DNA of 64,000 nt from the IMG/VR virus record IMGVR_UViG_3300025168_000034, positions 101,610 to 165,609 of that record. The stretch is one strand, 5' to 3'. A program made the position numbers and the translations under genes. Positions 1 through 64,000 of this stretch are shown here, piece by piece (within the stretch, counting starts at the first letter, position 1; each line of letters starts with the position of its first letter). Source of the stretch: a virus. The notes under the pieces are model-generated. The model made no database searches. It worked only from the letters and a program-made list of their open reading frames with translations, and was not told the DNA's origin.

Positions 1-591
1 TATTAGTGAATGGATTCTAGTGTGTTTGTTGTTGTTATTTGAATTGGTGTTTTCGTTTAAAGATGAATTCATAAAAGCACCTTGTGTAGATGGATTACTG
101 ACCAAATCCCAACATACGATTTCAAAGTCGTCTTGTACTTCTACCTTTCCCTCTCCTAACTCCTTAACAGATCCCATTCCTCTTGAGCTGATGCCTAATC
201 TGATTCCAGATTTCATTAACTCCTTTGCAATGTTTCCTGAGGGTGTAGATAATATCTCAATCTTTCCCATTAAGTCAGTCCCTTGCCACCACAAATCAAG
301 TACATTGTGAGACACGTTTGATAGGTTTACCACTTGAGAATCTGGATGATCTAATTCGCCTAACGCTCTACGCTCCTTTACAAAAGTGTTTTTGTAAGTT
401 TCACATTCTTTTTTCAAAATAGGTAAAGGATAGCTCCTTCCATTTTGGTTAAAGTTTTCATCATCGCCAGTACTGGCTCTCTGCATAATTCCTGACACGA
501 TTAGCTTTCCATTGTTTTTGTTCATGGATTCGTTGATCTGTGTAGGTGTTACTTGGATTGATCCTATATAATCTACTAATACTCTTTTCAT
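1..591 (-). CDS. 21: Prohead protease, gp21-like (C-terminus cut by window edge)
   Basis: The reading frame starts at ATG 591 and is open to base 1, giving 197 visible codons. It encodes a T4 gp21-type prohead maturation protease (a herpesvirus-protease-fold serine enzyme) that cleaves scaffold and head proteins after [LI]-x-E. Visible active-site blocks are GELDHP with His82, LGISSRG with Ser135/136, and WDLVSNPS with Asp162, in the order expected for the family. SSLNEN near codons 176-181 contains its own L-N-E and may be a self-processing site. The start overlaps the stop of the upstream gene as ATGA, suggesting translational coupling. Portal, core candidates and protease follow one another as in T4 (20, 67, 68, 21). 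Confidence 0.88.
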   Translation of the reverse strand, partial: MKRVLVDYIGSIQVTPTQINESMNKNNGKLIVSGIMQRASTGDDENFNQNGRSYPLPILKKECETYKNTFVKERRALGELDHPDSQVVNLSNVSHNVLDLWWQGTDLMGKIEILSTPSGNIAKELMKSGIRLGISSRGMGSVKELGEGKVEVQDDFEIVCWDLVSNPSTQGAFMNSSLNENTNSNNNNKHTRIHSLI

Positions 592-1343
592 GATATCATG
601 TGTTTTTGTATGTTAGCAATGACTTCTTCAGGATTATCGATGTTTCCTAATGGTATTTCTTCACTGTAATCTTGGTACGTTAAGTTTCCTTTATCCCAAT
701 CAATAGCGACTGGTTCTCCGTTAAGCATAACGTCAAATTCGAAATGATCAGCACCTATAGGGTTGTGGTCTATGTCGGTAGATCGTATAGCGTCAAACTG
801 CGGATCACCAACACTATTAAGTAGTGATAGTAGATCTCCTTGAGCTTGCTGTGCAGTCGCTTCTGTTAAGTTATATAGTTGGTTAGCTTTTTCAGATAAT
901 ACCGATATGCGTTGATGCATTTTAGCTAAAGCTTCGTTTGTACGTTTCCAATGGATATTGTTATCCATCTTAGATTCATTTTTTAACTTAATGCTGTGTT
1001 GAAGCATTCTTGCTAACTCTCTAATATTCTTGTTTACTTCTAAGATGTTTGCGTTTACCTTTTGTACTGTCGATCGTGATTCGTCTCGTTTAAAAGCTTT
1101 ATATGATACTTCGTTTAATTTTACCGAATATTTAGGATTCCGTTTTTTTGGTCCTTTGATTGAGTATGCATATTCTGGATCAGTTAAATCAACCGATTGT
1201 GTTCCGTCATCATCCTCATCGCCAGTAAACGCGTTTGGTGTATCGTAGGAGCCAACATTTGCTGTTGTGTTTTCTTTCATCTGAGCAGCCTGCTCTTTGA
1301 TGTACTTCTTTAACTCTTCCTTTTCTTCTAAGCTCAATCCCAT
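588..1343 (-). CDS. Putative prohead core/scaffold protein
   Basis: 251 aa, not recognised by family. It is charged and largely helical in appearance, with an N-terminal Glu/Lys-rich helix (residues 3-25) and a helical stretch around residues 95-165. No enzyme motif is visible. It lies between the portal block and the gp21-like protease, where T4 carries the small core genes 67 and 68, and it overlaps the protease start by ATGA. A head-core or scaffold-associated role is inferred from position only. L-E-E and M-K-E near the N-terminus could be protease sites. Confidence 0.7.
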   Translation of the reverse strand: MGLSLEEKEELKKYIKEQAAQMKENTTANVGSYDTPNAFTGDEDDDGTQSVDLTDPEYAYSIKGPKKRNPKYSVKLNEVSYKAFKRDESRSTVQKVNANILEVNKNIRELARMLQHSIKLKNESKMDNNIHWKRTNEALAKMHQRISVLSEKANQLYNLTEATAQQAQGDLLSLLNSVGDPQFDAIRSTDIDHNPIGADHFEFDVMLNGEPVAIDWDKGNLTYQDYSEEIPLGNIDNPEEVIANIQKHMIS

Positions 1344-1344
1344 G

Positions 1345-2175
1345 TTATAGTTCTTTAAGAAGTTCGTGATACAACAATAATGAATGAACGTGATCTTCTT
1401 TAACGCGTTTTATTCTTTTGTTGTTGTCGAGTAGCGACATTACCTCTGTCAGTTTAATAGATATAACTTGGTCTTTAACTTTTGAAAGTTTTTTTGATAA
1501 TTGAGATTGCAGGTTAATGCTTTCTTTTATTACAAAGTCGCGAAGATTAGTTGTGTTGCTGATATTGTTTATATACTCTCGTAAAACTATCTGCTGGCTT
1601 TCGGATAATTTAGCATACTTAGTGTTAAACTTTTCTAACATTAATTTGTATGCTAACACTCTGACTTCTTCATCTTCCTTAAGAAATTCAACTTTCTTTG
1701 CTACCGGTCTTTCAGTTGTTTTGGTTATGTGTTCTGTAATAGCAACTCTACTTCTAACTACGTCAGCAGCTTGTGCTATTGATGCACCTTCAAATACTCT
1801 GTAAACAGAAGCGTATATTTTGTAGTTGCTTATTGTTGACTTAAAAAAATCTTTTAGATCGTACTTGTTTTTGATCTCTTTGATTAAGTTGTATTTTGAA
1901 TCATTAAGAGATTTTTCGTTTAGCTTTCTGCGCATCTTAATTGTCGTGTTCAGAAGCATAGTAGCTTTTTGAGGCTCTTTAAACTGTTCGTTTAGCAGTG
2001 TTTGATATAATACCAATTCCTTCGCTAAAGCTGTTTTTGCTGCGAAATATTCCTTTATTATCTTGAGTGCGGGAGAGTTTTTTACGCCAGTCATTGTGTC
2101 TGCTGTAATTTGTCTCGTTAGCAACTCAAAAAGAATTCCGGTGTTCTTTATCTTCGAGTGTGTCGACTTCTTCAT
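1345..2175 (-). CDS. Putative head-assembly protein downstream of portal
   Basis: 276 aa, basic and almost entirely helical in appearance. The N-terminus reads KIKNTGILFELLTRQI, which I associate with conserved hypothetical proteins next to the portal in marine T4-like phages, but I cannot name a function. It starts 44 nt beyond the portal stop and has a TATTTATT promoter-like element 18 nt upstream of ATG. With the 251-aa gene it occupies the position of T4 prohead core genes. A FLKED motif near residue 165 matches the [LI]-x-E rule but is not diagnostic. Confidence 0.7.
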   Translation of the reverse strand: MKKSTHSKIKNTGILFELLTRQITADTMTGVKNSPALKIIKEYFAAKTALAKELVLYQTLLNEQFKEPQKATMLLNTTIKMRRKLNEKSLNDSKYNLIKEIKNKYDLKDFFKSTISNYKIYASVYRVFEGASIAQAADVVRSRVAITEHITKTTERPVAKKVEFLKEDEEVRVLAYKLMLEKFNTKYAKLSESQQIVLREYINNISNTTNLRDFVIKESINLQSQLSKKLSKVKDQVISIKLTEVMSLLDNNKRIKRVKEDHVHSLLLYHELLKEL

Positions 2176-2193
2176 ATAATGTAATTACCTAAT

Positions 2194-2201
2194 AATAAAT
2201 A
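2194..2201 (-). promoter_or_regulatory. Late-promoter-like element TATTTATT
   Basis: On the minus strand this reads CATATTTATTATT and ends 18 nt before ATG 2175. It is a one-base variant of the TATTTATA element found before many gene starts in this window. Confidence 0.4.
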
Positions 2202-2219
2202 TGGCGGTTTTTTTTATTA

Positions 2220-4061
2220 CTACTCATCTAACAGGTTTTCTTCGTTGAGAAGACCAGGTTTTTTCTTATCTTTACTGTATGTGCTTTGTAATGCAGCAGC
2301 TTTGTTAAGATTGTCTTTTAATCCTTTGTAATTGCCAAGGTTTTGTGCTTCATACATTACACGACCTGCAGATTTGTTTTGTTTGTGACCTGCTGGATCC
2401 CACCCTAATGGATGTGTGTGTTTGCCAAATGTGCCAGGTTCTTTAGGTCTTCCTGCTCCAGGCCATCCACCCTCAGGTACTTCTTTTTCATCATATCCTT
2501 TTGGCACTCCCTCATCTCCTTTATACAAGCTGGCTATGTCGTGTGGTGTACCAAATGACTGACCACTCTCTTTTGGATCATTACCTTCAGTCTTGATCTG
2601 TTCTAATCGGAAGAATTCTTTTGAATCAGCTGCAATACGATCTTGCTCTTCCATCCACTGTTCTGGTTGCATGTTGAATAAGTGTTCGTAACACCAAAAT
2701 CTACTGAATAGTTTCTTTTCAACTAGATCTCCTGCTAACGTAGATTTAGATGTCCACAACTCTAACTTTTCTCTTTCGTAATACGTAGACGGTGGTGTTA
2801 GTTTTAATGAAAAATCGACAATCTCTTCATCAGTAAATCCTTGAGAATATAAGTGTACAATTGCAATCTTAGTAAGCTCGCTTACAATAATTTTTTGTAC
2901 TCTTTCAATTGTTCTTGCAAATCTGAAATCTTGTGATGCTAATGAGGCTTTTCCAGTAGTATCTTCTAAATATCCTAAATATGCTTTTGGAATTTTTAAC
3001 GCACCTAACATTCTATTCTGCAAATACTCAATGTCAGGAATTGAATCCATTTGTAGTCCAGGAGTGGTTTCAATCATTGTTCCGCTTTCTGCACCACGAA
3101 CTGGTAAGTAGAAGTCTTCAAGAATATTTTGCATGTTGTACTTGAGGTTGTAATCTCCCGTACTCTCATCTATAAATGGAACCTTTTTCATTTTGTTAAT
3201 CATACCTTCCATAAAAGCGTCAACTTCGTTTGGTGGTATGTTACCAATATCTATTTTAAAAATTCGTTTGTCTGGAGCTCTCATGATACGATGAATTAAC
3301 ATTGCATCTTCCATTAGTGTGAGTTGTTTCCATACCTTTCTTGCTGGCTCTAATAAAGATCTACCGTATGGTAAAAAGTTAGTATCATTTAATAATCTAA
3401 AGTGAGCAATCTCATAATTATCATATTCTTCGGTTGAGTTACGATGTATTGTAGTTGTAGCAATCCCTGACATCATGTCTCTTTTAAAAGTGACTTTGTT
3501 TGGATTTTGTGGATCCATACCCTCTTCTCGTACCATCTCATAAGCTGAGATTGGTTCCACGTTTGTGATTCCATACTTCTCGGTGATGTTTAGGTGTAGG
3601 TAAAAATCACCATATTTCAACGTACTACGTACCCATGGCCATAAATTAAATTCAACATTAAGAATGTCGTAAAATAGATTGTGAAGTACTTTGTGAATCT
3701 TATCATTGTTTGTCATGATAGTAAGTGTATCTTCAAATTCATCTTTAGCGGTACACTCGTCTGAATAAATATCTAATGCTGAAGATATGATACTATCAGA
3801 GTCCATTGCTTCATAATCTTTGAATAACTCAATTCTAGTAGCTTGTAATATTTCACCTTGATTGTATGCGGTAGTAATACCAGTTCCATACATTCGATTG
3901 AATCGATCAATACGACTATTATTCTGTAAGTTTCCTACAGATTGAAGATTGTCGGTGTCAACCACTTTAAGTTGTTTTCCACCAACATTACGAATAATTA
4001 CATCAGTACTAAATAATTTTCGTAGTCTGCCAAATAAGTTAGGTTTTTTCTCTTCTGCCAT
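2220..4061 (-). CDS. 20: Portal vertex protein, gp20-like
   Basis: 613 aa, a usual size for T4-type portals (T4 gp20 is 524 aa) plus an extended C-terminus. The protein forms the dodecameric ring through which DNA is packaged and to which the tail attaches. Diagnostic stretches include MRAPDKRIFKIDIGNIPP (about residues 255-272), the preceding LEPARKVWKQL helix, and LGYLEDTTGKASLASQDFRF (about residue 380). The last ~120 residues are Gly/Pro/Lys-rich and end in LLNEEN, which fits the [LI]-x-E cleavage rule of the nearby protease. It directly follows terminase with a 24-nt gap carrying a TATTTATA element; tail sheath and tube genes, which separate 17 and 20 in T4, are absent here. Confidence 0.95.
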   Translation of the reverse strand: MAEEKKPNLFGRLRKLFSTDVIIRNVGGKQLKVVDTDNLQSVGNLQNNSRIDRFNRMYGTGITTAYNQGEILQATRIELFKDYEAMDSDSIISSALDIYSDECTAKDEFEDTLTIMTNNDKIHKVLHNLFYDILNVEFNLWPWVRSTLKYGDFYLHLNITEKYGITNVEPISAYEMVREEGMDPQNPNKVTFKRDMMSGIATTTIHRNSTEEYDNYEIAHFRLLNDTNFLPYGRSLLEPARKVWKQLTLMEDAMLIHRIMRAPDKRIFKIDIGNIPPNEVDAFMEGMINKMKKVPFIDESTGDYNLKYNMQNILEDFYLPVRGAESGTMIETTPGLQMDSIPDIEYLQNRMLGALKIPKAYLGYLEDTTGKASLASQDFRFARTIERVQKIIVSELTKIAIVHLYSQGFTDEEIVDFSLKLTPPSTYYEREKLELWTSKSTLAGDLVEKKLFSRFWCYEHLFNMQPEQWMEEQDRIAADSKEFFRLEQIKTEGNDPKESGQSFGTPHDIASLYKGDEGVPKGYDEKEVPEGGWPGAGRPKEPGTFGKHTHPLGWDPAGHKQNKSAGRVMYEAQNLGNYKGLKDNLNKAAALQSTYSKDKKKPGLLNEENLLDE

Positions 4062-4075
4062 TCTTGTTTATTTTA

Positions 4076-4083
4076 TATAAATA
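4076..4083 (-). promoter_or_regulatory. Late-promoter-like element TATTTATA before portal gene
   Basis: The minus strand reads GCCTATTTATATAAAATAAACAAG then ATG at 4061, with 14 nt between the 8-mer and the start. It lies in the 24-nt gap between terminase and portal. Confidence 0.55.
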
Positions 4084-4085
4084 GG

Positions 4086-5648
4086 CTACAATAACCAATT
4101 TAAGTCTTCGTCTTTGCCTTTTACATCCATTTTCCATGAATCAGTTTTGTGAGATGTTCTATACACTGCGGTTGATTTTGCATGATCTAAAGCTCTCTTT
4201 GTTAGCTCGATTCCTGCTTGACGTAGCTTTAATGCTGTGTCTCTTACCCACAATGCCATACACCAACTCATTACCAAATCATCATTGTATCCTAATTGTG
4301 CTTCAGGTCTTGCGTTTCTCCATATGAAAACGCCAAGTTCATCAAGAAGCCTTCTACTCCTTATTATACAACTTTTTTCCCTCATATACAACTCCATCTT
4401 GGAAATAATTAATGGTCGTACTTTTGAAGACATTGTAAAGCCAGCTACCTGATCTTTGGTACGTTGTACATCTGTTGCTCGAGCTAGATATCTATCTGAA
4501 TCTAATCCTATATCTTTTGGTGTGTAATATAGGTTTTTATATGAACGATCAATTACTTGTTGTATAGTTGCCCATCCTATATTTGCATTTTCAATAACAA
4601 GCAGTGCATCATTATACTCTGTAGCAATAGACACCAGCATGTTGCCATAATCCTTTGTTGTTACTTGCCCTTTATATTCAGCTACTTGTGTTGCCTCTTC
4701 TAAATCAAACACGTGGAATGCTGAGTAATCTGTTCCATCTCCACGAGCAACATCAGCTACTACCACATAATCCTTTGTATAATTTGGGATCTCCCACACA
4801 TGTAAATTACTATCAAATCCTCGTTTTTCAATTGGATCTTGCATGTAGGTTTGTCTGTAGAAGTTTAACATGTCTGGATGTACAACAGTATTACCTGATG
4901 TACTGAAATCGCAATCACACTCTTGTGCAGCTAGCCTAGCTCCTAACTCATCATCTTGCCTATCTCTCCACTCCTGATCTCTTTCTGGATGTACTTGCCA
5001 TGGAAGTCTTTTGGTAAAAAATTGATTCTCTCCTTCTTCTGATTTCATCCATATCTTATGAAAGAAGTTACCGGTACCGTTTGGTGTACTTAATATAACG
5101 CCTCTACCTCCAGTTGCTAAGGTTTGTTGTAGGGATGCCCACAACTCTTCTGCATTATCAACGAATGCTGCCTCATCAATTATTACTAATGATAATGCTT
5201 CTGAACGTCCTGATGTTCCTGAGCTGGCAACAGCTTTGATTTGTGATCCGTTTGTTAATCGTAGTGACAGTTTATTTTTTTCTGTTGTCTTTAATCGCAG
5301 CCAACTTGGTAAGTTTTCAAACATTACACTAACCTTTGTTACAAGGTTTTTAGATGTGTTTTGGTCAATTGCAACAACAAGAATGTTTTTATCGCTATGA
5401 AATAACATTGTCCACAAAGAGTATCCTGCAGATAATGTTGATATTCCTAGCTGACGTGACTTGAGTATGATAACCCTGTCATTGTCTTGCATGTCATTGG
5501 TAAGCTCTTCTTGGTAGGGATACAACTTAAATGGTATCTTTCCTTTTGATGGATGCTGGATTAGACAGTATTTTTTCATAAAGTATACTGGATCCTTAGC
5601 ACATTTTACGTACTCAGTCCTTATTAGCTTTTTTAAATCTACACTCAT
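4086..5648 (-). CDS. 17: Terminase large subunit, gp17-like
   Basis: 520 aa packaging motor. The ATPase half shows Walker A KSRQLGIST (residues 63-71), Walker B LVIIDEA (154-160) and coupling motif LSTPNGTG (about 186-193). The C-terminal RNase-H-fold nuclease shows VVVADVARGDGTDYSAF (first Asp near residue 299), LLVIENAN and a late DDLVMSW acidic motif. It docks on the portal and cuts concatemeric DNA. A TATTTATA element ends only 6 nt before ATG, overlapping the end of the upstream gene, so its own transcript could be almost leaderless. No small terminase was recognised in the window. Confidence 0.96.
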   Translation of the reverse strand: MSVDLKKLIRTEYVKCAKDPVYFMKKYCLIQHPSKGKIPFKLYPYQEELTNDMQDNDRVIILKSRQLGISTLSAGYSLWTMLFHSDKNILVVAIDQNTSKNLVTKVSVMFENLPSWLRLKTTEKNKLSLRLTNGSQIKAVASSGTSGRSEALSLVIIDEAAFVDNAEELWASLQQTLATGGRGVILSTPNGTGNFFHKIWMKSEEGENQFFTKRLPWQVHPERDQEWRDRQDDELGARLAAQECDCDFSTSGNTVVHPDMLNFYRQTYMQDPIEKRGFDSNLHVWEIPNYTKDYVVVADVARGDGTDYSAFHVFDLEEATQVAEYKGQVTTKDYGNMLVSIATEYNDALLVIENANIGWATIQQVIDRSYKNLYYTPKDIGLDSDRYLARATDVQRTKDQVAGFTMSSKVRPLIISKMELYMREKSCIIRSRRLLDELGVFIWRNARPEAQLGYNDDLVMSWCMALWVRDTALKLRQAGIELTKRALDHAKSTAVYRTSHKTDSWKMDVKGKDEDLNWLL

Positions 5649-6071
5649 CTATTTTATAAATAGTACTAGAATAGTTGTTAAAATTGCTGCTCCACAACCT
5701 GCTCCTAACCAACGCTGATTGCGTTTAAGTTTTTCATTTTGTCTTTGCAAATCTTCTAGTCCAGTAACATATATGTTGATTTGTTGAGATTGAGCATTAA
5801 CCTGCTTTCTGCATAATATTGATTTTTCTGTGCTATGTTGTATTAGACTATCCTGCTTTGCTATTTTTTCATTAGCTAGCTCTAAAAGCAAGTAAGTGTA
5901 GTCAAACATTTCAACACACTGATCATACTTAATTAGATCTTCTGCTATTTGTTGTGCTGTACTGTATGGTAAAACTACGACAGAATCTTCGTTATTTTGG
6001 GTATCGGTCTGCGAAAAACTGGTCAAGGTCAGTGACAGTAAAACGCTCAATATCATTAAGCTCTTCTTCAT
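5649..6071 (-). CDS. Envelope-spanning protein, candidate spanin component
   Basis: 140 aa from ATG 6071. This start is chosen over an upstream one because it begins a clean signal peptide (MKKSLMILSVLLSLTLTSFSQ). The body is helical and charged, probably coiled coil (residues 60-115), and the C-terminus is one membrane helix (GAAILTTILVLFIK). A signal at one end and a membrane anchor at the other resembles unimolecular spanins, which link inner and outer membrane at lysis, but no lipobox cysteine is visible. It overlaps the preceding TM/coiled-coil gene by 80 nt in another frame, as Rz/Rz1 genes do. Function is inferred from topology only. Confidence 0.7.
   Translation of the reverse strand: MKKSLMILSVLLSLTLTSFSQTDTQNNEDSVVVLPYSTAQQIAEDLIKYDQCVEMFDYTYLLLELANEKIAKQDSLIQHSTEKSILCRKQVNAQSQQINIYVTGLEDLQRQNEKLKRNQRWLGAGCGAAILTTILVLFIK
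5655..5662 (-). promoter_or_regulatory. Late-promoter-like element TATTTATA before terminase
   Basis: The minus strand reads GTACTATTTATAAAATAG then ATG at 5648, with 6 nt between. If used like a T4 late promoter the RNA would start about one base before ATG. It lies over the last codons of the preceding spanin-like gene. Confidence 0.5.
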
Positions 6072-6348
6072 GTTGTTTTTGTATTTGTATGATTTGAGTT
6101 TCAGTAGCATTTATCTCCACGTCAAGTAAAGATATGTCTTGCTGGAAGCTTGTTATTAGGCTATCTTTTTCAAATTGTTGATATTCTAAAACAGAAATTG
6201 CATTTGAAAGACTGTCTACAAGTTGCTGATTTTCTTTTGTTAATCCGGTGTTGCTTGTAGGTTGCGGTTTGACAAAATACCATACGGCAAATACCACAAC
6301 GACTGTGTATAGTGCCAGGAAGATAAGGTGGAATCTATTTAGAGTCAT
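5992..6348 (-). CDS. N-terminally anchored coiled-coil protein, candidate inner-membrane spanin
   Basis: 118 aa. Residues 5-26 form a membrane helix (FLALYTVVVVFAVWYFV), followed by a Gln/Glu/Ser-rich coiled coil to about residue 105, then RFTVTDLDQFFADRYPK. The topology (N-in anchor, periplasmic coiled coil) is that of Rz-like i-spanins. Its 3' end overlaps the next signal-peptide gene by 80 nt in a different frame. The endolysin is about 52 kb away, so the lysis role is a hypothesis. Confidence 0.65.
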   Translation of the reverse strand: MTLNRFHLIFLALYTVVVVFAVWYFVKPQPTSNTGLTKENQQLVDSLSNAISVLEYQQFEKDSLITSFQQDISLLDVEINATETQIIQIQKQHEEELNDIERFTVTDLDQFFADRYPK

Positions 6349-6362
6349 AACTTGTTTTATTT

Positions 6363-7391
6363 CTACTCGCCTTTGGCTTTGTAGTTTTTGTCAACGTAGT
6401 TGAAGAATTCTTTCTTCTTCTTATCACTCAAACCTTTTGGTGATTTTACGCCAAACTTGTCCATTGCCGATTTGAAAAACTTTTGGTATTCGGTATCTTC
6501 TTTTAATCGGTTTACGATTGATTCTGTTTTTGTGTTCATGTCGTTTTCTTTAAGATTTTTCAAAAGTCTGTCGTCTAAAAAGTCAATTTTATCCGCCATC
6601 TGTCCTACTAATCCATATACTTTACTCCAGATTTCTTCTGGTACTTTTGGTGGTTTGTTTGCTCCTAAAATTCTATCAAGCTCATTAACATGTTTATATA
6701 CTTGATCGTAAAATGTTTTGTATTTTGGATCTATTGCTTCGTTCATAGTGCCTCCTAGATGATTCATTATTTCTTTTTTAAATTCTTCTAATTCTTGATC
6801 GTTAAGATTTCTATATACTTTTTCTCGTAAATTTTTAATGAGTTTAGATGCTTCGGTTAAACCTTTACCCTCGTTGAGAGACTCACTAATTCTCTTTCCC
6901 AACATTCCTAATCTGTCTAAGTCTTTTAAATCTTTTATATACTCATCCGTTGCTGCAAGAATCACTCCCATCTTATCCTTTTGATTTTCGCCACTATAAA
7001 AGTTAAGCTCAGTCACTCTTGGATTGAATTTTTCTCCTCCTGGCTTATCCTTGAAGTTAGAGTTGTAATATTGAGTTTGATGTACTGCGAATGTTTGTCC
7101 AGAAGTTTCCGTAAATGTGTGATATTGAACATGTACAAACATTGGAGCATATTGTCCCATTCTTTTTTTGATAGGACTTGCATCAGAAGCTTTCAAATTC
7201 GCTTCAGCTTTTGACATGCTCTTTACAGCGTTTGGAAAATATTTTGTAATAAACTCCATATCTTCGCTGTCAGGCTTCTTCTGCATAGCATCTGCTATGA
7301 CCTTTGCTCCGGAGAAGTCATCGTCTGTATATTCTTTTAGAGGTGTCATTGCTTTGACTGTGCTTTCTATTAGTTTGTCCAGTTTTTTCAT
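6363..7391 (-). CDS. Putative head-internal protein with multiple LxE sites
   Basis: 342 aa, Lys/Asp/Glu-rich, no enzyme motif seen. The N-terminus (MKKLDKLIEST...PLKEY) carries L-I-E before Ser10 and L-K-E at 18-20. An internal SLNEGKGLTEAS places two more sites before Gly and Ala. The extreme C-terminus (GLSDKKKKEFFNYVDKNYKA) is a compact basic module that I associate with proteins of marine T4-like phages. The start overlaps the upstream gene's stop by ATGA. The multiple prohead-protease-like sites and location beside head genes suggest a capsid protein processed into fragments; this is inference. Confidence 0.65.
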   Translation of the reverse strand: MKKLDKLIESTVKAMTPLKEYTDDDFSGAKVIADAMQKKPDSEDMEFITKYFPNAVKSMSKAEANLKASDASPIKKRMGQYAPMFVHVQYHTFTETSGQTFAVHQTQYYNSNFKDKPGGEKFNPRVTELNFYSGENQKDKMGVILAATDEYIKDLKDLDRLGMLGKRISESLNEGKGLTEASKLIKNLREKVYRNLNDQELEEFKKEIMNHLGGTMNEAIDPKYKTFYDQVYKHVNELDRILGANKPPKVPEEIWSKVYGLVGQMADKIDFLDDRLLKNLKENDMNTKTESIVNRLKEDTEYQKFFKSAMDKFGVKSPKGLSDKKKKEFFNYVDKNYKAKGE

Positions 7392-7792
7392 CGTAAGCTG
7401 TCTTCTTTTATTCTTTGTAGGATTGTTAGCTTGTCCTGGTTTCCGTAACCAAAACTCTCTAACATGTCAACCACTATTGCAATTATGTCAGTTTGATCCA
7501 CTTCAGCAGTGGCGTCTTTGAGTTTCTTAATATAAAGATCAGTAAGATTTTGTAGTTCCTCATCAAGACCTGGCTCTTCCTCTTCTTCCGGCTCTTCGGT
7601 CGGTTCCTCAGTCGGTTCCTCAGTCGGTTCTTCAGGTTTAGCATCCGGCTCATCAGAAACGTCAGCTGCTGCTTCTTCCTCTTCCTCTTCGGGTGGTGCA
7701 CCGCCTGCTCCTTCCATAAGAGCTTTGTGCAATTCTCGTTTTACGAGCTCTCTAATTAAGGCTTGTTGTAGTTGTTTTTTTGTACGCTTCAT
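7388..7792 (-). CDS. Small acidic repeat protein with basic N-terminal leader
   Basis: 134 aa with two contrasting halves. Residues 1-27 are a basic amphipathic helix (MKRTKKQLQQALIRELVKRE...) ending in L-M-E before Gly28. Residues 30-80 are extremely acidic, with tandem EEPT repeats. The C-terminal part (residues 85-134) looks like a small helical domain. The leader resembles capsid-targeting peptides removed by T4-type prohead proteases. The acidic body would contrast with the basic DNA-binding-like head candidates nearby. Both ends overlap neighbours by 4 nt, indicating coupled translation. Confidence 0.65.
   Translation of the reverse strand: MKRTKKQLQQALIRELVKRELHKALMEGAGGAPPEEEEEEAAADVSDEPDAKPEEPTEEPTEEPTEEPEEEEEPGLDEELQNLTDLYIKKLKDATAEVDQTDIIAIVVDMLESFGYGNQDKLTILQRIKEDSLR
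7597..7636. repeat. 12-bp tandem repeat encoding PTEE
   Basis: About three copies of tcggttcctcag (last copy with one change) lie inside the acidic 134-aa gene and encode Glu-Glu-Pro-Thr units. It looks like a coding microsatellite that could vary in copy number. Confidence 0.75.
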
Positions 7793-8196
7793 TTAATTAC
7801 GTTTTTAAATTTAACATCATCTCCTGAGAAGTTCTTTTTGTCTTCTGAGTCGAACATTATGCCTTCAAGAGTGGCGTGTCCATCTTTTTCTTTTCGCTTA
7901 ATCTTACAGATTGTTGCATCTAGCTTTTCTAATCCATTAAGAACATACACTAATCCAAACATGCACTGCTTCTTAGAACATTTAGCAACAATATATGCTT
8001 TAGATACTACCAAGCTCATATCTCCAAAATTGGTAAGATCGGCTGTGTATATTTTTACATCATCCTTTACACCAACATAATCAAATAGTACGTCGTATCC
8101 GTCACTAAGTTCGCCAAACTTACGAACATAATCTAACCACTCTGTTCCGTCGTTTTCATTAATTTGTTGTAAGGGCATTAAATCTCTAAGCTTCAT
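7789..8196 (-). CDS. Unknown small protein with LxE leader
   Basis: 135 aa, unrecognised. The leader MKLRDLMPLQQINEN has I-N-E at residues 12-14. The rest alternates short hydrophobic strands and charged turns (SLVVSKAYIVAKC, CMFGLVYVLNGL), suggesting a small alpha/beta fold. Two cysteines in KCSKKQC (around residue 76) could bind metal or be incidental. It is in a tight run of coupled genes between the spanin-like pair and the nucleotidyltransferase fusion. Packaging in the head is inferred from leader and context. Confidence 0.6.
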   Translation of the reverse strand: MKLRDLMPLQQINENDGTEWLDYVRKFGELSDGYDVLFDYVGVKDDVKIYTADLTNFGDMSLVVSKAYIVAKCSKKQCMFGLVYVLNGLEKLDATICKIKRKEKDGHATLEGIMFDSEDKKNFSGDDVKFKNVIK

Positions 8197-8199
8197 ATT

Positions 8200-9090
8200 T
8201 TATTTTTTAATTCCAGCTCTATGTTGGAATGTTTCTTTTAAGTGTGATTCTACATCTTTACTGTAGGGTGGAAGAACATCTGCTGTTCCTTTTTCTAAAT
8301 ATTTTACAACCGCATTCACCTTTTCTGCATCAATAACCGGCATATCCTTTCTTTCTGGAGCACCTTGCATTTTTTGTTTTACAAGTTTTCCGGCATTGTC
8401 TGCCATAATAGCCATTCCTTTTTCCGAATCTCCATCAGCTCCTGGAACCTTTCCTAATGCTACTTTTACTTCTTCCGATGACAGATGAGGCCATTGTTTT
8501 AAACCTTGTTCTGTACCATCTTTCAAAGCATACTTAATTGCATTTTGTACTTTATCTCCAGTAAAGTTTGCTACGTCACCTTTTCCTTTGTTTCCTACAT
8601 CAATACCCAACTTACCCTTCGTCATTGCGTTGAGTGCTGTTATAAGTTGTTGGCCTGGTAAGTCTAACTTTGTTATAGCTACTTTAGCTCCTGGATAAAG
8701 AAGAGTTGCTGCTGCCCATCTATGGTGTCCATCCATAATAAAATCGTCATTAGAAACTATAGCTTCCATATTTGCTAAGTCAGGAGCGCCGTTTTTTGCC
8801 TTTGCTTCTTTAAAGTCATTAAACGCATATCCTAAAGCAAATGCTACTGCTTTTGAAACAATTACTTCCTTTTGTGCAGGCTTGAGCTGGCTTACTGGGA
8901 CTGCATCTGGACCACCATTAATAATATCATCCTCTTTGTCGCCATCCTCTAATCCACCTCCAACTGCATCTCCTGCTAGATCTTTATCCATCTTACTTAG
9001 CCCAACTGCTTTTGGATTGTTGAATACATCCGCTTCAGATAAAATATCTTTACGCATGTTATTGATAGTATTGCCTAACGACTTCTTCAT
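8200..9090 (-). CDS. ParB/sulfiredoxin-like fold protein with LxE leader
   Basis: 296 aa from ATG 9090; an upstream in-frame start exists, but MKKSLGNTINN matches the leaders of neighbours. The leader ends L-S-E before Ala20, a prohead-protease-type site. Residues ~65-150 resemble a ParB-N/Srx-like domain: VPVSQLKPAQ near its start and the signature DGHHRWAA about 55 residues later. In ParB-like proteins this motif contributes to nucleotide binding or nuclease activity. The C-terminal half is helical, with no recognised DNA-binding motif. A TATTTATA element lies 3 nt upstream of this ATG, which would place a T4-type transcription start inside the start codon, so the true start remains uncertain. 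Confidence 0.7.
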   Translation of the reverse strand: MKKSLGNTINNMRKDILSEADVFNNPKAVGLSKMDKDLAGDAVGGGLEDGDKEDDIINGGPDAVPVSQLKPAQKEVIVSKAVAFALGYAFNDFKEAKAKNGAPDLANMEAIVSNDDFIMDGHHRWAAATLLYPGAKVAITKLDLPGQQLITALNAMTKGKLGIDVGNKGKGDVANFTGDKVQNAIKYALKDGTEQGLKQWPHLSSEEVKVALGKVPGADGDSEKGMAIMADNAGKLVKQKMQGAPERKDMPVIDAEKVNAVVKYLEKGTADVLPPYSKDVESHLKETFQHRAGIKK

Positions 9091-9093
9091 ACT

Positions 9094-9101
9094 TATAAAT
9101 A
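9094..9101 (-). promoter_or_regulatory. Late-promoter-like element TATTTATA before ParB-like gene
   Basis: It lies exactly between the stop of the basic 157-aa gene (9102) and ATG 9090, with 3 nt to the start. The spacing is too short for a normal leader, so either the mRNA is leaderless with a later start or the element is not used here. Confidence 0.4.
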
Positions 9102-9575
9102 TTACCATTTTCTGCAAGACCAATATCTTGCTTTAGTTTTTGGTCCTGGATTATCACAATTATGTCTTGCTCTGAACGATTTACGTCTTGCGGGATTACT
9201 CTTTTTTATCTTCATTCCTTTTTGACCAAAATTTACTTTTTTTGCTTTTATAGTACCGTCTGCATTCTTTTTTCCAGAATTTACATGTACTTTAAATTTC
9301 TTAACATCGCCACGCATTATTTTGTTAAGCTTAACAGTACGTCCATTATACTTAGCTTCTTGAAATAATACTGGTTCTGAGTGTTCTATTATTTCAAGTC
9401 TCAAACCTTCATTTCGGTAAACAACGGATTCTTTGGCATTAATCTTCTTGCCAGCTTTGACTGCAGCCTTATACGCTTTAGAGCCTTTAGGAGATGATTT
9501 TCCTCCTCTAGCTTTTTTAGCTCTAATGTTAGCCCACAATCCTTTATTCTCCTTTAGGTTGTTCTTTTTGTTCAT
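9102..9575 (-). CDS. Very basic head-type protein (DUF5872-like C-terminus)
   Basis: 157 aa, extremely Lys/Arg-rich. N-terminal NNLKEN gives L-K-E at residues 7-9, followed by GLWANIRAKKARGGKSSPKG. A middle module (EAKYNGRTVKLNK...KKFKVHV) precedes the C-terminal KSFRARHNCDNPGPKTKARYW, which I recall as the DUF5872-type ending common in marine phages. Charge and neighbours suggest a DNA-associated capsid protein. It overlaps the upstream zinc-motif gene by 32 nt. Confidence 0.7.
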   Translation of the reverse strand: MNKKNNLKENKGLWANIRAKKARGGKSSPKGSKAYKAAVKAGKKINAKESVVYRNEGLRLEIIEHSEPVLFQEAKYNGRTVKLNKIMRGDVKKFKVHVNSGKKNADGTIKAKKVNFGQKGMKIKKSNPARRKSFRARHNCDNPGPKTKARYWSCRKW

Positions 9576-10077
9576 TAATTTTATCCTTTAACTCACCGAC
9601 AACACCTTCTAACTTTTCGATTTCTTTATCTATCATGTCGCTAATTAGTGCGTTGTCTGGGTTAGCCCATTTTTCAATTTTTCCTTTTTCTGAAACATGT
9701 GTGTTCTCAGCTGAGCTTTCTTTAAACTCTTGCAAGCCGGCTTTAACATCTCTCAAATACGATTTAGCATTTTCATACTTTTTCATCGCATTAAATTCTT
9801 TTTTTAACCCTTTTGCTCTCAACTTATGTTGTTCATCAACAACACAATTAAAACACTTTCGATCAGTTTTCCAAAATTTGGCATCTAATCGATTGTTCAT
9901 CTTCTTACCACAACATGGACATGCTAACGGGACTAAAAAGTCTTTTCTAGCTTTATCCATTCTTGTAACTGTTTTTTTTATGCCGTTTTTGATTGTCCAC
10001 GTTTTACCGCTTTCCTCCCAAACATCACCCTCATGACGCTCGACATATTTGTTTCTCGTAACCTTAATTTTTTTCAT
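9544..10077 (-). CDS. Zinc-ribbon and coiled-coil protein
   Basis: 177 aa, unrecognised. An N-terminal basic region (residues 1-50) leads to a zinc-ribbon-like CPCC and CFNC pair about 20 residues apart (residues ~53-77). A long charged helix follows (KKEFNAMKKYENAKSYLRDV) and then a Glu/Lys-rich tail. A nucleic-acid-binding role would fit but is not shown. It lacks the clear LxE leader of its neighbours. It overlaps the downstream gene by 32 nt, and its start shares a base with the preceding stop. Confidence 0.65.
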   Translation of the reverse strand: MKKIKVTRNKYVERHEGDVWEESGKTWTIKNGIKKTVTRMDKARKDFLVPLACPCCGKKMNNRLDAKFWKTDRKCFNCVVDEQHKLRAKGLKKEFNAMKKYENAKSYLRDVKAGLQEFKESSAENTHVSEKGKIEKWANPDNALISDMIDKEIEKLEGVVGELKDKINEQKEQPKGE

Positions 10078-10376
10078 TATCGTGCTTTTACATTAAATTT
10101 TTCTAACACCGCCTCTACTCTCTTGTCAAACTTTCTCAAAGCTCTACGTAGTTCTAATTTCATAGCTTCTGCAAGTTTCTTTTCTTCGTCCTTATTAGCT
10201 ACTGTTCTGTAAAACTCTTTACCACCGACTGACGACATTGTTACGTCAAATGAGAATTCTGGTTTTCCATCCTCTCCTACTTCAGTGAACTGTGGGTCGT
10301 AGTGTAACGTCATATTTGTGTTTGGTGACGTTGCGATTGCTTCTTTCTTTTCGCTTAAAAGTTTTTTTAATTCCAT
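10077..10376 (-). CDS. Small unknown protein with LxE leader
   Basis: 99 aa, unrecognised. The first residues MELKKLLSEKKE contain L-S-E. The middle has a beta-rich stretch (NMTLHYDPQF, FSFDVTMSS) and the C-terminal half is a charged helix (LAEAMKLELRRALRKFDKRV). It is squeezed between two genes with start/stop overlaps, so it is part of the same translation-coupled unit. Confidence 0.6.
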   Translation of the reverse strand: MELKKLLSEKKEAIATSPNTNMTLHYDPQFTEVGEDGKPEFSFDVTMSSVGGKEFYRTVANKDEEKKLAEAMKLELRRALRKFDKRVEAVLEKFNVKAR

Positions 10377-12649
10377 TATCTTCCGAATTTTATGTATCCT
10401 ATAATTTGATTGACTGGTGCAAAGGCTCCAGTTAATTTGTATAATTTTCCTTTGTGTTTAAACACTATACCTTCTGATGGTACTATTGCATCGAATCCTC
10501 CAATCTTATCCAAGCGTTTAAGTTGTGCTTTGAGAAATCTCAAAGGTGCATCATCGTCTTGAAGTTTATCATTGTTTGCTTTTGCCTTTAATTGTTCGAT
10601 AGAGCTTGCCAACTCTCTTTTCATTTTTGAAATAGAATCGTTAGGGTTGATTGCTACTAATCCTTCTAAACTTTTCAATACAAAAACTCCTAATTTTAGA
10701 AAGATGTCTTCTACCGGTTCGACAGCTATCTTTTTTTGATCTCTAACACCACTTCCCTTATCCATAGTAGTAAACCACTCTAAGAATTCTGGATTGTCTA
10801 TTGATTTTTTTAACTCTCGTAGATTTGGTTGTTTTTGACCAAAAGCCCATCTGTTAATGATATTCTGCAATACGTCGTCAGGCACTGCGTATTTGTAGGT
10901 TTTAGCATTATTTTTTATAAAAGCAGACCAAAAATTTTGAAAGTATAATCCTAACTTACTTTCCTTAGTTAGCTGGTACTTGCCTCTAACATTACCAAGA
11001 TCTTTAAGTAGTTCTTGCTTTTGTTTTTCGTAATCTTTAGTTTGTTTAAGATCCACTAAGTCAGTGGCTCTTATTTCATACGTATCTTGTTTAGAAGCTT
11101 CTACTCGATCTAAGGCTTGTTGTATTTTAGTAGGTGCTTCACTATCACTTCCTATGACGTTTCCATTCTCATCATACTCCTGCACGTTGTGCATTCTTAG
11201 TTGAGTTACTCCGTAAGCAGCTACATTTTCACTGGAAGGATGTAAGAGTTCCATGTTTATAAACTTGGTACCGTTTCCAAAAAACTCTTCTTTTTCGGTT
11301 GGATTAAGTTTGGATATCGCATCCGTCATATCTTGCATTGCATCAAGAAATGCATTACGAACATTATCTGGTAAGTGCTGCATTGACTTTTCCATATCAT
11401 TCTTAGTCATTGCTTTTTCAGCTGCATTCTTCAGTTGTCCTTTGTTTCTTGCTGAAAGCACTTTGCCGTCTTTATATGTTACCATAAGATTCTGTCCATC
11501 TAACTTCTCTTGAGCATACTCCACTTTTCCGGTTAAAGCTGCATCAATCATATCTTCGATATCATCAAAAGTCATATCCATATCTTCATACGGATGAGCC
11601 ATGTGTCCAGCTGCTCCTCCCTCTTTTAAAAGATTGCGACCCTCACTGACAGCCATAAATTCTGCTGGAGTCTCTATATCTAGAAATGCTGAGGGTGTTA
11701 GTGTTTTTTTTAGTATTGGCAGACGAGCTAAGAGTAGGTAGATTACTCCTCCAGGTAACACAGATGCTGCTGTAAATCCAGCTAATTTCAAAACATCTTT
11801 CATTTGATCGCCAATCTCTTTTCTTTCGTGATTTGGTAACTTTTGACCTTTCTTTACCGCGGAATACAGCTTTATAAATGCGTCTTTAGTTTCTTGCTTT
11901 TCAACCTTTAGTTTGTCAATAAAAGCTCCAAACTTACTTTTTAATTGTTCAAATTGTTTACGTAAGACAGCAGGAATTTCTATCTCATCCAAAGTAGATT
12001 GGGAGAGGTCCTCCTTGATCTTTTTTTTTGATAATAGATCGAATATGTCTCTAAGCTGTTGATCAGATTTTATGCTTGGATAATTTGTTTTAAAATTTTC
12101 AAAATCCTGAGCTGCTAAGTCAGATCGTAGCTGCGACGCTGAGGTTGGCTTACCGTTTTGATCATCAGTTCTATTTTTGTAGAATAATGGTTTTGATTTA
12201 TCAAGTGGCAACTCAACAACACTCACACCATCTTTATAATATTTTCCATCATTTTGGTGTTGATCTACAAAGCCACGAATACGATCGTAATCACTACCTT
12301 TGCTGCTTGACCCTAAAGCATACGATTCTCCTGATTGAGCTTTCTCTTCAATATATTTGTATGCAGTGAGTAGTGGACTTGGGTATCTTGATCTCTCTAC
12401 TCTAATCTTTTTGGTTCCAGCTAGTAGTTTTTCCCATATTTTTTCGCTATCTTCAAGAGTAATACCATCACGTTCTTTTGGTCCTATTAGAATAACAACT
12501 TCTTTTACTTGTGGCATATCTTCATAACCCTTTGCAAGCATTAAGTGTCCTTCGTGTGGAGGTTTAAATCCACCAGGCAACATTACTGTAATTCCCTCTT
12601 CAACTTCGTTGAGAATACTATCAACTAGAAATTTTGATAAATCGTTCAT
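10376..12649 (-). CDS. Multidomain protein: HxGH nucleotidyltransferase, LETM1-like segment, ligase-like nucleotidyltransferase
   Basis: 757 aa. A leader (MNDLSKFLVDSILNE) ends in L-N-E at 13-15. Residues 20-190 carry a cytidylyl/adenylyltransferase fold: GGFKPPHEGH with H32-x-G-H35, then LIGPKERDG. Residues ~270-330 resemble a LETM1-type segment (KDVLKLAGFTAASVLPGG... then TPSAF). L-K-E343 before GGAAGHM is a further protease-like site. The C-terminal part is ligase-like: K382-L-D-G is motif I, ARNKG is motif Ia, and EGIVFKHKG near residue 728 resembles motif IV. Cleavage at 343 would separate two enzymes. Substrates are unknown: NAD- or nucleotide-related for the first domain, nucleic-acid joining or repair for the second. 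Confidence 0.78.
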   Translation of the reverse strand: MNDLSKFLVDSILNEVEEGITVMLPGGFKPPHEGHLMLAKGYEDMPQVKEVVILIGPKERDGITLEDSEKIWEKLLAGTKKIRVERSRYPSPLLTAYKYIEEKAQSGESYALGSSSKGSDYDRIRGFVDQHQNDGKYYKDGVSVVELPLDKSKPLFYKNRTDDQNGKPTSASQLRSDLAAQDFENFKTNYPSIKSDQQLRDIFDLLSKKKIKEDLSQSTLDEIEIPAVLRKQFEQLKSKFGAFIDKLKVEKQETKDAFIKLYSAVKKGQKLPNHERKEIGDQMKDVLKLAGFTAASVLPGGVIYLLLARLPILKKTLTPSAFLDIETPAEFMAVSEGRNLLKEGGAAGHMAHPYEDMDMTFDDIEDMIDAALTGKVEYAQEKLDGQNLMVTYKDGKVLSARNKGQLKNAAEKAMTKNDMEKSMQHLPDNVRNAFLDAMQDMTDAISKLNPTEKEEFFGNGTKFINMELLHPSSENVAAYGVTQLRMHNVQEYDENGNVIGSDSEAPTKIQQALDRVEASKQDTYEIRATDLVDLKQTKDYEKQKQELLKDLGNVRGKYQLTKESKLGLYFQNFWSAFIKNNAKTYKYAVPDDVLQNIINRWAFGQKQPNLRELKKSIDNPEFLEWFTTMDKGSGVRDQKKIAVEPVEDIFLKLGVFVLKSLEGLVAINPNDSISKMKRELASSIEQLKAKANNDKLQDDDAPLRFLKAQLKRLDKIGGFDAIVPSEGIVFKHKGKLYKLTGAFAPVNQIIGYIKFGR

Positions 12650-13189
12650 TTATAAAGAGTCTTTTGTATAAATAGGCTGCGTTTTCACTTTAGCCTTTAA
12701 TTGTGCAACTTCTTTTGTGAGCTGATCAACTCTATCTAGCAGTTTTGTAATCACACTAGATAATGACTTGTGTTTTAAATTTTCATTCTTATATAAGTAA
12801 AGGTCTTCTAGGACTGCACTTCCGTTTACAATTAACTTACACTGATCATACTCACCCTCTATTGTAGATTGTCCGACATAGAATTTTTCCATAACTCGTC
12901 TGGATATTATATCTCTGTTTTCAAGATCTTGTGTGATTGGATTGTAAGCGAGGTAGTGTGAAATAAAGTATATGTTGTCGGATTGAAGTTTAGCATCTGT
13001 GTTAGGTGTGCCTATTCTTACTAGATAGGGATTAGTGTTATGCTTTGCTTTTATGTCAGACACACTCTCTCCATTCCAACTTGTATAAATATTCTTTAAG
13101 CGAATCTTACCCAAAGTTTCTCCAGTTGCTAATCCTTCAATTGGTTTGAAAGGTGTTGTTGTGTTTCTTACTTTATTATTATTTATCAT
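12650..13189 (-). CDS. Putative tail-fibre tip protein with C-terminal coiled coil
   Basis: 179 aa. The middle is beta-rich and polar. NGSAVLEDLYLYKN leads into a short C-terminal heptad segment (SSVITKLLDRVDQLTKEVAQ), an arrangement common at the trimeric ends of tail fibres. No chaperone-type catalytic residues are seen. Its start overlaps the preceding 488-aa gene by 4 nt, so the two are probably co-translated partners. Function is inferred from architecture and context. Confidence 0.6.
   Translation of the reverse strand: MINNNKVRNTTTPFKPIEGLATGETLGKIRLKNIYTSWNGESVSDIKAKHNTNPYLVRIGTPNTDAKLQSDNIYFISHYLAYNPITQDLENRDIISRRVMEKFYVGQSTIEGEYDQCKLIVNGSAVLEDLYLYKNENLKHKSLSSVITKLLDRVDQLTKEVAQLKAKVKTQPIYTKDSL
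12667..12674 (-). promoter_or_regulatory. Late-promoter-like element TATTTATA before nucleotidyltransferase fusion
   Basis: The minus strand reads CAGCCTATTTATACAAAAG and ends 17 nt before ATG 12649. It lies within the last codons of the upstream fibre-like gene. Confidence 0.5.
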
Positions 13190-14652
13190 GATCTGTCTGC
13201 TGGAAATGCCACTTCATTTGTAATATTACCTCCAATCGTTGTCGGTGCTAGTAAGGATGGATCAGTTGCTACACCTACTTGGCAAAATTCAATATCATCA
13301 ATAATACATCCAAAGTAAGAATCAGAATCTAAACTACCACTAGCTTCAAACACTATTTGAGCATCTAATCCATACTGCACAACGTTGATATTGAAAGATT
13401 CTAATTGGAATCCTGTCGCAGGGTTTATAAAAGACATTGCTGGATTAACGTTTTTTATTCTCACAATATTATTATCAGGTGGATAAAATCCCGCTGTTCC
13501 TGCTACTCGCTCATTTATAAGACCAACATTTGGTTGAATATTAAAAATGTAAATTAACAATTCACTACCTGCGCCTGTGTCAGGATACATATCTATATTA
13601 AGGTTTCTTTTTAGATTGAACTTAACATTAAAAATTCCTCCATTTGTATTAAAAATACCTCCAGTACTTTGAATTGGATTTGGAAGTGGATACATGTCGC
13701 TACAAAACCAATTCACTCCTGAGGACGGATCAGCAGTAATCGAATCATCTCTCGTTGCTGTTACAGTGGGGAAAAATAATCGTCGTCGTTTTAATTCGTT
13801 TGACAGGTTTATTTGAACAGCAGACGTTTGTAGATGGGATTGTGAAGCATATCCAGCTAAGGATGCACTCACATCTTGTCTTGAAATTCCAATACCTCCT
13901 GCAAGATCGTAGAACCTTCCATCAAACGATCCAGTTGAAGCATCTCCAAATGTTATCATGCCTGGATTAGTTCCGTTTGCTAATGGAACACCTCCTCCTA
14001 GAGTTACACCTCCTACTTCAGTGTATTTAGGAATACCTGCACTAAACGCTGATGGTTGAGCGTAAACGTCCGAGGGTGTTGGTTTGTTAATAGTAGCTGG
14101 ATATTCTACGGTTCCACCTCCAACACTACTAGCAAATGTTTTATATATCATATTTGAAGCTGTCATTAAAGGCTCTACAGCTTTCCAGCTTGAAGTTATT
14201 GGATATTTTACAAAGCCATAATCACCTCGTAAGTCACCTCTAAAAAAACTAGCACTGTTATAGGTAAAAGTAAAAATCATAGTATTGTTAAAACTACCAC
14301 CACCTCTGGCTGTTGAGTCAATACTAAATCCAGATTGAGTTGGTACAAGACAATTCCATAAATAATCTGCTGCAGGAGATCCCCACGGCAATGCTCCTGC
14401 ACTACCAGATATAATTGCAGGTTCTCGTGTAAGAGCTGTGAGAGTGTCAAAGTCGAGCGAGGTGGCAATGGCGTTGTTGTAATAAGCATTTGATATACTT
14501 CGATTTTGTCCATCCCAATCTTCGTTTACATTTGCCATGTTATTAGGCCATCCTCCAACTATTTTGTTGCTGCCAGTAGGACACCACTTATAATAAAAAT
14601 CAAATGCATGACTATATGTCACTCTTTTATTTTTTAAATCTGTAAAACTCAT
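13186..14652 (-). CDS. Putative tail or fibre structural protein
   Basis: 488 aa, rich in Gly, Ser, Asn and Thr with alternating hydrophobics, typical of beta-structured virion proteins. The C-terminal part (DAQIVFEASGSLDSDSYFGC...) resembles a carbohydrate-binding-like beta sandwich, but I cannot assign a family. The N-terminus shows TYSHAFDFYYKWCPTGSN. It lies between a 708-aa structural protein and the fibre-tip candidate, in one short transcription unit. Confidence 0.65.
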   Translation of the reverse strand: MSFTDLKNKRVTYSHAFDFYYKWCPTGSNKIVGGWPNNMANVNEDWDGQNRSISNAYYNNAIATSLDFDTLTALTREPAIISGSAGALPWGSPAADYLWNCLVPTQSGFSIDSTARGGGSFNNTMIFTFTYNSASFFRGDLRGDYGFVKYPITSSWKAVEPLMTASNMIYKTFASSVGGGTVEYPATINKPTPSDVYAQPSAFSAGIPKYTEVGGVTLGGGVPLANGTNPGMITFGDASTGSFDGRFYDLAGGIGISRQDVSASLAGYASQSHLQTSAVQINLSNELKRRRLFFPTVTATRDDSITADPSSGVNWFCSDMYPLPNPIQSTGGIFNTNGGIFNVKFNLKRNLNIDMYPDTGAGSELLIYIFNIQPNVGLINERVAGTAGFYPPDNNIVRIKNVNPAMSFINPATGFQLESFNINVVQYGLDAQIVFEASGSLDSDSYFGCIIDDIEFCQVGVATDPSLLAPTTIGGNITNEVAFPADRS

Positions 14653-14664
14653 ATTTTATATTTA

Positions 14665-16791
14665 TTAAAACGATCCACTCTCTATGGACTTAAAAGATTG
14701 GAATATAAAGTGGTTAGTTTGACAAGTGTTTGATGGTATTTCAGCTTTCACATTAACCGATAGATCATTTAAAAACGTTGTATATTCTGATTGCTCTCCT
14801 GTAAAGTTAAAGTACTCTATTTTAAAATCAAGGGACTGTGATATAGAAAGTATGTCGCCAATCTCTGTATTCATTGGAATTTGAAATTGTACTAAGTTTG
14901 GTGAAAATCCATTTATAGCTAAGGGTTTTATGCTAATCTCACTGCAATAAGCACTTCCAGTCACATTAACAAAATCTATAGGTTTAACTCTAAAGACTGG
15001 TCCTCCTAATCCAGACGAGTCTGTTTTAAAATCAAACTCAACTCTACCATAACCTTTCTTAACATCTCTATTGTTTTGCACCCTTCCAACAAACTTTCCA
15101 AAACGATTAACTCCTCCTCCGTATCTATCCTTCTCAAGATTGATATCTTTTAGAAATGCTTTAGGAGATGCGTTTGGAATTGCTGTGTTTGTGTTTAAAG
15201 GATCACTATTCATATACACTTCAAGTTCTGTATTAGGTTCTAAGGTTAGGTTAAAACCTAATGTATATAATTGTTCTAAATTATAGTTTTGATCAAATTG
15301 TGTTGTAAACAAACCAGAGTGTGTAAAATCAGCTTCTATCTGTACACTCTCGTGCAACGATGAGCTGTTAATTGATGGAATTGTTCCTTGATATATAGCG
15401 TTTGGTGTTTCTACAAGATAGGACCAATAACTATCTGCAATTTGCTGAGATGTGAAGTGACCTATTAGTCTAAAGTCTGAATCCCTTTTTGCATATGTAG
15501 TTTGGTTTGGGAATGCTGCATCTGTCAAGTATTCGACAGGCTTAATTATAGAGTCATATATCACCTTAAAATCTCCAGTAGAAGTTCCTTTTCGATAGGA
15601 TGTTTTAATTCTATAAACATCTCCACCTATAGGCTTCATATCAGAAAACGTAGTCTCTAAATAATTCATGTTTACAGTTGAGCTAGTTACAAACTCTTGA
15701 TCAGACGGTAAATACGCAATGCTTGCAGTAAATTTGCTTGTTTCACGAATTCGTTGAATTGTTGTTGATCCACCACTTAAAGCATTAGCGTTAAGTACAA
15801 CCAACTCAATTGGTTTGCTAATTCTCATTTCTGTGTCAGTCATTATTTCTACAATGTTGGCTGTGAACAGTGTTAATTGATCTGATGTGCTGCCTGATAT
15901 AGCAAAGTGGGATGGTAGTGTTGGTTTAAATTCTGCAGGTGTACTGGCGGCATCAAAAAATTGAAATGTGCCTCCTAGAAAATCTTTTTGTATAGACTTA
16001 TTTGCAGACTTAACCGTCGTACTAAATCTAGTTGTCAAATCTCTACGATATCCGTTTTGGATTTCAGAAATTTCTGATCGTAGTGAAGAGTTCACACTAT
16101 TAACTGTTCGTGGTTTTTGTAGTGGGTTGAGTAATATTCTTTGAAGATTAACATCTAAAATCTCTTCGCTTGATTGGAAATCTAAGTCGTATCCTTTAAA
16201 ATTAGGTGTCAGTATTGTAAAATCATCTGCACTAGACGTGTATTGTAAAAACTGACTACCACTCAAAGCCGCAGCGTTTGTAAACTCTCTTTCTGGTGTT
16301 TGTACTTGTACAATGTCAATTAATGGTGGGTCGTTAAACACCAACTTAGAAGTGTTTCTTTCCATCGGAACAATATTAACAGCTCTTGACCATCTAACAT
16401 TGTAATCTCTGTTGACTGTTTTTGGGATTGGATTACCTTCCAAATCAACCACAGCTTCACCTACCAAATACACAACTGCTAGACCTTTTGCAGTAATATC
16501 GTACACTTCGATAGTTATGTAATAATCGTTAAAACGATCTACATAATTTGTAACTTCTGCAAACATATTATCACCATTTGCATCAATCACCTCTATATCG
16601 ATATCACTATCTGCTCGAAGGTTTAGACCGTTTCCTTTTAATCTCATTATGTAGCGACCACCACCTAAAGTGTCAGAAAACTCTGTGATCTGAAAGTAGT
16701 TAGGTGAGTCAGGACTCGTATCTTCTATAAGATAATCTCTCGTTGAGTATCCTCTCGGTTGTGGTTTTTTATAAAAAGAAACAAAGCTCAT
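14665..16791 (-). CDS. Putative large tail/fibre structural protein
   Basis: 708 aa, predominantly beta in appearance, no signal peptide or catalytic motif. The N-terminus (MSFVSFYKKPQPRGYSTRDY) is followed by a domain of short strands (ITIEVYDITAKGLAVVYLVG). The remainder is a long succession of polar strands. It is the first gene of a three-gene structural unit and has a TATTTATT element 5 nt before ATG. A receptor-binding or fibre role is plausible but unproven. Confidence 0.65.
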   Translation of the reverse strand: MSFVSFYKKPQPRGYSTRDYLIEDTSPDSPNYFQITEFSDTLGGGRYIMRLKGNGLNLRADSDIDIEVIDANGDNMFAEVTNYVDRFNDYYITIEVYDITAKGLAVVYLVGEAVVDLEGNPIPKTVNRDYNVRWSRAVNIVPMERNTSKLVFNDPPLIDIVQVQTPEREFTNAAALSGSQFLQYTSSADDFTILTPNFKGYDLDFQSSEEILDVNLQRILLNPLQKPRTVNSVNSSLRSEISEIQNGYRRDLTTRFSTTVKSANKSIQKDFLGGTFQFFDAASTPAEFKPTLPSHFAISGSTSDQLTLFTANIVEIMTDTEMRISKPIELVVLNANALSGGSTTIQRIRETSKFTASIAYLPSDQEFVTSSTVNMNYLETTFSDMKPIGGDVYRIKTSYRKGTSTGDFKVIYDSIIKPVEYLTDAAFPNQTTYAKRDSDFRLIGHFTSQQIADSYWSYLVETPNAIYQGTIPSINSSSLHESVQIEADFTHSGLFTTQFDQNYNLEQLYTLGFNLTLEPNTELEVYMNSDPLNTNTAIPNASPKAFLKDINLEKDRYGGGVNRFGKFVGRVQNNRDVKKGYGRVEFDFKTDSSGLGGPVFRVKPIDFVNVTGSAYCSEISIKPLAINGFSPNLVQFQIPMNTEIGDILSISQSLDFKIEYFNFTGEQSEYTTFLNDLSVNVKAEIPSNTCQTNHFIFQSFKSIESGSF

Positions 16792-16796
16792 ATACT

Positions 16797-16804
16797 AATA
16801 AATA
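16797..16804 (-). promoter_or_regulatory. Late-promoter-like element TATTTATT
   Basis: The minus strand reads ATACTATTTATTAGTAT then ATG at 16791, with 5 nt between 8-mer and start. That is exactly the spacing that would give a leaderless mRNA by T4 late-promoter geometry. ATACTA/TAGTAT also forms a small inverted repeat around it. Confidence 0.45.
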
Positions 16805-16810
16805 GTATTG

Positions 16811-19800
16811 TTAACAGTTTATATACGACAATTCGTTTTTTCTGTCTATTGTTATAATATTGTCAACCATATCTCTTACTACATCAATGTGTGAGATAAC
16901 TAAACTAAACCTGAAAGTGTCCTTCATATTAGTAAATAGTGTGTGCATTGAGTTTAGATTGGTGCTATCTAAAACACCTAATCCCTCATCAATAGCAATA
17001 AAATCAGGCTTCGGTAGGTTTGTGATCTTAATTAATGCTATACGCAAAGCTATAGAAGATAAGAATTTTTCCATCCCAGAACTCAACTCTAACGGCCACT
17101 TTTCGTCTTCATAACATATGAATCCATTTATATTCTTGCCATCTGTTTCTAATGCAATCTCAAAATCAATTATCTGATTTAGTATAGTGTTGGCGTGTTG
17201 CTCTATGAATGGAACAGCCTTTGATATAAGCTGAAATGGTATGCCATCCTTATACATAGCTTTGCAGTAGATATCATATATTGCTTGATCTTCTACTAAC
17301 TGAGTCATGTGTTGGATTGTTTTTGTACTCTCTTCAATTGTCTCCTCAGCTACACACTTTTTACCATAGAAATCACGTACAGACTTGTTAGTTTTCTGTA
17401 CGACTATAGTTTGTTTATTTTTTTCTATGTTCAACTTACTTAACTTGTCATTCGTTTTATTGTTACGTTCTATGACTTTTACAGCCTTGTTGTATTGTTT
17501 GATTTGCGATTCGGTTTCTGCAATATTGACTTCGCATGCTGCTATGTCTTTATTAAGACGTTCATACTCAGACTCAGCATCACCTTTATCAGCTCGTGCG
17601 CTATTATAGTCAGTTGCAATGTCTCTTATGTAGTCCGCTTGTGCTTGTATTTCTTTATTGTTTTCGATAAAATCAACGATTCGCATACGCTTTTGTAAAA
17701 AGTCAGCTACTGTTGTTTTATCTTCCTCAAGCTCTAGTTTCGTCTTCATTGCATCTTGTACAAACACATTTGACACGCAGTGCTTGCAGTTCGGATCATA
17801 CTCATGTTTATTAAGTTTTTCAAGTTTTGACAACTTGTTTTTGATTGTAATCTTTAACTCTCCCAACTCCGTATCTAGCTCAATCTTTTCTAGTACCTTT
17901 GCTTTGTGGGTAGTGTATAGATCCTGATCAAAGCTGTTCAATGCACGCTCCTTATCATACTCTAATCCAGTTAATCTCTTCTTAGACTCCTCCCACTTCT
18001 TTGTCGATACTTTTTTGTCTTCTTGCAAAGATGTCAATTCTTGTTCGTATTCTTCAAGTGATTCTGATACATCAGAAATATCTATACTATCTTCTTCACA
18101 CGGCTCCAATTGCTCAGATAACACTAACATTTTATCGATCTGATCATCAAGTATAGCTTTCTCTTTTTTATGCACCGCTATAGCATCGTCATGCTTTATA
18201 GTGTATTCATCTAAAGACTTTTCTGCATCACCTAGTTTAGTTTCAAAGTCTTGCTTTTGGTACTCTTCTAGTATAATTGATGCATTTCTATTGCTTCTAT
18301 TGGCAAGGTCATGGAGTTGATCAAATATAGTAACATCTAAGAAGTTGGCTAGCAGATCCTTTCTTTCGCTCTGAGTCTTGTCAATAAAGTTGGAGTTGTT
18401 CTGTTGCAGTGATAATGCAGTTAGGATAAAGTCATCAAACGTACCTACATAGGATTGTATGATCTTACCAGTGTCACGTCTCATCTCACCATTCAGTGAC
18501 ACCTTGTTTCCATCCTCGTTGATGTACCAAAAGTCAATCTCCACACGCAATCTACCCTTTAACGCACCACTACGGTACTTGAAGGCTTTTTTGTGAATGA
18601 AATAGTCCAATCCTTCGAGCTCAAAGTTGAAGGTACACTCGAATGATTCTTTCTTGCGATTAAGTACTTGGTCAGCTTTACTAGCTCTGAACGAGTGATC
18701 GAAGAGGCAGAAGCATAGAGCGTCTAATATGGCAGACTTGCCGGCATGGTTAGGTGCAAATATACCACAAGTACCCATCTTAGTGCTGAAGTCAATGGTG
18801 TTGTCCTCTCCATAGCTGAACATGTTGCTAAACTCGAACTTCTTAGGTTTCCAGATTACACTGCGAGCTACCTCAGGCTGCTGCAACTCACCATTAAGCT
18901 TCTTATTGATTTCTAAAACTTTGGCAATCGAGTCTTCATCTACACCTTCATCGGTTAGGTATTCTGTTAGTAGTTGGTTCTGGTATTGTATGTTACGTAC
19001 GTCTCCTTGGTCTAGTTGTGTACCTAGATGTTCATCACCGTTCCGGCCACCTTTGTCGAGTTTGATAACTATTGCATCTCGGTTTTTGTACTTCTTACGT
19101 ATCGTTGCAAGAACACGCTTCATCTGAGCCGCATCTGTTTTCATTGTCTTGATGCGTAGTCTTGTGTGCTTTGTGATAGGTAGATTGTCTGGCAATACAC
19201 CATCAGTAATCTCTAACGTATAATACCCGTATTCGTTAGGTAAATCGTGAAACTCACATTTGATATCTTTTCGGTCTCGTACATCAATGATACCATATCC
19301 ATGTCCTTCATACGCTTCTCCAAAGTTTTGTTGTACAGTTGAGCCTGGATAGAACATCAACGGATTTGCTGTAGATAATGTTTGACGTTTATGTATATCT
19401 CCTAGTGGTGCTACATCAAAACCAGCAAACGTATCCCAGCTCAATCCATGTTCAATATTCATACCACTATCCACTTTACTATTGGCAACTGTGCCATGAT
19501 ACAAAGCCATTAGTAAATCGTATTGGTCTGGATTATCTATCTTATCGTATGTGATATATTTGTCAGTTTCACCTAATAAAGAAAATACACTGAGTCCTAT
19601 TTTCTGATCTGGTGTGTATATATCATACAATCCTGAGTCTCTTAGGTACCAAAGGTTTCGATGTTTCAGTCCTTGAACGATTGGAGTTAATGCATCTAAT
19701 CTGTGTGGATTATTTAGGTTTGCATCGTGGTTTCCTGTGATCACAAATGTGGGTCTTCTATCTGCCAATCTTTTGAATAGGTAGGATACCATGCTGATAA

Positions 19801-20002
19801 GCTCTGGACTCATCTCTGTTTTAGCATGCACAATATCACCTCCAACTGTTACGATGGTGTTAGGAGAACACTTGTCTAATTCCTCAAACATTCTGTCAAA
19901 CACCTGCTTAAACTCTTTGTGCCGTTTCCAGTTCCTAATGTGTACATCAGCGATGTGAAAGATGTAATCAACATTGTTGGGTAGTGTAATTCCTTGGCTC
20001 AT
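16811..20002 (-). CDS. Fused Mre11/SbcD-Rad50/SbcC recombination nuclease (gp47-gp46 fusion)
   Basis: 1063 aa. Residues 1-330 form an Mre11-type metallophosphoesterase: HIADVHIRN (D19, H21), GGDIVHAK, GNHD (90-93) and GDIHKRQ. From about residue 385 a Rad50-type ATPase begins: Walker A APNHAGKSA (about 414-422), coiled coil, zinc hook CKHC (about 738), second coiled coil, signature ELSSGMEKF, and Walker B-like PDFIAIDEGLG (about 1004). T4 makes these as separate gp47 and gp46; here they form one continuous frame with no stop. The expected role is DNA-end resection in recombination-dependent replication and host DNA breakdown. The start overlaps the primase stop by 4 nt. Confidence 0.93.
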   Translation of the reverse strand: MSQGITLPNNVDYIFHIADVHIRNWKRHKEFKQVFDRMFEELDKCSPNTIVTVGGDIVHAKTEMSPELISMVSYLFKRLADRRPTFVITGNHDANLNNPHRLDALTPIVQGLKHRNLWYLRDSGLYDIYTPDQKIGLSVFSLLGETDKYITYDKIDNPDQYDLLMALYHGTVANSKVDSGMNIEHGLSWDTFAGFDVAPLGDIHKRQTLSTANPLMFYPGSTVQQNFGEAYEGHGYGIIDVRDRKDIKCEFHDLPNEYGYYTLEITDGVLPDNLPITKHTRLRIKTMKTDAAQMKRVLATIRKKYKNRDAIVIKLDKGGRNGDEHLGTQLDQGDVRNIQYQNQLLTEYLTDEGVDEDSIAKVLEINKKLNGELQQPEVARSVIWKPKKFEFSNMFSYGEDNTIDFSTKMGTCGIFAPNHAGKSAILDALCFCLFDHSFRASKADQVLNRKKESFECTFNFELEGLDYFIHKKAFKYRSGALKGRLRVEIDFWYINEDGNKVSLNGEMRRDTGKIIQSYVGTFDDFILTALSLQQNNSNFIDKTQSERKDLLANFLDVTIFDQLHDLANRSNRNASIILEEYQKQDFETKLGDAEKSLDEYTIKHDDAIAVHKKEKAILDDQIDKMLVLSEQLEPCEEDSIDISDVSESLEEYEQELTSLQEDKKVSTKKWEESKKRLTGLEYDKERALNSFDQDLYTTHKAKVLEKIELDTELGELKITIKNKLSKLEKLNKHEYDPNCKHCVSNVFVQDAMKTKLELEEDKTTVADFLQKRMRIVDFIENNKEIQAQADYIRDIATDYNSARADKGDAESEYERLNKDIAACEVNIAETESQIKQYNKAVKVIERNNKTNDKLSKLNIEKNKQTIVVQKTNKSVRDFYGKKCVAEETIEESTKTIQHMTQLVEDQAIYDIYCKAMYKDGIPFQLISKAVPFIEQHANTILNQIIDFEIALETDGKNINGFICYEDEKWPLELSSGMEKFLSSIALRIALIKITNLPKPDFIAIDEGLGVLDSTNLNSMHTLFTNMKDTFRFSLVISHIDVVRDMVDNIITIDRKNELSYINC

Positions 20003-20922
20003 ATGTTCATTTTATATTTTATCAAATCAAAAAAGCTAAGCTGTTGAGCTTGCTCTAACATGCTTAGCATGCCTTTGTGTCCAGTTTCATTTGGATCTTT
20101 ATCTTTCAAGTCTGTGTAGTACACCTCTATGCCATTGTTGATGAAGTACTCTATCTCTTCCAGACTATCCTTATATGCGTCTGGATCCAAGGCTAGGTAA
20201 AGCTTAGGAGGTCGCTCACTTAAAATACGTGATCTTAGTGTTGGAAGTATCTTTTTACCAAACAATGGAATCACGTTACGCTTTGTTGATATTGCATCGA
20301 ATGCACCCTCCACTATTACAATAGGCTCTTTCCAGTTTATATGGCTACCAAATCCAATAACATCCTTTGATACTGGAGGATTCTTGTGTTTATGGTCTGT
20401 ATCATAGAAGCTTCTACCAGCATAGTAGTTTAGGAATCCATCTTCATCAAAGCTAGGCACTACTAACATGCCTCCATAAGGGCCATCTTCACAATATCCT
20501 ATCTCATACTTGACTATATCAATAGGAGAAAGCCCTCTCTTATGTACTGCATAATGTATAGCGTTTCTATAGTGTGGAGTGTTCCTTTGGTTGTGTAGTG
20601 GTTTGTATTGCTCTGGCAAAGAGTATAGTTTGTTGGATTTCTTCTTTTGTGTTGTAACCTTTACATCACCATAGACTTCTCGTATTTTAGGGAAAACATA
20701 CTCAGGAGCTTTGCTTTTCTTTAGAAGTGAGTTCACAGTCTGACCACGCGCATTGCATACCCAACAATGCCATTTTTGCGTCAAGACATTAACTTGCAGC
20801 TTCTTTTTGTGATGATTACAGAATGGACAGTGAAAGCTCTTTTCTCCATTTTTATGTGGCGTAGATCTTCCTAAATGTCCATGTAGTACCTTCATCACAA
20901 CCTCAGTTTGTGATACATTCAT
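19999..20922 (-). CDS. 61: DNA primase, DnaG/gp61-type
   Basis: 307 aa. An N-terminal zinc-binding domain shows CPFCNHH and CWVCNARG spaced as in CHC2-type primases (residues ~32-59). A TOPRIM domain follows: IVIVEGAFDA carries the catalytic Glu (residue ~205), and LYLALDPDAYKDS the Asp motif. It makes RNA primers for lagging-strand synthesis with a helicase not seen in this window. Length is close to T4 gp61 (342 aa). The gene is coupled to the SbcDC fusion. Upstream it has GTATATTTAG 3 nt before ATG, a motif shared with the phosphoribosyltransferase gene and different from TATTTATA, hinting at earlier expression. Confidence 0.87.
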   Translation of the reverse strand: MNVSQTEVVMKVLHGHLGRSTPHKNGEKSFHCPFCNHHKKKLQVNVLTQKWHCWVCNARGQTVNSLLKKSKAPEYVFPKIREVYGDVKVTTQKKKSNKLYSLPEQYKPLHNQRNTPHYRNAIHYAVHKRGLSPIDIVKYEIGYCEDGPYGGMLVVPSFDEDGFLNYYAGRSFYDTDHKHKNPPVSKDVIGFGSHINWKEPIVIVEGAFDAISTKRNVIPLFGKKILPTLRSRILSERPPKLYLALDPDAYKDSLEEIEYFINNGIEVYYTDLKDKDPNETGHKGMLSMLEQAQQLSFFDLIKYKMNI

Positions 20923-20925
20923 AGA

Positions 20926-20935
20926 CTAAATATAC
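20926..20935 (-). promoter_or_regulatory. Second promoter-like motif GTATATTTAG before primase
   Basis: The minus strand reads TTTTCCGTATATTTAGTCT then ATG. Nearly the same block, with identical 3-nt spacing, precedes the phosphoribosyltransferase gene at 55108. TATATTTA resembles the Bacteroidota -7 box TAnnTTTG, so host sigma factor use is possible. Confidence 0.4.
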
Positions 20936-20941
20936 GGAAAA

Positions 20942-21349
20942 CTATTCGTTTAACCAACTATTTGGTATCTCTTTGTTACTGTAAATAAAGTTGTTTTTTA
21001 CACACCAATCTGCGTATGTGGTTTTTGACCCTTTTCTAATCTTGTTGTTTGCATTTTGAAACACAAACCTTATATCTAACTCAGGATGCTGACTTTTTAT
21101 TAAGACATGCTTCTGCCTATCTGCTAATACAAATCTACCCTTTGTCTCAATAAAAATTCCATTTGGAAGTTTGAAGTCGGGAGTGTATGTGTGGTTGGTA
21201 GCTGGTTTTGAGTATGATATTTTGTGTTGTTCATACTCACCACTGACACCACGACTCTTGAGTGATTTATCTATATCCTCCTCTAAGCCACTCCTAAACC
21301 CATGCTTCTTAGCTATTGCTCTTTTGCTTGATTTTTTTCTTCTGGCCAT
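20942..21349 (-). CDS. T7 endonuclease I-like Holliday-junction resolvase
   Basis: 135 aa, close to T7 endonuclease I (149 aa). The catalytic set is E23 (SGLEEDI), D58 (TPDFKLPNG) and E68/K70 (IETKG). The spacings D to E of 10 and E to K of 2 match D55, E65 and K67 of the T7 enzyme, and E23-D58 matches E20-D55. It should cleave branched DNA before packaging, working with the recombination nuclease next to it. T4 itself uses endonuclease VII (gp49), so this is a different solution in a T4-like phage. The basic N-terminus (MARRKKSSKR) overlaps the SpeD gene by 37 nt. Confidence 0.88.
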   Translation of the reverse strand: MARRKKSSKRAIAKKHGFRSGLEEDIDKSLKSRGVSGEYEQHKISYSKPATNHTYTPDFKLPNGIFIETKGRFVLADRQKHVLIKSQHPELDIRFVFQNANNKIRKGSKTTYADWCVKNNFIYSNKEIPNSWLNE

Positions 21350-21708
21350 AACTGTTTTATTTTGTAGTTTCGATCGAATAACTTAGCTGATGTTTCTTTC
21401 ATTCCGTACAGACTGATTACCAAATCTATACTATCCTTCTCGAAGGTCTTGCATGAATAAATATCTAGTTGATAGTCCAAACTATCGTCCCACGTATGTA
21501 TAGCAATGTGTGATGTTGTAATGATACCAACTCCAGATACTCCTGGATATTCGTTGGGTTCGTATCCTACAACTGGATTCATAGGCATTCCTTCTACATA
21601 ACGCATATCAAGAGCTATTACCAATTTATCAATCAAATCCTTCACTTGATCTGTTGTAAGCTTTTCGCTAAGCGTTCCCTTGGATATGAGGTGTTTGTGG
21701 TCTAACAT
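21313..21708 (-). CDS. speD: SpeD-type pyruvoyl decarboxylase (AdoMet decarboxylase family)
   Basis: 131 aa, the size of bacterial class 1B SpeD. The key residues are S66 (TTSHIAIHTW), the presumed pyruvoyl precursor, H71 and C86 (IYSCKTF). Spacings of 5 and 15 equal those of Thermotoga maritima SpeD (S63, H68, C83). The residue before the cleaved serine is Thr rather than the usual Glu. SpeD makes decarboxylated S-adenosylmethionine for spermidine synthesis, but some phage homologues are reported as arginine or ornithine decarboxylases, so the substrate is open. No spermidine synthase gene is present in the window. Confidence 0.88.
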   Translation of the reverse strand: MLDHKHLISKGTLSEKLTTDQVKDLIDKLVIALDMRYVEGMPMNPVVGYEPNEYPGVSGVGIITTSHIAIHTWDDSLDYQLDIYSCKTFEKDSIDLVISLYGMKETSAKLFDRNYKIKQLWPEEKNQAKEQ

Positions 21709-21709
21709 G

Positions 21710-22372
21710 TTAGTAAACTTTTAAAAATGATAGCATTTTAGGTTCGTGCAAATATTCTAAGTGATCAATTCCAAAGTACTTTGCTTTAGTCTTGGACTGC
21801 TCATACTCGTCAAAACTGTCTTCCGCAATGAGTGGTTTGAGATCTGCATATACCTGCTCCCAATCTTGGTTAAGAATTAGATCTTCTAAAAAGACAACAT
21901 GTTGCTTGTATAACTCAAAATCGTGAAAGTCGTGTTCGATGTGCATTAATTCAAAAACCTTGCCATCTTCTATCCAATCGATACAAAAGTCAGCCATATA
22001 CTTAGGTTTAATGTTAACTAACTTTTGGAGACGTTTGTTGTGTTTTGCAAACTCTTTAAGTTGTTCTAAAGCTTCGCCAGCGTATCCGTATCTGGTGTTT
22101 AGGTGGCAGTGGTCTAAGAAGATGTGTGCGTGTGGCACGTCTTGAGACATCCAGTCTTGAAAACATGCTGAGGCGTCTGTTGGACGTCCAGGTACGAGTA
22201 TGTGTCCAGGAATGTTTGACTGTTTGTGATACTCTCCCTCTACGTAAGTTAGCTCATAGCCAATACGATCGAAAAAGTCTGGAATAATCATTTTATCAAA
22301 GACGGTTTCATCTTCTAAAGGTTTTGTAATATATGGATAATCGACTAGTTTGTAATTAAGTTTATTTATCAT
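21710..22372 (-). CDS. Unknown protein beside SpeD
   Basis: 220 aa, unrecognised. The central region is rich in His, Asp, Glu and Cys: HAHIFLDHCHLN (around residue 82), ADFCIDWIEDGKVFELMHIEHDFHDFE (about 126-152). That could form a metal site, but no family pattern is clear. No signal peptide or membrane helix. It sits directly upstream of speD with one base between stop and start, and overlaps the end of the large LamG protein gene by 11 nt. Co-expression with speD makes a metabolic or regulatory role plausible. Confidence 0.6.
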   Translation of the reverse strand: MINKLNYKLVDYPYITKPLEDETVFDKMIIPDFFDRIGYELTYVEGEYHKQSNIPGHILVPGRPTDASACFQDWMSQDVPHAHIFLDHCHLNTRYGYAGEALEQLKEFAKHNKRLQKLVNIKPKYMADFCIDWIEDGKVFELMHIEHDFHDFELYKQHVVFLEDLILNQDWEQVYADLKPLIAEDSFDEYEQSKTKAKYFGIDHLEYLHEPKMLSFLKVY

Positions 22373-25298
22373 ATCTGACTATAAAGGTTGTATCTACGTT
22401 ACTTGGTAATTTTAATGGGAATCCTAGTTTTGCAACTGCTAACATTTCTCCATACTCATTATATAATCCAATTGCTGTTACGTATGGTTTGAAGTCTGAT
22501 CCAGTTGTGAATGGTCTAAACTCGTATTGGTTTGATGCAGGATTGTATTCTTGTACTGTTGGATTATTACTTCGATTAAACTCTCCTGCCCCAACTGTGC
22601 ATGCTATTTCTTTTTCATAAATTGTATGAGTTCCTCTTGCTACGACTTCTTTTATGTCCATGTATCTTGATATAATTGATCCAAGTACCATTTGTCCGTG
22701 ATTATAAAACACATTGCCTACAATTGTTGTAGCTCGTCCTAGTGTATGGTAAGATAAAAATCTATCGTTACTACTCATTAATCCAGCATACATTTTAATA
22801 TTGTCAATTAACCCATCAAATCCTTGGTCCGCTGACACACTGTTACCTATGTGTATATCAGACTTATTAGAGCATGCAGCTCCATCTATAACATCAGGTG
22901 AGGTTGTTTGTAGTACGTTATCAATATACATCATCAACGTAGAAGAGCTTAGTTGGCATGTTACGTGATGCAGTTGATTCAATGTTAAGCTACCAGAAAC
23001 TTGGGCTTGTTCAAATAAATTATCGCGCTTAAAACGTAACATCGTACTTCCAGAATCCATAGTAATAGCATATGGTGTTCGATTGTCGCTTTTGTATGTG
23101 AAGACATTACCATTTATATCTACTCCATGATTTTCAGAGGTGCCTTGTTTGTTTAAGATAGCAGACCCTGAAGGATGTATTGAGTGAGCGGTAGGTCTTA
23201 TCATGAAAGTGATTGTAAAATCGTTATTCTCAAAATTGTAAGACTGTCTATAGTTTTGTACAGTTGAAGGTTGTATGTGTATGCTTGATGATAAGCTGCT
23301 ACTAAACGTAGGAACAACTCCTAGTAAGTCAATAGGTTGAGGTATTGGTATAGTGGCTCCAGCAATATCTGTGAATTTTATATTTTTGTAATGAGTTTCC
23401 ATTACCCAATTACCGCGATTAAAGCTGCTAGTTAAGTTAATTGCACCTTTACCGTTGTATTTGTACAAATCTCGAGTAGGCCACTCTCCTACACTATTAA
23501 TCGATAACGACTCGCTCACCCTTGTAGATGGAGATATTGGTGAAATTAATCCTCCAGACACAAAAAGATTACCACTTAGGTCGTCTTTTATTTCTATGGA
23601 TTCATTATTACTACCACTTATATTGTAATTTGCTTTAATTGACAAAGAGGATTGCTGAATACCCTCTCCAAACTTTGTTTGTGCAAGATTAACAATATAT
23701 GCTTGATCTTCTAAATCTCTAATTTGAGTGTTTATATTCCCATTACCAAATGCTGCTTTTGTGTTGCTATAAAAATCTTCATAAAATAAATGGTTTACAG
23801 ATTTGTGTACAACACGTTGAAATTTTTTATTAACTGTAACGGGTTCGTAGTATTGGAAGTGTGGATTGCCTTGGTCGAATAGTGTGTTAAGGGGGTTGTA
23901 GCTTGGATGTGATGGTGTTGGATTGTAATCTGCTTTATACACAGAAAAGGTTGGTTCTGAGTTTACATCAAATTGAATAAACCTTTCGCTATATGATGAG
24001 CTAAATCCTATAAAAATATCTGAACTTGATGCATTAGTTTTTAATGTGGTTCCAATTTGCAAATCTCCTTTTGTAGCTCCAAAATGATCTGGGTCAGATA
24101 TTGCATATGTGTCGGGGTTAATTGTGAAAAACACAGACTCTTTCAAGCTGTTAGTAGATCCAGCAAATATTCCTATTGTTGCTGGTGTTTGATTGGTTTG
24201 GATTGTGGCTTTGACTTTGGGCTTTAATGCTACCCACTGTCTTGCATCAATTACTTTATCAAATGACGCTACATTGTACGGTGTATCTACAGCATATAAA
24301 TCAATACCAACTTGTCCATCATTATATACAACATGCACTTTACTCTCTTGTAAAGTTGACGATCCAGAAATAAAGTTAGTTTTATCTATTAAAATGTCTG
24401 CAACGTTGGATGTTATTAGTTGAGATATTGCGGTGTCCTTAACACAAAACAATTTTCCGTCCTCAAACAATGCAAAATATCTATTCTGGGTTCCACAATA
24501 TAAAAAGGTTTTGAGAGCTGTTGGTGTTGTAGCTCCATAAACACTTGCTCCATATACAGCGTATCCAAACGCACTACCTGGACTTACTGATGAGCTAAAG
24601 CTAGCTGTTAGAGCTTGTGGAAGTGATCCAGTAAATGATACGGCATAAGCTCCTAATGATCCGGAAGCTGCTATTGCTAACACTTTGTCGTTTATAGTTT
24701 TACCTTCTGCATTTACAGCACTAAACGACGCTGTTAAGCCTGCATCAATAGACGAAGGCATAATTAACCCTTCAACACCTCCAAAGTTTCCTGTGCTAAC
24801 AGCAAAAGTCTTTGATGTTACACCTAGAGTTCCAGCAACAAAAACAGTATCTTTTGCTCCGCTGGATAACTCGCACACGGATATACTCTTTACGTCTGTT
24901 ACCTTTGAGCTTGTGTATGGTGTTCCTTTTACAAGTAGATTGTTGTATGGATCTACTGCTCCAAAACCATTTGCAGTTGCTGCTGCATGTATATATTGCT
25001 GTGTGTGCCCTATACCATAAGCAGTTACTCCGTTTGGATTTGGTGTTATTACATCGTTTAGAATTTCATAACCGTCATCCTGGTTTAGACGTAATAATCT
25101 GCTACTACTAACATCAGTGACGTAAAGTCCTCTAACTCCAGCCTTACTTGATCCTTCTAATGATCCAACACTAACTGGGCTAGCCTGAACATTTGAGTAA
25201 TAGGTTTTATAGCAAACAGTGCTAAACCATTTCTTATGTGCTCGAAAAGGCGTAAGCCTTATATCGGATGCGTCTAAATTTTTAAAAACTCCTGCCAT
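22362..25298 (-). CDS. Large virion protein with LamG-like domain
   Basis: 978 aa, Ser/Gly/Thr-rich, beta-structured, probably tail fibre or decoration. Residues ~690-860 resemble a concanavalin/LamG sandwich: FTITFMIRPT, LNQLHHVTCQLSSSTLMMYIDN and FDGLIDNIKMYAG are the usual strands, bounded by a jelly-roll. The last ~45 residues (YVTAIGLYNEYGEMLAVAKL...) repeat the ending of the next upstream gene, so the two share a C-terminal virion module. Likely host-surface glycan binding. A TATTTATA element is 4 nt before ATG; a GTG three codons later is an alternative start. Confidence 0.72.
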   Translation of the reverse strand: MAGVFKNLDASDIRLTPFRAHKKWFSTVCYKTYYSNVQASPVSVGSLEGSSKAGVRGLYVTDVSSSRLLRLNQDDGYEILNDVITPNPNGVTAYGIGHTQQYIHAAATANGFGAVDPYNNLLVKGTPYTSSKVTDVKSISVCELSSGAKDTVFVAGTLGVTSKTFAVSTGNFGGVEGLIMPSSIDAGLTASFSAVNAEGKTINDKVLAIAASGSLGAYAVSFTGSLPQALTASFSSSVSPGSAFGYAVYGASVYGATTPTALKTFLYCGTQNRYFALFEDGKLFCVKDTAISQLITSNVADILIDKTNFISGSSTLQESKVHVVYNDGQVGIDLYAVDTPYNVASFDKVIDARQWVALKPKVKATIQTNQTPATIGIFAGSTNSLKESVFFTINPDTYAISDPDHFGATKGDLQIGTTLKTNASSSDIFIGFSSSYSERFIQFDVNSEPTFSVYKADYNPTPSHPSYNPLNTLFDQGNPHFQYYEPVTVNKKFQRVVHKSVNHLFYEDFYSNTKAAFGNGNINTQIRDLEDQAYIVNLAQTKFGEGIQQSSLSIKANYNISGSNNESIEIKDDLSGNLFVSGGLISPISPSTRVSESLSINSVGEWPTRDLYKYNGKGAINLTSSFNRGNWVMETHYKNIKFTDIAGATIPIPQPIDLLGVVPTFSSSLSSSIHIQPSTVQNYRQSYNFENNDFTITFMIRPTAHSIHPSGSAILNKQGTSENHGVDINGNVFTYKSDNRTPYAITMDSGSTMLRFKRDNLFEQAQVSGSLTLNQLHHVTCQLSSSTLMMYIDNVLQTTSPDVIDGAACSNKSDIHIGNSVSADQGFDGLIDNIKMYAGLMSSNDRFLSYHTLGRATTIVGNVFYNHGQMVLGSIISRYMDIKEVVARGTHTIYEKEIACTVGAGEFNRSNNPTVQEYNPASNQYEFRPFTTGSDFKPYVTAIGLYNEYGEMLAVAKLGFPLKLPSNVDTTFIVRYDK

Positions 25299-25302
25299 TA
25301 CA

Positions 25303-25310
25303 TATAAATA
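25303..25310 (-). promoter_or_regulatory. Late-promoter-like element TATTTATA after a terminator-like hairpin
   Basis: The minus strand reads CGACATATTTATATGTA then ATG at 25298 (4 nt between). It follows the hairpin at 25324-25351 by about 13 nt. Confidence 0.5.
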
Positions 25311-25317
25311 TGTCGAT

Positions 25318-25351
25318 AAAGCAAATCCCTTCCATTATGTTGAAAGGGATT
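25318..25351 (-). terminator. Terminator-like hairpin
   Basis: Stem AATCCCTT/AAGGGATT (25324-25331 and 25344-25351) with a 12-nt loop, followed on the minus strand by a short T-containing tail (TGCTTTA). It lies in the 77-nt gap after the 359-aa gene. The T-tract is weak, so termination may be partial. Confidence 0.5.
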
Positions 25352-25375
25352 ATTGGCTAGTTTGATTATGTGATT

Positions 25376-26455
25376 TTAGTAGTCTAGCTTAACCTTCACT
25401 AACGCCTCTCTGTTAAAGCTTTTTAGTAATGGTTTGCTTAATTTAGCTACAGCTACCAGTCTATTATTGTCATCGTACATTCCGATTGTTGTAACATATA
25501 CACTTGGATTTCTCAACATGCTTGCATGTTTAAATTGGCCAGTGCTTCCAGATACAAAGGTTGGATTGTTTGAAAAATTAAAATTCTTATTCGTTACACG
25601 GACAAAGTAGTGTGTAGACGTTATTTTCTCTTCGCTTCTTGCGGCAAAGTATGTAGATGCTGAGATGTACATTGAAGCAGTTACAGAGTTTTTAGGTTGT
25701 GTTCCAGCTGCTGATAATGTTGTTGCATTACCAGTATTAAAGTCCATCCCTGTCTCTGTTTTTAGTCTTGTTGCGTTAAACACTAACACACCATGATCTG
25801 GATAAAATAATCCATACTGAGTATTAGATGCTGTTACAGCTCCGGAGCCACTAAAAATACCAACTACACGTCCAGCTTCGTTTACTGTAGGTGTTTCTTC
25901 TTCTCCACTATTATCAATAAATGTTAGGTATGAGTTGATTCCATTAAAAGCAGTTAAGGCTTCTGATGCAGATGCTATTCTTAACTCCCAGTTTCCTGGA
26001 TCAATTTTTTGTCTGAATCTAGCTCTAGCAACATTAATTACTAAAATATCGTCAGGTGTATCACTTCCAAAAGTAAATGCAGTATCTGTGGGTGGTAAGA
26101 GTTGGTTTCGGTATTGTGAGTATATTGCTCTGGTAGGAGTATCGTTTGCGTTTTGTCCTACAGTATTAGGATCTCCAAAAGACCCGCTTCCTAGTCTGTT
26201 TCCATAAGCTACAGCAAACTGGACAGCTGCAGTAGCTGACTCATTCGTGTCTTGTGGATTTCTGTGAAATGTATTTACATAATAATCACCAGACTGCGAC
26301 ACCTGTGCTGATGATGTAAAGAACCCTATTCCATAGGATCCACCGTAAGACTGTGAATATGGATTCATATTTTCAGACCATACTGGTTGTGACACTGTTT
26401 GAGTATCTCCAGGTACTATGTCATCTCCTTGAAAATCTTTATATATTTCTGCCAT
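25376..26455 (-). CDS. Virion structural protein sharing C-terminal module with neighbour
   Basis: 359 aa, Gly/Ser/Thr-rich beta protein without signal or enzyme motif. The final ~45 residues (YVTTIGMYDDNNRLVAVAKLSKP...) align with the end of the 978-aa protein (YVTAIGLYNEYGEMLAVAKL...). I associate this ending with virion proteins of marine T4-like phages. It follows the 248-aa gene by 11 nt. Upstream is GATAAATAAAAAC rather than TATTTATA. Confidence 0.7.
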   Translation of the reverse strand: MAEIYKDFQGDDIVPGDTQTVSQPVWSENMNPYSQSYGGSYGIGFFTSSAQVSQSGDYYVNTFHRNPQDTNESATAAVQFAVAYGNRLGSGSFGDPNTVGQNANDTPTRAIYSQYRNQLLPPTDTAFTFGSDTPDDILVINVARARFRQKIDPGNWELRIASASEALTAFNGINSYLTFIDNSGEEETPTVNEAGRVVGIFSGSGAVTASNTQYGLFYPDHGVLVFNATRLKTETGMDFNTGNATTLSAAGTQPKNSVTASMYISASTYFAARSEEKITSTHYFVRVTNKNFNFSNNPTFVSGSTGQFKHASMLRNPSVYVTTIGMYDDNNRLVAVAKLSKPLLKSFNREALVKVKLDY

Positions 26456-26466
26456 TTTGTTTTTAT

Positions 26467-27213
26467 TTATCTAATAGATGTTGCTGTAGTGATGTCTAAT
26501 GTTGTGAATTGAGTTGGATCTACAGTCACAACTACTGTTTTAAATCCACCAGTTTCGTTTCCTACAATTGTAAGTAATGCTTTTACGGTTTTGGTTGTAT
26601 CAGCTTGTGGCTTAGCTTTAATAATAAACTTGCTTCCAGTTCTAGTAATTGTTTTACCAGTCGTTGAGGTGCCAGTAATTTCGTCATCTATAAAGCTAGT
26701 TGCTGCTGCTGATAAATCTGCGTTTCCTGGATTGCTTCCAATAGCTGATGTTTGTCTTCGTGCTTTAGATACGGCACCATCTGGAGCTACTTCTAAAGTT
26801 GCAACAGTATCGTCGCTTAGAATACAAGTGTATCCATTTGTAGAATTAGCACCTTGCAAGTTTAGTGTGCTTGGCGCAACAGTTATCTCTTGTGTTAGAG
26901 ATGTGAATGTTACAGCTGATGGTGTAACACTAATGACTGGAATACCGATAACATCCTTAGGCAAAGTAATTAGCTTGTATCGCAACATTTGCGTTTCATC
27001 GGGAAGTGCTTCTAAAACTGGCATGTCTTCTATAACTTTGCCATAAAAATTAGTCCCTAATGTATGAGCTGGATTCCATAAATCGTAATCTACTTCGTCA
27101 TCTGATAATGCGAATTTTACGATGTTTAGTCGGCCTCCTGCCGCCAGGATCTCTCGTCCTTTATTGGTTAAGATTGCGTCTACTGTGACGGTTGTATTAT
27201 CTAAATATCCCAC
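26467..27213 (-). CDS. Virion structural protein, Ig-like beta domain
   Basis: 248 aa with a GTG start. The N-terminal 85 residues (MGYLDNTTVTVDAILTNKGREIL, then FALSDDEVDYDLW) match a conserved module I recognise from marine myovirus structural proteins. Residues ~95-240 are a Thr/Val-rich beta sandwich resembling bacterial Ig-like folds. It begins a small unit with the 359-aa protein. A TATTTATA element lies 25 nt upstream, the longest spacing seen. Confidence 0.7.
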   Translation of the reverse strand: MGYLDNTTVTVDAILTNKGREILAAGGRLNIVKFALSDDEVDYDLWNPAHTLGTNFYGKVIEDMPVLEALPDETQMLRYKLITLPKDVIGIPVISVTPSAVTFTSLTQEITVAPSTLNLQGANSTNGYTCILSDDTVATLEVAPDGAVSKARRQTSAIGSNPGNADLSAAATSFIDDEITGTSTTGKTITRTGSKFIIKAKPQADTTKTVKALLTIVGNETGGFKTVVVTVDPTQFTTLDITTATSIR

Positions 27214-27238
27214 GTGTAATAAGTTTTATCTTGTTTTA

Positions 27239-27246
27239 TATAAATA
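27239..27246 (-). promoter_or_regulatory. Late-promoter-like element TATTTATA
   Basis: The minus strand reads TGCATATTTATATAAAACAAG, 25 nt before GTG 27213. Confidence 0.5.
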
Positions 27247-27266
27247 TGCAGTTATTAAGAAAAACG

Positions 27267-30200
27267 TTATCTAATATCAAACGTACCTGCCTGCTTTCCT
27301 GGTTTAACTGCTAATTGTTTTCCTCCACCTTCTGTTATTGTAATTACCGGTCCTCCATCTACTGTATCTGGACTATCTACATTATAATCTGTAGATGTTA
27401 GTTTACATCCTTCGTATCGAGCATTCACCATTCCTTTAGCATTCCATAAGTGGTAATCTTGCACAGATTCGAAGTAGTTTAGTGGTTGCACATGAAGATC
27501 TTTGACCACAACAAATCCAGCTCCTATTTTTCTTGTTTCGATTGTAATTACTAAATTTGGCCCATCTGCTTGTGTTATAAAATTAAAAGATCCTGTTCCT
27601 GATGTCACTGCAAAATTTAAGTCGCTAATGCTTACAGCTTTTGTATATTGTGATCCTTCTTTTCCAAACTGGAATGTTACTACTGCATTGTCATTACCTC
27701 CGCCAGTAGCTGAAGTTCTAAAGTTTCCGGAAACTCTGTAGCGGTAATCTTTTGTAGATGCATCTTGTCTTTCACTAAAAAAGCTATTAAGCAAAACTGA
27801 TCCAGTAAAGCGTCCACTAGTGGTGTTTCTAAAATTTAATCCGTTATAAGGTCCGTTGTTTGGATCTACACCACTTCGGGATCCACTTAATTGCCAGTAC
27901 GTTGTAGTGTTAAATGGCGAAGCATATTGTGTAATATTATCGTAAGAGCTTGATAATCGTAAGCCAAAATTAGTTATCCATACATTTTTATCGACATCAG
28001 CTGAAGATGTGAGTAGTGTGTTAATGCTTGCTGTTACTATTCCGCTATATGCTACGGGATACAATTGTTCAAGTGCTTTGTAGCTCCAAATGTCTTTTTG
28101 ATATTTAGCTTCGTCTGGAGAGCTTCGTTCGCTAAATCGACTTGTTAATATTGTTGGGTTTATTGCTTCCCAAGCGTCATAACGACTTGCTGTTACAGAT
28201 CTCAATACTCGAGGATTACTACCACTCGAATTGTAAGTCATATAAATATACTTACTTCCTTCGTATCGTGAGTTGTGGCCTGCACCATTAGTTCCTAAAT
28301 CTACAGCAGTACCGTCTACCATTTCAAAGAATGTTCCAGTAGGTTCACCGGTCATATCAATAGGAGGAGTGGTTTCTGCAACTACACCGTATATGCCTGT
28401 TGGTTTTAGTATGTTGAGATCAATAGAAGCTGTATTTTGCTTTGGCAATAAATCTTGTGCTGTTCCTTCAATTTCTAAATAATCAGATAGATCACCTCCT
28501 ATGGTTGCTGCAGCCACATAATGAGTTAGTGGTTGGTTTGTTGGATCTTCTACCTCACCTTTTATAGGAAACACTTTTTCTGGACTTAAATCTAAAGATG
28601 CTGTTAGTAGTAAATCTTCAGCTACCGGGGGTGGAGTTGGTAATTTACTACGCTCTAAGATTGTAGGCTCAATTAACAGTCCAGTTTGTGTGTTTGCTCT
28701 ATATGGAACGAACTGCTTAATTAGCTTAAACAGTGCTGCATTGTAGTGTTGTAGTAGTCGAATATATTCGTTTGGTTTATTTGTTCCTTTGTATTTTTTA
28801 GAATAAACTCTGGCTAATGATTGCAAATCTGTATAGTCATCTAAGCCTAGTTGTGCTGGATTACCTATAAAATCATCAATGCTAATTCCACCAAATTGCT
28901 CTGCAATGTCTTGGTTGACTTCGTTTGTTGGTGATAAGAATACACCTAACTTTGAATTGTCGGGAGGGTTGTTATCGGTAAGAGGTTTTTCTACTTTATT
29001 GTCTTTAAATAATTGATTGCTAGCTAAAGTAGTGTTGTCGATGCGAATTTTTGTGGAAACACTTCTGTTTGCTCCTAAGTCAGGCCATTCTAGTGAGTTT
29101 TGTTCTATTACTCTAAAGTAAGCTGAGCTTGTTACGTTGTAAAAAGATGCTGATGGTTGTACTAAATTTTGATTAGGATGCTGAGAGTTAAAGCTGCTAG
29201 TTGTTGGATAATAATCATCTAGCGTTGTTTTATTGTCTGTACCTAATGTTAATCTATATAGTAAGCTGTCAAAACTTGAAGTGCTTCCAGTAAACACGCC
29301 ATCAGTATTACCTTGAAAGCTAGTTGGTGTTAGTGTGTGATTGTCTAAAATTGCATCTTGCAACTCTGATGACCACATTCTAAATTCCTGAACACTACCT
29401 GATAGGATATTCATTGAATGCGAGTCTGCTAATTCAAAACTTCCAGATCCAGGTATCCACAAAGATCCGGTGGTTAGAAAGCTTCCATTATACGATTCAG
29501 ATGTATTTCCGTCAATAAACAAAGAAGCAGTTGTTGTTGATGTTATTTTATTGTATCGTGACGTTTTGACAATTAAAGTGTATGTTTGATCACTTCCAGA
29601 TAATTCAGTTTGGTTCTCTCTACGTAACGCTACATGATGCCATCTTGTGTCTTGATCGGTGTATGGGTCTTCTGTGTTAGTATCGTATATTGATGAACTT
29701 ACACTTGCAGTAGCCCATTGATTTGCAGCTCCACTTCCGCTTAAGAAAATTCCTATATGCTTTTTGCTTGCGCTCTGAAATGCTTCAATTTTCCACTTGC
29801 CAGGAACCTCCATAATGGTTTGATTCTTGGTTTGATTGTCAGCCATGCGGACACGCATTTCAATAGTTTGTGCAAACTTACTACTACCACTTAATGGTTG
29901 CCACGGTACTTCAATTTGTTGCGCTGGTAGTCCTGAGGTTTGTCTATTGTATCCAGCTACAAAAGCGTAATAGAAACGATCATATACAAGATCTGATTTT
30001 TTATCAAAACCTCCCTCATGTCCTCCATATTCTTTTATACGTAGGATTGTTTCTGGGATTCCAAAACACGTAATTAAAGCTCGTAAACACCTTTCGGTAC
30101 CTTTAGTTCGTACAAGAAAAGGAAGGTTGTTAATTAAACGCTTCCAAGTCTCTTTCATGGTATCTTCTGTGGACGTTTGGTATAGTGTGCTTACGCTACC

Positions 30201-31928
30201 CGTTGCATCTGTACCTAATGTATAATTCCACAAATCATCTAAAGCAGCTCCATTTTCAAACTCAAACCCTAAGTTTTGACCTATAAGGTACAATAAATCC
30301 TTACTTAAACCAGCTGATAGTTCTTGACTTTTATTATATTGATTTGTATATTCGTCAATGTAAGGAATTATGTCATCAAAATAATGACCTGCTAGTTTTA
30401 CAACTTGATTAAAAGTTTCGTTATCCGAATCCTCCACGATGTGTGCAGGTACATTTCGTAACAAAGAATTTGTATTATTGCCGTCGTATAGGCTTGCTGA
30501 TGAAATAGCTCCATTATACCACTCAACAGCTTCCGATGAAGTTACTGGCAAATTTGTGAATGGCTTTGTTGAGTTGGATTTTGGCCATGTTGATGGGTAA
30601 AATTCACCATAAGAGCTAGTTTCATAGCTAGCTGATTCATAATACAAATATCGTTCGTAAGCATCAAAGCCACCAATAACAGAACTTTTACGCTTAGCGT
30701 TTATTAGTATGTTTGTTTGTGCTGCGTTGCTTGCAGATGTTGATGAGTTTGGTAATCCGTTTAAGTCGGTAGTCAGAGCTGCTACTCGAGCATCATAGGA
30801 TTCAATTAATCTAAGTTTGTATCTAAAATTAAATAACCGAGACTCGGCATTAGAATAAGTTATGAAATTTTCATATTTGCGAAAATCAACATTCATACTT
30901 ATATTCTCTACTAGAGAGCTACTTGAAATTCTATCTTGCAACTGATAGTAAACACTGTTGAGTGATCCAGATTCAGCTCCTACAAGGGCTTCTTTACCTT
31001 TATATTCAGTCGAAATCCCAGTCCTAACTCTAGCTAATATATCAAAATTTGGTGAGGCAATTTCTAAAGTTGTAGGTTTTAGATCAGGTGGTATTAGTGT
31101 TATGTCTGTGGTAAAATCTCCACTAACTTCTTGCGCTAACCACAACTCATCTCCAACTACAATGGATGGAGGAATAGGAGCAGCAAGTTTAAATATTATA
31201 CTGTACGGAGAGGAGTTTACAGTAAATTTATCTTGCACATAGTCAAAAACTGGGAAGAATAAATTGGCTTCTCTAAATAAGTAAAGGTTGCTTAGCAATT
31301 CGCTTTTTGGAGTGACAAACAAACCAGTTTCAAATTGGTTCAAAAAGCTGGTATTATCTAAAGTGGATGATAGTATTGGTCGTACTCTTACCTCTAGTCC
31401 GTTTGAACTTATCTCTTGTACAACAATTTTATGACCATCTCCAGATCCTAATATGTTTCTGTGAAACTTGTATACTGGTTTATATCTTCCAGCAATGTAT
31501 CCTAACTCTTGTATATCTTCCTCTACGTTGAGTAGTACGGATACGTTTGGTGATGGATCATTTGAAAGGCTAGACTGTCTACCCTCCTCCTTAAATCTTT
31601 CAATTGTAAAGTCTGGTACGCGGTAATTCGTTCCAAGATAATTAAGTGTATTTCCGTTTTGGTCTGCATTAAAAAGGTCTAACCTAACTACATCATTTGG
31701 ATAGTTAGCTAGTGTTTGTGGTTTGGTACCAAACGCCTGTACTGGACGTGTGTTGTCCTGTTGCGGGATTTCGCGGTCACGTGACGAGGTCACTACCGCT
31801 GTAGCTTTTATTGAAGTATCTCCTGATGTTGGTGGAGGTGTTAAGGGTACTCGCTCTTGTTGCTTTACAGCTTGTGAAGGTGAAGCACCTCTAACAATTT
31901 GACTAATATTTTTAGATCCGTATGCCAC
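27267..31928 (-). CDS. Giant virion protein with LamG-like domain
   Basis: 1553 aa, GTG start, the longest gene in the window. The first ~350 residues contain GYIAGRYKPVYKFHRNILGSGDG and other beta segments. The middle (~520-720) has a helical stretch with TMKETWKRLINNLPFLVRTKG, which resembles conserved tail proteins of marine myoviruses. Residues ~740-920 look like a LamG sandwich (WHHVALRRENQT, TASLFIDGNT, VQEFRMWSSEL). The C-terminus is beta-rich. Ser/Thr/Asn bias and context suggest a tail-fibre or baseplate-attached adhesin. A TATTTATA element sits 14 nt upstream. Confidence 0.72.
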   Translation of the reverse strand: MAYGSKNISQIVRGASPSQAVKQQERVPLTPPPTSGDTSIKATAVVTSSRDREIPQQDNTRPVQAFGTKPQTLANYPNDVVRLDLFNADQNGNTLNYLGTNYRVPDFTIERFKEEGRQSSLSNDPSPNVSVLLNVEEDIQELGYIAGRYKPVYKFHRNILGSGDGHKIVVQEISSNGLEVRVRPILSSTLDNTSFLNQFETGLFVTPKSELLSNLYLFREANLFFPVFDYVQDKFTVNSSPYSIIFKLAAPIPPSIVVGDELWLAQEVSGDFTTDITLIPPDLKPTTLEIASPNFDILARVRTGISTEYKGKEALVGAESGSLNSVYYQLQDRISSSSLVENISMNVDFRKYENFITYSNAESRLFNFRYKLRLIESYDARVAALTTDLNGLPNSSTSASNAAQTNILINAKRKSSVIGGFDAYERYLYYESASYETSSYGEFYPSTWPKSNSTKPFTNLPVTSSEAVEWYNGAISSASLYDGNNTNSLLRNVPAHIVEDSDNETFNQVVKLAGHYFDDIIPYIDEYTNQYNKSQELSAGLSKDLLYLIGQNLGFEFENGAALDDLWNYTLGTDATGSVSTLYQTSTEDTMKETWKRLINNLPFLVRTKGTERCLRALITCFGIPETILRIKEYGGHEGGFDKKSDLVYDRFYYAFVAGYNRQTSGLPAQQIEVPWQPLSGSSKFAQTIEMRVRMADNQTKNQTIMEVPGKWKIEAFQSASKKHIGIFLSGSGAANQWATASVSSSIYDTNTEDPYTDQDTRWHHVALRRENQTELSGSDQTYTLIVKTSRYNKITSTTTASLFIDGNTSESYNGSFLTTGSLWIPGSGSFELADSHSMNILSGSVQEFRMWSSELQDAILDNHTLTPTSFQGNTDGVFTGSTSSFDSLLYRLTLGTDNKTTLDDYYPTTSSFNSQHPNQNLVQPSASFYNVTSSAYFRVIEQNSLEWPDLGANRSVSTKIRIDNTTLASNQLFKDNKVEKPLTDNNPPDNSKLGVFLSPTNEVNQDIAEQFGGISIDDFIGNPAQLGLDDYTDLQSLARVYSKKYKGTNKPNEYIRLLQHYNAALFKLIKQFVPYRANTQTGLLIEPTILERSKLPTPPPVAEDLLLTASLDLSPEKVFPIKGEVEDPTNQPLTHYVAAATIGGDLSDYLEIEGTAQDLLPKQNTASIDLNILKPTGIYGVVAETTPPIDMTGEPTGTFFEMVDGTAVDLGTNGAGHNSRYEGSKYIYMTYNSSGSNPRVLRSVTASRYDAWEAINPTILTSRFSERSSPDEAKYQKDIWSYKALEQLYPVAYSGIVTASINTLLTSSADVDKNVWITNFGLRLSSSYDNITQYASPFNTTTYWQLSGSRSGVDPNNGPYNGLNFRNTTSGRFTGSVLLNSFFSERQDASTKDYRYRVSGNFRTSATGGGNDNAVVTFQFGKEGSQYTKAVSISDLNFAVTSGTGSFNFITQADGPNLVITIETRKIGAGFVVVKDLHVQPLNYFESVQDYHLWNAKGMVNARYEGCKLTSTDYNVDSPDTVDGGPVITITEGGGKQLAVKPGKQAGTFDIR

Positions 31929-31942
31929 TTAGTTGTCTTTTA

Positions 31943-31950
31943 TATAAATA
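31943..31950 (-). promoter_or_regulatory. Late-promoter-like element TATTTATA
   Basis: The minus strand reads CACACCTATTTATATAAAAGAC, 14 nt before GTG 31928, in the 37-nt gap between two giant structural genes. Confidence 0.55.
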
Positions 31951-31965
31951 GGTGTGTTAAATAAT

Positions 31966-34434
31966 TTACGGATCTTCTATGTCCACATCTCCCTTATCAA
32001 AATCAATACCTTCTTGATTAATCTGAGCTTCTCCGAGATCTGCTTCTTCTTTTGGAGAGAATCGTGAAGGTGGGTTTGTATATTCGCCCAAGTTTCCTGC
32101 GTCTATTGCATCTGTGTAATCTTGTTTTCCGCTCTCAACCGTATCTAGTGTTGGTTGTGGCGATGCAGGAAGGGGTTGTGGTTGTATGAGTTTGTATTTG
32201 AATTCTGATTTGCCTGCTGTATTCCATAAAGGTTGCTGTATTAGATTTTTTGCTATTCCAGCTACAGTAACATTATTTGGTGGTATTGTGAATGTTGAGT
32301 GTTTTTCGGATGCTATGTCTCTATTTGGTACTAGCTGTAGTTTCATTTTTGTGATAGCACACCTTGGCTCACCATATGCAAAGTATGGTTGAGGTACATT
32401 TTGTGCAGTACCCTCTACACTAAATAAATTGTTGTATATGTCTGTTCGGTTCCAGTTTTTAGAAGTGGCAGAATTGTCATTTCTAGACGGTGTATCGTTT
32501 TTAAACTTTACTGTTATAGATATTTGTCGGGTTCCTAATGGAATATCAATATCTCTTCCAACAGCAAAAAACGCTTCAGCTCCAGCACCTTGATCAACTG
32601 CAAGTCCTTTACGCTTATCATCTACTATATCAATATACCAAGGTTGTACGGATGCATCATTTGAATCAGTTTCTTTGATCCACGTACTTTTGGGATATGC
32701 TTTGTTCCATTGTGAATAAAATGATCCATATCTCTTTGCTAAAAATCTAATATTAATGTCATCAATGTTGGGAGATATTACTCCAGTAAACTGTCCAGCT
32801 GTACCACCTCCTGGACCAGTGGAGTTGCTTATTACGGCATCATTAAACATTCCTAAACCACTCTCAGCTTCCTCTGACAAAAGTTTAAATAACGCTCTTG
32901 TGTTTGTGTACTTTTGACCATAGATTAGTATATCATGACCCGAATCGTTATCGTCATCATCATCAAAAAAAGCATATATTGGAAATAACATTAACCCAAT
33001 ATCTACCTTCTCTTTTACTGCCCACAAATCAATAGCTTCAGGTCCTTTTAGGATTTCTTCGCTACTCTCTGCTAATTCTTGATCAAAATACTTAATACTA
33101 ATTTCTGTTGTGTCGTCTGTACATGGTATTATTTCAATAGGTGTTAATGGATCACAAGTAATAGGAGATACTCCTCCTCCAGCTAAAAAGCTTTTATAGC
33201 TTTCGTAATCATAAACAAGCCATGGATACTCTACAACATCTCCGTCTCGTATTACTCTAATTTTGTATCTACTTAACGCAATTCCAACATATGAAAAGAA
33301 TTGTGCTGTCATGTAGTCAACACCCCCCACCTGCCCATCGATCAAACTAGCCGCTTCACTAATGTCAATTGTTTGTGTAAACTCATGCTCTTCATCTTCA
33401 TTAAACTCAATTAAATCTCTTGTAAAATAGCTTGTTGGTCTAACTCCCTTCTTTAACTCCTCTTCTAATGGAAAAAAGCCTTTTTGAGTGTTTCCATTTC
33501 TGTTGTAGCGATCAATAAAAGCTGGCGCAGGGAAAAATCCTTGAGGTGTGTTTTCATTGTTGATATCTTCATTTGGAATAATGCTTACACGTCGGCTAAT
33601 ACTAGTGTAGTGGTACCAATTAGCTAACTTAGCTTTCATTGCGTCAGATGTTGGTATATCTAAATTGAGCAAATCTGGCTCTGAATTAACCCATGTATTA
33701 TACATTGGATAAAATAACTGCCATTTGTTAGTTTGAGTGCTAAATCTAAAAGGTAGTGGTGGCGTGTATTCTGGATCGTTAATTGGAATGACTGGATAAT
33801 CAGACAAGTATCTTGTCATTGTGTTAGGATTATATCTTTTTGAGGTATTGCTAACAACTGATAAAATTTTGCCACTTGCACTTGTCCAATGTTCTAACCC
33901 CAATTCTCCATCACCATTTTTAACTAGATTGGTATACAAAAATCCACTACTATCTAAATCCAGTACATTTAATGTAAAAGGTACAGTTTGAGATGTGCCA
34001 AACTCGTTTGATATCTCACACACATATTCACCTTCAATTTCGCCGGTGCATTGATCTTCTGAGAATTCTATAGTAGTTGTGCCAAGTCCATCGTTTTGAT
34101 TATTGATTGTGAATAAGGAGTTTCCATCTCTTTTCCATACAAATTGCAAACTTGAAATATCATTTATATTGTTAACATTAGATGGATCAACACAAAAGAA
34201 TTCAAACCTAACTCGTGTACCCTTTCTCACAGTAAACACATCAAATATAGGATTAACCTCTTTAAATGCTAGACCACCATCTGGCAATACGGATGCCCAT
34301 GTTAATTGAGAAAAGTTACGTATTGGGTGTGAGGTGATTACCGGTGGTTGTGGATTATCCGGTAATAAAGCAAAATCTCCTACACGTAATGCGTCGTCTG
34401 GCTTAGCTGTTTTTATATTTACTCTTTGCTTCAT
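31966..34434 (-). CDS. Virion protein with Ig-like domain (paralogue of next gene)
   Basis: 822 aa. Residues ~70-155 form an Ig-like domain: FTVRKGTRVRFEF, a Trp strand (LQFVWKRDG) and the closing EGEYVCEISNEFG with the Y-x-C signature. Next comes GFLYTNLVKNGDGELG, a linker also found in the adjacent 1110-aa protein (FFYTNLIQNPNGRVGG). The C-terminal ~90 residues are Pro/Asp/Glu-rich. No signal peptide. Phage Ig-like domains commonly decorate capsids or fibres and bind carbohydrate weakly; this role is inferred. Confidence 0.72.
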   Translation of the reverse strand: MKQRVNIKTAKPDDALRVGDFALLPDNPQPPVITSHPIRNFSQLTWASVLPDGGLAFKEVNPIFDVFTVRKGTRVRFEFFCVDPSNVNNINDISSLQFVWKRDGNSLFTINNQNDGLGTTTIEFSEDQCTGEIEGEYVCEISNEFGTSQTVPFTLNVLDLDSSGFLYTNLVKNGDGELGLEHWTSASGKILSVVSNTSKRYNPNTMTRYLSDYPVIPINDPEYTPPLPFRFSTQTNKWQLFYPMYNTWVNSEPDLLNLDIPTSDAMKAKLANWYHYTSISRRVSIIPNEDINNENTPQGFFPAPAFIDRYNRNGNTQKGFFPLEEELKKGVRPTSYFTRDLIEFNEDEEHEFTQTIDISEAASLIDGQVGGVDYMTAQFFSYVGIALSRYKIRVIRDGDVVEYPWLVYDYESYKSFLAGGGVSPITCDPLTPIEIIPCTDDTTEISIKYFDQELAESSEEILKGPEAIDLWAVKEKVDIGLMLFPIYAFFDDDDDNDSGHDILIYGQKYTNTRALFKLLSEEAESGLGMFNDAVISNSTGPGGGTAGQFTGVISPNIDDINIRFLAKRYGSFYSQWNKAYPKSTWIKETDSNDASVQPWYIDIVDDKRKGLAVDQGAGAEAFFAVGRDIDIPLGTRQISITVKFKNDTPSRNDNSATSKNWNRTDIYNNLFSVEGTAQNVPQPYFAYGEPRCAITKMKLQLVPNRDIASEKHSTFTIPPNNVTVAGIAKNLIQQPLWNTAGKSEFKYKLIQPQPLPASPQPTLDTVESGKQDYTDAIDAGNLGEYTNPPSRFSPKEEADLGEAQINQEGIDFDKGDVDIEDP

Positions 34435-34442
34435 ATGTTGTT

Positions 34443-37400
34443 TTAAGGCTCTCCTATTGACGGAGTATATCCGCTGTAATTTAAGAGTGGATCTTCCTCG
34501 CTTCCTTCTTGATAATCAACTCGGTCTATTTTAATGTTTTTTACTAGGTAGTTTATGTTTCGAGATGCATCACTACCTGCCAAAGGTGTTCCTACAAATG
34601 TATCAGTAAGCAGTACATCACTTCCGTTATCAGCTTCTGTAAATCCTTCTATCTTATTAGCTAGTGTTGCAGGCCGTACTCCGTATAAGCATACAAAATA
34701 ATTTGAAGCAGGACCCATTGAGCCACTTCCATCTATATCCTCCATAGGTATGCCTAAACCTCCTTGAAGTCTTGAACGAGTTAAAAACTCATCAGGTAAT
34801 CTTATTGTAGCTGTTTTTATATTTGATCCCGCTGTTTTACCTATATCTATTACAACGGGCTTCATGTTAATAGACGCACTACCAAACGACTTATATACTT
34901 TTGTACCACCATCAGTCGTATTGTTTTCTGGAGTTAATCCTTGCACTGCAAATGCGGTGTTGGCGTTTGGATTAGCAAGATTAGTAATATCGTTTTCTGA
35001 TGGATACTCAAACTTATCAAAACTTGGCAAATACTCAACACCTCCTAGGTTTGGTGTTTTGTGTATAATAGCTTGATCTGGTTTGCAGTCTAAATAATAA
35101 TTATCTACAGCAAATAAACTTCCGGTATTATCTACACTCTCACTGACATAATGCACACCTAATGTTATAATGAATCTACTCTCCTGCATCCAAGTAGTTT
35201 CTTTTTCATCCATCTTAGGCTTAAAGAAACCTTGACCCGGTGAAAAAGGCCCGTTATTCCAGTTTTGTATATATTGTCCGTAGTTGAGATCTGAACCCGG
35301 GACAGCCCAGTATGTGTATTTTTCTAAAGCACCGGTTGTTACAGATCCTGTTTCGTATATGTTTATCTTATCCTCATCTTTAAGAGTGTACCAGTATATT
35401 GGAAACCTTGGAGCTATTGTTGGATTTGGATCAAATAGTCTATTTGTTACTCCTTTGTCTAGAGTTTGAGTGTGTAGCTGCGTATATCTAGTTTGGAGTG
35501 GATCGTCTATAGGTTGTATGTATATTGGGGACAATAAACCGTTTGTTTTTGTCATGTTATTAAACAATCCTCCAGGAGGGTTGGTGTTTAGATTATCACC
35601 TCCTTGTATTGTGGGAGCGGACGGTAGTGTTGTTGTTGAGCTTGGTAGGAATGGAAATAATCCTGCTATATACTGTTCTACCTCTTTATTAGATGGTTTA
35701 CTTGGATCATAACTCTCAACTTTTACATTAATAATACTAGTGAATTTGTCTAAACCAAAACTCACATCAATATGTTTATATTTTGTTTGTTCAGTGGCAG
35801 TAGTGTCTTCTATTGGACCAGGTACAAGTGCTTTTACTGTTTGGTTTTGTGTATATATGTTATCTACAGTTGCTCTTATTTCTGCCTCTTTTCCTGTTTC
35901 ATTGGGGATTAAACATAAGTTGAATCCCGTCGCAAACGCTTTTGATGATGGTGATTTTGGTAATCGTTGTTCTACCGAATTAGGCCAAGATGCGCTTGTT
36001 CTGTATTCGTTTTTTATGACATCAATAATTCTACGCTCCGAGGATGGTTGATTTGTCTTATTGGATGGACTGTTTTGAGCAAATGTGCCCTGCCAACCAG
36101 GTTGAGCAAACACGCCACTTCGTAAAGATGTGACTGGTAATCCTATTTTCGTTTCTTGCATTACAAATCCAAGATCACCCATTACTTCAATAGTAAAATT
36201 AATACGAATTTTGTTAGTTTTAGGATTCAAGAACGGAAGTTCTATTTTGTGAAATTCGGCATACTGACCATAGGTATAGCGATCTGCTGGGTTTGGATTC
36301 AATTCATCTATAACATACAGATGTTGATCCCGGCTATCACCGTCTATTGAAGCAGGTCTTCCATCTTCTTCAGGATCAGCAAAGTATCTTTGATTGTAAT
36401 ATTTTGGAATACGACTATTCCATGGATCAACTATACGATCTAATGTTTTTCGTGGATTACCAGTTGGATCTAAACTAAGTAATCTTTCTTCACGATCATA
36501 TTCTTCAATTTCAACATAAATTCTTTCTTGCACAAAACCCGGACCCATCCTTCTAAAGTTGAAATAACCCATTCTTGGATTATTAATGTCGTAGTTTTCG
36601 ATGTCTGTTGCTGCGTCAGGAGTAATGTTTGGCCATGCTGGGATAAAGTTGTGTACAGCCATTCCTAGGTAAAAGGAAATTATTGCTCGAACGCCACCTA
36701 CTCCATAAATAGATCCATTTATTTGATTTCGTATGTCTATTAGATCGATATCTTGATACACTTCTAAAGTGGTTGATCCACCGTTAAGAATATATTCATG
36801 ATTTTCTTTAGCAAAGTAAGAATCAATTCGTTTTAGAGGATTGTTTTGTAAGACACCTCCTTCAAGTTGATATGGCTTAGGGTGTAGCATCTCTTTAGTC
36901 CAACGAAAATCTGGATTCATAGAATCTACAGCTATTCTCTTGTCGCGAAATCCATTACTTTTTTGTATTAATTTTCGTGAAATAACATCACCACCTACAG
37001 TATTCCAATTATCTGCTGAAAGCTCACCTCCTACTCTACCATTAGGATTTTGTATAAGGTTGGTATAAAAAAAACTATCAAGGTCTGAGTTGAATACCTC
37101 TAGGTTAATAGAACCACCATCTGTTGCACCTATGTCATTAGAGACTATGCATCCATAAGTGCCAGCAAATTGTGGACAAATATTTTTAATTGTAAGCGTG
37201 TTGCCATTTACTATCCTTGATGATCGCAAGTCTGGTACTGCATCATTGGCAACAATATTATCACCGTCTAAATTCCATCTATAAGTGAGTTCTGTTTTAG
37301 GTGGAATTATCTTTAACACTCCGTTTTCAACATTAAATACATCAGGTTGTTCAGCTTCAATTCTCAACACAATTGTAGTTCCAGCATGAACTTTAACAGT

Positions 37401-37775
37401 TCCGTCAGGAAACTGGTACATGTGATTTCCTTTTAGTGAAGTTTTTGCAGCTGCATAAGGTTTTACAGATGGAGTTGATGCGTTTGTAATTGGGTTTGTT
37501 ATAATGGGAGGTTTATTTACTAGCACGGGTAGCAAATCATACACTGTGTTGTTTTCGTTTAAATCCGTGTTTGGTGAAGTAGTTTCGAGAGGATCCGAAT
37601 TCACTGTTCGTCTGTTTGTAAATAACACAATCACCTCAGAAGTGTCAGAGTGTCCAGTTCCGGTCATAAGAGCTCCAGATGGCATCTTATGAAAAGCGCC
37701 AATGTAAGGTTGGCCAGTTAGTGTAACGTACTCGCCTTCCTTTGCATAGAATATGTTTTGTTGATTGTATTCCAT
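34443..37775 (-). CDS. Large virion protein with Ig-like domain
   Basis: 1110 aa. Residues ~125-230 form an Ig-like domain (VKVHAGTTIVLRIEA, LTYRWNLDGDNI, FAGTYGCIVSNDIGA), followed by FFYTNLIQNPNGRVGG. Later parts are long beta/loop regions with many Asn, Pro and Gly. The gene ends 8 nt before the 822-aa paralogue starts. Similar domain order but different length suggests duplication followed by divergence. Likely tail or fibre protein, co-transcribed from the gp25-gp6 side. Confidence 0.72.
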   Translation of the reverse strand: MEYNQQNIFYAKEGEYVTLTGQPYIGAFHKMPSGALMTGTGHSDTSEVIVLFTNRRTVNSDPLETTSPNTDLNENNTVYDLLPVLVNKPPIITNPITNASTPSVKPYAAAKTSLKGNHMYQFPDGTVKVHAGTTIVLRIEAEQPDVFNVENGVLKIIPPKTELTYRWNLDGDNIVANDAVPDLRSSRIVNGNTLTIKNICPQFAGTYGCIVSNDIGATDGGSINLEVFNSDLDSFFYTNLIQNPNGRVGGELSADNWNTVGGDVISRKLIQKSNGFRDKRIAVDSMNPDFRWTKEMLHPKPYQLEGGVLQNNPLKRIDSYFAKENHEYILNGGSTTLEVYQDIDLIDIRNQINGSIYGVGGVRAIISFYLGMAVHNFIPAWPNITPDAATDIENYDINNPRMGYFNFRRMGPGFVQERIYVEIEEYDREERLLSLDPTGNPRKTLDRIVDPWNSRIPKYYNQRYFADPEEDGRPASIDGDSRDQHLYVIDELNPNPADRYTYGQYAEFHKIELPFLNPKTNKIRINFTIEVMGDLGFVMQETKIGLPVTSLRSGVFAQPGWQGTFAQNSPSNKTNQPSSERRIIDVIKNEYRTSASWPNSVEQRLPKSPSSKAFATGFNLCLIPNETGKEAEIRATVDNIYTQNQTVKALVPGPIEDTTATEQTKYKHIDVSFGLDKFTSIINVKVESYDPSKPSNKEVEQYIAGLFPFLPSSTTTLPSAPTIQGGDNLNTNPPGGLFNNMTKTNGLLSPIYIQPIDDPLQTRYTQLHTQTLDKGVTNRLFDPNPTIAPRFPIYWYTLKDEDKINIYETGSVTTGALEKYTYWAVPGSDLNYGQYIQNWNNGPFSPGQGFFKPKMDEKETTWMQESRFIITLGVHYVSESVDNTGSLFAVDNYYLDCKPDQAIIHKTPNLGGVEYLPSFDKFEYPSENDITNLANPNANTAFAVQGLTPENNTTDGGTKVYKSFGSASINMKPVVIDIGKTAGSNIKTATIRLPDEFLTRSRLQGGLGIPMEDIDGSGSMGPASNYFVCLYGVRPATLANKIEGFTEADNGSDVLLTDTFVGTPLAGSDASRNINYLVKNIKIDRVDYQEGSEEDPLLNYSGYTPSIGEP

Positions 37776-37784
37776 GCTTTGGTT

Positions 37785-38906
37785 TTACTGTCTTTCTATT
37801 TTGAATATAAAATTATGATCCCGTACTTCGTAGCTTACATTATCGTCTTCTGGCACTTTAATCATTATTCGATAATATCTTTCAGGTTGAAAACTGTCAA
37901 GATGCAATCTAAAAAAGCTTCCTCTACTATCAGATGCCATATAGGTGTATTCAGAAAATGGGATTACTGCATCATCGGAATTTGCATAATACACAGCATA
38001 TTGCGATCCAGTTGGAAGTCTGTAAGAGTCTAAGAATAGTGAGGATGTCTGAAATAATAAAGCTGGATACCTGTATCGCGGAGCGAAGTTAAATTTTGGT
38101 CTAGCTGTTTCTTTATAAACTTCTCTTAAATTTGTACATACTAAATTATAATCTTCTTCTGTATCTAATACTGTGAGCGATCCGGTGTTGGTTTGATAAT
38201 TTGATTCGTCAAACCGTGCTTCAAGTACCGGTGCATATATTGTATGCGTCTCCTTACTGTAGAAGCTTAGGTTTCCAAACTTAGTTAGAGATTTTTCGTC
38301 AGTATCTGTCTTTTTTATTATAATTCCATTGAAATCTACAGCTCCACTTTGCACTTCACGAATAATGCTTGTAATGTCCATATCAACGTCAGTCGTTGTG
38401 TAACTAAACGATTGTGATGCTTGACTCGATGTGTACCATGTACCACCTCCTGGATTCACAGACCAAGAGCCAGTTGATAATTCTGCAAATGATTCAGTCA
38501 GCCACGCAGTGGTTGGTGTTGTTTTCCCTTGTCTATAATACCAACTACAACCCTCTGTCGTTGCAGGAGTTGTTCCTTTTTTGCCAATTCCCATATTCCA
38601 TGATTGTGATATAGGAAAAGCTTCTAGTGAGTAGTCTAAAGGAATTTCAGATGCTTCTGTAGCGTATAGTTTTACACCAAAATCAAAAGTATTTGGATCA
38701 TATCCCAAATCTACAATACTCTTTGAAACTGCAGTATAATCAAAATCCAACAATATTCTCGAGTTAAAACTTGATGTAGCTGCTGCTCCAGTTGATCCGG
38801 TAGCTGCTGCTTTGGATATATCTAATACACTATCTAACCCAGCGTTTGTTTCTGGTGAGTTTTCGTATATTGTTGTGTCTTTTTTTGGATAGAATCTTAG
38901 TATCAT
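37785..38906 (-). CDS. Baseplate-linked structural protein, DNRLRE-like beta sandwich
   Basis: 373 aa. The N-terminal half resembles a DNRLRE-type beta sandwich: KKDTTIYENSPETNAG is the usual opening, then SRILLDFDY, and WSVNPGGGTW followed by VDMDITSIIREVQSG. The C-terminal half continues in strands (RYYRIMIKVPEDDNVSYEVR). It is one base from the gp6-like gene and probably attaches to the baseplate, perhaps as a gp7- or gp8-position protein, although no similarity to those is visible. Confidence 0.65.
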   Translation of the reverse strand: MILRFYPKKDTTIYENSPETNAGLDSVLDISKAAATGSTGAAATSSFNSRILLDFDYTAVSKSIVDLGYDPNTFDFGVKLYATEASEIPLDYSLEAFPISQSWNMGIGKKGTTPATTEGCSWYYRQGKTTPTTAWLTESFAELSTGSWSVNPGGGTWYTSSQASQSFSYTTTDVDMDITSIIREVQSGAVDFNGIIIKKTDTDEKSLTKFGNLSFYSKETHTIYAPVLEARFDESNYQTNTGSLTVLDTEEDYNLVCTNLREVYKETARPKFNFAPRYRYPALLFQTSSLFLDSYRLPTGSQYAVYYANSDDAVIPFSEYTYMASDSRGSFFRLHLDSFQPERYYRIMIKVPEDDNVSYEVRDHNFIFKIERQ

Positions 38907-38907
38907 A

Positions 38908-40854
38908 TTAATAATTTACTACTCGTCCTTTAATATTGTTAGATGGAAATTTTACTTCAAATATCATTGGGTCAAGGCTTGGGTATATAATTCCATTTCT
39001 AGTTGAATCTTGTATGTTGTAAGCAATATTGCTATATCCTAAACTTGAATCATTAAGGTTATTGATTATAACATTTGTTACTGTCTGTACACCAGGTACT
39101 TGCAGAAGTGTGTTGTAAATATCTGTATATTGTATCGGCTGGTTTATTTGCCATTTATCAATATTAAAAAAGTCTTGTACTTTATTAATACAATTAAGCA
39201 GTACTTCGTTTGCATTACGATCTCTCAAGGGTATAATGTCAAAGTTTACTTGTATATTTACAACAAAAGCGTCACGTAAGTTAATGCTGTCAGTCAACAT
39301 TCGGTATTGGGAAAGATATGTTTTAAGATTCTCTTTGATAGCATTGTTTGTTGTCATTAAGCTTTTATTGCTATTATAACCTAACACATACATATTCATT
39401 GCAAGAGGGTTTGACACCGTATCACCTACATCACTTGTTAGTAGGTTATTTTGTTCGTCTGGGGTGATGAAAACTTTGCTAACGCTTCCAAATTTTGGAG
39501 GCATAGTCATCGCTCTTATTAAATAATCGTCTCGCGTTACTGCTCTATTTTGTGTTGAAAGCTGCTTAATGGCGTTTTGTCGAACCTCTTCTAAAGTCTC
39601 TTGCGATCTTCCTCCAACAGCTGGGGTTGGATTGTTGCATGCAATTGAGTTTAACACTGTTGTGTTTAACATTCCAGTGGTTATAGGAAAACTATCAGTA
39701 TTTGTATCTACAGCTGTCAGGTTTGTTATCTGATCACTAGCTATATTTGATTTTATACCTCCTCCAGTCAAATAAGTTACAGTAAGGGTTGTGTTAGATG
39801 GTGCAATACCATAAGCTTTTGTAATTCCAGGTGAGTTGGGATCAATAGCTTGGTCTATATCTATTTTTCCAGTTGGTAAATTCAATCCTATGTTTTCTGG
39901 AGTTGGTAGCAATTCTTCATCTGCTGAGTTACTTATCCCACTACCAAACTGTATCTCAATACCGTCGTCTAGTATTCGTGTAACAAATCGTCGTGGTACT
40001 TTTTTTAGCTTTAGAAGATAAGGAATCTCATCGCTATATACAGCTGCATCTGGATCGTTTAATGCTGTATTGGTTACAGCTTCAAATATTGTGTCTTGAG
40101 CTAAGTATGGAACTTCTGTCCATGTGTTTCCGTCTGAATCTATGATCGAATCTATTCCAATAAAGTTAGGATTGTTTATATCGTTAAAAGGTATTTTGAA
40201 TTTATAAAACTTTTTAACTGAACCTACCTCTTCTTCATATACTTGAGGAGTTGCGGACACAGCTTTAACAGTTTTTTTAGCTAAAAAGTATTCGTAATTT
40301 CCAGTTCCATCTATGCTATAAACTTGAAATTCAATTGGATCGTCTGCTGTATTGATTGAAAAATCAACCGCTTCTTGAACATAAAAATCTACTACATTAG
40401 ATTGGTCTGTACTATTAGCATTGTAAGAGTTCTCGATGAGTTGAGATAGCACAGCTTGAGCTTGCATGCCAGGCTGTATCTTTAAAGCATATCTTGTGTC
40501 TGGGACTGCGTTGTCTCCAGTTCCTGTAGAAGGCATTAGTTGAAACACGTCTAAATCTACAGTAGCAGGAACACTGATTAACGGCTTATATCCCATAGCA
40601 GCTGCGATTGCTAGTACGTTTCTTCTTTCAGTTGCTTGAAGGAGTTGGGATTCTTTAAATTGAGAATCTATATAATAATTTAATGTATCTCCAACATAGG
40701 CTATCAACTCAAGAAACATCATACCAGGCGATGCTTCGTTAAAATCATTAGCTGTGTTAGGGTAGTAGTTTTTGACAAACTCTACCAATCCTTCTTTGAT
40801 CGTATCAAAGTCTCTTCCTAAATATTGTATATTTTTTGATGGCTCTGTTGGCAT
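38908..40854 (-). CDS. 6: Baseplate wedge protein, gp6-like (baseplate J family)
   Basis: 648 aa (T4 gp6 is 660 aa). The N-terminal region DFNEASPGMMFLELIAYVGD, then YYIDSQFKESQL and AAAMGYKPLISVPA, is the classic gp6/baseplate-J opening. The C-terminal part (RAVTRDDYLIRAM, KVFITPDEQNN, VVNIQVNFDI) carries the baseplate-J-like domain. Gp6 dimers form the ring linking wedges in the contractile baseplate. It is immediately downstream of gp25 as in T4. Confidence 0.93.
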   Translation of the reverse strand: MPTEPSKNIQYLGRDFDTIKEGLVEFVKNYYPNTANDFNEASPGMMFLELIAYVGDTLNYYIDSQFKESQLLQATERRNVLAIAAAMGYKPLISVPATVDLDVFQLMPSTGTGDNAVPDTRYALKIQPGMQAQAVLSQLIENSYNANSTDQSNVVDFYVQEAVDFSINTADDPIEFQVYSIDGTGNYEYFLAKKTVKAVSATPQVYEEEVGSVKKFYKFKIPFNDINNPNFIGIDSIIDSDGNTWTEVPYLAQDTIFEAVTNTALNDPDAAVYSDEIPYLLKLKKVPRRFVTRILDDGIEIQFGSGISNSADEELLPTPENIGLNLPTGKIDIDQAIDPNSPGITKAYGIAPSNTTLTVTYLTGGGIKSNIASDQITNLTAVDTNTDSFPITTGMLNTTVLNSIACNNPTPAVGGRSQETLEEVRQNAIKQLSTQNRAVTRDDYLIRAMTMPPKFGSVSKVFITPDEQNNLLTSDVGDTVSNPLAMNMYVLGYNSNKSLMTTNNAIKENLKTYLSQYRMLTDSINLRDAFVVNIQVNFDIIPLRDRNANEVLLNCINKVQDFFNIDKWQINQPIQYTDIYNTLLQVPGVQTVTNVIINNLNDSSLGYSNIAYNIQDSTRNGIIYPSLDPMIFEVKFPSNNIKGRVVNY

Positions 40855-40856
40855 GC

Positions 40857-41300
40857 TTAGTAGTTTGTTGGTGTTTCACTATCATTATCAAACGTAACAT
40901 CTATCTGTCTTGTATCGAATTCGTTTCCAATTAAATTTATACTTAATGAAATGCCTAATAAGTTTGGATTAGTTTCTGATCTTAATACTTCTAGTTTTTG
41001 AATATTAATATACGGCAATTGCACCTTAAAACTCTCACGAATTAATTCATCTATTTCTTCTACAAATTCATCTGTATTATTGTTAAATAAAACTCCTCGC
41101 AAATTACAACCAAAAGTTGGACGCATAGGTCTTTCGCCATGGTTGGTGAGTAGTAGATTTTTAGCATTAGCCACCGCTTGATCTAGTGATGTGTAATTTA
41201 GAGCAAAACCAGACCCGCGGGATGAATTCATAGGTAAATCAAAACCTATTGCTACATCTCGTTCAAAATCTAATGCTGGTTGGTTTATCTCTATTGCCAT
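40857..41300 (-). CDS. 25: Baseplate wedge protein, gp25-like
   Basis: 147 aa (T4 gp25 is 132 aa). The core shows DQAVANAKNLLLTNHGERPM, then RPTFGCNLRGVLF and INIQKLEVLRSE, the typical gp25/lysozyme-like wedge motifs (EPR-type loop as GERPMRP). In contractile systems gp25 nucleates the sheath on the baseplate. Its start shares a base with the upstream stop and it precedes gp6 by 2 nt, so the T4 25-6 order is kept. Confidence 0.93.
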   Translation of the reverse strand: MAIEINQPALDFERDVAIGFDLPMNSSRGSGFALNYTSLDQAVANAKNLLLTNHGERPMRPTFGCNLRGVLFNNNTDEFVEEIDELIRESFKVQLPYINIQKLEVLRSETNPNLLGISLSINLIGNEFDTRQIDVTFDNDSETPTNY

Positions 41301-41734
41301 TATCTATTATACTTTTTATCGTGTATTGCTTCTGCTGACTTCATAATTGATGAGTAGTCTTTAACAAAAGCGTCTGTTCCAGATGGAGGCATAGCTGTCT
41401 GTTGGCTAGCCATGTGTCCAAATCCTTGCGCTTGATCAGCTGTAAATTGTGGTGCCATTTCTGGATATGCTCCATCATCACCAAGTGGAGCTGCTTGACC
41501 ATTTCTCATGGCATTTGCAGTTTCCATTAATATTCCATCCAAACTAGCATTTCCAGTCTTGTGAATTGGTTGCTGAGTTACTGGAGCGTGTGTGGTGCTA
41601 TGTATATCATTAGCGCGCTCTTTGATTGGTTGTTTGTTTGTTTTTAGTGCTTCTCGTAACTCTTGTCGTATAACCGTTCGCACTTCCTTTCTGATAATCT
41701 CCTTTAGGAGTTTTGCAAAATCTATTGCTTTCAT
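41300..41734 (-). CDS. Small protein with amphipathic leader upstream of gp25
   Basis: 144 aa, unrecognised. Residues 1-30 form a charged amphipathic helix (MKAIDFAKLLKEIIRKEVRT...) with L-K-E at 10-12 and L-R-E at 26-28 before Ala. The rest is low-complexity (Gln, Ala, Pro) with a short helical C-terminus. It starts the unit that contains gp25 and gp6 and has a TATTTATA element 18 nt upstream. It could be a baseplate chaperone or a packaged protein; the evidence does not decide. Confidence 0.6.
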   Translation of the reverse strand: MKAIDFAKLLKEIIRKEVRTVIRQELREALKTNKQPIKERANDIHSTTHAPVTQQPIHKTGNASLDGILMETANAMRNGQAAPLGDDGAYPEMAPQFTADQAQGFGHMASQQTAMPPSGTDAFVKDYSSIMKSAEAIHDKKYNR

Positions 41735-41752
41735 AATAATAGTGTTGTTTTA

Positions 41753-41760
41753 TATAAATA
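41753..41760 (-). promoter_or_regulatory. Late-promoter-like element TATTTATA before gp25 unit
   Basis: The minus strand reads CTTGCCTATTTATATAAAACAAC, 18 nt before ATG 41734. It matches the portal-gene element over CCTATTTATATAAAA. Confidence 0.55.
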
Positions 41761-41769
41761 GGCAAGTTT

Positions 41770-44700
41770 TTATTTATATCCAGTAAATGGAAACGGAGGA
41801 ATTCCAGTTGCTGGATTAGGGATACATAATCCTTGCATTTGTGTTAATTGTGATTCAAAGTTTTTTGCTAACTCTCTTACTGATGGAGCTGTTCCCTCTA
41901 ATCGTCCATCAATTCTTAGTTTTTTAAACGGTGGAATAGTGATTACTTGAAAAGTCGCTCCAGTTGTATTTGTCCACACAGCTCCAGTCCAAAACAATAA
42001 TGACGCTATGTTGTAAGTTATAGATTGAGGAATTAAGTCGTTTTGTAGTTTCTTTTTGAGGATAGCTTGCAGTCGATCTTCGTATTGCTTTTTTTCTTTA
42101 TCAACTCTTCCTTTGACTTCTTTTTTTATAAAAGAAACAACTTTATCTATTTGTGTACGTACAAACACCTCAAAGCGTTCGAGTAGTTCTGTTATTTTTT
42201 CTATTAAAAATATTACAAACGAACCTCTGCCTTCATTTAGAATTTTATACATATCTCGTAGCACTTTGTACATTTTATTATCAGCAAGCTTTTCTCTTGC
42301 GGCTTGCAATTTTCTTTCCTTTGCCTCTTGCTTGTTTTTAAAACTGCTAGTAATCAGTCCTTCGTTAGTTCGATCTTCTTCCTTCTGCTCCTCTTCTTCA
42401 GGCTCTACAGCTCCTATCATTTGAGCTAGTAACTTTTTGACTTTTATTAAATATTTTTGTTCTAAATTCATTAGAGGTGGGCCAAAGGATACTGGTTTAA
42501 TCACCTCACTTAACAATCGTCCTTTAAGTTCAGTTTTCATATCTGTTATAGTAGCAATAAGTCCTTTTGGATTATTAGTTGGTCCTTCTATAAAATTTCT
42601 AAGAATTTCAAACGATTTATCAACTCCGCTTTGCGCTGCACCAGTTAAATCAATCTGTGGTTGATTTTGGATTCTTTTCACTAATAATTCTAAATCACGT
42701 TTGAGTTCTTCAACAAAATTTGTTGGTCCATTTGCAATTTTAGTAGGATTATCTTTCAAACCTTTAAGAGTTAGAGTTGCAATAGATACCAATGTTTCAA
42801 TTTGTTTTAAAGTAGTAATTTCTTTTAAAAAACGCTTTTTGTCATCTTCTTGTTTTTTGTATGTAGCACTTTTAGCATCTACACCTACAGTAAAGAATTG
42901 GAATTTGGCATTAGCAATTTTTTGCAGAGGTTGTTCGTTTGAGGCGGAAGAAAAATCCTTTCCTGCTAGATTCTGTCCTATTAATACTGCGTTAGATGCT
43001 AGTAATGCACTTGCTTGTATTTTTTGTTTTGTTTGTTGTAATTTTACTTTATACTGCTTGATTGTTTCTTTTTTTTCTTCTATTGCAGCTCTTCTAGTTT
43101 CAACATCTTTTAACTCTTCTGGAATAGGTAGTGAGTTGATTATTGCAATTTCAATTTGTTTTGCTAGCACCTTTGCTTTTGCTATCTGCTCGTTAGCGAA
43201 TTTTTCGGCTCGTTGCAGTTGTTTGTTCATAAAAATTTTTAGACGTAGCAATAATACATCTAGCTTTTGTAAAACAGTTATAAGTGTGTTTCTAGCTCTA
43301 CGCTCTCTTTTAGTTTTTGTTCGTGCTGGTCTTTGTTTTTTGGGGAGGTTTTGTAACTCTCTTACTGCGTTTTCAATTTTTATAAACTGATCTTCTAACG
43401 AAAATATTTTATCCTCATATTGATCGTATTTGTTATCTGTTTTTTCTAGCAATTTTCTTATATCGATAAAATCAATTGTCAAAGATCCTACCGCTGCATT
43501 TATTGGTTGGTAAACTTGCTCAAGTCCACGTTTTGTTAGATAAGATCTCAATCGACCTGATGTATTTGAGCCAGACAAACTTATACTCTTAACCTCTTCA
43601 ACATCGTTTTTAGTACGTTCTGCTATTGTTTTAAACTCTGTCTTTAGGGTTTCAACTTCATTTATAACATCTTCTGTCAATTTTGTACCTGCTGCTAATA
43701 TTGCGGTTCCTTCCTTTGCTATGGTTGCTACTAGCTTTATTGTTTTTTTAGCCTTAATAATATTAGCTTCATTTTCTTTTTTTAACCGCTTGGCATCGTC
43801 TATATATTTTTCAAACAACTTCACTCTCTCAGACTTCAGCTTTTTTCCAGTTATTTCACTAGCTTTTTTAGCAATTGCTTCTTTTTGTGCATCAAGTTGT
43901 TTGTTAATTCTAGTCTTTATGTTTGTTTTTTGGATTTCTATTTTTTTCTTTAATACTGCTATTTGAGGCTCTACAATAAATTTAATAAACTTAATAGCTT
44001 CTACAGCTTGATCAGCTTGTCTTAGTCTTTTTTTTGTAGCTTCAGTTATATATGATTTGTCAGCTATAAATTCAGTCATAATATCACTAAAGCTCTCAGG
44101 CTCTATTAATGATGTTACAATTTTTACAATTTTTTGAGCTGCTGTTGATAGTCGTTTTTTTATATATCTTTTAGTTTCGTTTTCGTTAGACGCTACACGA
44201 TTAGCTTTCTCTATATACTGCGTAACAGTTAAAATATTATTGAAGGTTTGACGAATTTCATCAATTGAGCTAGCTTTAAATTCTAGATTTTTTAAGGTTT
44301 CTATCACGGCATACTCTTCTGGAAAGGTGTCTTTGAAGCTAACATTAACATCAATGTCGGATGCGGCAATTTGTTCTATCTCGTCAACGACTTTTAGTAA
44401 ATCTGCTTTATATGATGCATACATTTCTTTAGCAGTATCACCCAATTCTTTTATGTAGATTGGAAGTTCTTTCACTTTTTGAGTTAAAGTCTTAATCAGA
44501 GTTATCTGACCTTGTATTAATTCTTTTTGATACTTTGCTTTTCTTATAATACCCTCTAATGCTCTCTTTTTCTGTTCTAAATTTCCTTTTTGTAATATTA
44601 GTTCTTTTGTATTGAAATAAGCAAACACAGCTCTATTAAACTTTTGCTTACTAACATCGTTAAACGGTAATCGAAAGCTGTCACCGGTACCGGTTCCTAC

Positions 44701-44889
44701 TGGAGCAGGGGCTCCGGATGCTGCTGGTGCTGGAAGTGTTGGTGGTATTCCTATTGGTGCTCCTTTTTCTATTGTTCGCACATAATACTTAGTTACACCA
44801 TTTGCAAAATCCTCAACGTCTTTAAAGCTGCCGTTTTGCAGATCTTTTAATAAAGGCTGGACAAAATCTAGTTCAAAGTTAATTGGCAT
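41770..44889 (-). CDS. Long coiled-coil protein, candidate tape measure or baseplate hub component
   Basis: 1039 aa, strongly helical and Lys/Glu-rich. The N-terminal 55 residues are followed by a Pro/Ala/Gly linker (PPTLPAPAASGAPAPVG). Residues ~90-900 are almost continuous coiled coil. The C-terminal ~80 residues become hydrophobic and Pro-rich (ITYNIASLLFWTGAVW; PATGIPPFPFTGY). Tape-measure proteins are long helical proteins and this is the only candidate in the window, but gp29-type hallmarks are not seen. It lies between the VanY hub protein and gp25 in the tail module. Confidence 0.65.
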   Translation of the reverse strand: MPINFELDFVQPLLKDLQNGSFKDVEDFANGVTKYYVRTIEKGAPIGIPPTLPAPAASGAPAPVGTGTGDSFRLPFNDVSKQKFNRAVFAYFNTKELILQKGNLEQKKRALEGIIRKAKYQKELIQGQITLIKTLTQKVKELPIYIKELGDTAKEMYASYKADLLKVVDEIEQIAASDIDVNVSFKDTFPEEYAVIETLKNLEFKASSIDEIRQTFNNILTVTQYIEKANRVASNENETKRYIKKRLSTAAQKIVKIVTSLIEPESFSDIMTEFIADKSYITEATKKRLRQADQAVEAIKFIKFIVEPQIAVLKKKIEIQKTNIKTRINKQLDAQKEAIAKKASEITGKKLKSERVKLFEKYIDDAKRLKKENEANIIKAKKTIKLVATIAKEGTAILAAGTKLTEDVINEVETLKTEFKTIAERTKNDVEEVKSISLSGSNTSGRLRSYLTKRGLEQVYQPINAAVGSLTIDFIDIRKLLEKTDNKYDQYEDKIFSLEDQFIKIENAVRELQNLPKKQRPARTKTKRERRARNTLITVLQKLDVLLLRLKIFMNKQLQRAEKFANEQIAKAKVLAKQIEIAIINSLPIPEELKDVETRRAAIEEKKETIKQYKVKLQQTKQKIQASALLASNAVLIGQNLAGKDFSSASNEQPLQKIANAKFQFFTVGVDAKSATYKKQEDDKKRFLKEITTLKQIETLVSIATLTLKGLKDNPTKIANGPTNFVEELKRDLELLVKRIQNQPQIDLTGAAQSGVDKSFEILRNFIEGPTNNPKGLIATITDMKTELKGRLLSEVIKPVSFGPPLMNLEQKYLIKVKKLLAQMIGAVEPEEEEQKEEDRTNEGLITSSFKNKQEAKERKLQAAREKLADNKMYKVLRDMYKILNEGRGSFVIFLIEKITELLERFEVFVRTQIDKVVSFIKKEVKGRVDKEKKQYEDRLQAILKKKLQNDLIPQSITYNIASLLFWTGAVWTNTTGATFQVITIPPFKKLRIDGRLEGTAPSVRELAKNFESQLTQMQGLCIPNPATGIPPFPFTGYK

Positions 44890-46310
44890 TATATTGGTAT
44901 ATTATCTAGTCCAAGATCTGAGTACCACAACTTTGTACACTTGGCTTTTGGTCCTTTCAATGCCATTTGAGGTCTATATTCAAAGTGCCATTCCTCCGAG
45001 TTTACTGTTCTTATAAATCCAAATTTATGAGCATTAAACGCTAACCATTTATAAACAGCTACATTAAGAGATCCTCCAAATCCGGTACGAGAGCCGGTGT
45101 TAAAATCTAAAGAGATTCCACTACCATGGTTTGATCTTCCTGGAGGAGCAGTTGCTGCAATGAATGCACCTGACGTAGCATACCATATAAAAGCCTCTTT
45201 GCCGCTTTTTGGACCAAACAATCCGCTAGCGCCTACACTTCCATTATTGGTTACGTATTTTGTCCAGTGTGGGTGGAGTGGTTTAGTTACGGTTTTACCT
45301 TTACTATTTTTATATGTTGAGCCATCCTTCCATCTACCAGGATCTCTTCTTAAACTTTCTTGTGTTGTAAATTTACCATTTACTCCACTATCTGATACCC
45401 ATTTTACACTTGGACCTGCTGCCGGTCGGAAACCTGAGTTGCACGTCAAGGTTACACCTGCTGCTTTTGCAGCTACATTCATTCTTTGGAATGCTGTAAT
45501 GGTTTCCTTAGTTCCAGATTGTTTGTTTATTCGATATAATATACTGAAAGCCTTTCCGTTATTGTCTTGTACCGATGAGCCACCTAATCTTATTGGATCC
45601 AAGTCTCCAGATACTGGATCTTTTGCTGCTTGAATTGCTGAAGATTTTAGTTGAATTGCTGATGCTGGTATTGCTGTTTGTTGGAATCTATTTACTAGAT
45701 TAATAATAGCTGTTGTGCTAGTTGCTTGCTCTTTTGTTTGCTTAAATCCTATGTAGTATAATCCAACATTTCCATAGAAAGTTAAGCCATATAGTAGAGC
45801 ATTGTTTTGTAACCATTTTTTTATTGCACCATCATACTCTTCAATCATAATAATACGACCATGTCGTCTTGGGTCTAAGTCTGTTGTGTTGGGTACACTA
45901 TACACATTTGCAGGAGCTGCGCTTCCGCTTGCTGCAGATTTGAAAGGAACAGCTAGTGGTGGATCAAACGCTCCTTTTGCTTTAGTGACACAATCGTTAA
46001 TATACGTTTCTAGTTTTGAGTAGTCCGATCCTTGTGCAATCTCCAACATCTCTTTTGCTGGATCTAATAATGGGGACAATGCAGCATCAAAACTCTCCAC
46101 TCCTGGAGGTGCTGCTGTTTTAAACTCATCTCGCAGTTTTTTGCGGAGATCATCAACTACCTCAAACTTTGATAAGTAGCTTGGTTGCAGCACCAACTCT
46201 TTTGTAGTGCTTTCTCGTAGTTTTGCATTTAGTGCTTGAAAATAGTCATATGCTTCTCTAAATACTACATTATCTCCAAATTGTGCTAATTTTCCTTCTA
46301 ATGATGCCAT
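44889..46310 (-). CDS. Tail-associated peptidoglycan peptidase, VanY/M15-like C-terminus
   Basis: 473 aa. The N-terminal ~280 residues are structural, helical then beta. The C-terminal ~180 carry an M15B/VanY-type D,D-/L,D-carboxypeptidase: CNSGFRP, the zinc motif SNHGSGISLDF (about residues 389-399; His and Asp ligands) and EEWHFEY (about 436-442; catalytic Glu and third His). No signal peptide. Its position beside the gp5-like hub suggests it opens peptidoglycan during injection, replacing the lysozyme domain of T4 gp5. Confidence 0.87.
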   Translation of the reverse strand: MASLEGKLAQFGDNVVFREAYDYFQALNAKLRESTTKELVLQPSYLSKFEVVDDLRKKLRDEFKTAAPPGVESFDAALSPLLDPAKEMLEIAQGSDYSKLETYINDCVTKAKGAFDPPLAVPFKSAASGSAAPANVYSVPNTTDLDPRRHGRIIMIEEYDGAIKKWLQNNALLYGLTFYGNVGLYYIGFKQTKEQATSTTAIINLVNRFQQTAIPASAIQLKSSAIQAAKDPVSGDLDPIRLGGSSVQDNNGKAFSILYRINKQSGTKETITAFQRMNVAAKAAGVTLTCNSGFRPAAGPSVKWVSDSGVNGKFTTQESLRRDPGRWKDGSTYKNSKGKTVTKPLHPHWTKYVTNNGSVGASGLFGPKSGKEAFIWYATSGAFIAATAPPGRSNHGSGISLDFNTGSRTGFGGSLNVAVYKWLAFNAHKFGFIRTVNSEEWHFEYRPQMALKGPKAKCTKLWYSDLGLDNIPI

Positions 46311-46314
46311 AATA

Positions 46315-47271
46315 TTAACTTAATTCATCTCCATACAGTGGTGATGCAGGTGTATCGTAAAATCCTGGAACTGCTGCCATTGGGTTAGTTACTGGATTTG
46401 GTGGTGGTCCTGCTTGTCCAGGTCCTCCAGGTCCAACTGTACCCGTAGTTACTCCAGTTAAAGTTCTTGGTGGAACATAATCTTTAGCTTTTTCTTTGGC
46501 TGCTTTTACAGTCTTCAATCTCTCTGCATCAACTGTTCCATGAGTTAAACCGTCTATATATCCATATTCACTTATGATTTCAGGTAATCTAGTTTTTAAT
46601 AACTCAAACTCTGCCAAAGATGATGGTTGAAATACTCCATTACCTAATGGTCCAGCTATTTCTGAATTTTCTAGGGTTACAATAAAGTCTTCTAGAAAAT
46701 TAATAAGTTTAATGCCTAAGGCTAAAGGCTCGTATAATTCGTCTGGTGTTGGATCTCCTACCGACTTTCCTGGATCTCTTGCTTTGCTCAAGTCTTCGGT
46801 TATTTCCTTGCCTCGATTAGGAACACCTATAAACACCTGCTCATGACCAAATAATGTTATAGCTTTTCCAGAATCAACATTAACTGCTTCTGGTGATGCT
46901 ATTGCTACTCCTTTTTTTCCAAACATCATTGCGTAATCGTCTTTAGCGTTTATAACAACACGACTACTGTTTAAAAATATGCTACCGCCAACTGCTCCAG
47001 GAGCGTATGTATTAAAGCTTCGTTCGTTTATTCCAAGAAGCTTTTCTACATCTTGCGCTGTTCCTTTGACTTTTAGATCGAAGGTTGTGTCAGATTCTTC
47101 AGCAAAGGAAAGAGCCATTACTTCGTCTTGATACTTACCTATATCAATAGTCGTCTTTCCGGTGAATTGTTGACCAGGTTGTGGTGCTGTCACGGTAGCT
47201 GCTATGGCAGGAGGCAGTCCTCCATTTTGAGCGACAATCTGCTTTATCTGATCGTAAGTGTATACTGCCAT
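46315..47271 (-). CDS. Putative baseplate spike-like beta protein
   Basis: 318 aa. Residues ~95-165 contain short repeated strands (GGSIFLNSSRVVINAK, KKGVAIASPEAVNVDSG, ITLFGHEQVFIG), the pattern of spike beta-helices found at the tip of gp5-type hubs in marine T4-like phages. The helical C-terminal half (LINFLEDFIVTLEN) ends in a Gly/Pro-rich tail. It is coupled to its upstream gene by a shared base. A membrane-piercing spike role is inferred from repeat pattern and position. Confidence 0.62.
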   Translation of the reverse strand: MAVYTYDQIKQIVAQNGGLPPAIAATVTAPQPGQQFTGKTTIDIGKYQDEVMALSFAEESDTTFDLKVKGTAQDVEKLLGINERSFNTYAPGAVGGSIFLNSSRVVINAKDDYAMMFGKKGVAIASPEAVNVDSGKAITLFGHEQVFIGVPNRGKEITEDLSKARDPGKSVGDPTPDELYEPLALGIKLINFLEDFIVTLENSEIAGPLGNGVFQPSSLAEFELLKTRLPEIISEYGYIDGLTHGTVDAERLKTVKAAKEKAKDYVPPRTLTGVTTGTVGPGGPGQAGPPPNPVTNPMAAVPGFYDTPASPLYGDELS

Positions 47272-48407
47272 TAGTCTCCTATTTCGAGTTTGAATTGAGC
47301 AGCTAACGCAGCTGCCATTGCTTTCATTCTAGCTCCACATTTGGGTGAGTATTGAAATTCATTTGCTCCATTATTGTGAACGCGCTCATTTATTATGATT
47401 AGCATATTAACAAGCGATTTTGGATTCTTGAAAAATCTATCAAACCACCCCTGATAAAAATCTTTGTTTTCGTTTGTTTTTTGTGCTTGTATCCATTTGT
47501 ATTGTGCTTGTATAGCTGCTACGCAACATCCTATACTCTTTACATCATGAGATGTAGGACTATCATTAAATGTAAACTTATTTGAATCAAATGGAAAGAT
47601 ACTAAACGATTTTTTTTCTTCTGCTTGGATACCTCTTTTAATTAAAGCAGTATCACCTCCATTCCAACCAATCATCATATTAAAATAACCCAAATATGAA
47701 TTTAGATTAGCACCTGTCAGTATTGGACGTCCTAGTGTGGGATTGTTTCCGTATTGGCTAATCCACCAAACCTTTGCTGCTTGTTCGGTTGTAAACACTT
47801 CTTGCAGAAATGCTTTAGTTTTGGATTGATCTACATCTCCTGCATTACTAGATGTTCCTGACTTATTATCAAACGCTGTCTTAGGCGTGTATCGTGTGTA
47901 AGACTTGGTCCACATCATTATTTCAGTATACGCTTGTGTAAGGTCACTAAAGTATCCTGCTTCTAAAGGTGCAAAAGCAAAGTCTAATTTTCTAGCATAA
48001 GGTTTTCCACGACCACTGCTGTGCATCTTCATCACAGTTTTCATAGCAATTCCTCTCATAGAGGTCAGCTCCTTTGCTGTTGGATGATCTACTAATGCCA
48101 CATCAACTTCCTTAATACTAGGCCACCAAACTCCATCAACAATTTTCCACATTGTATCTGGATCAATTCCGTTTATATCTTCTGTTTGGTACCTTGCTTT
48201 ATTCTTTGCAATAATTTCTTGGATTCTTGTGTTTAGAACATCCTTAGCAGTTGCAGGTCCCGCTCTTAACACTTTTAAATAATCTGCCCATAAGGTAGAA
48301 TTAGTTCCAGCTACAATACGAATCACATGAGCACGCGCAAGCTCATCACCCTTCTCAGTTATGAGTCCGTTAAACTTATCAATTGTATCTTTTGGTATTG
48401 CTCCCAT
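47271..48407 (-). CDS. Unknown tail-module protein
   Basis: 378 aa, unrecognised. Mixed alpha/beta, Trp-rich (DTMWKIVDGVWWPSIKEVDV; VWWISQYGN), with a central Ser/Asn-rich stretch near residue 185-195 (NKSGTSSNAG) and a helical end (RMKAMAAALAAQFKLEI). No catalytic motif stands out. It is locked between the gp5-like protein (2 nt away) and the spike-like protein (1-base overlap), so a hub-associated role is likely. Confidence 0.62.
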   Translation of the reverse strand: MGAIPKDTIDKFNGLITEKGDELARAHVIRIVAGTNSTLWADYLKVLRAGPATAKDVLNTRIQEIIAKNKARYQTEDINGIDPDTMWKIVDGVWWPSIKEVDVALVDHPTAKELTSMRGIAMKTVMKMHSSGRGKPYARKLDFAFAPLEAGYFSDLTQAYTEIMMWTKSYTRYTPKTAFDNKSGTSSNAGDVDQSKTKAFLQEVFTTEQAAKVWWISQYGNNPTLGRPILTGANLNSYLGYFNMMIGWNGGDTALIKRGIQAEEKKSFSIFPFDSNKFTFNDSPTSHDVKSIGCCVAAIQAQYKWIQAQKTNENKDFYQGWFDRFFKNPKSLVNMLIIINERVHNNGANEFQYSPKCGARMKAMAAALAAQFKLEIGD

Positions 48408-48409
48408 AA

Positions 48410-49585
48410 TTAATCTTGTGCTCCACTTAAACCAGTTTGACCTTGTGTATAGAATCCGTTGTATCCTTCGCTAGCTGGGTCATTTGATTCTCCATCTGAA
48501 ATTGGTGTTTCGTCTTGAGAAGTTGTATCGTCTGGTGATGGTTGTTCTGAGGGTGGCTCTTCGTTTACTTTAACATCCTCGCCCTTGTTTCCTTCCTTCG
48601 GTGCTGTTTTATTTGCTCCACTCCTAGCATCCTCTCCATCCTTAGCTTTGTTAGCAGTTTTTTTGACATCAGTGGAAAGCTCAATACCATATGTATTAGC
48701 CCAAGAAGCTAATGGATGAGCTAAATCATTTCCATCAGGTAAGGCTAATTTTATTGGTATTTGTTGTGTAGAAGTTAAGTACATTGAAGTTGCATCAACA
48801 TTAACATCTTCTGATTGGTATGATTTGTTTTCACTCTCAGACGCTGTGTTTTTATCATTATCTACTCGCATAAGGATAATAGGATCTCCAGGCACTCCAG
48901 CTTCTGTTTGAGCAAATTGTTGCTCTTTTATTACCTTAGTAAGGTTTGCAGGGTCGGGTGTTCCTGCAAATCTGATACTTCCTCCAAACCGACCTTGCAA
49001 TACAAAATCACCCTCATTCAATGCTACTTGCTTATGTACAATAGATTTGTTTTGGTTGTTTTTAAATGCGCCTAAACTTTTAATTTTTTTATCAAATCTG
49101 CGAGACAACTCTCCTACTGTTCTCTGTCCTGGAAGGAATGGATTAATCCTATCAGGATCAATTCCAATAAATGGTGCAGAGTTTGATGTGATGTTAGCAC
49201 TAGTACCAACTACTGGACCGTAGAAGGTTTCTGTAGTCATGAATACGTCAGGGCCATCAAGTTTGCTTGATTTAGCATCAAAGATTAAAACCTGCTCTCC
49301 CGGTAACGGTACTTTAAAATTACTACGATCGAGCGGATTTGCTTGTCGTGCTAACAAAGCTTCCATGAAACTAAAAGAAGTTCCTCCAGGTGACGCAAAA
49401 GCGTTTCGATAAAATACAGTACCTATTATTCTGTTTTGATCTGGATCATAGGAGGGGTGATTTTCATTTAGGATAACATCCAACACATGACCCACTCCAG
49501 ACCGATTAAATGGTAAATACGGTTGAGGTGGTACTGGTGCTGGCGATGCTTTAAGAGCGCCAAATAATCCGCTGAAAAATCCCAT
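48410..49585 (-). CDS. 5: Baseplate hub protein, gp5-like OB-fold without lysozyme domain
   Basis: 391 aa. The OB-fold region opens with GVGHVLDVILNENHPSYD, IIGTVFYRN and later VPLPGEQVLIFD, the pattern of gp5 N-terminal domains in marine T4-like phages. EGDFVLQGRFGGSIRFAG and GDPIILMRVDN continue the hub fold. The T4-lysozyme domain of gp5 is absent; the VanY-type protein two genes downstream could supply wall degradation. The last ~90 residues are Glu/Ser/Pro-rich low complexity. Confidence 0.78.
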   Translation of the reverse strand: MGFFSGLFGALKASPAPVPPQPYLPFNRSGVGHVLDVILNENHPSYDPDQNRIIGTVFYRNAFASPGGTSFSFMEALLARQANPLDRSNFKVPLPGEQVLIFDAKSSKLDGPDVFMTTETFYGPVVGTSANITSNSAPFIGIDPDRINPFLPGQRTVGELSRRFDKKIKSLGAFKNNQNKSIVHKQVALNEGDFVLQGRFGGSIRFAGTPDPANLTKVIKEQQFAQTEAGVPGDPIILMRVDNDKNTASESENKSYQSEDVNVDATSMYLTSTQQIPIKLALPDGNDLAHPLASWANTYGIELSTDVKKTANKAKDGEDARSGANKTAPKEGNKGEDVKVNEEPPSEQPSPDDTTSQDETPISDGESNDPASEGYNGFYTQGQTGLSGAQD

Positions 49586-49588
49586 ATT

Positions 49589-49930
49589 CTATCCTTTATC
49601 TAGTAAATCTTGTGCTGCATCCATTAATTGTTGCTTTTCAGCCTCAGACAACATGCCATCATCTGTGTTAGTATTCTTATTGCTGGATACTAGCAATCGT
49701 TGCACAATCGCTGTCAATTTCACTAAATTGTCATCGTTTTTCACTGAGACCTCAAGATACTCTTTAACTAAAGGAACCATCATAGATGCATCAGTCATAT
49801 TACGAATCATTGGTTTGAGTTGATTGATCAGCTCAGTGATTTGCTTCTCTTTCTTTTTAGTGTTATTGTAAATGTCTGCTAAAAGATCAGAAAAGTTTTT
49901 ATTATCAAATAGTGGTGAATCTTTATCCAT
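49589..49930 (-). CDS. Small helical tail-module protein
   Basis: 113 aa from ATG 49930 (MDKDSPLFDNKNFSDLL). A start 19 codons upstream is open, but a TATTTATA element lies in that stretch, 11 nt before ATG 49930, so the shorter form is preferred. The protein is charged and helical with a KKKEKQITELINQLKP segment; no family recognised. It is the first gene of the hub unit, possibly a baseplate assembly factor. Confidence 0.65.
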   Translation of the reverse strand: MDKDSPLFDNKNFSDLLADIYNNTKKKEKQITELINQLKPMIRNMTDASMMVPLVKEYLEVSVKNDDNLVKLTAIVQRLLVSSNKNTNTDDGMLSEAEKQQLMDAAQDLLDKG

Positions 49931-49941
49931 AGTGCTTTTTA

Positions 49942-49949
49942 TATAAATA
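49942..49949 (-). promoter_or_regulatory. Late-promoter-like element TATTTATA before baseplate hub unit
   Basis: The minus strand reads TTCACCTATTTATATAAAAAGCACT then ATG at 49930. Its position supports the shorter start of that gene and marks the head of the hub operon. Confidence 0.55.
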
Positions 49950-49964
49950 GGTGAAAAGTAAGTT

Positions 49965-50207
49965 TTACGAAACTCCTCTACTTTCAATATCCTCTAAATA
50001 CTCATACAACTTCTTGATGCGAATACCAGCTGTCCAAGCTATTCTATTTTCATAGAATCCCAACTCTGTTAACTTACCCTCTATGTCTGGCTCTAAAGGA
50101 TCAAACTCAAATGCGTGCAAGTTTGGTGTACCACAAACATCTTCCCATGCTTTGATTTCATCTAAAATAAAATCTCGAATATAGTCTTGAGATACGTTTA
50201 TTAACAC
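49965..50207 (-). CDS. Small unknown protein
   Basis: 80 aa, acidic, with a compact alpha/beta look (DFILDEIKAWEDVCG; FYENRIAWTAGIRIKKLYEYL). No motif recognised. It shares a base with the sigma factor stop upstream and ends 15 nt before the TATTTATA element at 49942-49949. Confidence 0.6.
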   Translation of the reverse strand: MLINVSQDYIRDFILDEIKAWEDVCGTPNLHAFEFDPLEPDIEGKLTELGFYENRIAWTAGIRIKKLYEYLEDIESRGVS

Positions 50208-50941
50208 TACCTTTCAATTTCGTATATTTTTTCTTTAGGGATGTAGCCTTTTTCTAAGAAATCACTATACATATGCTTCCAACGCAATTTCATGTCTTTT
50301 ACAACTTTGGTGATTTGCTGAGTGTTAGCGTTGGTCATCTCGCGAATATAAACGTACAATGCTTTTTTGTTAAAAATTTCAATTCTATCTCTCTTTCTAA
50401 ACAATTCCAATACTGCTTCTGCTAACCTTTGATCACGCTCTTTTTTGTAGTATAATTCAACCTTATCATCCCAATACTCTAAATACTTTTCAAAAAACTT
50501 TTCTAAATCTGGACCTTCTTCATCTGCTGTAGGTGTTGAATCTGCAATCTCTATGGAGAGGTCATAATCAATACGTTTTGTTTCGATTAACTTTTTATAG
50601 TTTTTTCTATTCTTTAAAATGCAGTAATTTTTTGCAACCATGCTGAAATAACTGAACGCTTTGCTTCCCTTCTCTGGTTTGAATTTACCTAGCTTTTCAC
50701 ATAAAAAAGATACAACTTCATGTTGAACTTCATGCAACGGAACATTGTCGGTGTAATAAAACTTGAAGGTGTGAATGATGTTTTCAACCAACTTCTCCAT
50801 TGGTTTTCTAATACCTCTTTCGTATATTCTACTCTTTACTTCTGTATCCTCTGTTGCGTTATATTCGATTATAGCCACATCAACCTCAGGACCGAAATAT
50901 TGTTTTTTACTTTTTCTCGCTCTTTTCTTCTTTTGCATCAT
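50207..50941 (-). CDS. 55: Late-transcription sigma factor, gp55-like
   Basis: 244 aa (T4 gp55 is 185 aa). The central region (FLCEKLGKFKPEKGSKAFSY, then FSMVAKNYCILKNRKNYKKL) looks like sigma region 2 with the aromatic/basic surface used for -10 recognition. The region after it is acidic (DSTPTADEEGPDLEKFF), and the C-terminal part is helical and could contact clamp-type co-activators. The basic N-terminus (QKKKRARKSKKQ) is unlike T4. It would direct host RNA polymerase to the TATTTATA elements of this window, an inference. It overlaps the upstream TM gene by 35 nt. Confidence 0.75.
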   Translation of the reverse strand: MMQKKKRARKSKKQYFGPEVDVAIIEYNATEDTEVKSRIYERGIRKPMEKLVENIIHTFKFYYTDNVPLHEVQHEVVSFLCEKLGKFKPEKGSKAFSYFSMVAKNYCILKNRKNYKKLIETKRIDYDLSIEIADSTPTADEEGPDLEKFFEKYLEYWDDKVELYYKKERDQRLAEAVLELFRKRDRIEIFNKKALYVYIREMTNANTQQITKVVKDMKLRWKHMYSDFLEKGYIPKEKIYEIER

Positions 50942-51218
50942 TGCTTATGTATTTTTTAACAAACTCATCTAAGTCTGTGGTTGCTGCTTTTATCTCTTGA
51001 AATATATATCCAGTTTCGTCGTCAGCTTCAAATGAACCTAAACGATCAATTTCCTGCATTCTCTTGTATGCTTTATCAGTACGAAGTGCTATGACAGATA
51101 ACATTCTGACATACAATTCAAGAAATCCCATTAATTTTTCTGATTTTTTAAACTGAACGATTAGAAGCCATAATGCTACGGCTAACAATACAGACAGTGT
51201 TATAACTACTACTAACAT
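50907..51218 (-). CDS. Small membrane-anchored protein
   Basis: 103 aa. Residues 1-23 are a membrane helix (LVVVITLSVLLAVALWLLIV), followed by a helical cytoplasmic domain with a charged Lys/Glu C-terminus. No family recognised. It lies between the HD hydrolase and the sigma gene. Confidence 0.6.
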   Translation of the reverse strand: MLVVVITLSVLLAVALWLLIVQFKKSEKLMGFLELYVRMLSVIALRTDKAYKRMQEIDRLGSFEADDETGYIFQEIKAATTDLDEFVKKYISNDAKEEKSEKK

Positions 51219-51219
51219 A

Positions 51220-51963
51220 TTATTTGAATAATTTATCGAATGTATTTTTCAGATTATCTTTATCTGAGTCTGTGATGCTTCCTTTTTTCTTAGCAGTTTT
51301 CTTTTCTGGAAAAGTAGTTACCGGTTCTTCTTTCATCATATTAGATTCAATACGAGCTGCCATTGCATCCGCTTGATGTAACACGTAAGGAAGATTAGTA
51401 CGTAAGGCGCTGTCTGGATTCCAACTAACATAATATGGCTTGTTAGATTCTTCATACATACCATCATGTAATTTAATTCCAAACCATTCATTGTCAGTAA
51501 TAGTAATACCTCTATCGTAAAGAAGTTTTAATCCTCTATCTGGAACAGTCATAAAAGCATTTACCGGATTGTTAGTGTACAGCTTTCCTTGATTCTTTCT
51601 ATGCCAATCAGACGGATTATGAATATACTGCTCAGCTTCTTCTGTTCCTATCTTTCCTAAGTCATGATTCATTGCAGAAAAGATTAATTCTTCTGTAGTG
51701 TAATCTTTTGTTGCTCCATGCTTACTCCAAAGCTTATCTACATCCAATGCACACTCCATAACACGTATAACGTGATCCACATAACCACCAATAAAGCAAT
51801 TGTGGTAGTGAGCTGTGCCTGAGGCAGGCATCATCATAATACGCTCCTCATGATCTTGATATAACTTCTTTAACTTTTCTTTTCTATCTCCTGTGACGTA
51901 CTCGTCTATAAAAGACAAAAACTTTTTATAATTATCTTGTAATTCTTCTGCTGTGTAACTCAT
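51220..51963 (-). CDS. HD-domain phosphohydrolase (YhaM-like)
   Basis: 247 aa. The metal-binding HD pattern is visible: HNCFIGGYVDHVIRV (H54 and H64), NHDLGKIG (H100-D101) and a later HDGMYEES. The spacing and the HNCF-GGYVDHV block resemble the HD domain of YhaM-type 3'-5' exoribonucleases, but the OB domain of YhaM is missing. Possible role: RNA or nucleotide hydrolysis during takeover. The start overlaps the zinc protein stop by 4 nt. Confidence 0.8.
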   Translation of the reverse strand: MSYTAEELQDNYKKFLSFIDEYVTGDRKEKLKKLYQDHEERIMMMPASGTAHYHNCFIGGYVDHVIRVMECALDVDKLWSKHGATKDYTTEELIFSAMNHDLGKIGTEEAEQYIHNPSDWHRKNQGKLYTNNPVNAFMTVPDRGLKLLYDRGITITDNEWFGIKLHDGMYEESNKPYYVSWNPDSALRTNLPYVLHQADAMAARIESNMMKEEPVTTFPEKKTAKKKGSITDSDKDNLKNTFDKLFK

Positions 51964-52379
51964 AACTGCTTGCTTAGTTTTTTTAACTGTGATTCTAATT
52001 TACGTCTGTATGTAACGCGTTTCTCTTTTTTAATTTGCTTTTTTAACTTACTTATATTGACAAGAAGTTCTTGATGATCTCGCCTTTTTTGAGATTTACT
52101 TCTTGTGTCTTTTTTAGGTTCTTTTCTAGGCGTTGCAGGCAGTGTTCCTTTTAATTTAGGCTGCTCCACTCCTTTATAATACACTGTGCCATTCTCATGC
52201 ACAAACACCTTCATAAACTTCCATCCTCTATGGAATCCGGAAGGTCTTTTAGGTTTTGGAAGATCATTTGGATCCCACATCTCTCTTACGCAATCAGAAC
52301 AGTGTTTTAGTATAGTACCTGGAGTAATCTGATCTCTGTACTCCATTTGTCCGCAATTTTGACATTCTAAATAAGGCAT
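51960..52379 (-). CDS. Zinc-ribbon protein with basic C-terminus
   Basis: 139 aa. N-terminal CQNCG and CSDC about 18 residues apart form a zinc ribbon. The remaining sequence has a conserved-looking VFVHENGTVYYKGVEQPKL block, then a highly basic helix (KKLKKQIKKEKRVTYRRK). It could bind nucleic acid. It is coupled to the HD hydrolase by ATGA. Confidence 0.62.
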   Translation of the reverse strand: MPYLECQNCGQMEYRDQITPGTILKHCSDCVREMWDPNDLPKPKRPSGFHRGWKFMKVFVHENGTVYYKGVEQPKLKGTLPATPRKEPKKDTRSKSQKRRDHQELLVNISKLKKQIKKEKRVTYRRKLESQLKKLSKQL

Positions 52380-52437
52380 AGCTTTCTACTTGTGTGACTA
52401 TTATAGTAGTAACTATACAACTTTTTTCTCAAAAATG

Positions 52438-52887
52438 CTAATTTTCACTAATAGGTTGGAAGGGAAACACAGTCCAAGTTAAACAAAACCATAAAAACTG
52501 GCCATTTACCTTACGTTTTGTAACGTAATATGGCAACATTCCTTGCTCTTTAAAATCTAAATTAATCGATTTTTTTATGGATTTTTTGTGAGGACTCACG
52601 TATATAAGGATATCAAACGCGTTCAAAACCATGATATCATGCTCTTTGTCGAGTTCATCTAAGTGATCAGTAATATGATCAAAAAGAGATAATTCCTCGC
52701 ACAGATAGTCAAAATCCAGCTTCTTTTCACTGCGACTAAAATGCCACATCCACTCACCTTTGACATTTTCTATAGATGGTGATTCCCCGAAAGCATTTAG
52801 GTCTAGACTAGCAGCTGCTTTTGTTATTTGATGCTTTGCCTTTGACAAAAAACCATTATCCACTAAAGCATCGTAGTAGCTATTCAT
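52438..52887 (-). CDS. Unknown protein
   Basis: 149 aa, unrecognised. Mixed alpha/beta with acidic segments (DYLCEELSLFDHITDHLDEL) and an aromatic C-terminal strand (FLWFCLTWTVFPFQP). No signal peptide, TM or cofactor motif. One base separates it from the upstream membrane protein. A 58-nt gap with no clear signal follows it. Confidence 0.55.
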   Translation of the reverse strand: MNSYYDALVDNGFLSKAKHQITKAAASLDLNAFGESPSIENVKGEWMWHFSRSEKKLDFDYLCEELSLFDHITDHLDELDKEHDIMVLNAFDILIYVSPHKKSIKKSINLDFKEQGMLPYYVTKRKVNGQFLWFCLTWTVFPFQPISEN

Positions 52888-52888
52888 A

Positions 52889-53155
52889 CTACTTTTTTGA
52901 TTTTTTAGAAGAGCGTCTTGTTGGTTTTTTATTCGTTGCAGGCTTCACTGGCTTATCCATATTAGCTACATGCTCGAGAAGAGAATTTCTTGTTTCTTCT
53001 AGCTTTGCTATTTTTTGGTAAGCTTGGTCAGCCCACCCTTGTATGGCTTTAACCTTGAATTGTAAATCTTTAGTATTTGTATTATTTCTATATAAGACAA
53101 TAGCTAGCCCTATATTAACAAATACACTAGTAATTAATAATGAAGTAAATAACAT
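52889..53155 (-). CDS. Small membrane protein with basic tail
   Basis: 88 aa. Residues 1-22 form a membrane helix (LFTSLLITSVFVNIGLAIVL), then a short helix (KAIQGWADQAYQKIAKLEE) and a Lys/Arg/Pro-rich tail (PTRRSSKKSKK). Architecture is like the 103-aa TM protein 2 kb away. Role unknown. Confidence 0.58.
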   Translation of the reverse strand: MLFTSLLITSVFVNIGLAIVLYRNNTNTKDLQFKVKAIQGWADQAYQKIAKLEETRNSLLEHVANMDKPVKPATNKKPTRRSSKKSKK

Positions 53156-53247
53156 AGTATTATGTGTTTTTAAATGTTAATGTATAAACTTTAATATCAG
53201 AAAAATAATCCAGAAAGTCAACTATTTTGTCAGATAAATTTAATTTA

Positions 53248-54564
53248 TTATGATATTGCGCCACCAAAGTAACACAACCATCTGAGGTCAGTATACTTTG
53301 TTACTACTAAAACTGCACCTGCAGGCACTGTTGCTGGGCCGTTGGTAGGTAGCATTGGTAGTAAGTTATCATCCACTCCAGGATACACTTCTAATGTTCT
53401 ATTACTAACAGTATTGTGAATAGTGTATGTTGTTCCACGTGAAACTGCCGACACTAACGGAAGCTTGACACCTTTAGAATTATCAGCAGATGTAACAAAC
53501 ACTCTTGACATACCTGCAGCAATCTGAGTAGCACTATCTTGATTATTTCCAGCAGCTGCAACATCTTGAACCGCTTCTACATATCTAGCGGCTGAAATCT
53601 CAACACTTGCAGATATGTTTGGAGCAGTAATAAAGCCTGATGCTGTTACGTGAGTTGTTTTTACATTGGCTAGAGCACCAACAGTTAACACACCACTTTG
53701 AATGCCTGGATTAAAGGAGAGGCTACTAGTTACATTAACTCCATCATTTCCAGACGTAGCATTTCCAAAGTGTATGTTGAAAGCAGCATTTGAATTTTCT
53801 GTAGTTATAGCTACGTTAGTTGCGTTAGTTGCAGTTGTAGCAGTAATTGCATTTCCAGTTAAATCTCCAATAAAACCAACCGACGCACTTATAATGGAAG
53901 CTGTTACGTTTCCATTTAAAAATTGAAAACTTTGATTACTGTCTTTTACTTTAAATATAGTCTCAGCTGAAGCTCCATCTACATCTCCAATATCTACATC
54001 AAAGTTTGTTGCTCCTGCATTTAGTTTTATGGATGGATCATCAGCACCCACTGAATAAATAGAATCTTTAATAAATAAGTCATCTATTACAGTTATATCA
54101 GTACCTACTATATTACCACTCGCACTCACATTACCTGAGGCTGTCATGTGGCCAACTACATCTAAGTTATCAAGGACTTGTAAAACACTTGTAGCACTCT
54201 TTACGATTGGGGTCGTAATTGATATGTCTGCCGTTACTTTCCCAACAGTATCAAAATTAGCTGCTGTTATGTCTCCACTTGAACTTATATTACCAGATGC
54301 TGTCAGATTAGCTGTAATAACTAACGATCCAGTAATCTGTGCGTTACCGTTATGGGTGCCATCCCACTCAGCAGTTACTCCAGTTATGTTTGTTCCGTCT
54401 CCCGAAAAGTCTCCAACGTGAGATCCAGTAAATGATCCAGAAAAAGATCCAGAAGCTACTACTTCAGTGGCTGTTGCACCGTCTAGCGCATCAATGATTC
54501 GTGTAATATGCTCTGCGTCGATTGTTGAAGTATTGCTAATACCAGTTCTTGAAATTGTTGCCAT
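53248..54564 (-). CDS. Tail-fibre-like repeat protein
   Basis: 438 aa, Gly/Ser/Thr/Asn-rich with recurring TASGNISSSGD, TASGNVSASGN and GSLVITANLTASG units, a pattern seen in marine phage fibres. The C-terminus changes to a compact domain (TYTIHNTVSNRTLEVYPG; VLVVTKYTDLRWLCYFGG), perhaps the exposed tip. A TATTTATA element lies 16 nt upstream. A 92-nt gap follows it, with no clear terminator. Confidence 0.7.
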   Translation of the reverse strand: MATISRTGISNTSTIDAEHITRIIDALDGATATEVVASGSFSGSFTGSHVGDFSGDGTNITGVTAEWDGTHNGNAQITGSLVITANLTASGNISSSGDITAANFDTVGKVTADISITTPIVKSATSVLQVLDNLDVVGHMTASGNVSASGNIVGTDITVIDDLFIKDSIYSVGADDPSIKLNAGATNFDVDIGDVDGASAETIFKVKDSNQSFQFLNGNVTASIISASVGFIGDLTGNAITATTATNATNVAITTENSNAAFNIHFGNATSGNDGVNVTSSLSFNPGIQSGVLTVGALANVKTTHVTASGFITAPNISASVEISAARYVEAVQDVAAAGNNQDSATQIAAGMSRVFVTSADNSKGVKLPLVSAVSRGTTYTIHNTVSNRTLEVYPGVDDNLLPMLPTNGPATVPAGAVLVVTKYTDLRWLCYFGGAIS

Positions 54565-54580
54565 TTATGTACGTGTTTAT

Positions 54581-54588
54581 TATAAATA
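54581..54588 (-). promoter_or_regulatory. Late-promoter-like element TATTTATA before fibre-like gene
   Basis: The minus strand reads CCAAGCTATTTATAATAAAC, 16 nt before ATG 54564. Confidence 0.5.
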
Positions 54589-54601
54589 GCTTGGAATATA
54601 A

Positions 54602-55108
54602 TTAAACTTGGAAAATAGAGTCGCTTAATCTTCCTAATCCATCCGGATGATCCATGCCATACCCAAACACCCACTCATCTTGTAGAGTGTATCCGCAAAA
54701 GTCTAGCTCCATTGGACAGTCATGTCTCTTTAATAAAGTTGCTTTGTAAACGTGTTTTGCTCCTCTATCGTAAGCGAGTTTTTCTAAATATGCCATCGTC
54801 TTTCCAGAGTCACAAATATCATCTACCAACCAAACATCCTTATCTGCCAAATTAATATTCCAATCTTTATATAAGTTAATCTCACCTCTAGCTTGACCTT
54901 TATATGACTCAACTCCTACACAATCCACATAAGCGTCGAATAGTAGGTTTTTAGCTACATCCTGAAAGAATGTAATACCTCCTTGCAGGATTGGTGTTAA
55001 TACTGGATACAGTGCTTTTGGTTCGTCTGGATAAAGACCGTTCATTTTTTCTGCCAGCTCTAAAACTTTGTCCTCTATTGCATGAGGACCAAATAATATT
55101 TTTTCCAT
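54602..55108 (-). CDS. Hypoxanthine-type phosphoribosyltransferase
   Basis: 168 aa, normal PRTase length. The PRPP-binding loop is VWLVDDICDSGKT (residues 92-104), preceded by PILQGG and SYKGQARGE as in hypoxanthine/guanine enzymes. It would salvage purine bases to nucleotides to support phage DNA synthesis. Its start has GTATATTAAG 3 nt upstream, the same motif and spacing as primase, suggesting joint early expression with replication functions. Confidence 0.87.
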   Translation of the reverse strand: MEKILFGPHAIEDKVLELAEKMNGLYPDEPKALYPVLTPILQGGITFFQDVAKNLLFDAYVDCVGVESYKGQARGEINLYKDWNINLADKDVWLVDDICDSGKTMAYLEKLAYDRGAKHVYKATLLKRHDCPMELDFCGYTLQDEWVFGYGMDHPDGLGRLSDSIFQV

Positions 55109-55111
55109 ACA

Positions 55112-55121
55112 CTTAATATAC
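55112..55121 (-). promoter_or_regulatory. Second promoter-like motif GTATATTAAG
   Basis: The minus strand reads TTTTCGTATATTAAGTGT then ATG at 55108. It matches the element before primase in sequence and in the 3-nt distance to ATG. Confidence 0.4.
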
Positions 55122-55131
55122 GAAAATTATA

Positions 55132-55542
55132 TTATACTTTCAACTTTTTACCCGATGTTTTAAAATTAAGTTTACGCATAACTGTTTTAGATATTAAGTC
55201 CAGTTTTTTGGTTCTAGGATTGAATCTAAGAACAAACGGTACGTTAATATTAGATTCCATATCAGTGATTACAGCCTCTCCACTAGCTCCTAAACTCTTT
55301 ATCTCCTGTCCGTGATCCTCATATGTCTTTGTAAACAGATCCTCAATCTCTTCTGGCTCTATTGATTTACGATTACGTATATCGTTTACTCGATCCATAA
55401 AATGTCTTGTGAATTCTATATCAATTCCAATAGCAGCAAACATCTTATCTAAGTAAGCTTCCACTTCATCTAATTCAGCTTGGTTTACTGATTCTAATAT
55501 TTGTTGTAGCTTAATCATGTTATCCTGGTACATCTTCTTCAA
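55132..55542 (-). CDS. Unknown small protein with LxE leader
   Basis: 136 aa, unrecognised. The leader (MIKLQQILES after an upstream possible start) contains I-L-E before Ser at residues 15-18. The body is helical (EVEAYLDKMFAAIGIDIEF, then TRHFMDRVNDIRNRKSI) and ends in a beta/basic stretch (FNPRTKKLDLISKTV). It overlaps the LamG gene by 23 nt. The leader suggests packaging, like the cluster at 6.4-12.6 kb. Confidence 0.6.
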   Translation of the reverse strand: MKKMYQDNMIKLQQILESVNQAELDEVEAYLDKMFAAIGIDIEFTRHFMDRVNDIRNRKSIEPEEIEDLFTKTYEDHGQEIKSLGASGEAVITDMESNINVPFVLRFNPRTKKLDLISKTVMRKLNFKTSGKKLKV

Positions 55543-56518
55543 ACACTATTCCCTCTCCGGTGAGTGTACCATTAACACTACCTACCTGATCAGTTACTGT
55601 TGTTCCAGTACCTCCATCATTATCACCCATTCTATAATAATGTTGGATAGCTATAAATTGGTTACTATAATCAATGCTAGTAGCATCTGTAGGAACACCA
55701 CTATTATATAAGTTACTTACATCAGATTGAGCCAAAGATCCAGTAAAGTATACAAATTCATCTATATTGCCGTTCATAAAATCACTTGCACCATTACGTG
55801 AACCAATGTGGAATGGTGTTGTGTCATTGGTAGAAGATCCTGGAGTCATGTTGCTGGTATCAAATGATTCCGCGTGTGTCCCATTTGATGATTGTGATAC
55901 ACGACTAATACCATTTACATATATATCCATTCCAGAACTACTAAAATTTCCATTATATGTTACTACCAGATGATACCAACCAAGTGATGCGTTTGGAATA
56001 ATATTACCTCCTCCAGCATTGTCTGATCCACTGTGTACAGCAGATCTTACAGTTAATCCCTTAGGATTGTTGGTGACGGGCTCCCGTCCTTGAATTAAAA
56101 CTTTTACTCCACTAAAACTATCTACAGTTAAACTTAATCCTTTATATTCTACACCTCGACCTGAAGCTACTTTACTAGCAATTCTAACTCCGCTTTCTCC
56201 TGGATTTGAATCATGTTTTACCCATGTACTTATACTAAAAGAACTGGAAGGTGAGATTACCATATTATCACCAAACCCTATAGTACTATCCGCTACATCT
56301 CCATCAAATTTAGCAGAGTAGGTGTTTGTAAAACCACTGGCTGCAGCTGTTCCAGTATTACTACCGTAAGCCTGTAGATGTTGTTGATATCGCAAAAAAG
56401 CCTCTTTCCTTCTTCTTTGATCTTGTTTCTTTTTAGCTTTAAACGCTCCTTCCTCCTGCAACTTTTGTTTTTTTGCTAACTCACGAATATAATCTGCATT
56501 CCTTAGAAAATCTTTCAT
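55520..56518 (-). CDS. LamG-domain protein with helical leader
   Basis: 332 aa. Residues 1-50 are a charged helix (ELAKKQKLQEEGAFKAKKKQ). From ~70 to 300 a LamG/concanavalin sandwich is visible: SFSISTWVKHDSN, GWYHLVVTYNGNF, MDIYVNG, and NIDEFVYFTGSL. This family binds glycans or proteins. It sits between the Ntn hydrolase (4-nt overlap) and the 136-aa protein. It could be a virion surface or packaged protein; the evidence does not separate these. Confidence 0.72.
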   Translation of the reverse strand: MKDFLRNADYIRELAKKQKLQEEGAFKAKKKQDQRRRKEAFLRYQQHLQAYGSNTGTAAASGFTNTYSAKFDGDVADSTIGFGDNMVISPSSSFSISTWVKHDSNPGESGVRIASKVASGRGVEYKGLSLTVDSFSGVKVLIQGREPVTNNPKGLTVRSAVHSGSDNAGGGNIIPNASLGWYHLVVTYNGNFSSSGMDIYVNGISRVSQSSNGTHAESFDTSNMTPGSSTNDTTPFHIGSRNGASDFMNGNIDEFVYFTGSLAQSDVSNLYNSGVPTDATSIDYSNQFIAIQHYYRMGDNDGGTGTTVTDQVGSVNGTLTGEGIVFEEDVPG

Positions 56519-57387
56519 TTATCTGTAGTAGTTTCTATTGTAACTTGTATTTTTGGTTCATATCCTTGTGGTAATTTATTTACCAATCCTTTAAAAGTGG
56601 AGTTGCCAGCATCATGTCTAAACTCAAATTTAAGATTACTAAGATCCATCATCACTTGTGAAGATGTTGTAAATCCAAAACTATTATCTCGTCTATACGG
56701 ATTCATCCACTTATCACTATCATGTTGCTTCGATAGAGCATCCAATACCTGCTCTTGCGATGAAATATCCGACAATGCATCGTAAGCTATTTGTTGCCTA
56801 GACAAAGAAGATTTTCTTTTTAATCCACCCGTATAACCAGTATCAGGATACTCAACTCCATGGTTAGTTCTTGTCACTACTTCATCAGGACCTATTCGCT
56901 TTATTATAGGAACATGTTGTGAAGTCATTTCAATAATATAGCTATGCTTAGCGTTTGATACAATTGTAAGCCCCTTGACCCCAACATCATCTTCATCATC
57001 ACCTCTAAAATTAATCACCGATCTCATAGATTGTGATAATTTAGATTGTTGTAATGCGGTTCTGATTTTTAATCCATCATAAGAAGGCTTACCATTCTTA
57101 CCTTTTTTAGCTTTATCTTTTGCTAAATCTCCCTCTTTTTCATCAAAACCAACCATTAAAGATGCATTTACTACACCAATACCCTTCTCATTTAGACCTT
57201 CACTCCAATCGGTTAAGACGTCTCGCATATAAACCATCTCTATACCATTCACAATTTCGTGCACTACTTCAAGATCTGGAGCATACATTCTATCGCGGTT
57301 CTTTGCCAAAACTACATTGCCATCAACACGGCAGCGCGCAATCACACACTCGTTTAATTCGTGAAGAAGGTTACGTAATTTTATCAT
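56515..57387 (-). CDS. Ntn-type hydrolase (C45/choloylglycine-hydrolase-like) with LNE-Cys leader
   Basis: 290 aa. Family-like features are the presumed nucleophile C14 in NECVIARCRVDGNVVLAKNRDR, with N30-R31-D32 matching the conserved segment after the nucleophile, EGLNEKGIGVVNAS matching the conserved second strand block, and VTRTNHGVEYP matching the later Asn/His region. These enzymes cut linear amides such as bile-salt conjugates, penicillins or N-acyl lactones; the substrate here is unknown. The first 13 residues (MIKLRNLLHELNE) end in L-N-E, a prohead-protease-type site, so processing would expose Cys14. A TATTTATT element is 12 nt upstream. Confidence 0.78.
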   Translation of the reverse strand: MIKLRNLLHELNECVIARCRVDGNVVLAKNRDRMYAPDLEVVHEIVNGIEMVYMRDVLTDWSEGLNEKGIGVVNASLMVGFDEKEGDLAKDKAKKGKNGKPSYDGLKIRTALQQSKLSQSMRSVINFRGDDEDDVGVKGLTIVSNAKHSYIIEMTSQHVPIIKRIGPDEVVTRTNHGVEYPDTGYTGGLKRKSSLSRQQIAYDALSDISSQEQVLDALSKQHDSDKWMNPYRRDNSFGFTTSSQVMMDLSNLKFEFRHDAGNSTFKGLVNKLPQGYEPKIQVTIETTTDK

Positions 57388-57399
57388 GACAGGCTTTCT

Positions 57400-57407
57400 A
57401 ATAAATA
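57400..57407 (-). promoter_or_regulatory. Late-promoter-like element TATTTATT before Ntn hydrolase
   Basis: The minus strand reads GTTGACTATTTATTAGAAAG, 12 nt before ATG 57387. It is a one-base variant of the common 8-mer. Confidence 0.45.
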
Positions 57408-57412
57408 GTCAA

Positions 57413-57820
57413 CTATTCTTTAGTTTCCTTATGCTGATCAATCTTTTCTAGTATTTTCTTGAAGAGGTCTGTTTTTATCCATCCACTCAGCGACGCATTC
57501 TTTAATGCGCTAACTATTTGGAAAATTAAAAATGGCACAATAACTGTTTCACTTAACCAAGAGGTTCCTACAAAACTCTTCTCTATAGAAAGGAGTACAC
57601 CTAATATAACCCACCACAAAGCTAAAGTTCTTAAAACTTTTATTGCTTTATATGTTCTAAATCCTTCTCTTTTAACACCTGCTATAACACCAAAAAAGCC
57701 ATCCAATAATACAACACAACCTACTGATAAAAATTGTTCTGCATTATCCATAGCAAGACCTAGGAAGTAAGAACACACAAAGGCGCATGTAGTTGTTATT
57801 GAGATTACTGCAGTTTTCAT
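57413..57820 (-). CDS. Holin-like membrane protein
   Basis: 135 aa with three or four hydrophobic helices (MKTAVISITTTCAFVCSYFLG; LSVGCVVLLDGFFGVIAGV; LRTLALWWVILGVLL; VPFLIFQIVSAL) and a charged C-terminus. LLDGFFGVIAG and the following helix resemble phage holins of the Phage_holin_4 type. It overlaps the endolysin gene by 4 nt, the usual holin-endolysin pairing. It would time membrane permeabilisation at lysis. Confidence 0.75.
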   Translation of the reverse strand: MKTAVISITTTCAFVCSYFLGLAMDNAEQFLSVGCVVLLDGFFGVIAGVKREGFRTYKAIKVLRTLALWWVILGVLLSIEKSFVGTSWLSETVIVPFLIFQIVSALKNASLSGWIKTDLFKKILEKIDQHKETKE

Positions 57821-58788
57821 AAAGCTTTAAGCATATCAACTAATTCTAATTGTGGAAAGCAATCAAACTTATCTTTACGAACATTTGTGTGAGTCCATAA
57901 TCCAAATTGCTTTGCATTATAAGCATCTGAGTTAAACTCAAAAGCATCTTTAGGATGTACTCCCTCTTTTAGGAGTTTAGGTAATCCATTAACCAGATCC
58001 ATTTTTGGATAAATGTCTTTAAGATGTAATATAAGCAATCGAAGAGCTTCAATCTGCTTTTCTGTATAAGCATGCCAGTATTGGTGTCCTCTAAACTTAT
58101 AACCTAAATCACAAACAAATTCCGGTTTAACTTCTGTATTAACATATGTGTAATATTTGTCTCCAGAGGTCGAAGGTTTCTTAGTTAGGTATCCAAAGTT
58201 ATTAAGCTCTACTCCTCCAGACATCTTTGAAATTGCAAACTTACCCACTTTACCTAAGTGCCAACCTACGTAATTATTAGGAAAACACTCTACGACAGTT
58301 CCGTCGTATTTAGCTTCTTTACCCTTTACATTAGAACCTCCAATACAGTACTGAGTAGCTACTCTTCCTCGCTTATCCTTGTTCCAGCTGTGTATGGTGT
58401 TGTATGGATTGTCCCAACCAGCAGTGTGATGTATAAAGAATCCTAACGGTTCAATCTTGCCATAATCTCTTACATACTCATCAGAATCCAAATACACCTT
58501 ATCAATCACAAGACCACCTTTAGTTGTGTATGTTCCGTGTTTTGCTAACTTATCATCTTTATCATACGCTGTATCTTCAGCCGTAGTGTCCTTAGTGTTA
58601 TCTGTGTCAATTCCTGCAGCTTCCCATGTTGCTCGACCCACAATTCCATCTGCTACCAAGCCATTTTTCTTTTGCCACTCAACTGTCAACTTCTCTGTAC
58701 CTGCACCAAATATTCCATCTGCTGGCGTACCTATCACCTTCTGCCACTCCTTTACTTCTAAACCTCTACTTCCTTTTTTTAACAACAT
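57817..58788 (-). CDS. Endolysin: N-acetylmuramoyl-L-alanine amidase with peptidoglycan-binding domain
   Basis: 323 aa. Residues 1-60 form one PG-binding domain (GSRGLEVKEWQ, PADGIFGAGT, VADGIVGRATW). A linker of ~45 residues leads to an Amidase_2 fold: GFFIHHTAG (zinc ligand H120 or H121), IHSWNKDKRG, QYCIGG, and GHQYWHAYT, then GVHPKDAF for the late ligand region. No signal peptide, so it needs the neighbouring holin for export. It is expected to cleave the stem-peptide amide of peptidoglycan. Its stop overlaps the holin start. Confidence 0.88.
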   Translation of the reverse strand: MLLKKGSRGLEVKEWQKVIGTPADGIFGAGTEKLTVEWQKKNGLVADGIVGRATWEAAGIDTDNTKDTTAEDTAYDKDDKLAKHGTYTTKGGLVIDKVYLDSDEYVRDYGKIEPLGFFIHHTAGWDNPYNTIHSWNKDKRGRVATQYCIGGSNVKGKEAKYDGTVVECFPNNYVGWHLGKVGKFAISKMSGGVELNNFGYLTKKPSTSGDKYYTYVNTEVKPEFVCDLGYKFRGHQYWHAYTEKQIEALRLLILHLKDIYPKMDLVNGLPKLLKEGVHPKDAFEFNSDAYNAKQFGLWTHTNVRKDKFDCFPQLELVDMLKAL

Positions 58789-58802
58789 ATTTTATTTTTT
58801 TA

Positions 58803-59132
58803 TTAGAAATCACTCATCATAGACTCATCCACAAACTCTTGCACATCTTCTTGCTTTGCATCAATTTGCATCATAATATTAGCCTGATATCTTTTCTTTT
58901 CCTCTCCATCAACAAACACTATTATAGTAGGTAATACCACTATTTTATATTTTGTTTTTAGTTTAGGATATTTGGTAAGATCATAATACTTAACACTGCA
59001 GTCTGTTAACTTTCCGAGCCAAGCTACCTTATTAGCATCATTCCACGAAGCATTAAAATGTTTAACAACCACTTGAGAATAACTCTTCGTAGCACACAAA
59101 CATATTAACGCAAACATCAATATTAATCTCAT
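58803..59132 (-). CDS. Secreted thioredoxin-fold protein lacking both active cysteines
   Basis: 109 aa with a signal peptide (MRLILMFALICLCATKSYSQ). The remainder has thioredoxin order: VVVKHFNASW, a middle DLTKYPKLKTKYKI and the cis-Pro strand VVLPTIIVFVDG (P68). The catalytic site WCxxCK is WNDANK (residues 30-35), with Asn in place of both cysteines. It is therefore probably not a redox enzyme but a binding or chaperone-like periplasmic protein. It is the last gene of the envelope cluster, just before the endolysin. Confidence 0.75.
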   Translation of the reverse strand: MRLILMFALICLCATKSYSQVVVKHFNASWNDANKVAWLGKLTDCSVKYYDLTKYPKLKTKYKIVVLPTIIVFVDGEEKKRYQANIMMQIDAKQEDVQEFVDESMMSDF

Positions 59133-59137
59133 AGCTT

Positions 59138-59422
59138 TTATCTTAGTTTGTCAATTTTTTCCTCTATACGATCCATATCTTCCTTCAACTCTGTGACATC
59201 TTCTTGAGTTGTCATAATAGTTTGTCGAACCAACTGATCTTTCATATCGTACTCCATCCGTGTCACTTCAGGATCTGGAGGGATCGGAAGCTCTTTTGCT
59301 TCTTGTATATCTGCTTGTAATGCAAACCACATTCCTACTATGGTCGCAATTGCAAAAGCAAGACCTACCAAAGTTTTGATACTTATCTTAAAACCTGTAT
59401 CCTCATTTAACTCTTTTGCCAT
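59138..59422 (-). CDS. Small single-pass membrane protein
   Basis: 94 aa. A membrane helix at residues ~16-33 (LVGLAFAIATIVGMWFAL), then a short Pro-rich hinge and a charged coiled coil (EDVTELKEDMDRIEEKIDKL). Similar in layout to spanin or holin accessory proteins, but no family match. It lies 2 nt from the outer-membrane-like gene. Confidence 0.62.
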   Translation of the reverse strand: MAKELNEDTGFKISIKTLVGLAFAIATIVGMWFALQADIQEAKELPIPPDPEVTRMEYDMKDQLVRQTIMTTQEDVTELKEDMDRIEEKIDKLR

Positions 59423-59424
59423 TT

Positions 59425-60489
59425 TTAAAAAATTATGTAATTGACACCAACACTAAAGTTGTGCCAACTACGATTCCAGTACTTGTTATATTTGCCTTCT
59501 AGGAACACTCCTAAGCTTTTATTGAACTTGTAACCGAAAATTAATCCTCCAGAATAGTCGATCCACTGACCGCTGTTAAAGTTGTGATATGAGTAATCAC
59601 CATCTGCCTTTAGGTGCACTGGCATTACATTACCCCATGAGTGCAACCAAAAATCTTTAGTATAATGATAGAAGTCAAACCCTATAACAAGGGAATGATT
59701 CCACTGTAAAGGTAGAGCACTTCGCTCTTCCTCTGTGTATTTTGCTAACACTTCTGGAACAACAACCGCTTCCCACACTTGAGTGTTTTCTGCTACTAAC
59801 TCTCCTGCTGGATCAAAATATGTAACACCACCAAAACCATCAAATTCAACTGAATACCCTTCTTGTATTGCTAACTGAGTGTAGTGCAGATTACCATCGG
59901 ATAACAACCAACTTTCTAATGGATTGTATCCATATGGCTCCGATATACGCTGTACTGCTCCTATATTAAACGACAACTTATCGCCTACTTTTTGTCTATA
60001 TCTTTCTGAAGATTCAAAATATTGAATATCTGCAAATCCATCTTGGACATACTCAACCTTAGCTATCCAATGATTAGCTACATATCGTAAAAAATGATCT
60101 TGATTAAAAAACGACGTTCCTTGCTGTCTAGTCCAATCTGCCTCAAATAAAAATTCAAAGCCATTTATTTTTCCAATTGTAGCAGCGTCTCCGTATGATT
60201 TTTCTGTACCGTCATAAAACACATTAGCTCGATTTTCATAACCAAATCTAGCAATCTTTCTCACACCTATTGCAATAGAATAATCAAAAGGTGTTTTAAC
60301 TGTGTTTGTCTGCAATCCATCTGTCACTGAAAATACATCGACATCTGAAATTGAGTTACCACCCGAGACTGCTCCATAAAACGTAGAGTATTTGACTAAC
60401 TTTTTAACAGTCTTAGAGAATTTAGATTGCTCTTCTTGACCGAATAATATTGTTGGTATTAGTAAGAATAGTATTAAAAGCTGCTTCAT
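59425..60489 (-). CDS. Outer-membrane beta-barrel-like protein
   Basis: 354 aa with a signal peptide (MKQLLILFLLIPTILFGQ). The mature part consists of alternating polar/aromatic strands (FGYENRANVFYDG; GGLIFGYKFNKSLGVFLEG; WHNFSVGVNYIIF) and ends in Phe, the usual C-terminal signal for barrel insertion. No phage virion motif is seen. Expression could place a new barrel in the host outer membrane, for example to alter permeability or block receptor use. It is coupled to the T9SS gene upstream by ATGA. Confidence 0.75.
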   Translation of the reverse strand: MKQLLILFLLIPTILFGQEEQSKFSKTVKKLVKYSTFYGAVSGGNSISDVDVFSVTDGLQTNTVKTPFDYSIAIGVRKIARFGYENRANVFYDGTEKSYGDAATIGKINGFEFLFEADWTRQQGTSFFNQDHFLRYVANHWIAKVEYVQDGFADIQYFESSERYRQKVGDKLSFNIGAVQRISEPYGYNPLESWLLSDGNLHYTQLAIQEGYSVEFDGFGGVTYFDPAGELVAENTQVWEAVVVPEVLAKYTEEERSALPLQWNHSLVIGFDFYHYTKDFWLHSWGNVMPVHLKADGDYSYHNFNSGQWIDYSGGLIFGYKFNKSLGVFLEGKYNKYWNRSWHNFSVGVNYIIF

Positions 60490-62888
60490 TGTTTTATAAT
60501 TCTTTTAGTAAATCTCTTTTCTTCATGTATTAGTGTTAAGAGATATACACCGGTTTCATATATACCCAACTCTAAACGATTATCCTTTCCAGTCAACATT
60601 AGTTTACCCATCATATCTCTCAACTCATAATTAAATGTTAGATGTGTTTCAATAGTGACGGTGTTGTCTGTTGGGTTTGGATATACGAGAATTCCATTAA
60701 TATCCATCTCGTCAATACCCACTGGCCACCCTTGTTGACAGTAATCATACATAGATTGACATGATGCATCCCATTCATTTTCACAACAATAAACATCTAC
60801 ATCTATTACCCAAGCATAGCATCCATCATTTAACCAGTAAGGGTTTCCAGGACCACCTACACATCCTGCGTCATATAGACAAGCTAATGAGTCTGTTACA
60901 TTTGCTGTTGGATCATAATTAAATGCATTTGGATCTGTACATCCAGCAACTGGCAATATACATGTCCCATTATCTGTATTAGCTAGGGGATCGAAGTTTA
61001 ATGCTGTTGAGTCTATACACCCAAAAGTGACTGGTATACAAGATCCATTATCCGTATTGGCTAATGGATCGTAATTAAATTGTGTAGGGTCCATACAACC
61101 ATAAATAACATCTATACAGCTTCCATTGTCGGTGTTTGCGTTTGGATCGTAATTAAAGGCGTTAGGATCTGTACATCCATATATTGGATAAATACATGTA
61201 CCATTATCGACGTTTGCTGTAGTGTCATAATTTAGAGCAGTTGAGTCTGTGCATCCAAAATATATACAAGAACCGTCATCAACATTAGCAAGAGAATTGT
61301 AGTTGTAAGATATAGAATCCATACAACCATATACTGTAGCAATACATGAACCATCATCAACGTTTGCATTTGGATTATAGTTAAATGCTAGGTTATTTGT
61401 ACAACCTTCTATGATTGCAATACATGAACCATCATCGGTATTGGCTAATGAATCGTAATTAAATGAAGTAGAATCCATACAACCATATATTTTAGGTTCA
61501 CAATAATCTCCACAGAATGGCAATGCAGAATATGTAATCCATGTTGGTTCTTCAAAAGGCTGTAATGCTCCTTGTCCATTATTTGCAAATGGATTAGCAC
61601 CTTCTTCTAACAGCACAACACCATCTGCATTTTCTAACTTAAATGAATTATGCCAGGTCTGGAATTGTACTTGAGAAGGTGGTTGTTGTGGTCCACCTAC
61701 TTCAAAGTAATATACCTTGACTGGTTTATCAGTATCTAATTGTAATGGAAAGGTTTGGCTAGATGCACCTGGTCCCATAGTATAAGTCCATAAATTTGTT
61801 CCTTGAGCAACACCTAAATAAGAATTACCCCATCCATCACTAGCATCATCTTCTATTGTTAGTGTGTAGTTACAAGTTGGAATTATAGCTTGCATTGTAG
61901 CATTAGAGTCATAATTAAATGCTGCAGTATCAATACACCCATACACGTGCAGATTAGCACATGTACCATCATCTATATTAGCTAGCGAATCAAATTCTTG
62001 ATATGCAGGATCTGTACATCCTAACACAGGAGTTATACCGCTACAAGGAACACCAAATACTGGTCCCGAATATGCTGTAGAACCGAAGTTAGGATTACCT
62101 AATTGCCATAAGACACTACCATTGCAATCATATATAGTAATATCACCATCAACCGTACCGCCAGTAGTTGATCCAGCTAAACCATCACCATAAGAATCAC
62201 TAAATATTAACTCTGCACCTGCAGGATCAACACATACAGTATAGCTGTAGGTTTGTCCTATATCATTAAAATCGTAAGTACCTTGTCCATTGTTTTCGAG
62301 CTGATTCCCGTTTGACAGGTCTACTAATATCCACGAAGTTTCGCTTGGATAGCTGTCTAAAGTTACCTCTACTGTTATTTCAAAATCTCCAGGATCACAG
62401 CCACTACTCCCACCTCCACCAACACAAGAACCATCATCTTCTGTCGCCCATGGATTATATGCTATAGAGTTAACATCCATACATCCAGGTATACAAGCAG
62501 ATGGAGTGTATGCTATAGTATCGGATTGTGTTCCGTTAGAATAATTTAAAATTAGATAATGTTCTACAGACCAGTTTGGAGGCATATTCGGTGTTCCGGC
62601 AAATACACCAAAGTTGCCTTGAGGTGAACTTGAAGGATATCCTATTGGATATATAAATGGTCCAACTCCTGCGGCAGTTGAATACTCTACCGAAACAACA
62701 TCCTCATTGCAATTAGCAGTAGTATCGTTAAACCATTCAAATATAATAATTACTTGACTTCCACCATTAATGCATTGTTGATATGCATTTGAACTTATAA
62801 AGTTGCAAGGTGTTTGCGCAATAGAAATTATTGGCAATAAAACCGCTAACAGAAACGCACTAAAACTCTTCGTCAGAAACTTCTTCAT
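60486..62888 (-). CDS. Secreted repeat protein with T9SS C-terminal sorting domain
   Basis: 800 aa from ATG 62888 (MKKFLTKSFSAFLLAVLLPI signal peptide); an upstream start would add a non-signal segment, so this one is preferred. The middle holds eleven cysteine-containing modules of the type GC-x-D-(6)-N-Y-D-x-x-A-N-x-D-D/N-G-S/T-C, eight of them in tandem, plus domains such as FSDSYGDGLAG. A Cys-rich segment precedes the C-terminal type A sorting domain: VYPNPTDNTVTIE, then GVYLLTL and KRIIKQ. Such a domain directs export through the type IX secretion system and surface attachment. The stop overlaps the barrel gene's start. Confidence 0.86.
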   Translation of the reverse strand: MKKFLTKSFSAFLLAVLLPIISIAQTPCNFISSNAYQQCINGGSQVIIIFEWFNDTTANCNEDVVSVEYSTAAGVGPFIYPIGYPSSSPQGNFGVFAGTPNMPPNWSVEHYLILNYSNGTQSDTIAYTPSACIPGCMDVNSIAYNPWATEDDGSCVGGGGSSGCDPGDFEITVEVTLDSYPSETSWILVDLSNGNQLENNGQGTYDFNDIGQTYSYTVCVDPAGAELIFSDSYGDGLAGSTTGGTVDGDITIYDCNGSVLWQLGNPNFGSTAYSGPVFGVPCSGITPVLGCTDPAYQEFDSLANIDDGTCANLHVYGCIDTAAFNYDSNATMQAIIPTCNYTLTIEDDASDGWGNSYLGVAQGTNLWTYTMGPGASSQTFPLQLDTDKPVKVYYFEVGGPQQPPSQVQFQTWHNSFKLENADGVVLLEEGANPFANNGQGALQPFEEPTWITYSALPFCGDYCEPKIYGCMDSTSFNYDSLANTDDGSCIAIIEGCTNNLAFNYNPNANVDDGSCIATVYGCMDSISYNYNSLANVDDGSCIYFGCTDSTALNYDTTANVDNGTCIYPIYGCTDPNAFNYDPNANTDNGSCIDVIYGCMDPTQFNYDPLANTDNGSCIPVTFGCIDSTALNFDPLANTDNGTCILPVAGCTDPNAFNYDPTANVTDSLACLYDAGCVGGPGNPYWLNDGCYAWVIDVDVYCCENEWDASCQSMYDYCQQGWPVGIDEMDINGILVYPNPTDNTVTIETHLTFNYELRDMMGKLMLTGKDNRLELGIYETGVYLLTLIHEEKRFTKRIIKQ
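60867..61484 (-). repeat. Eight tandem GCxD...NYD..AN.D.GSC modules
   Basis: Tandem coding repeats of about 24-26 codons inside the T9SS-sorted protein. Copies differ at both DNA and protein level, so the array is old or under selection, yet Cys, Asn, Asp and Gly positions are kept. Three further degenerate copies lie upstream in the protein. Confidence 0.85.
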
Positions 62889-63198
62889 TTTTATTGTTAC
62901 TTTTGTTGTTACTAAACACCTTACCAATCTCAGCAATACCAAAACTACCTAAGGTTACTATTAAAAATGAGTTATAAATAAACTCCGAAATAACTAGATG
63001 GTTACCTAACACACCAGTTATAATGTCTGTGATTGCAAATATTGCCATCATACCAAATGAAAGAAAACCAACTATAGTTTTCTCATTGATACCATTATCG
63101 TCTTTGAAAATATCTCTAAAAGCCATAAATTTTCTATTTAAGAACATCACAATTCTTGAAACCTTTATAGCATTATATAACCTCTTAAAGATGCTCAT
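62860..63198 (-). CDS. Two-TM membrane protein, possibly holin-like
   Basis: 112 aa. Basic N-terminus, then two hydrophobic helices (TIVGFLSFGMMAIFAITDII; SFLIVTLGSFGIAEIGKVF) and a charged tail. The small size and two-helix topology would fit a holin or antiholin, but the recognised holin-like gene lies 5 kb away beside the endolysin. It is first in the envelope cluster, with a TATTTATA element 6 nt upstream, immediately after a terminator. Confidence 0.62.
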   Translation of the reverse strand: MSIFKRLYNAIKVSRIVMFLNRKFMAFRDIFKDDNGINEKTIVGFLSFGMMAIFAITDIITGVLGNHLVISEFIYNSFLIVTLGSFGIAEIGKVFSNNKSNNKNEEVSDEEF

Positions 63199-63204
63199 GT
63201 TAAT

Positions 63205-63212
63205 TATAAATA
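63205..63212 (-). promoter_or_regulatory. Late-promoter-like element TATTTATA after terminator
   Basis: The minus strand reads CAGAGCTATTTATAATTAAC then ATG at 63198, 6 nt between. The terminator hairpin and T-tract end within a few bases upstream, so this must re-start transcription for the envelope cluster. Confidence 0.6.
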
Positions 63213-63216
63213 GCTC

Positions 63217-63249
63217 TGAAAAATAGAAAATGCCGGTCTTGCCGGCATT
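63217..63249 (-). terminator. Rho-independent terminator
   Basis: The minus strand forms an 8-bp stem AATGCCGG...CCGGCATT with a 5-nt loop (63229-63249), followed by TTCTATTTTT. It lies 21 nt after the stop of the 226-aa gene. It is the clearest terminator in the window. Confidence 0.85.
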
Positions 63250-63270
63250 AACTTTAAGCTGTTTATTGTT

Positions 63271-63951
63271 TTATAAAATAAATTCTTGAATATTAAACGC
63301 GTTCTTAATCTCTCGCACTTCTTGCATGAAATCTCGTCGATTTTCATCGGGTAACTGTTTAGAAATGTGCAATATAAGAGCGGTACTTGTCTTGAATTTT
63401 TTCGTAATTTTTTTGTCAAATCCATTAGCCTCAGCCACCTCACATATCGTGTTAAAAACACCTAAATCCATCGGATTTTTGGTGATTTCTGCCATCGTAT
63501 CTTGCGCATCAAAAAGCTTTTTTAGAAAGTCTTTAAAGGTAGGATCGGTGGTTTTTACTTGCGGAAACTCTTGCTGAACTTTACCTAAAAATTCGTTAAA
63601 ATCACTCGATTCATCCGCTAAAATGTCTAATTCTGAAAATGCTCCTTCGTCTAGCTTTATTGCATATCTACCTAGATTCTCTTTAAGATCATCCTTACGC
63701 ATATACCCTTGAACCACAGTACGAGGATTAGCTATACTCTTCATTTTATCAAGAAATTTCAATCTCTCACCTAACACGTTTTGCATGAGCTCTATCGTTT
63801 CAGAATCGAATTCATCATTAACATATGCAACGAACTCCTTAGCTGTGAATTTGGGTGCTGCCCCTTCATTAACTGATTCTTTCTCATAAATCTCTACAGC
63901 ATCATCGCCATATTGTTTTATCTTCCAGCCTCTCAGTTTTCCAAGCCTCAT
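63271..63951 (-). CDS. Unknown protein with LxE-type N-terminal site
   Basis: 226 aa, helical and acidic, unrecognised. An N-terminal segment (residues 1-29) ends in SVNE before Gly-Ala-Ala, resembling the protease sites of the 6-12 kb cluster. The body shows DSETIELMQNVLGERLKFLD and a long helical C-terminal half. A TATTTGTA element lies 9 nt upstream of ATG. A strong terminator follows, making this the end of a transcription unit that begins at or beyond the window edge. Confidence 0.62.
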   Translation of the reverse strand: MRLGKLRGWKIKQYGDDAVEIYEKESVNEGAAPKFTAKEFVAYVNDEFDSETIELMQNVLGERLKFLDKMKSIANPRTVVQGYMRKDDLKENLGRYAIKLDEGAFSELDILADESSDFNEFLGKVQQEFPQVKTTDPTFKDFLKKLFDAQDTMAEITKNPMDLGVFNTICEVAEANGFDKKITKKFKTSTALILHISKQLPDENRRDFMQEVREIKNAFNIQEFIL

Positions 63952-63960
63952 AACAGATTT

Positions 63961-63968
63961 TACAAATA
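63961..63968 (-). promoter_or_regulatory. Promoter-like variant TATTTGTA
   Basis: The minus strand reads CTCTATTTGTAAAATC, 9 nt before ATG 63951. It is one base away from the common TATTTATA element. The 49 nt beyond this start contain no supported gene. Confidence 0.3.
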
Positions 63969-64000
63969 GAGTTTTGTCGCTAGCTGATATATTAGTATCA

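Follow-up and report, generated by a model that had tools for sequence, protein, structure and literature searches.

A phage-encoded candidate cargo of the type IX secretion system with conserved envelope neighbours and two types of sorting tail

The cargo gene and its envelope neighbours

All genes discussed here lie on the minus strand of the window, by which we mean the whole 64,000-nucleotide stretch analysed from a viral record of 165,609 bases. The gene at 60486..62888 (ATG at 62888, stop codon ending at 60486) encodes an 800-aa protein of the type IX secretion system (T9SS) cargo type, consisting of a signal peptide, a stalk of cysteine modules and a type A C-terminal sorting domain (CTD). 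The initial annotation had described a signal peptide, eleven GCxD/NYD/GSC modules and a T9SS type A CTD, and both sequence and profiles bear this description out. The N-terminus (residues 1-24, 62817..62888) is signal-peptide-like as judged from the sequence and a lax heuristic, and ends in ...SIA with a predicted mature start at Gln25. It is followed by a domain (residues 28-132, 62493..62807) that is fibronectin-III-like in the structural model. A blastp search with residues 26-132 found this domain in just 32 of the 90 complete members of the cargo family, and we therefore regard it as an exchangeable tip. The stalk (residues 135-670, 60879..62486) holds eleven GCxD...C modules with two beta regions interspersed; two of the eleven are irregular against the pattern GCx[D/N]...C, and the number of modules per protein ranges from 6 to 27 across the complete members. 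A conserved Cys domain (residues 673-722, 60723..60872) precedes the tail and is present in all 90, with a median identity of 74%. The sorting domain occupies residues 735-800 (60489..60686).

The cysteines of the modules may be paired in disulfides. Only 48 of the 90 members have an even number of Cys in their mature form, so parity gives full disulfide pairing no support. Searched against the PDB, the modules gave a best E-value of 0.091, and a family-profile match to MPEG1 (E 0.017) was taken as chance. The beta regions have fold matches to fibronectin-III, SiiE and ice-adhesin domains. When the cargo was searched against 50,697 phage records, one record, Marine virus AG-345-P14, matched at two places; the match covers 14% of the query, lies inside the modules and has 45.9% identity (E 2e-8). 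No families with a known exclusion function were matched.

Directly downstream, an outer-membrane beta-barrel with a signal-peptide-like start is encoded at 59425..60489, its ATG overlapping the cargo stop codon (ATGA). Then come a 94-aa protein that by eye has one N-terminal membrane helix and a coiled coil (59138..59422), with weak matches to PHROGs of unassigned function, and a thioredoxin-like protein without a CxxC (58803..59132), which also has a signal-peptide-like start and whose Pfam match is below the cut-off. On the other side, a small membrane protein, again by eye, overlaps the cargo start (62860..63198), and its relatives are found near many family members. The association of the first four genes is conserved: among 80 loci seeded with the barrel, the cargo is present in 73 and the coiled-coil and thioredoxin-like genes in 66 each, while among 79 cargo-seeded loci the barrel is found in 71, the thioredoxin-like gene in 70 and the coiled-coil gene in 69. 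In every locus the four genes lie on one strand. Neither these neighbours nor the alternative mini tail described below featured in the initial annotation.

The barrel had no match at 0.01 in Pfam or NCBIfam. Tsx is the best fold match of its model among the matches listed (Z 14.5), and neither PorV nor PorP appears in the 50 fold matches listed; a PorV/PorP-like shuttle, although conceivable, gains no support from the model. Searches with the barrel, coiled-coil and thioredoxin-like proteins against the 50,697 phage records gave no match at 0.01, and the envelope module appears to be new.

Sorting domain, viral origin and host

Residues 735-800 at the cargo's C-terminal end (VYPNP...GVYLLTL...KRIIKQ) score 41.9 bits against TIGR04183 (E 7.4e-11; cut-off 23 bits), and so pass the profile search by which the initial annotation proposed that its domain call be checked. 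PF18962 also matches, with 33.5 bits against a cut-off of 27, and TIGR04183 matches nowhere else in the record. A seven-strand Ig-like fold is part of the definition of T9SS type A CTDs (PMC10202324), and we found such a fold in the model, with seven strands in residues 734-799. The model resembles CTDs whose structures were solved within T9SS complexes, aligning with 8glk_D at a TM-score of 0.74 by target length (Z 8.7, 69 residues, rmsd 2.3) and with 7pq4 at Z 8.3. Conserved lysines, whose role in T9SS CTDs as motif E has been described (PMC10202324), are found within the last 13 residues of the cargo, which ends FTKRIIKQ. Together, the cargo anatomy and the CTD match are well beyond chance. 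dN/dS for the CTD is 0.07-0.14 against six of seven close relatives, 0.35 against contig L014, where dS is only 0.07, and 0.10, 0.03 and 0.20 in three further pairs, with dS close to or above 1 in most of these comparisons. At the level of sequence, these ratios show the CTD to be under purifying selection.

The cargo gene is, by its sequence context, viral, because the order cargo, barrel, coiled coil, thioredoxin-like protein, endolysin (PG_binding_1 and Amidase_2; 57817..58788) and holin (Phage_holin_4_1; 57413..57820) recurs in five separate contigs (L002, L014, L020, L022 and L026). Assembly of phage and bacterial DNA into a chimera, which the initial annotation wished to see excluded in related genomes, might be suspected from the position of the gene, 1.1 kb from the record end. 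The repeated junctions in the five contigs refute this, relatives lie deep inside contigs of 100-170 kb, and the GC content of the gene (0.370) is close to that of the window (0.363); we reject a chimera, to which we assign a negligible probability, on the repeated gene order and the relatives well within long contigs. Of 20 large related records, 9 gave a match to the portal family phrog_213, and the rest are fragments or have diverged. Scanning ten proteins of the window against PHROG a second time contributed little more. The lytic-type gene cluster that had been noted is true of the window; across the family, endolysin or holin genes with recognisable similarity to those of the window occur in only 31 of 151 loci, a count from which diverged ones would escape.

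It had also been claimed that the CTD fixes the host phylum. The phylum itself, Bacteroidota, is well supported by sequence evidence, but the CTD alone does not set it, because TIGR04183 matches in two of 14 control genomes, Bacteroides ihuae and also Deinobacterium chartae. A signal-peptide-like start with a following Gln was found in 94 of 94 cargo N-termini (distinct, 5'-complete family members), 107 of 112 barrels and 84 of 98 thioredoxin-like proteins, and in none of 19 endolysins. It is a lax heuristic: 4 C45 proteins out of 5, and 5 out of 7 proteins related to the one at 55132-55542, pass it too, although the Gln is missing in all of them. A segment taken as a control from the same proteins carries a suitable Gln in 25 of the 94 cargo proteins, 15 barrels and 1 thioredoxin-like protein. 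In addition, one viral contig of the cargo family sits inside a Flavobacteriales MAG. The Gln after most signal peptides and this contig add to the Bacteroidota assignment.

Two tail types across the cargo family

Among the family's 111 distinct C-termini that are complete at the 3' end, 109 bear a sorting tail: 79 are of type A, and 30 are a mini tail of about 40 residues. The 42 distinct C-termini among them that were found solely in barrel-seeded loci, and so did not go into the tail models (some are near-copies of ones that did), are all type A. The tail type switches at least six times on the family tree, with four switches forced by well-supported branches. When the 30 mini tails were scanned alone against the T9SS models of Pfam and NCBIfam, none matched, with neither TIGR04183 nor PF18962 hit by any of them and one chance match to an unrelated family per scan. 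An hhalign comparison of the mini tail with the C-terminal half of the type A CTD gave P 3.3e-4 over 36 columns, with a probability of 38%. Searches of open-licence PMC papers, among them searches with three peptide strings of the mini tail, listed no paper on a similar tail, and the mini tail appears to be new.

In one sample of 118 genomes from the order Flavobacteriales, 37 likewise encode proteins ending in the mini tail, with up to 50 per genome and at least 20 in 18 of the 37. The T9SS translocon SprA is encoded in 36 of these 37 genomes, which are the positive control for an SprA search that gave no match in the 20 large related phage records or in its control genomes. Cys modules are present in 11 of the 39 bacterial mini-tail ORFs examined. 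A signal-peptide-like start was found in 17 of 22 complete ones, a weak enrichment over other complete ORFs from the same loci, for which the figures are 15 of 35 at 150 aa or more and 8 of 13 at 250 aa or more.

The natural swap of a full CTD with a tail of about 40 residues points to a minimal T9SS signal, as far as sequences can indicate. This reading agrees with the statement in the literature that, for secretion, the final 22 residues of HBP35's CTD are sufficient (PMC10202324). We give about even odds to a broader proposal, in which the T9SS-exported stalk, outer-membrane barrel, thioredoxin-like protein and membrane coiled coil would form a four-gene trans-envelope display module and the mini tail (30 of 111) would be an unrecognised minimal T9SS sorting signal.

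Proposed role and relation to known systems

We propose, with fairly high confidence, that the protein is a phage-encoded cargo of the host T9SS, forming a Cys-rich surface stalk that acts with adjacent envelope proteins. The comparisons behind this proposal show, in sequence, its anatomy, profile match, tail conservation, synteny and repeated exchange of tail types. The cargo would be synthesised during infection, exit the cytoplasm via Sec using a Bacteroidota-style signal peptide, and, by virtue of its type A CTD, be moved over the outer membrane by the host T9SS. Its final place would be the surface or the surroundings of the infected cell. There it would form a Cys-rich stalk, variable in length and tipped by an exchangeable domain, and its partners would be the barrel, thioredoxin-like and membrane coiled-coil proteins encoded alongside. 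That a phage uses the host T9SS for its own protein, as the initial annotation suggested, is the best reading of the sequences, and actual transport of the cargo by this system seems very likely; joint action of the four proteins is somewhat favoured. A predicted surface cargo lies beside a barrel and other envelope genes, and phages of this family therefore probably remodel the surface of infected cells. That the purpose is a surface change blocking adsorption of further phages (superinfection exclusion) is a tentative suggestion, made also in the initial annotation, which named aggregation control and post-lysis adhesion as further possible roles.

The same genes could instead serve lysis, with the coiled-coil, thioredoxin-like and barrel proteins acting like spanins or weakening the outer membrane and the cargo aiding virion release or dispersal. 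Inner-membrane spanins combine a membrane helix with a coiled coil, a topology that the 94-aa protein resembles by eye; in the window the module is followed directly by the endolysin and holin genes, and the four module genes are co-stranded in every locus. However, the scarcity across cargo loci of lysis genes like the window's, the lack of any spanin family match to the coiled-coil protein in family profile searches, and the fact that spanin action requires no extended stalk carrying a surface sorting signal make this reading unlikely. A little less doubtful is an adhesin that would attach infected cells or debris to other cells or to particles and assist released phages in finding hosts: an exchangeable tip ahead of a stalk of variable length is a suitable layout, and the modules are shared with bacterial mini-tail ORFs, but the adhesin-type fold matches of the beta regions, which also favour it, are generic. 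That bacteria have proteins combining these modules with the mini tail might even suggest a functionless host gene whose CTD is a leftover without a role in the phage. We consider this highly improbable, given that the CTD is under selection and that tails are retained almost throughout the family, being replaced by another tail and not lost.

Beyond the preferred reading of a surface-displayed host-T9SS cargo, we asked how this family relates to known systems. Phage T9SS cargo was published in 2020, with superinfection exclusion suggested (Bellas et al. 2020, PMC7468147). In the available part of that paper, phage genes also carry T9SS type A domains and use of the host T9SS is proposed; the cargo there comprises an endoglucanase, a GH39 protein and a PA14 protein, varying between variants of one cryoconite phage, whereas here one Cys-module stalk family occurs with three envelope genes and two exchangeable tails across many phages. 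The crAss-like phages (de Jonge et al. 2019, PMC6949934) likewise are Bacteroidetes phages with T9SS sorting domains, near head genes, but these are gut phages with a BACON-domain context, and the available portion of the source mentions no envelope module or short tail. Phage T9SS cargo is already in print, and the present cargo is a variant. In PMC7113391, T9SS is named in a reference title only. With this family, what had been isolated reports of phage T9SS domains become a trait conserved in a sizeable group of uncultured phages. The family also offers a clear test of whether viruses use T9SS to alter the infected-cell surface, and the mini tail could bring to light many Flavobacteriales surface or secreted proteins that are so far without annotation.

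Among bacterial systems, RgpB, NucA and RemZ (CTDs 7pq4, 8glk and 8gl8) share with the cargo a seven-strand C-terminal domain and conserved C-terminal lysines, but only the cargo is virus-encoded. Type B cargo with PorP/SprF shuttle barrels, as described in the accessible part of Paillat et al. (2025, PMC12618676), resembles our locus in that the cargo gene adjoins an outer-membrane barrel gene; here, in contrast, the tail is type A or mini, and the barrel model is closest to Tsx among the matches listed.

Anatomy of the cargo protein and its sorting domain

The cargo gene lies on the minus strand (60486-62888) and encodes 800 residues from an ATG start. The initial annotation had described a signal peptide, eleven modules and a type A C-terminal sorting domain (CTD) here, and all are present in the ORF: the N-terminus is signal-peptide-like in its sequence, there are eleven GCx[D/N]...C modules, and the CTD passes the TIGR04183 profile check at 41.9 bits (E 7.4e-11; cut-off 23), with a PF18962 match of 33.5 bits (cut-off 27) alongside. 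No other T9SS type A match occurs in the viral record, which is 165,609 bases long. In an AlphaFold2 model (mean pLDDT 71.7, with 77-88 in most of the CTD; pTM 0.37), the C-terminus forms seven strands, which align with CTDs solved in T9SS complexes, namely 8glk_D (Z 8.7, 69 residues, rmsd 2.3, TM-score 0.74 by target length) and the RgpB CTD 7pq4 (Z 8.3). Type A CTDs are described in PMC10202324 as having a seven-strand Ig-like fold and needing their C-terminal lysines; the cargo CTD has the seven strands in its model and lysines at its C-terminus (FTKRIIKQ).

Comparison of the CTD with six of seven close relatives gave dN/dS of 0.07-0.14 (Nei-Gojobori; rough, as dS is about 1 or more), while comparison with L014 gave 0.35 at a dS of 0.07, and three other pairs gave 0.10, 0.03 and 0.20. 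Among 90 complete family members, residues 26-132 of the window's cargo are matched in 32, the module region and Cys domain are matched in all, and each protein has 6 to 27 modules. The cargo therefore appears to be laid out as an exchangeable tip, a stalk of variable length and a fixed end. The number of cysteines is even in 48 of the 90, which lends no support to complete disulfide pairing.

Phage context and linkage to envelope genes

Genes for a portal, a large terminase and a baseplate wedge protein are present in the window, and from these we infer that its phage has a contractile tail. The cargo gene is 1.1 kb from the end of the record, and the initial annotation had proposed seeking the same gene in related phage genomes as a check on assembly chimerism. 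It is found there: the window's order cargo, outer-membrane barrel, membrane coiled coil, thioredoxin-like protein, endolysin, holin recurs in five contigs with five different sample numbers (L002, L014, L020, L022 and L026), and contigs of 100-170 kb carry relatives of the cargo far from their ends. Outside the window's close relatives the lysis genes vary more: 31 of 151 cargo loci show an endolysin or holin resembling those of the window. Just after the holin, a protein at 56515-57387 (minus strand) has a C45 autoproteolytic acyltransferase/hydrolase match (NCBIfam, 35.1 bits, below the cut-off of 85) and is possibly a phage acylase. Also near the lysis genes, 55520-56518 (minus strand) encodes a LamG-domain protein that also matches a PHROG family whose label is tail terminator.

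The stop codon of the cargo gene and the start codon of the barrel gene overlap as ATGA. Cargo-seeded loci (79, from the best 80 of 170 viral stretches encoding relatives) contain the barrel in 71, the thioredoxin-like protein in 70 and the coiled coil in 69, and barrel-seeded loci (80, the best of 564 stretches) contain the cargo in 73 and each of the other two in 66; the two sets have contigs in common and contain near-copies, and loci are truncated at contig ends. The four genes share one strand in all loci, and of the 143 loci with both cargo and barrel, 98 have the cargo upstream and 45 have it downstream. The barrel model (mean pLDDT 72.3) resembles outer-membrane barrels, Tsx being the best match (Z 14.5, 188 residues, rmsd 3.3). 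No CxxC motif is present in the thioredoxin-like protein, whose Pfam match is below cut-off.

A Gln follows the signal-peptide-like start in 94/94 cargo, 107/112 barrel and 84/98 thioredoxin-like N-termini. Control segments taken from these proteins passed this test in 25, 15 and 1 cases, respectively, and endolysin N-termini in 0 of 19. The signal-peptide heuristic itself is lax, since four of five C45 proteins and five of seven members of another neighbour family pass it, without Gln. According to PMC10653852, P. gingivalis phages have taken up the Bacteroidetes Q-rule, and the Gln seen here fits that rule. A lipobox-like 'SCxxPK(K/E)CCxQ' or similar motif occurs in the signal peptides of some barrels and cargo proteins (L003 8862-9932, L016 3935-4978, L036 5854-8643, L067 5569-7899 and others), which would suggest a lipoprotein form or an atypical export signal.

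Within the reach of our searches, the family looks viral and uncultured. Two conserved peptide patterns searched against 84,980 bacterial and archaeal genomes gave 20 candidates and two confirmed loci. One (L160, NZWA01000061.1), in a Flavobacteriales MAG, matches viral contig L006 with 100% identity over 10,891 bases, and the other (L161, CALBOT010000064.1), in an archaeal (Nitrosopelagicus) MAG, has the cargo, barrel, coiled coil and thioredoxin-like genes in a row; both are thus apparently viral contigs binned into MAGs. A scan of 50,697 phage records gave one partial match, to the cargo modules.

An alternative C-terminal tail

We aligned 65 C-termini (the window's, its identical copy in L002 and 63 others). 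TIGR04183 and PF18962 each matched 35, and the remaining 30 end in a short mini tail with a consensus of about KKLIxITDLLGRPxKxxKNKLLFYIYxDGTVEKKLIK. Scanned alone against Pfam and NCBIfam, none of the 30 matched a T9SS model, and in each library one of them hit an unrelated family by chance. Across all loci, the 141 3'-complete cargo ORFs have 111 distinct C-termini, which models built from family members class as 79 type A, 30 mini, none both and two neither; those two (L030, L066) are apparently frame-broken. The 42 C-termini exclusive to barrel-seeded loci, unused in model building although some are near-copies of ones used, are all type A. A tree built from the segment preceding the tail (64 rows, 150 columns) requires at least six changes of tail type, and well-supported branches force four of these; with shuffled labels, 21.6 are required on average. 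Among 19 large related records, picked for carrying the cargo family, TIGR04183 is over cut-off in 17 (one, G135, has a second match below it) and the mini tail is found in the other two; the window's record has TIGR04183 and no mini tail. The surroundings of mini-tail cargo genes are phage-like: of 55 long ORFs picked there, 48 were scanned (all but seven very long ones), and their matches include families of tail fibres and virion structural proteins as well as ribonucleotide reductase.

The mini-tail model, A2, matches 14 times in the Flavobacteriales MAG holding L160, which also has 42 TIGR04183 matches (41 over cut-off). Of 118 genomes of that order, 37 contain matches, up to 50 per genome and at least 20 in 18 genomes; a sample of 296 genomes from the phylum gave 2 with matches, one being the same MAG, and 121 genomes of the archaeal MAG's phylum gave none. 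Of the 37 genomes, 36 measure 1.0-2.0 Mb and one 4.0 Mb, and 36 match the T9SS translocon protein SprA. We examined 39 bacterial matches, taken from the loci with the best scores; every one stops within 0-4 residues of the ORF's end, and 11 of these ORFs also have a GCxD...C module. Signal-peptide-like starts occur in 17 of 22 complete mini-tail ORFs, a weak enrichment over other ORFs of the same loci (15/35 at ≥150 aa, 8/13 at ≥250 aa). Profile comparison with type A gave P 3.3e-4 over 36 columns, but a probability of 38%, and we do not class the mini tail as type A; PMC10202324 gives CTD types A, B and C. The mini tail is likely, though unproven, to be a sorting signal. One of about 40 residues is credible because, according to the same paper, the final 22 residues of the HBP35 CTD are enough for secretion. 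The bacterial loci (L162-L198) present an unannotated C-terminal tail of this length in a subset of Flavobacteriales.

Proposed export and role

With anatomy, conservation, tail exchange and linkage to envelope genes established for the cargo family, we propose that the cargo would leave the cytoplasm by Sec export, be transported by the host's T9SS and end displayed on the cell surface. The T9SS step is assigned to the host because SprA matched in 0 of 20 large phage records; control genomes of that scan also gave no match, and the query works in the mini-tail genomes.

As to purpose, our tentative first choice is a changed surface to which later phages fail to adsorb. The T9SS-exported adhesins SprB and RemA may act as phage receptors, according to PMC13288928, so competing for the T9SS or masking its products would be a plausible route. 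That the cargo instead serves adhesion is somewhat less likely, and that the module acts in lysis slightly less likely again. Our searches of open-licence PMC papers turned up no account of the conserved stalk family, of its linkage to three envelope proteins, one of them a phage outer-membrane barrel, or of the mini tail. T9SS sorting domains were reported in crAss-like phages in 2019 (PMC6949934), and phage-encoded T9SS cargo was published in 2020, with superinfection exclusion as one suggested use (PMC7468147).
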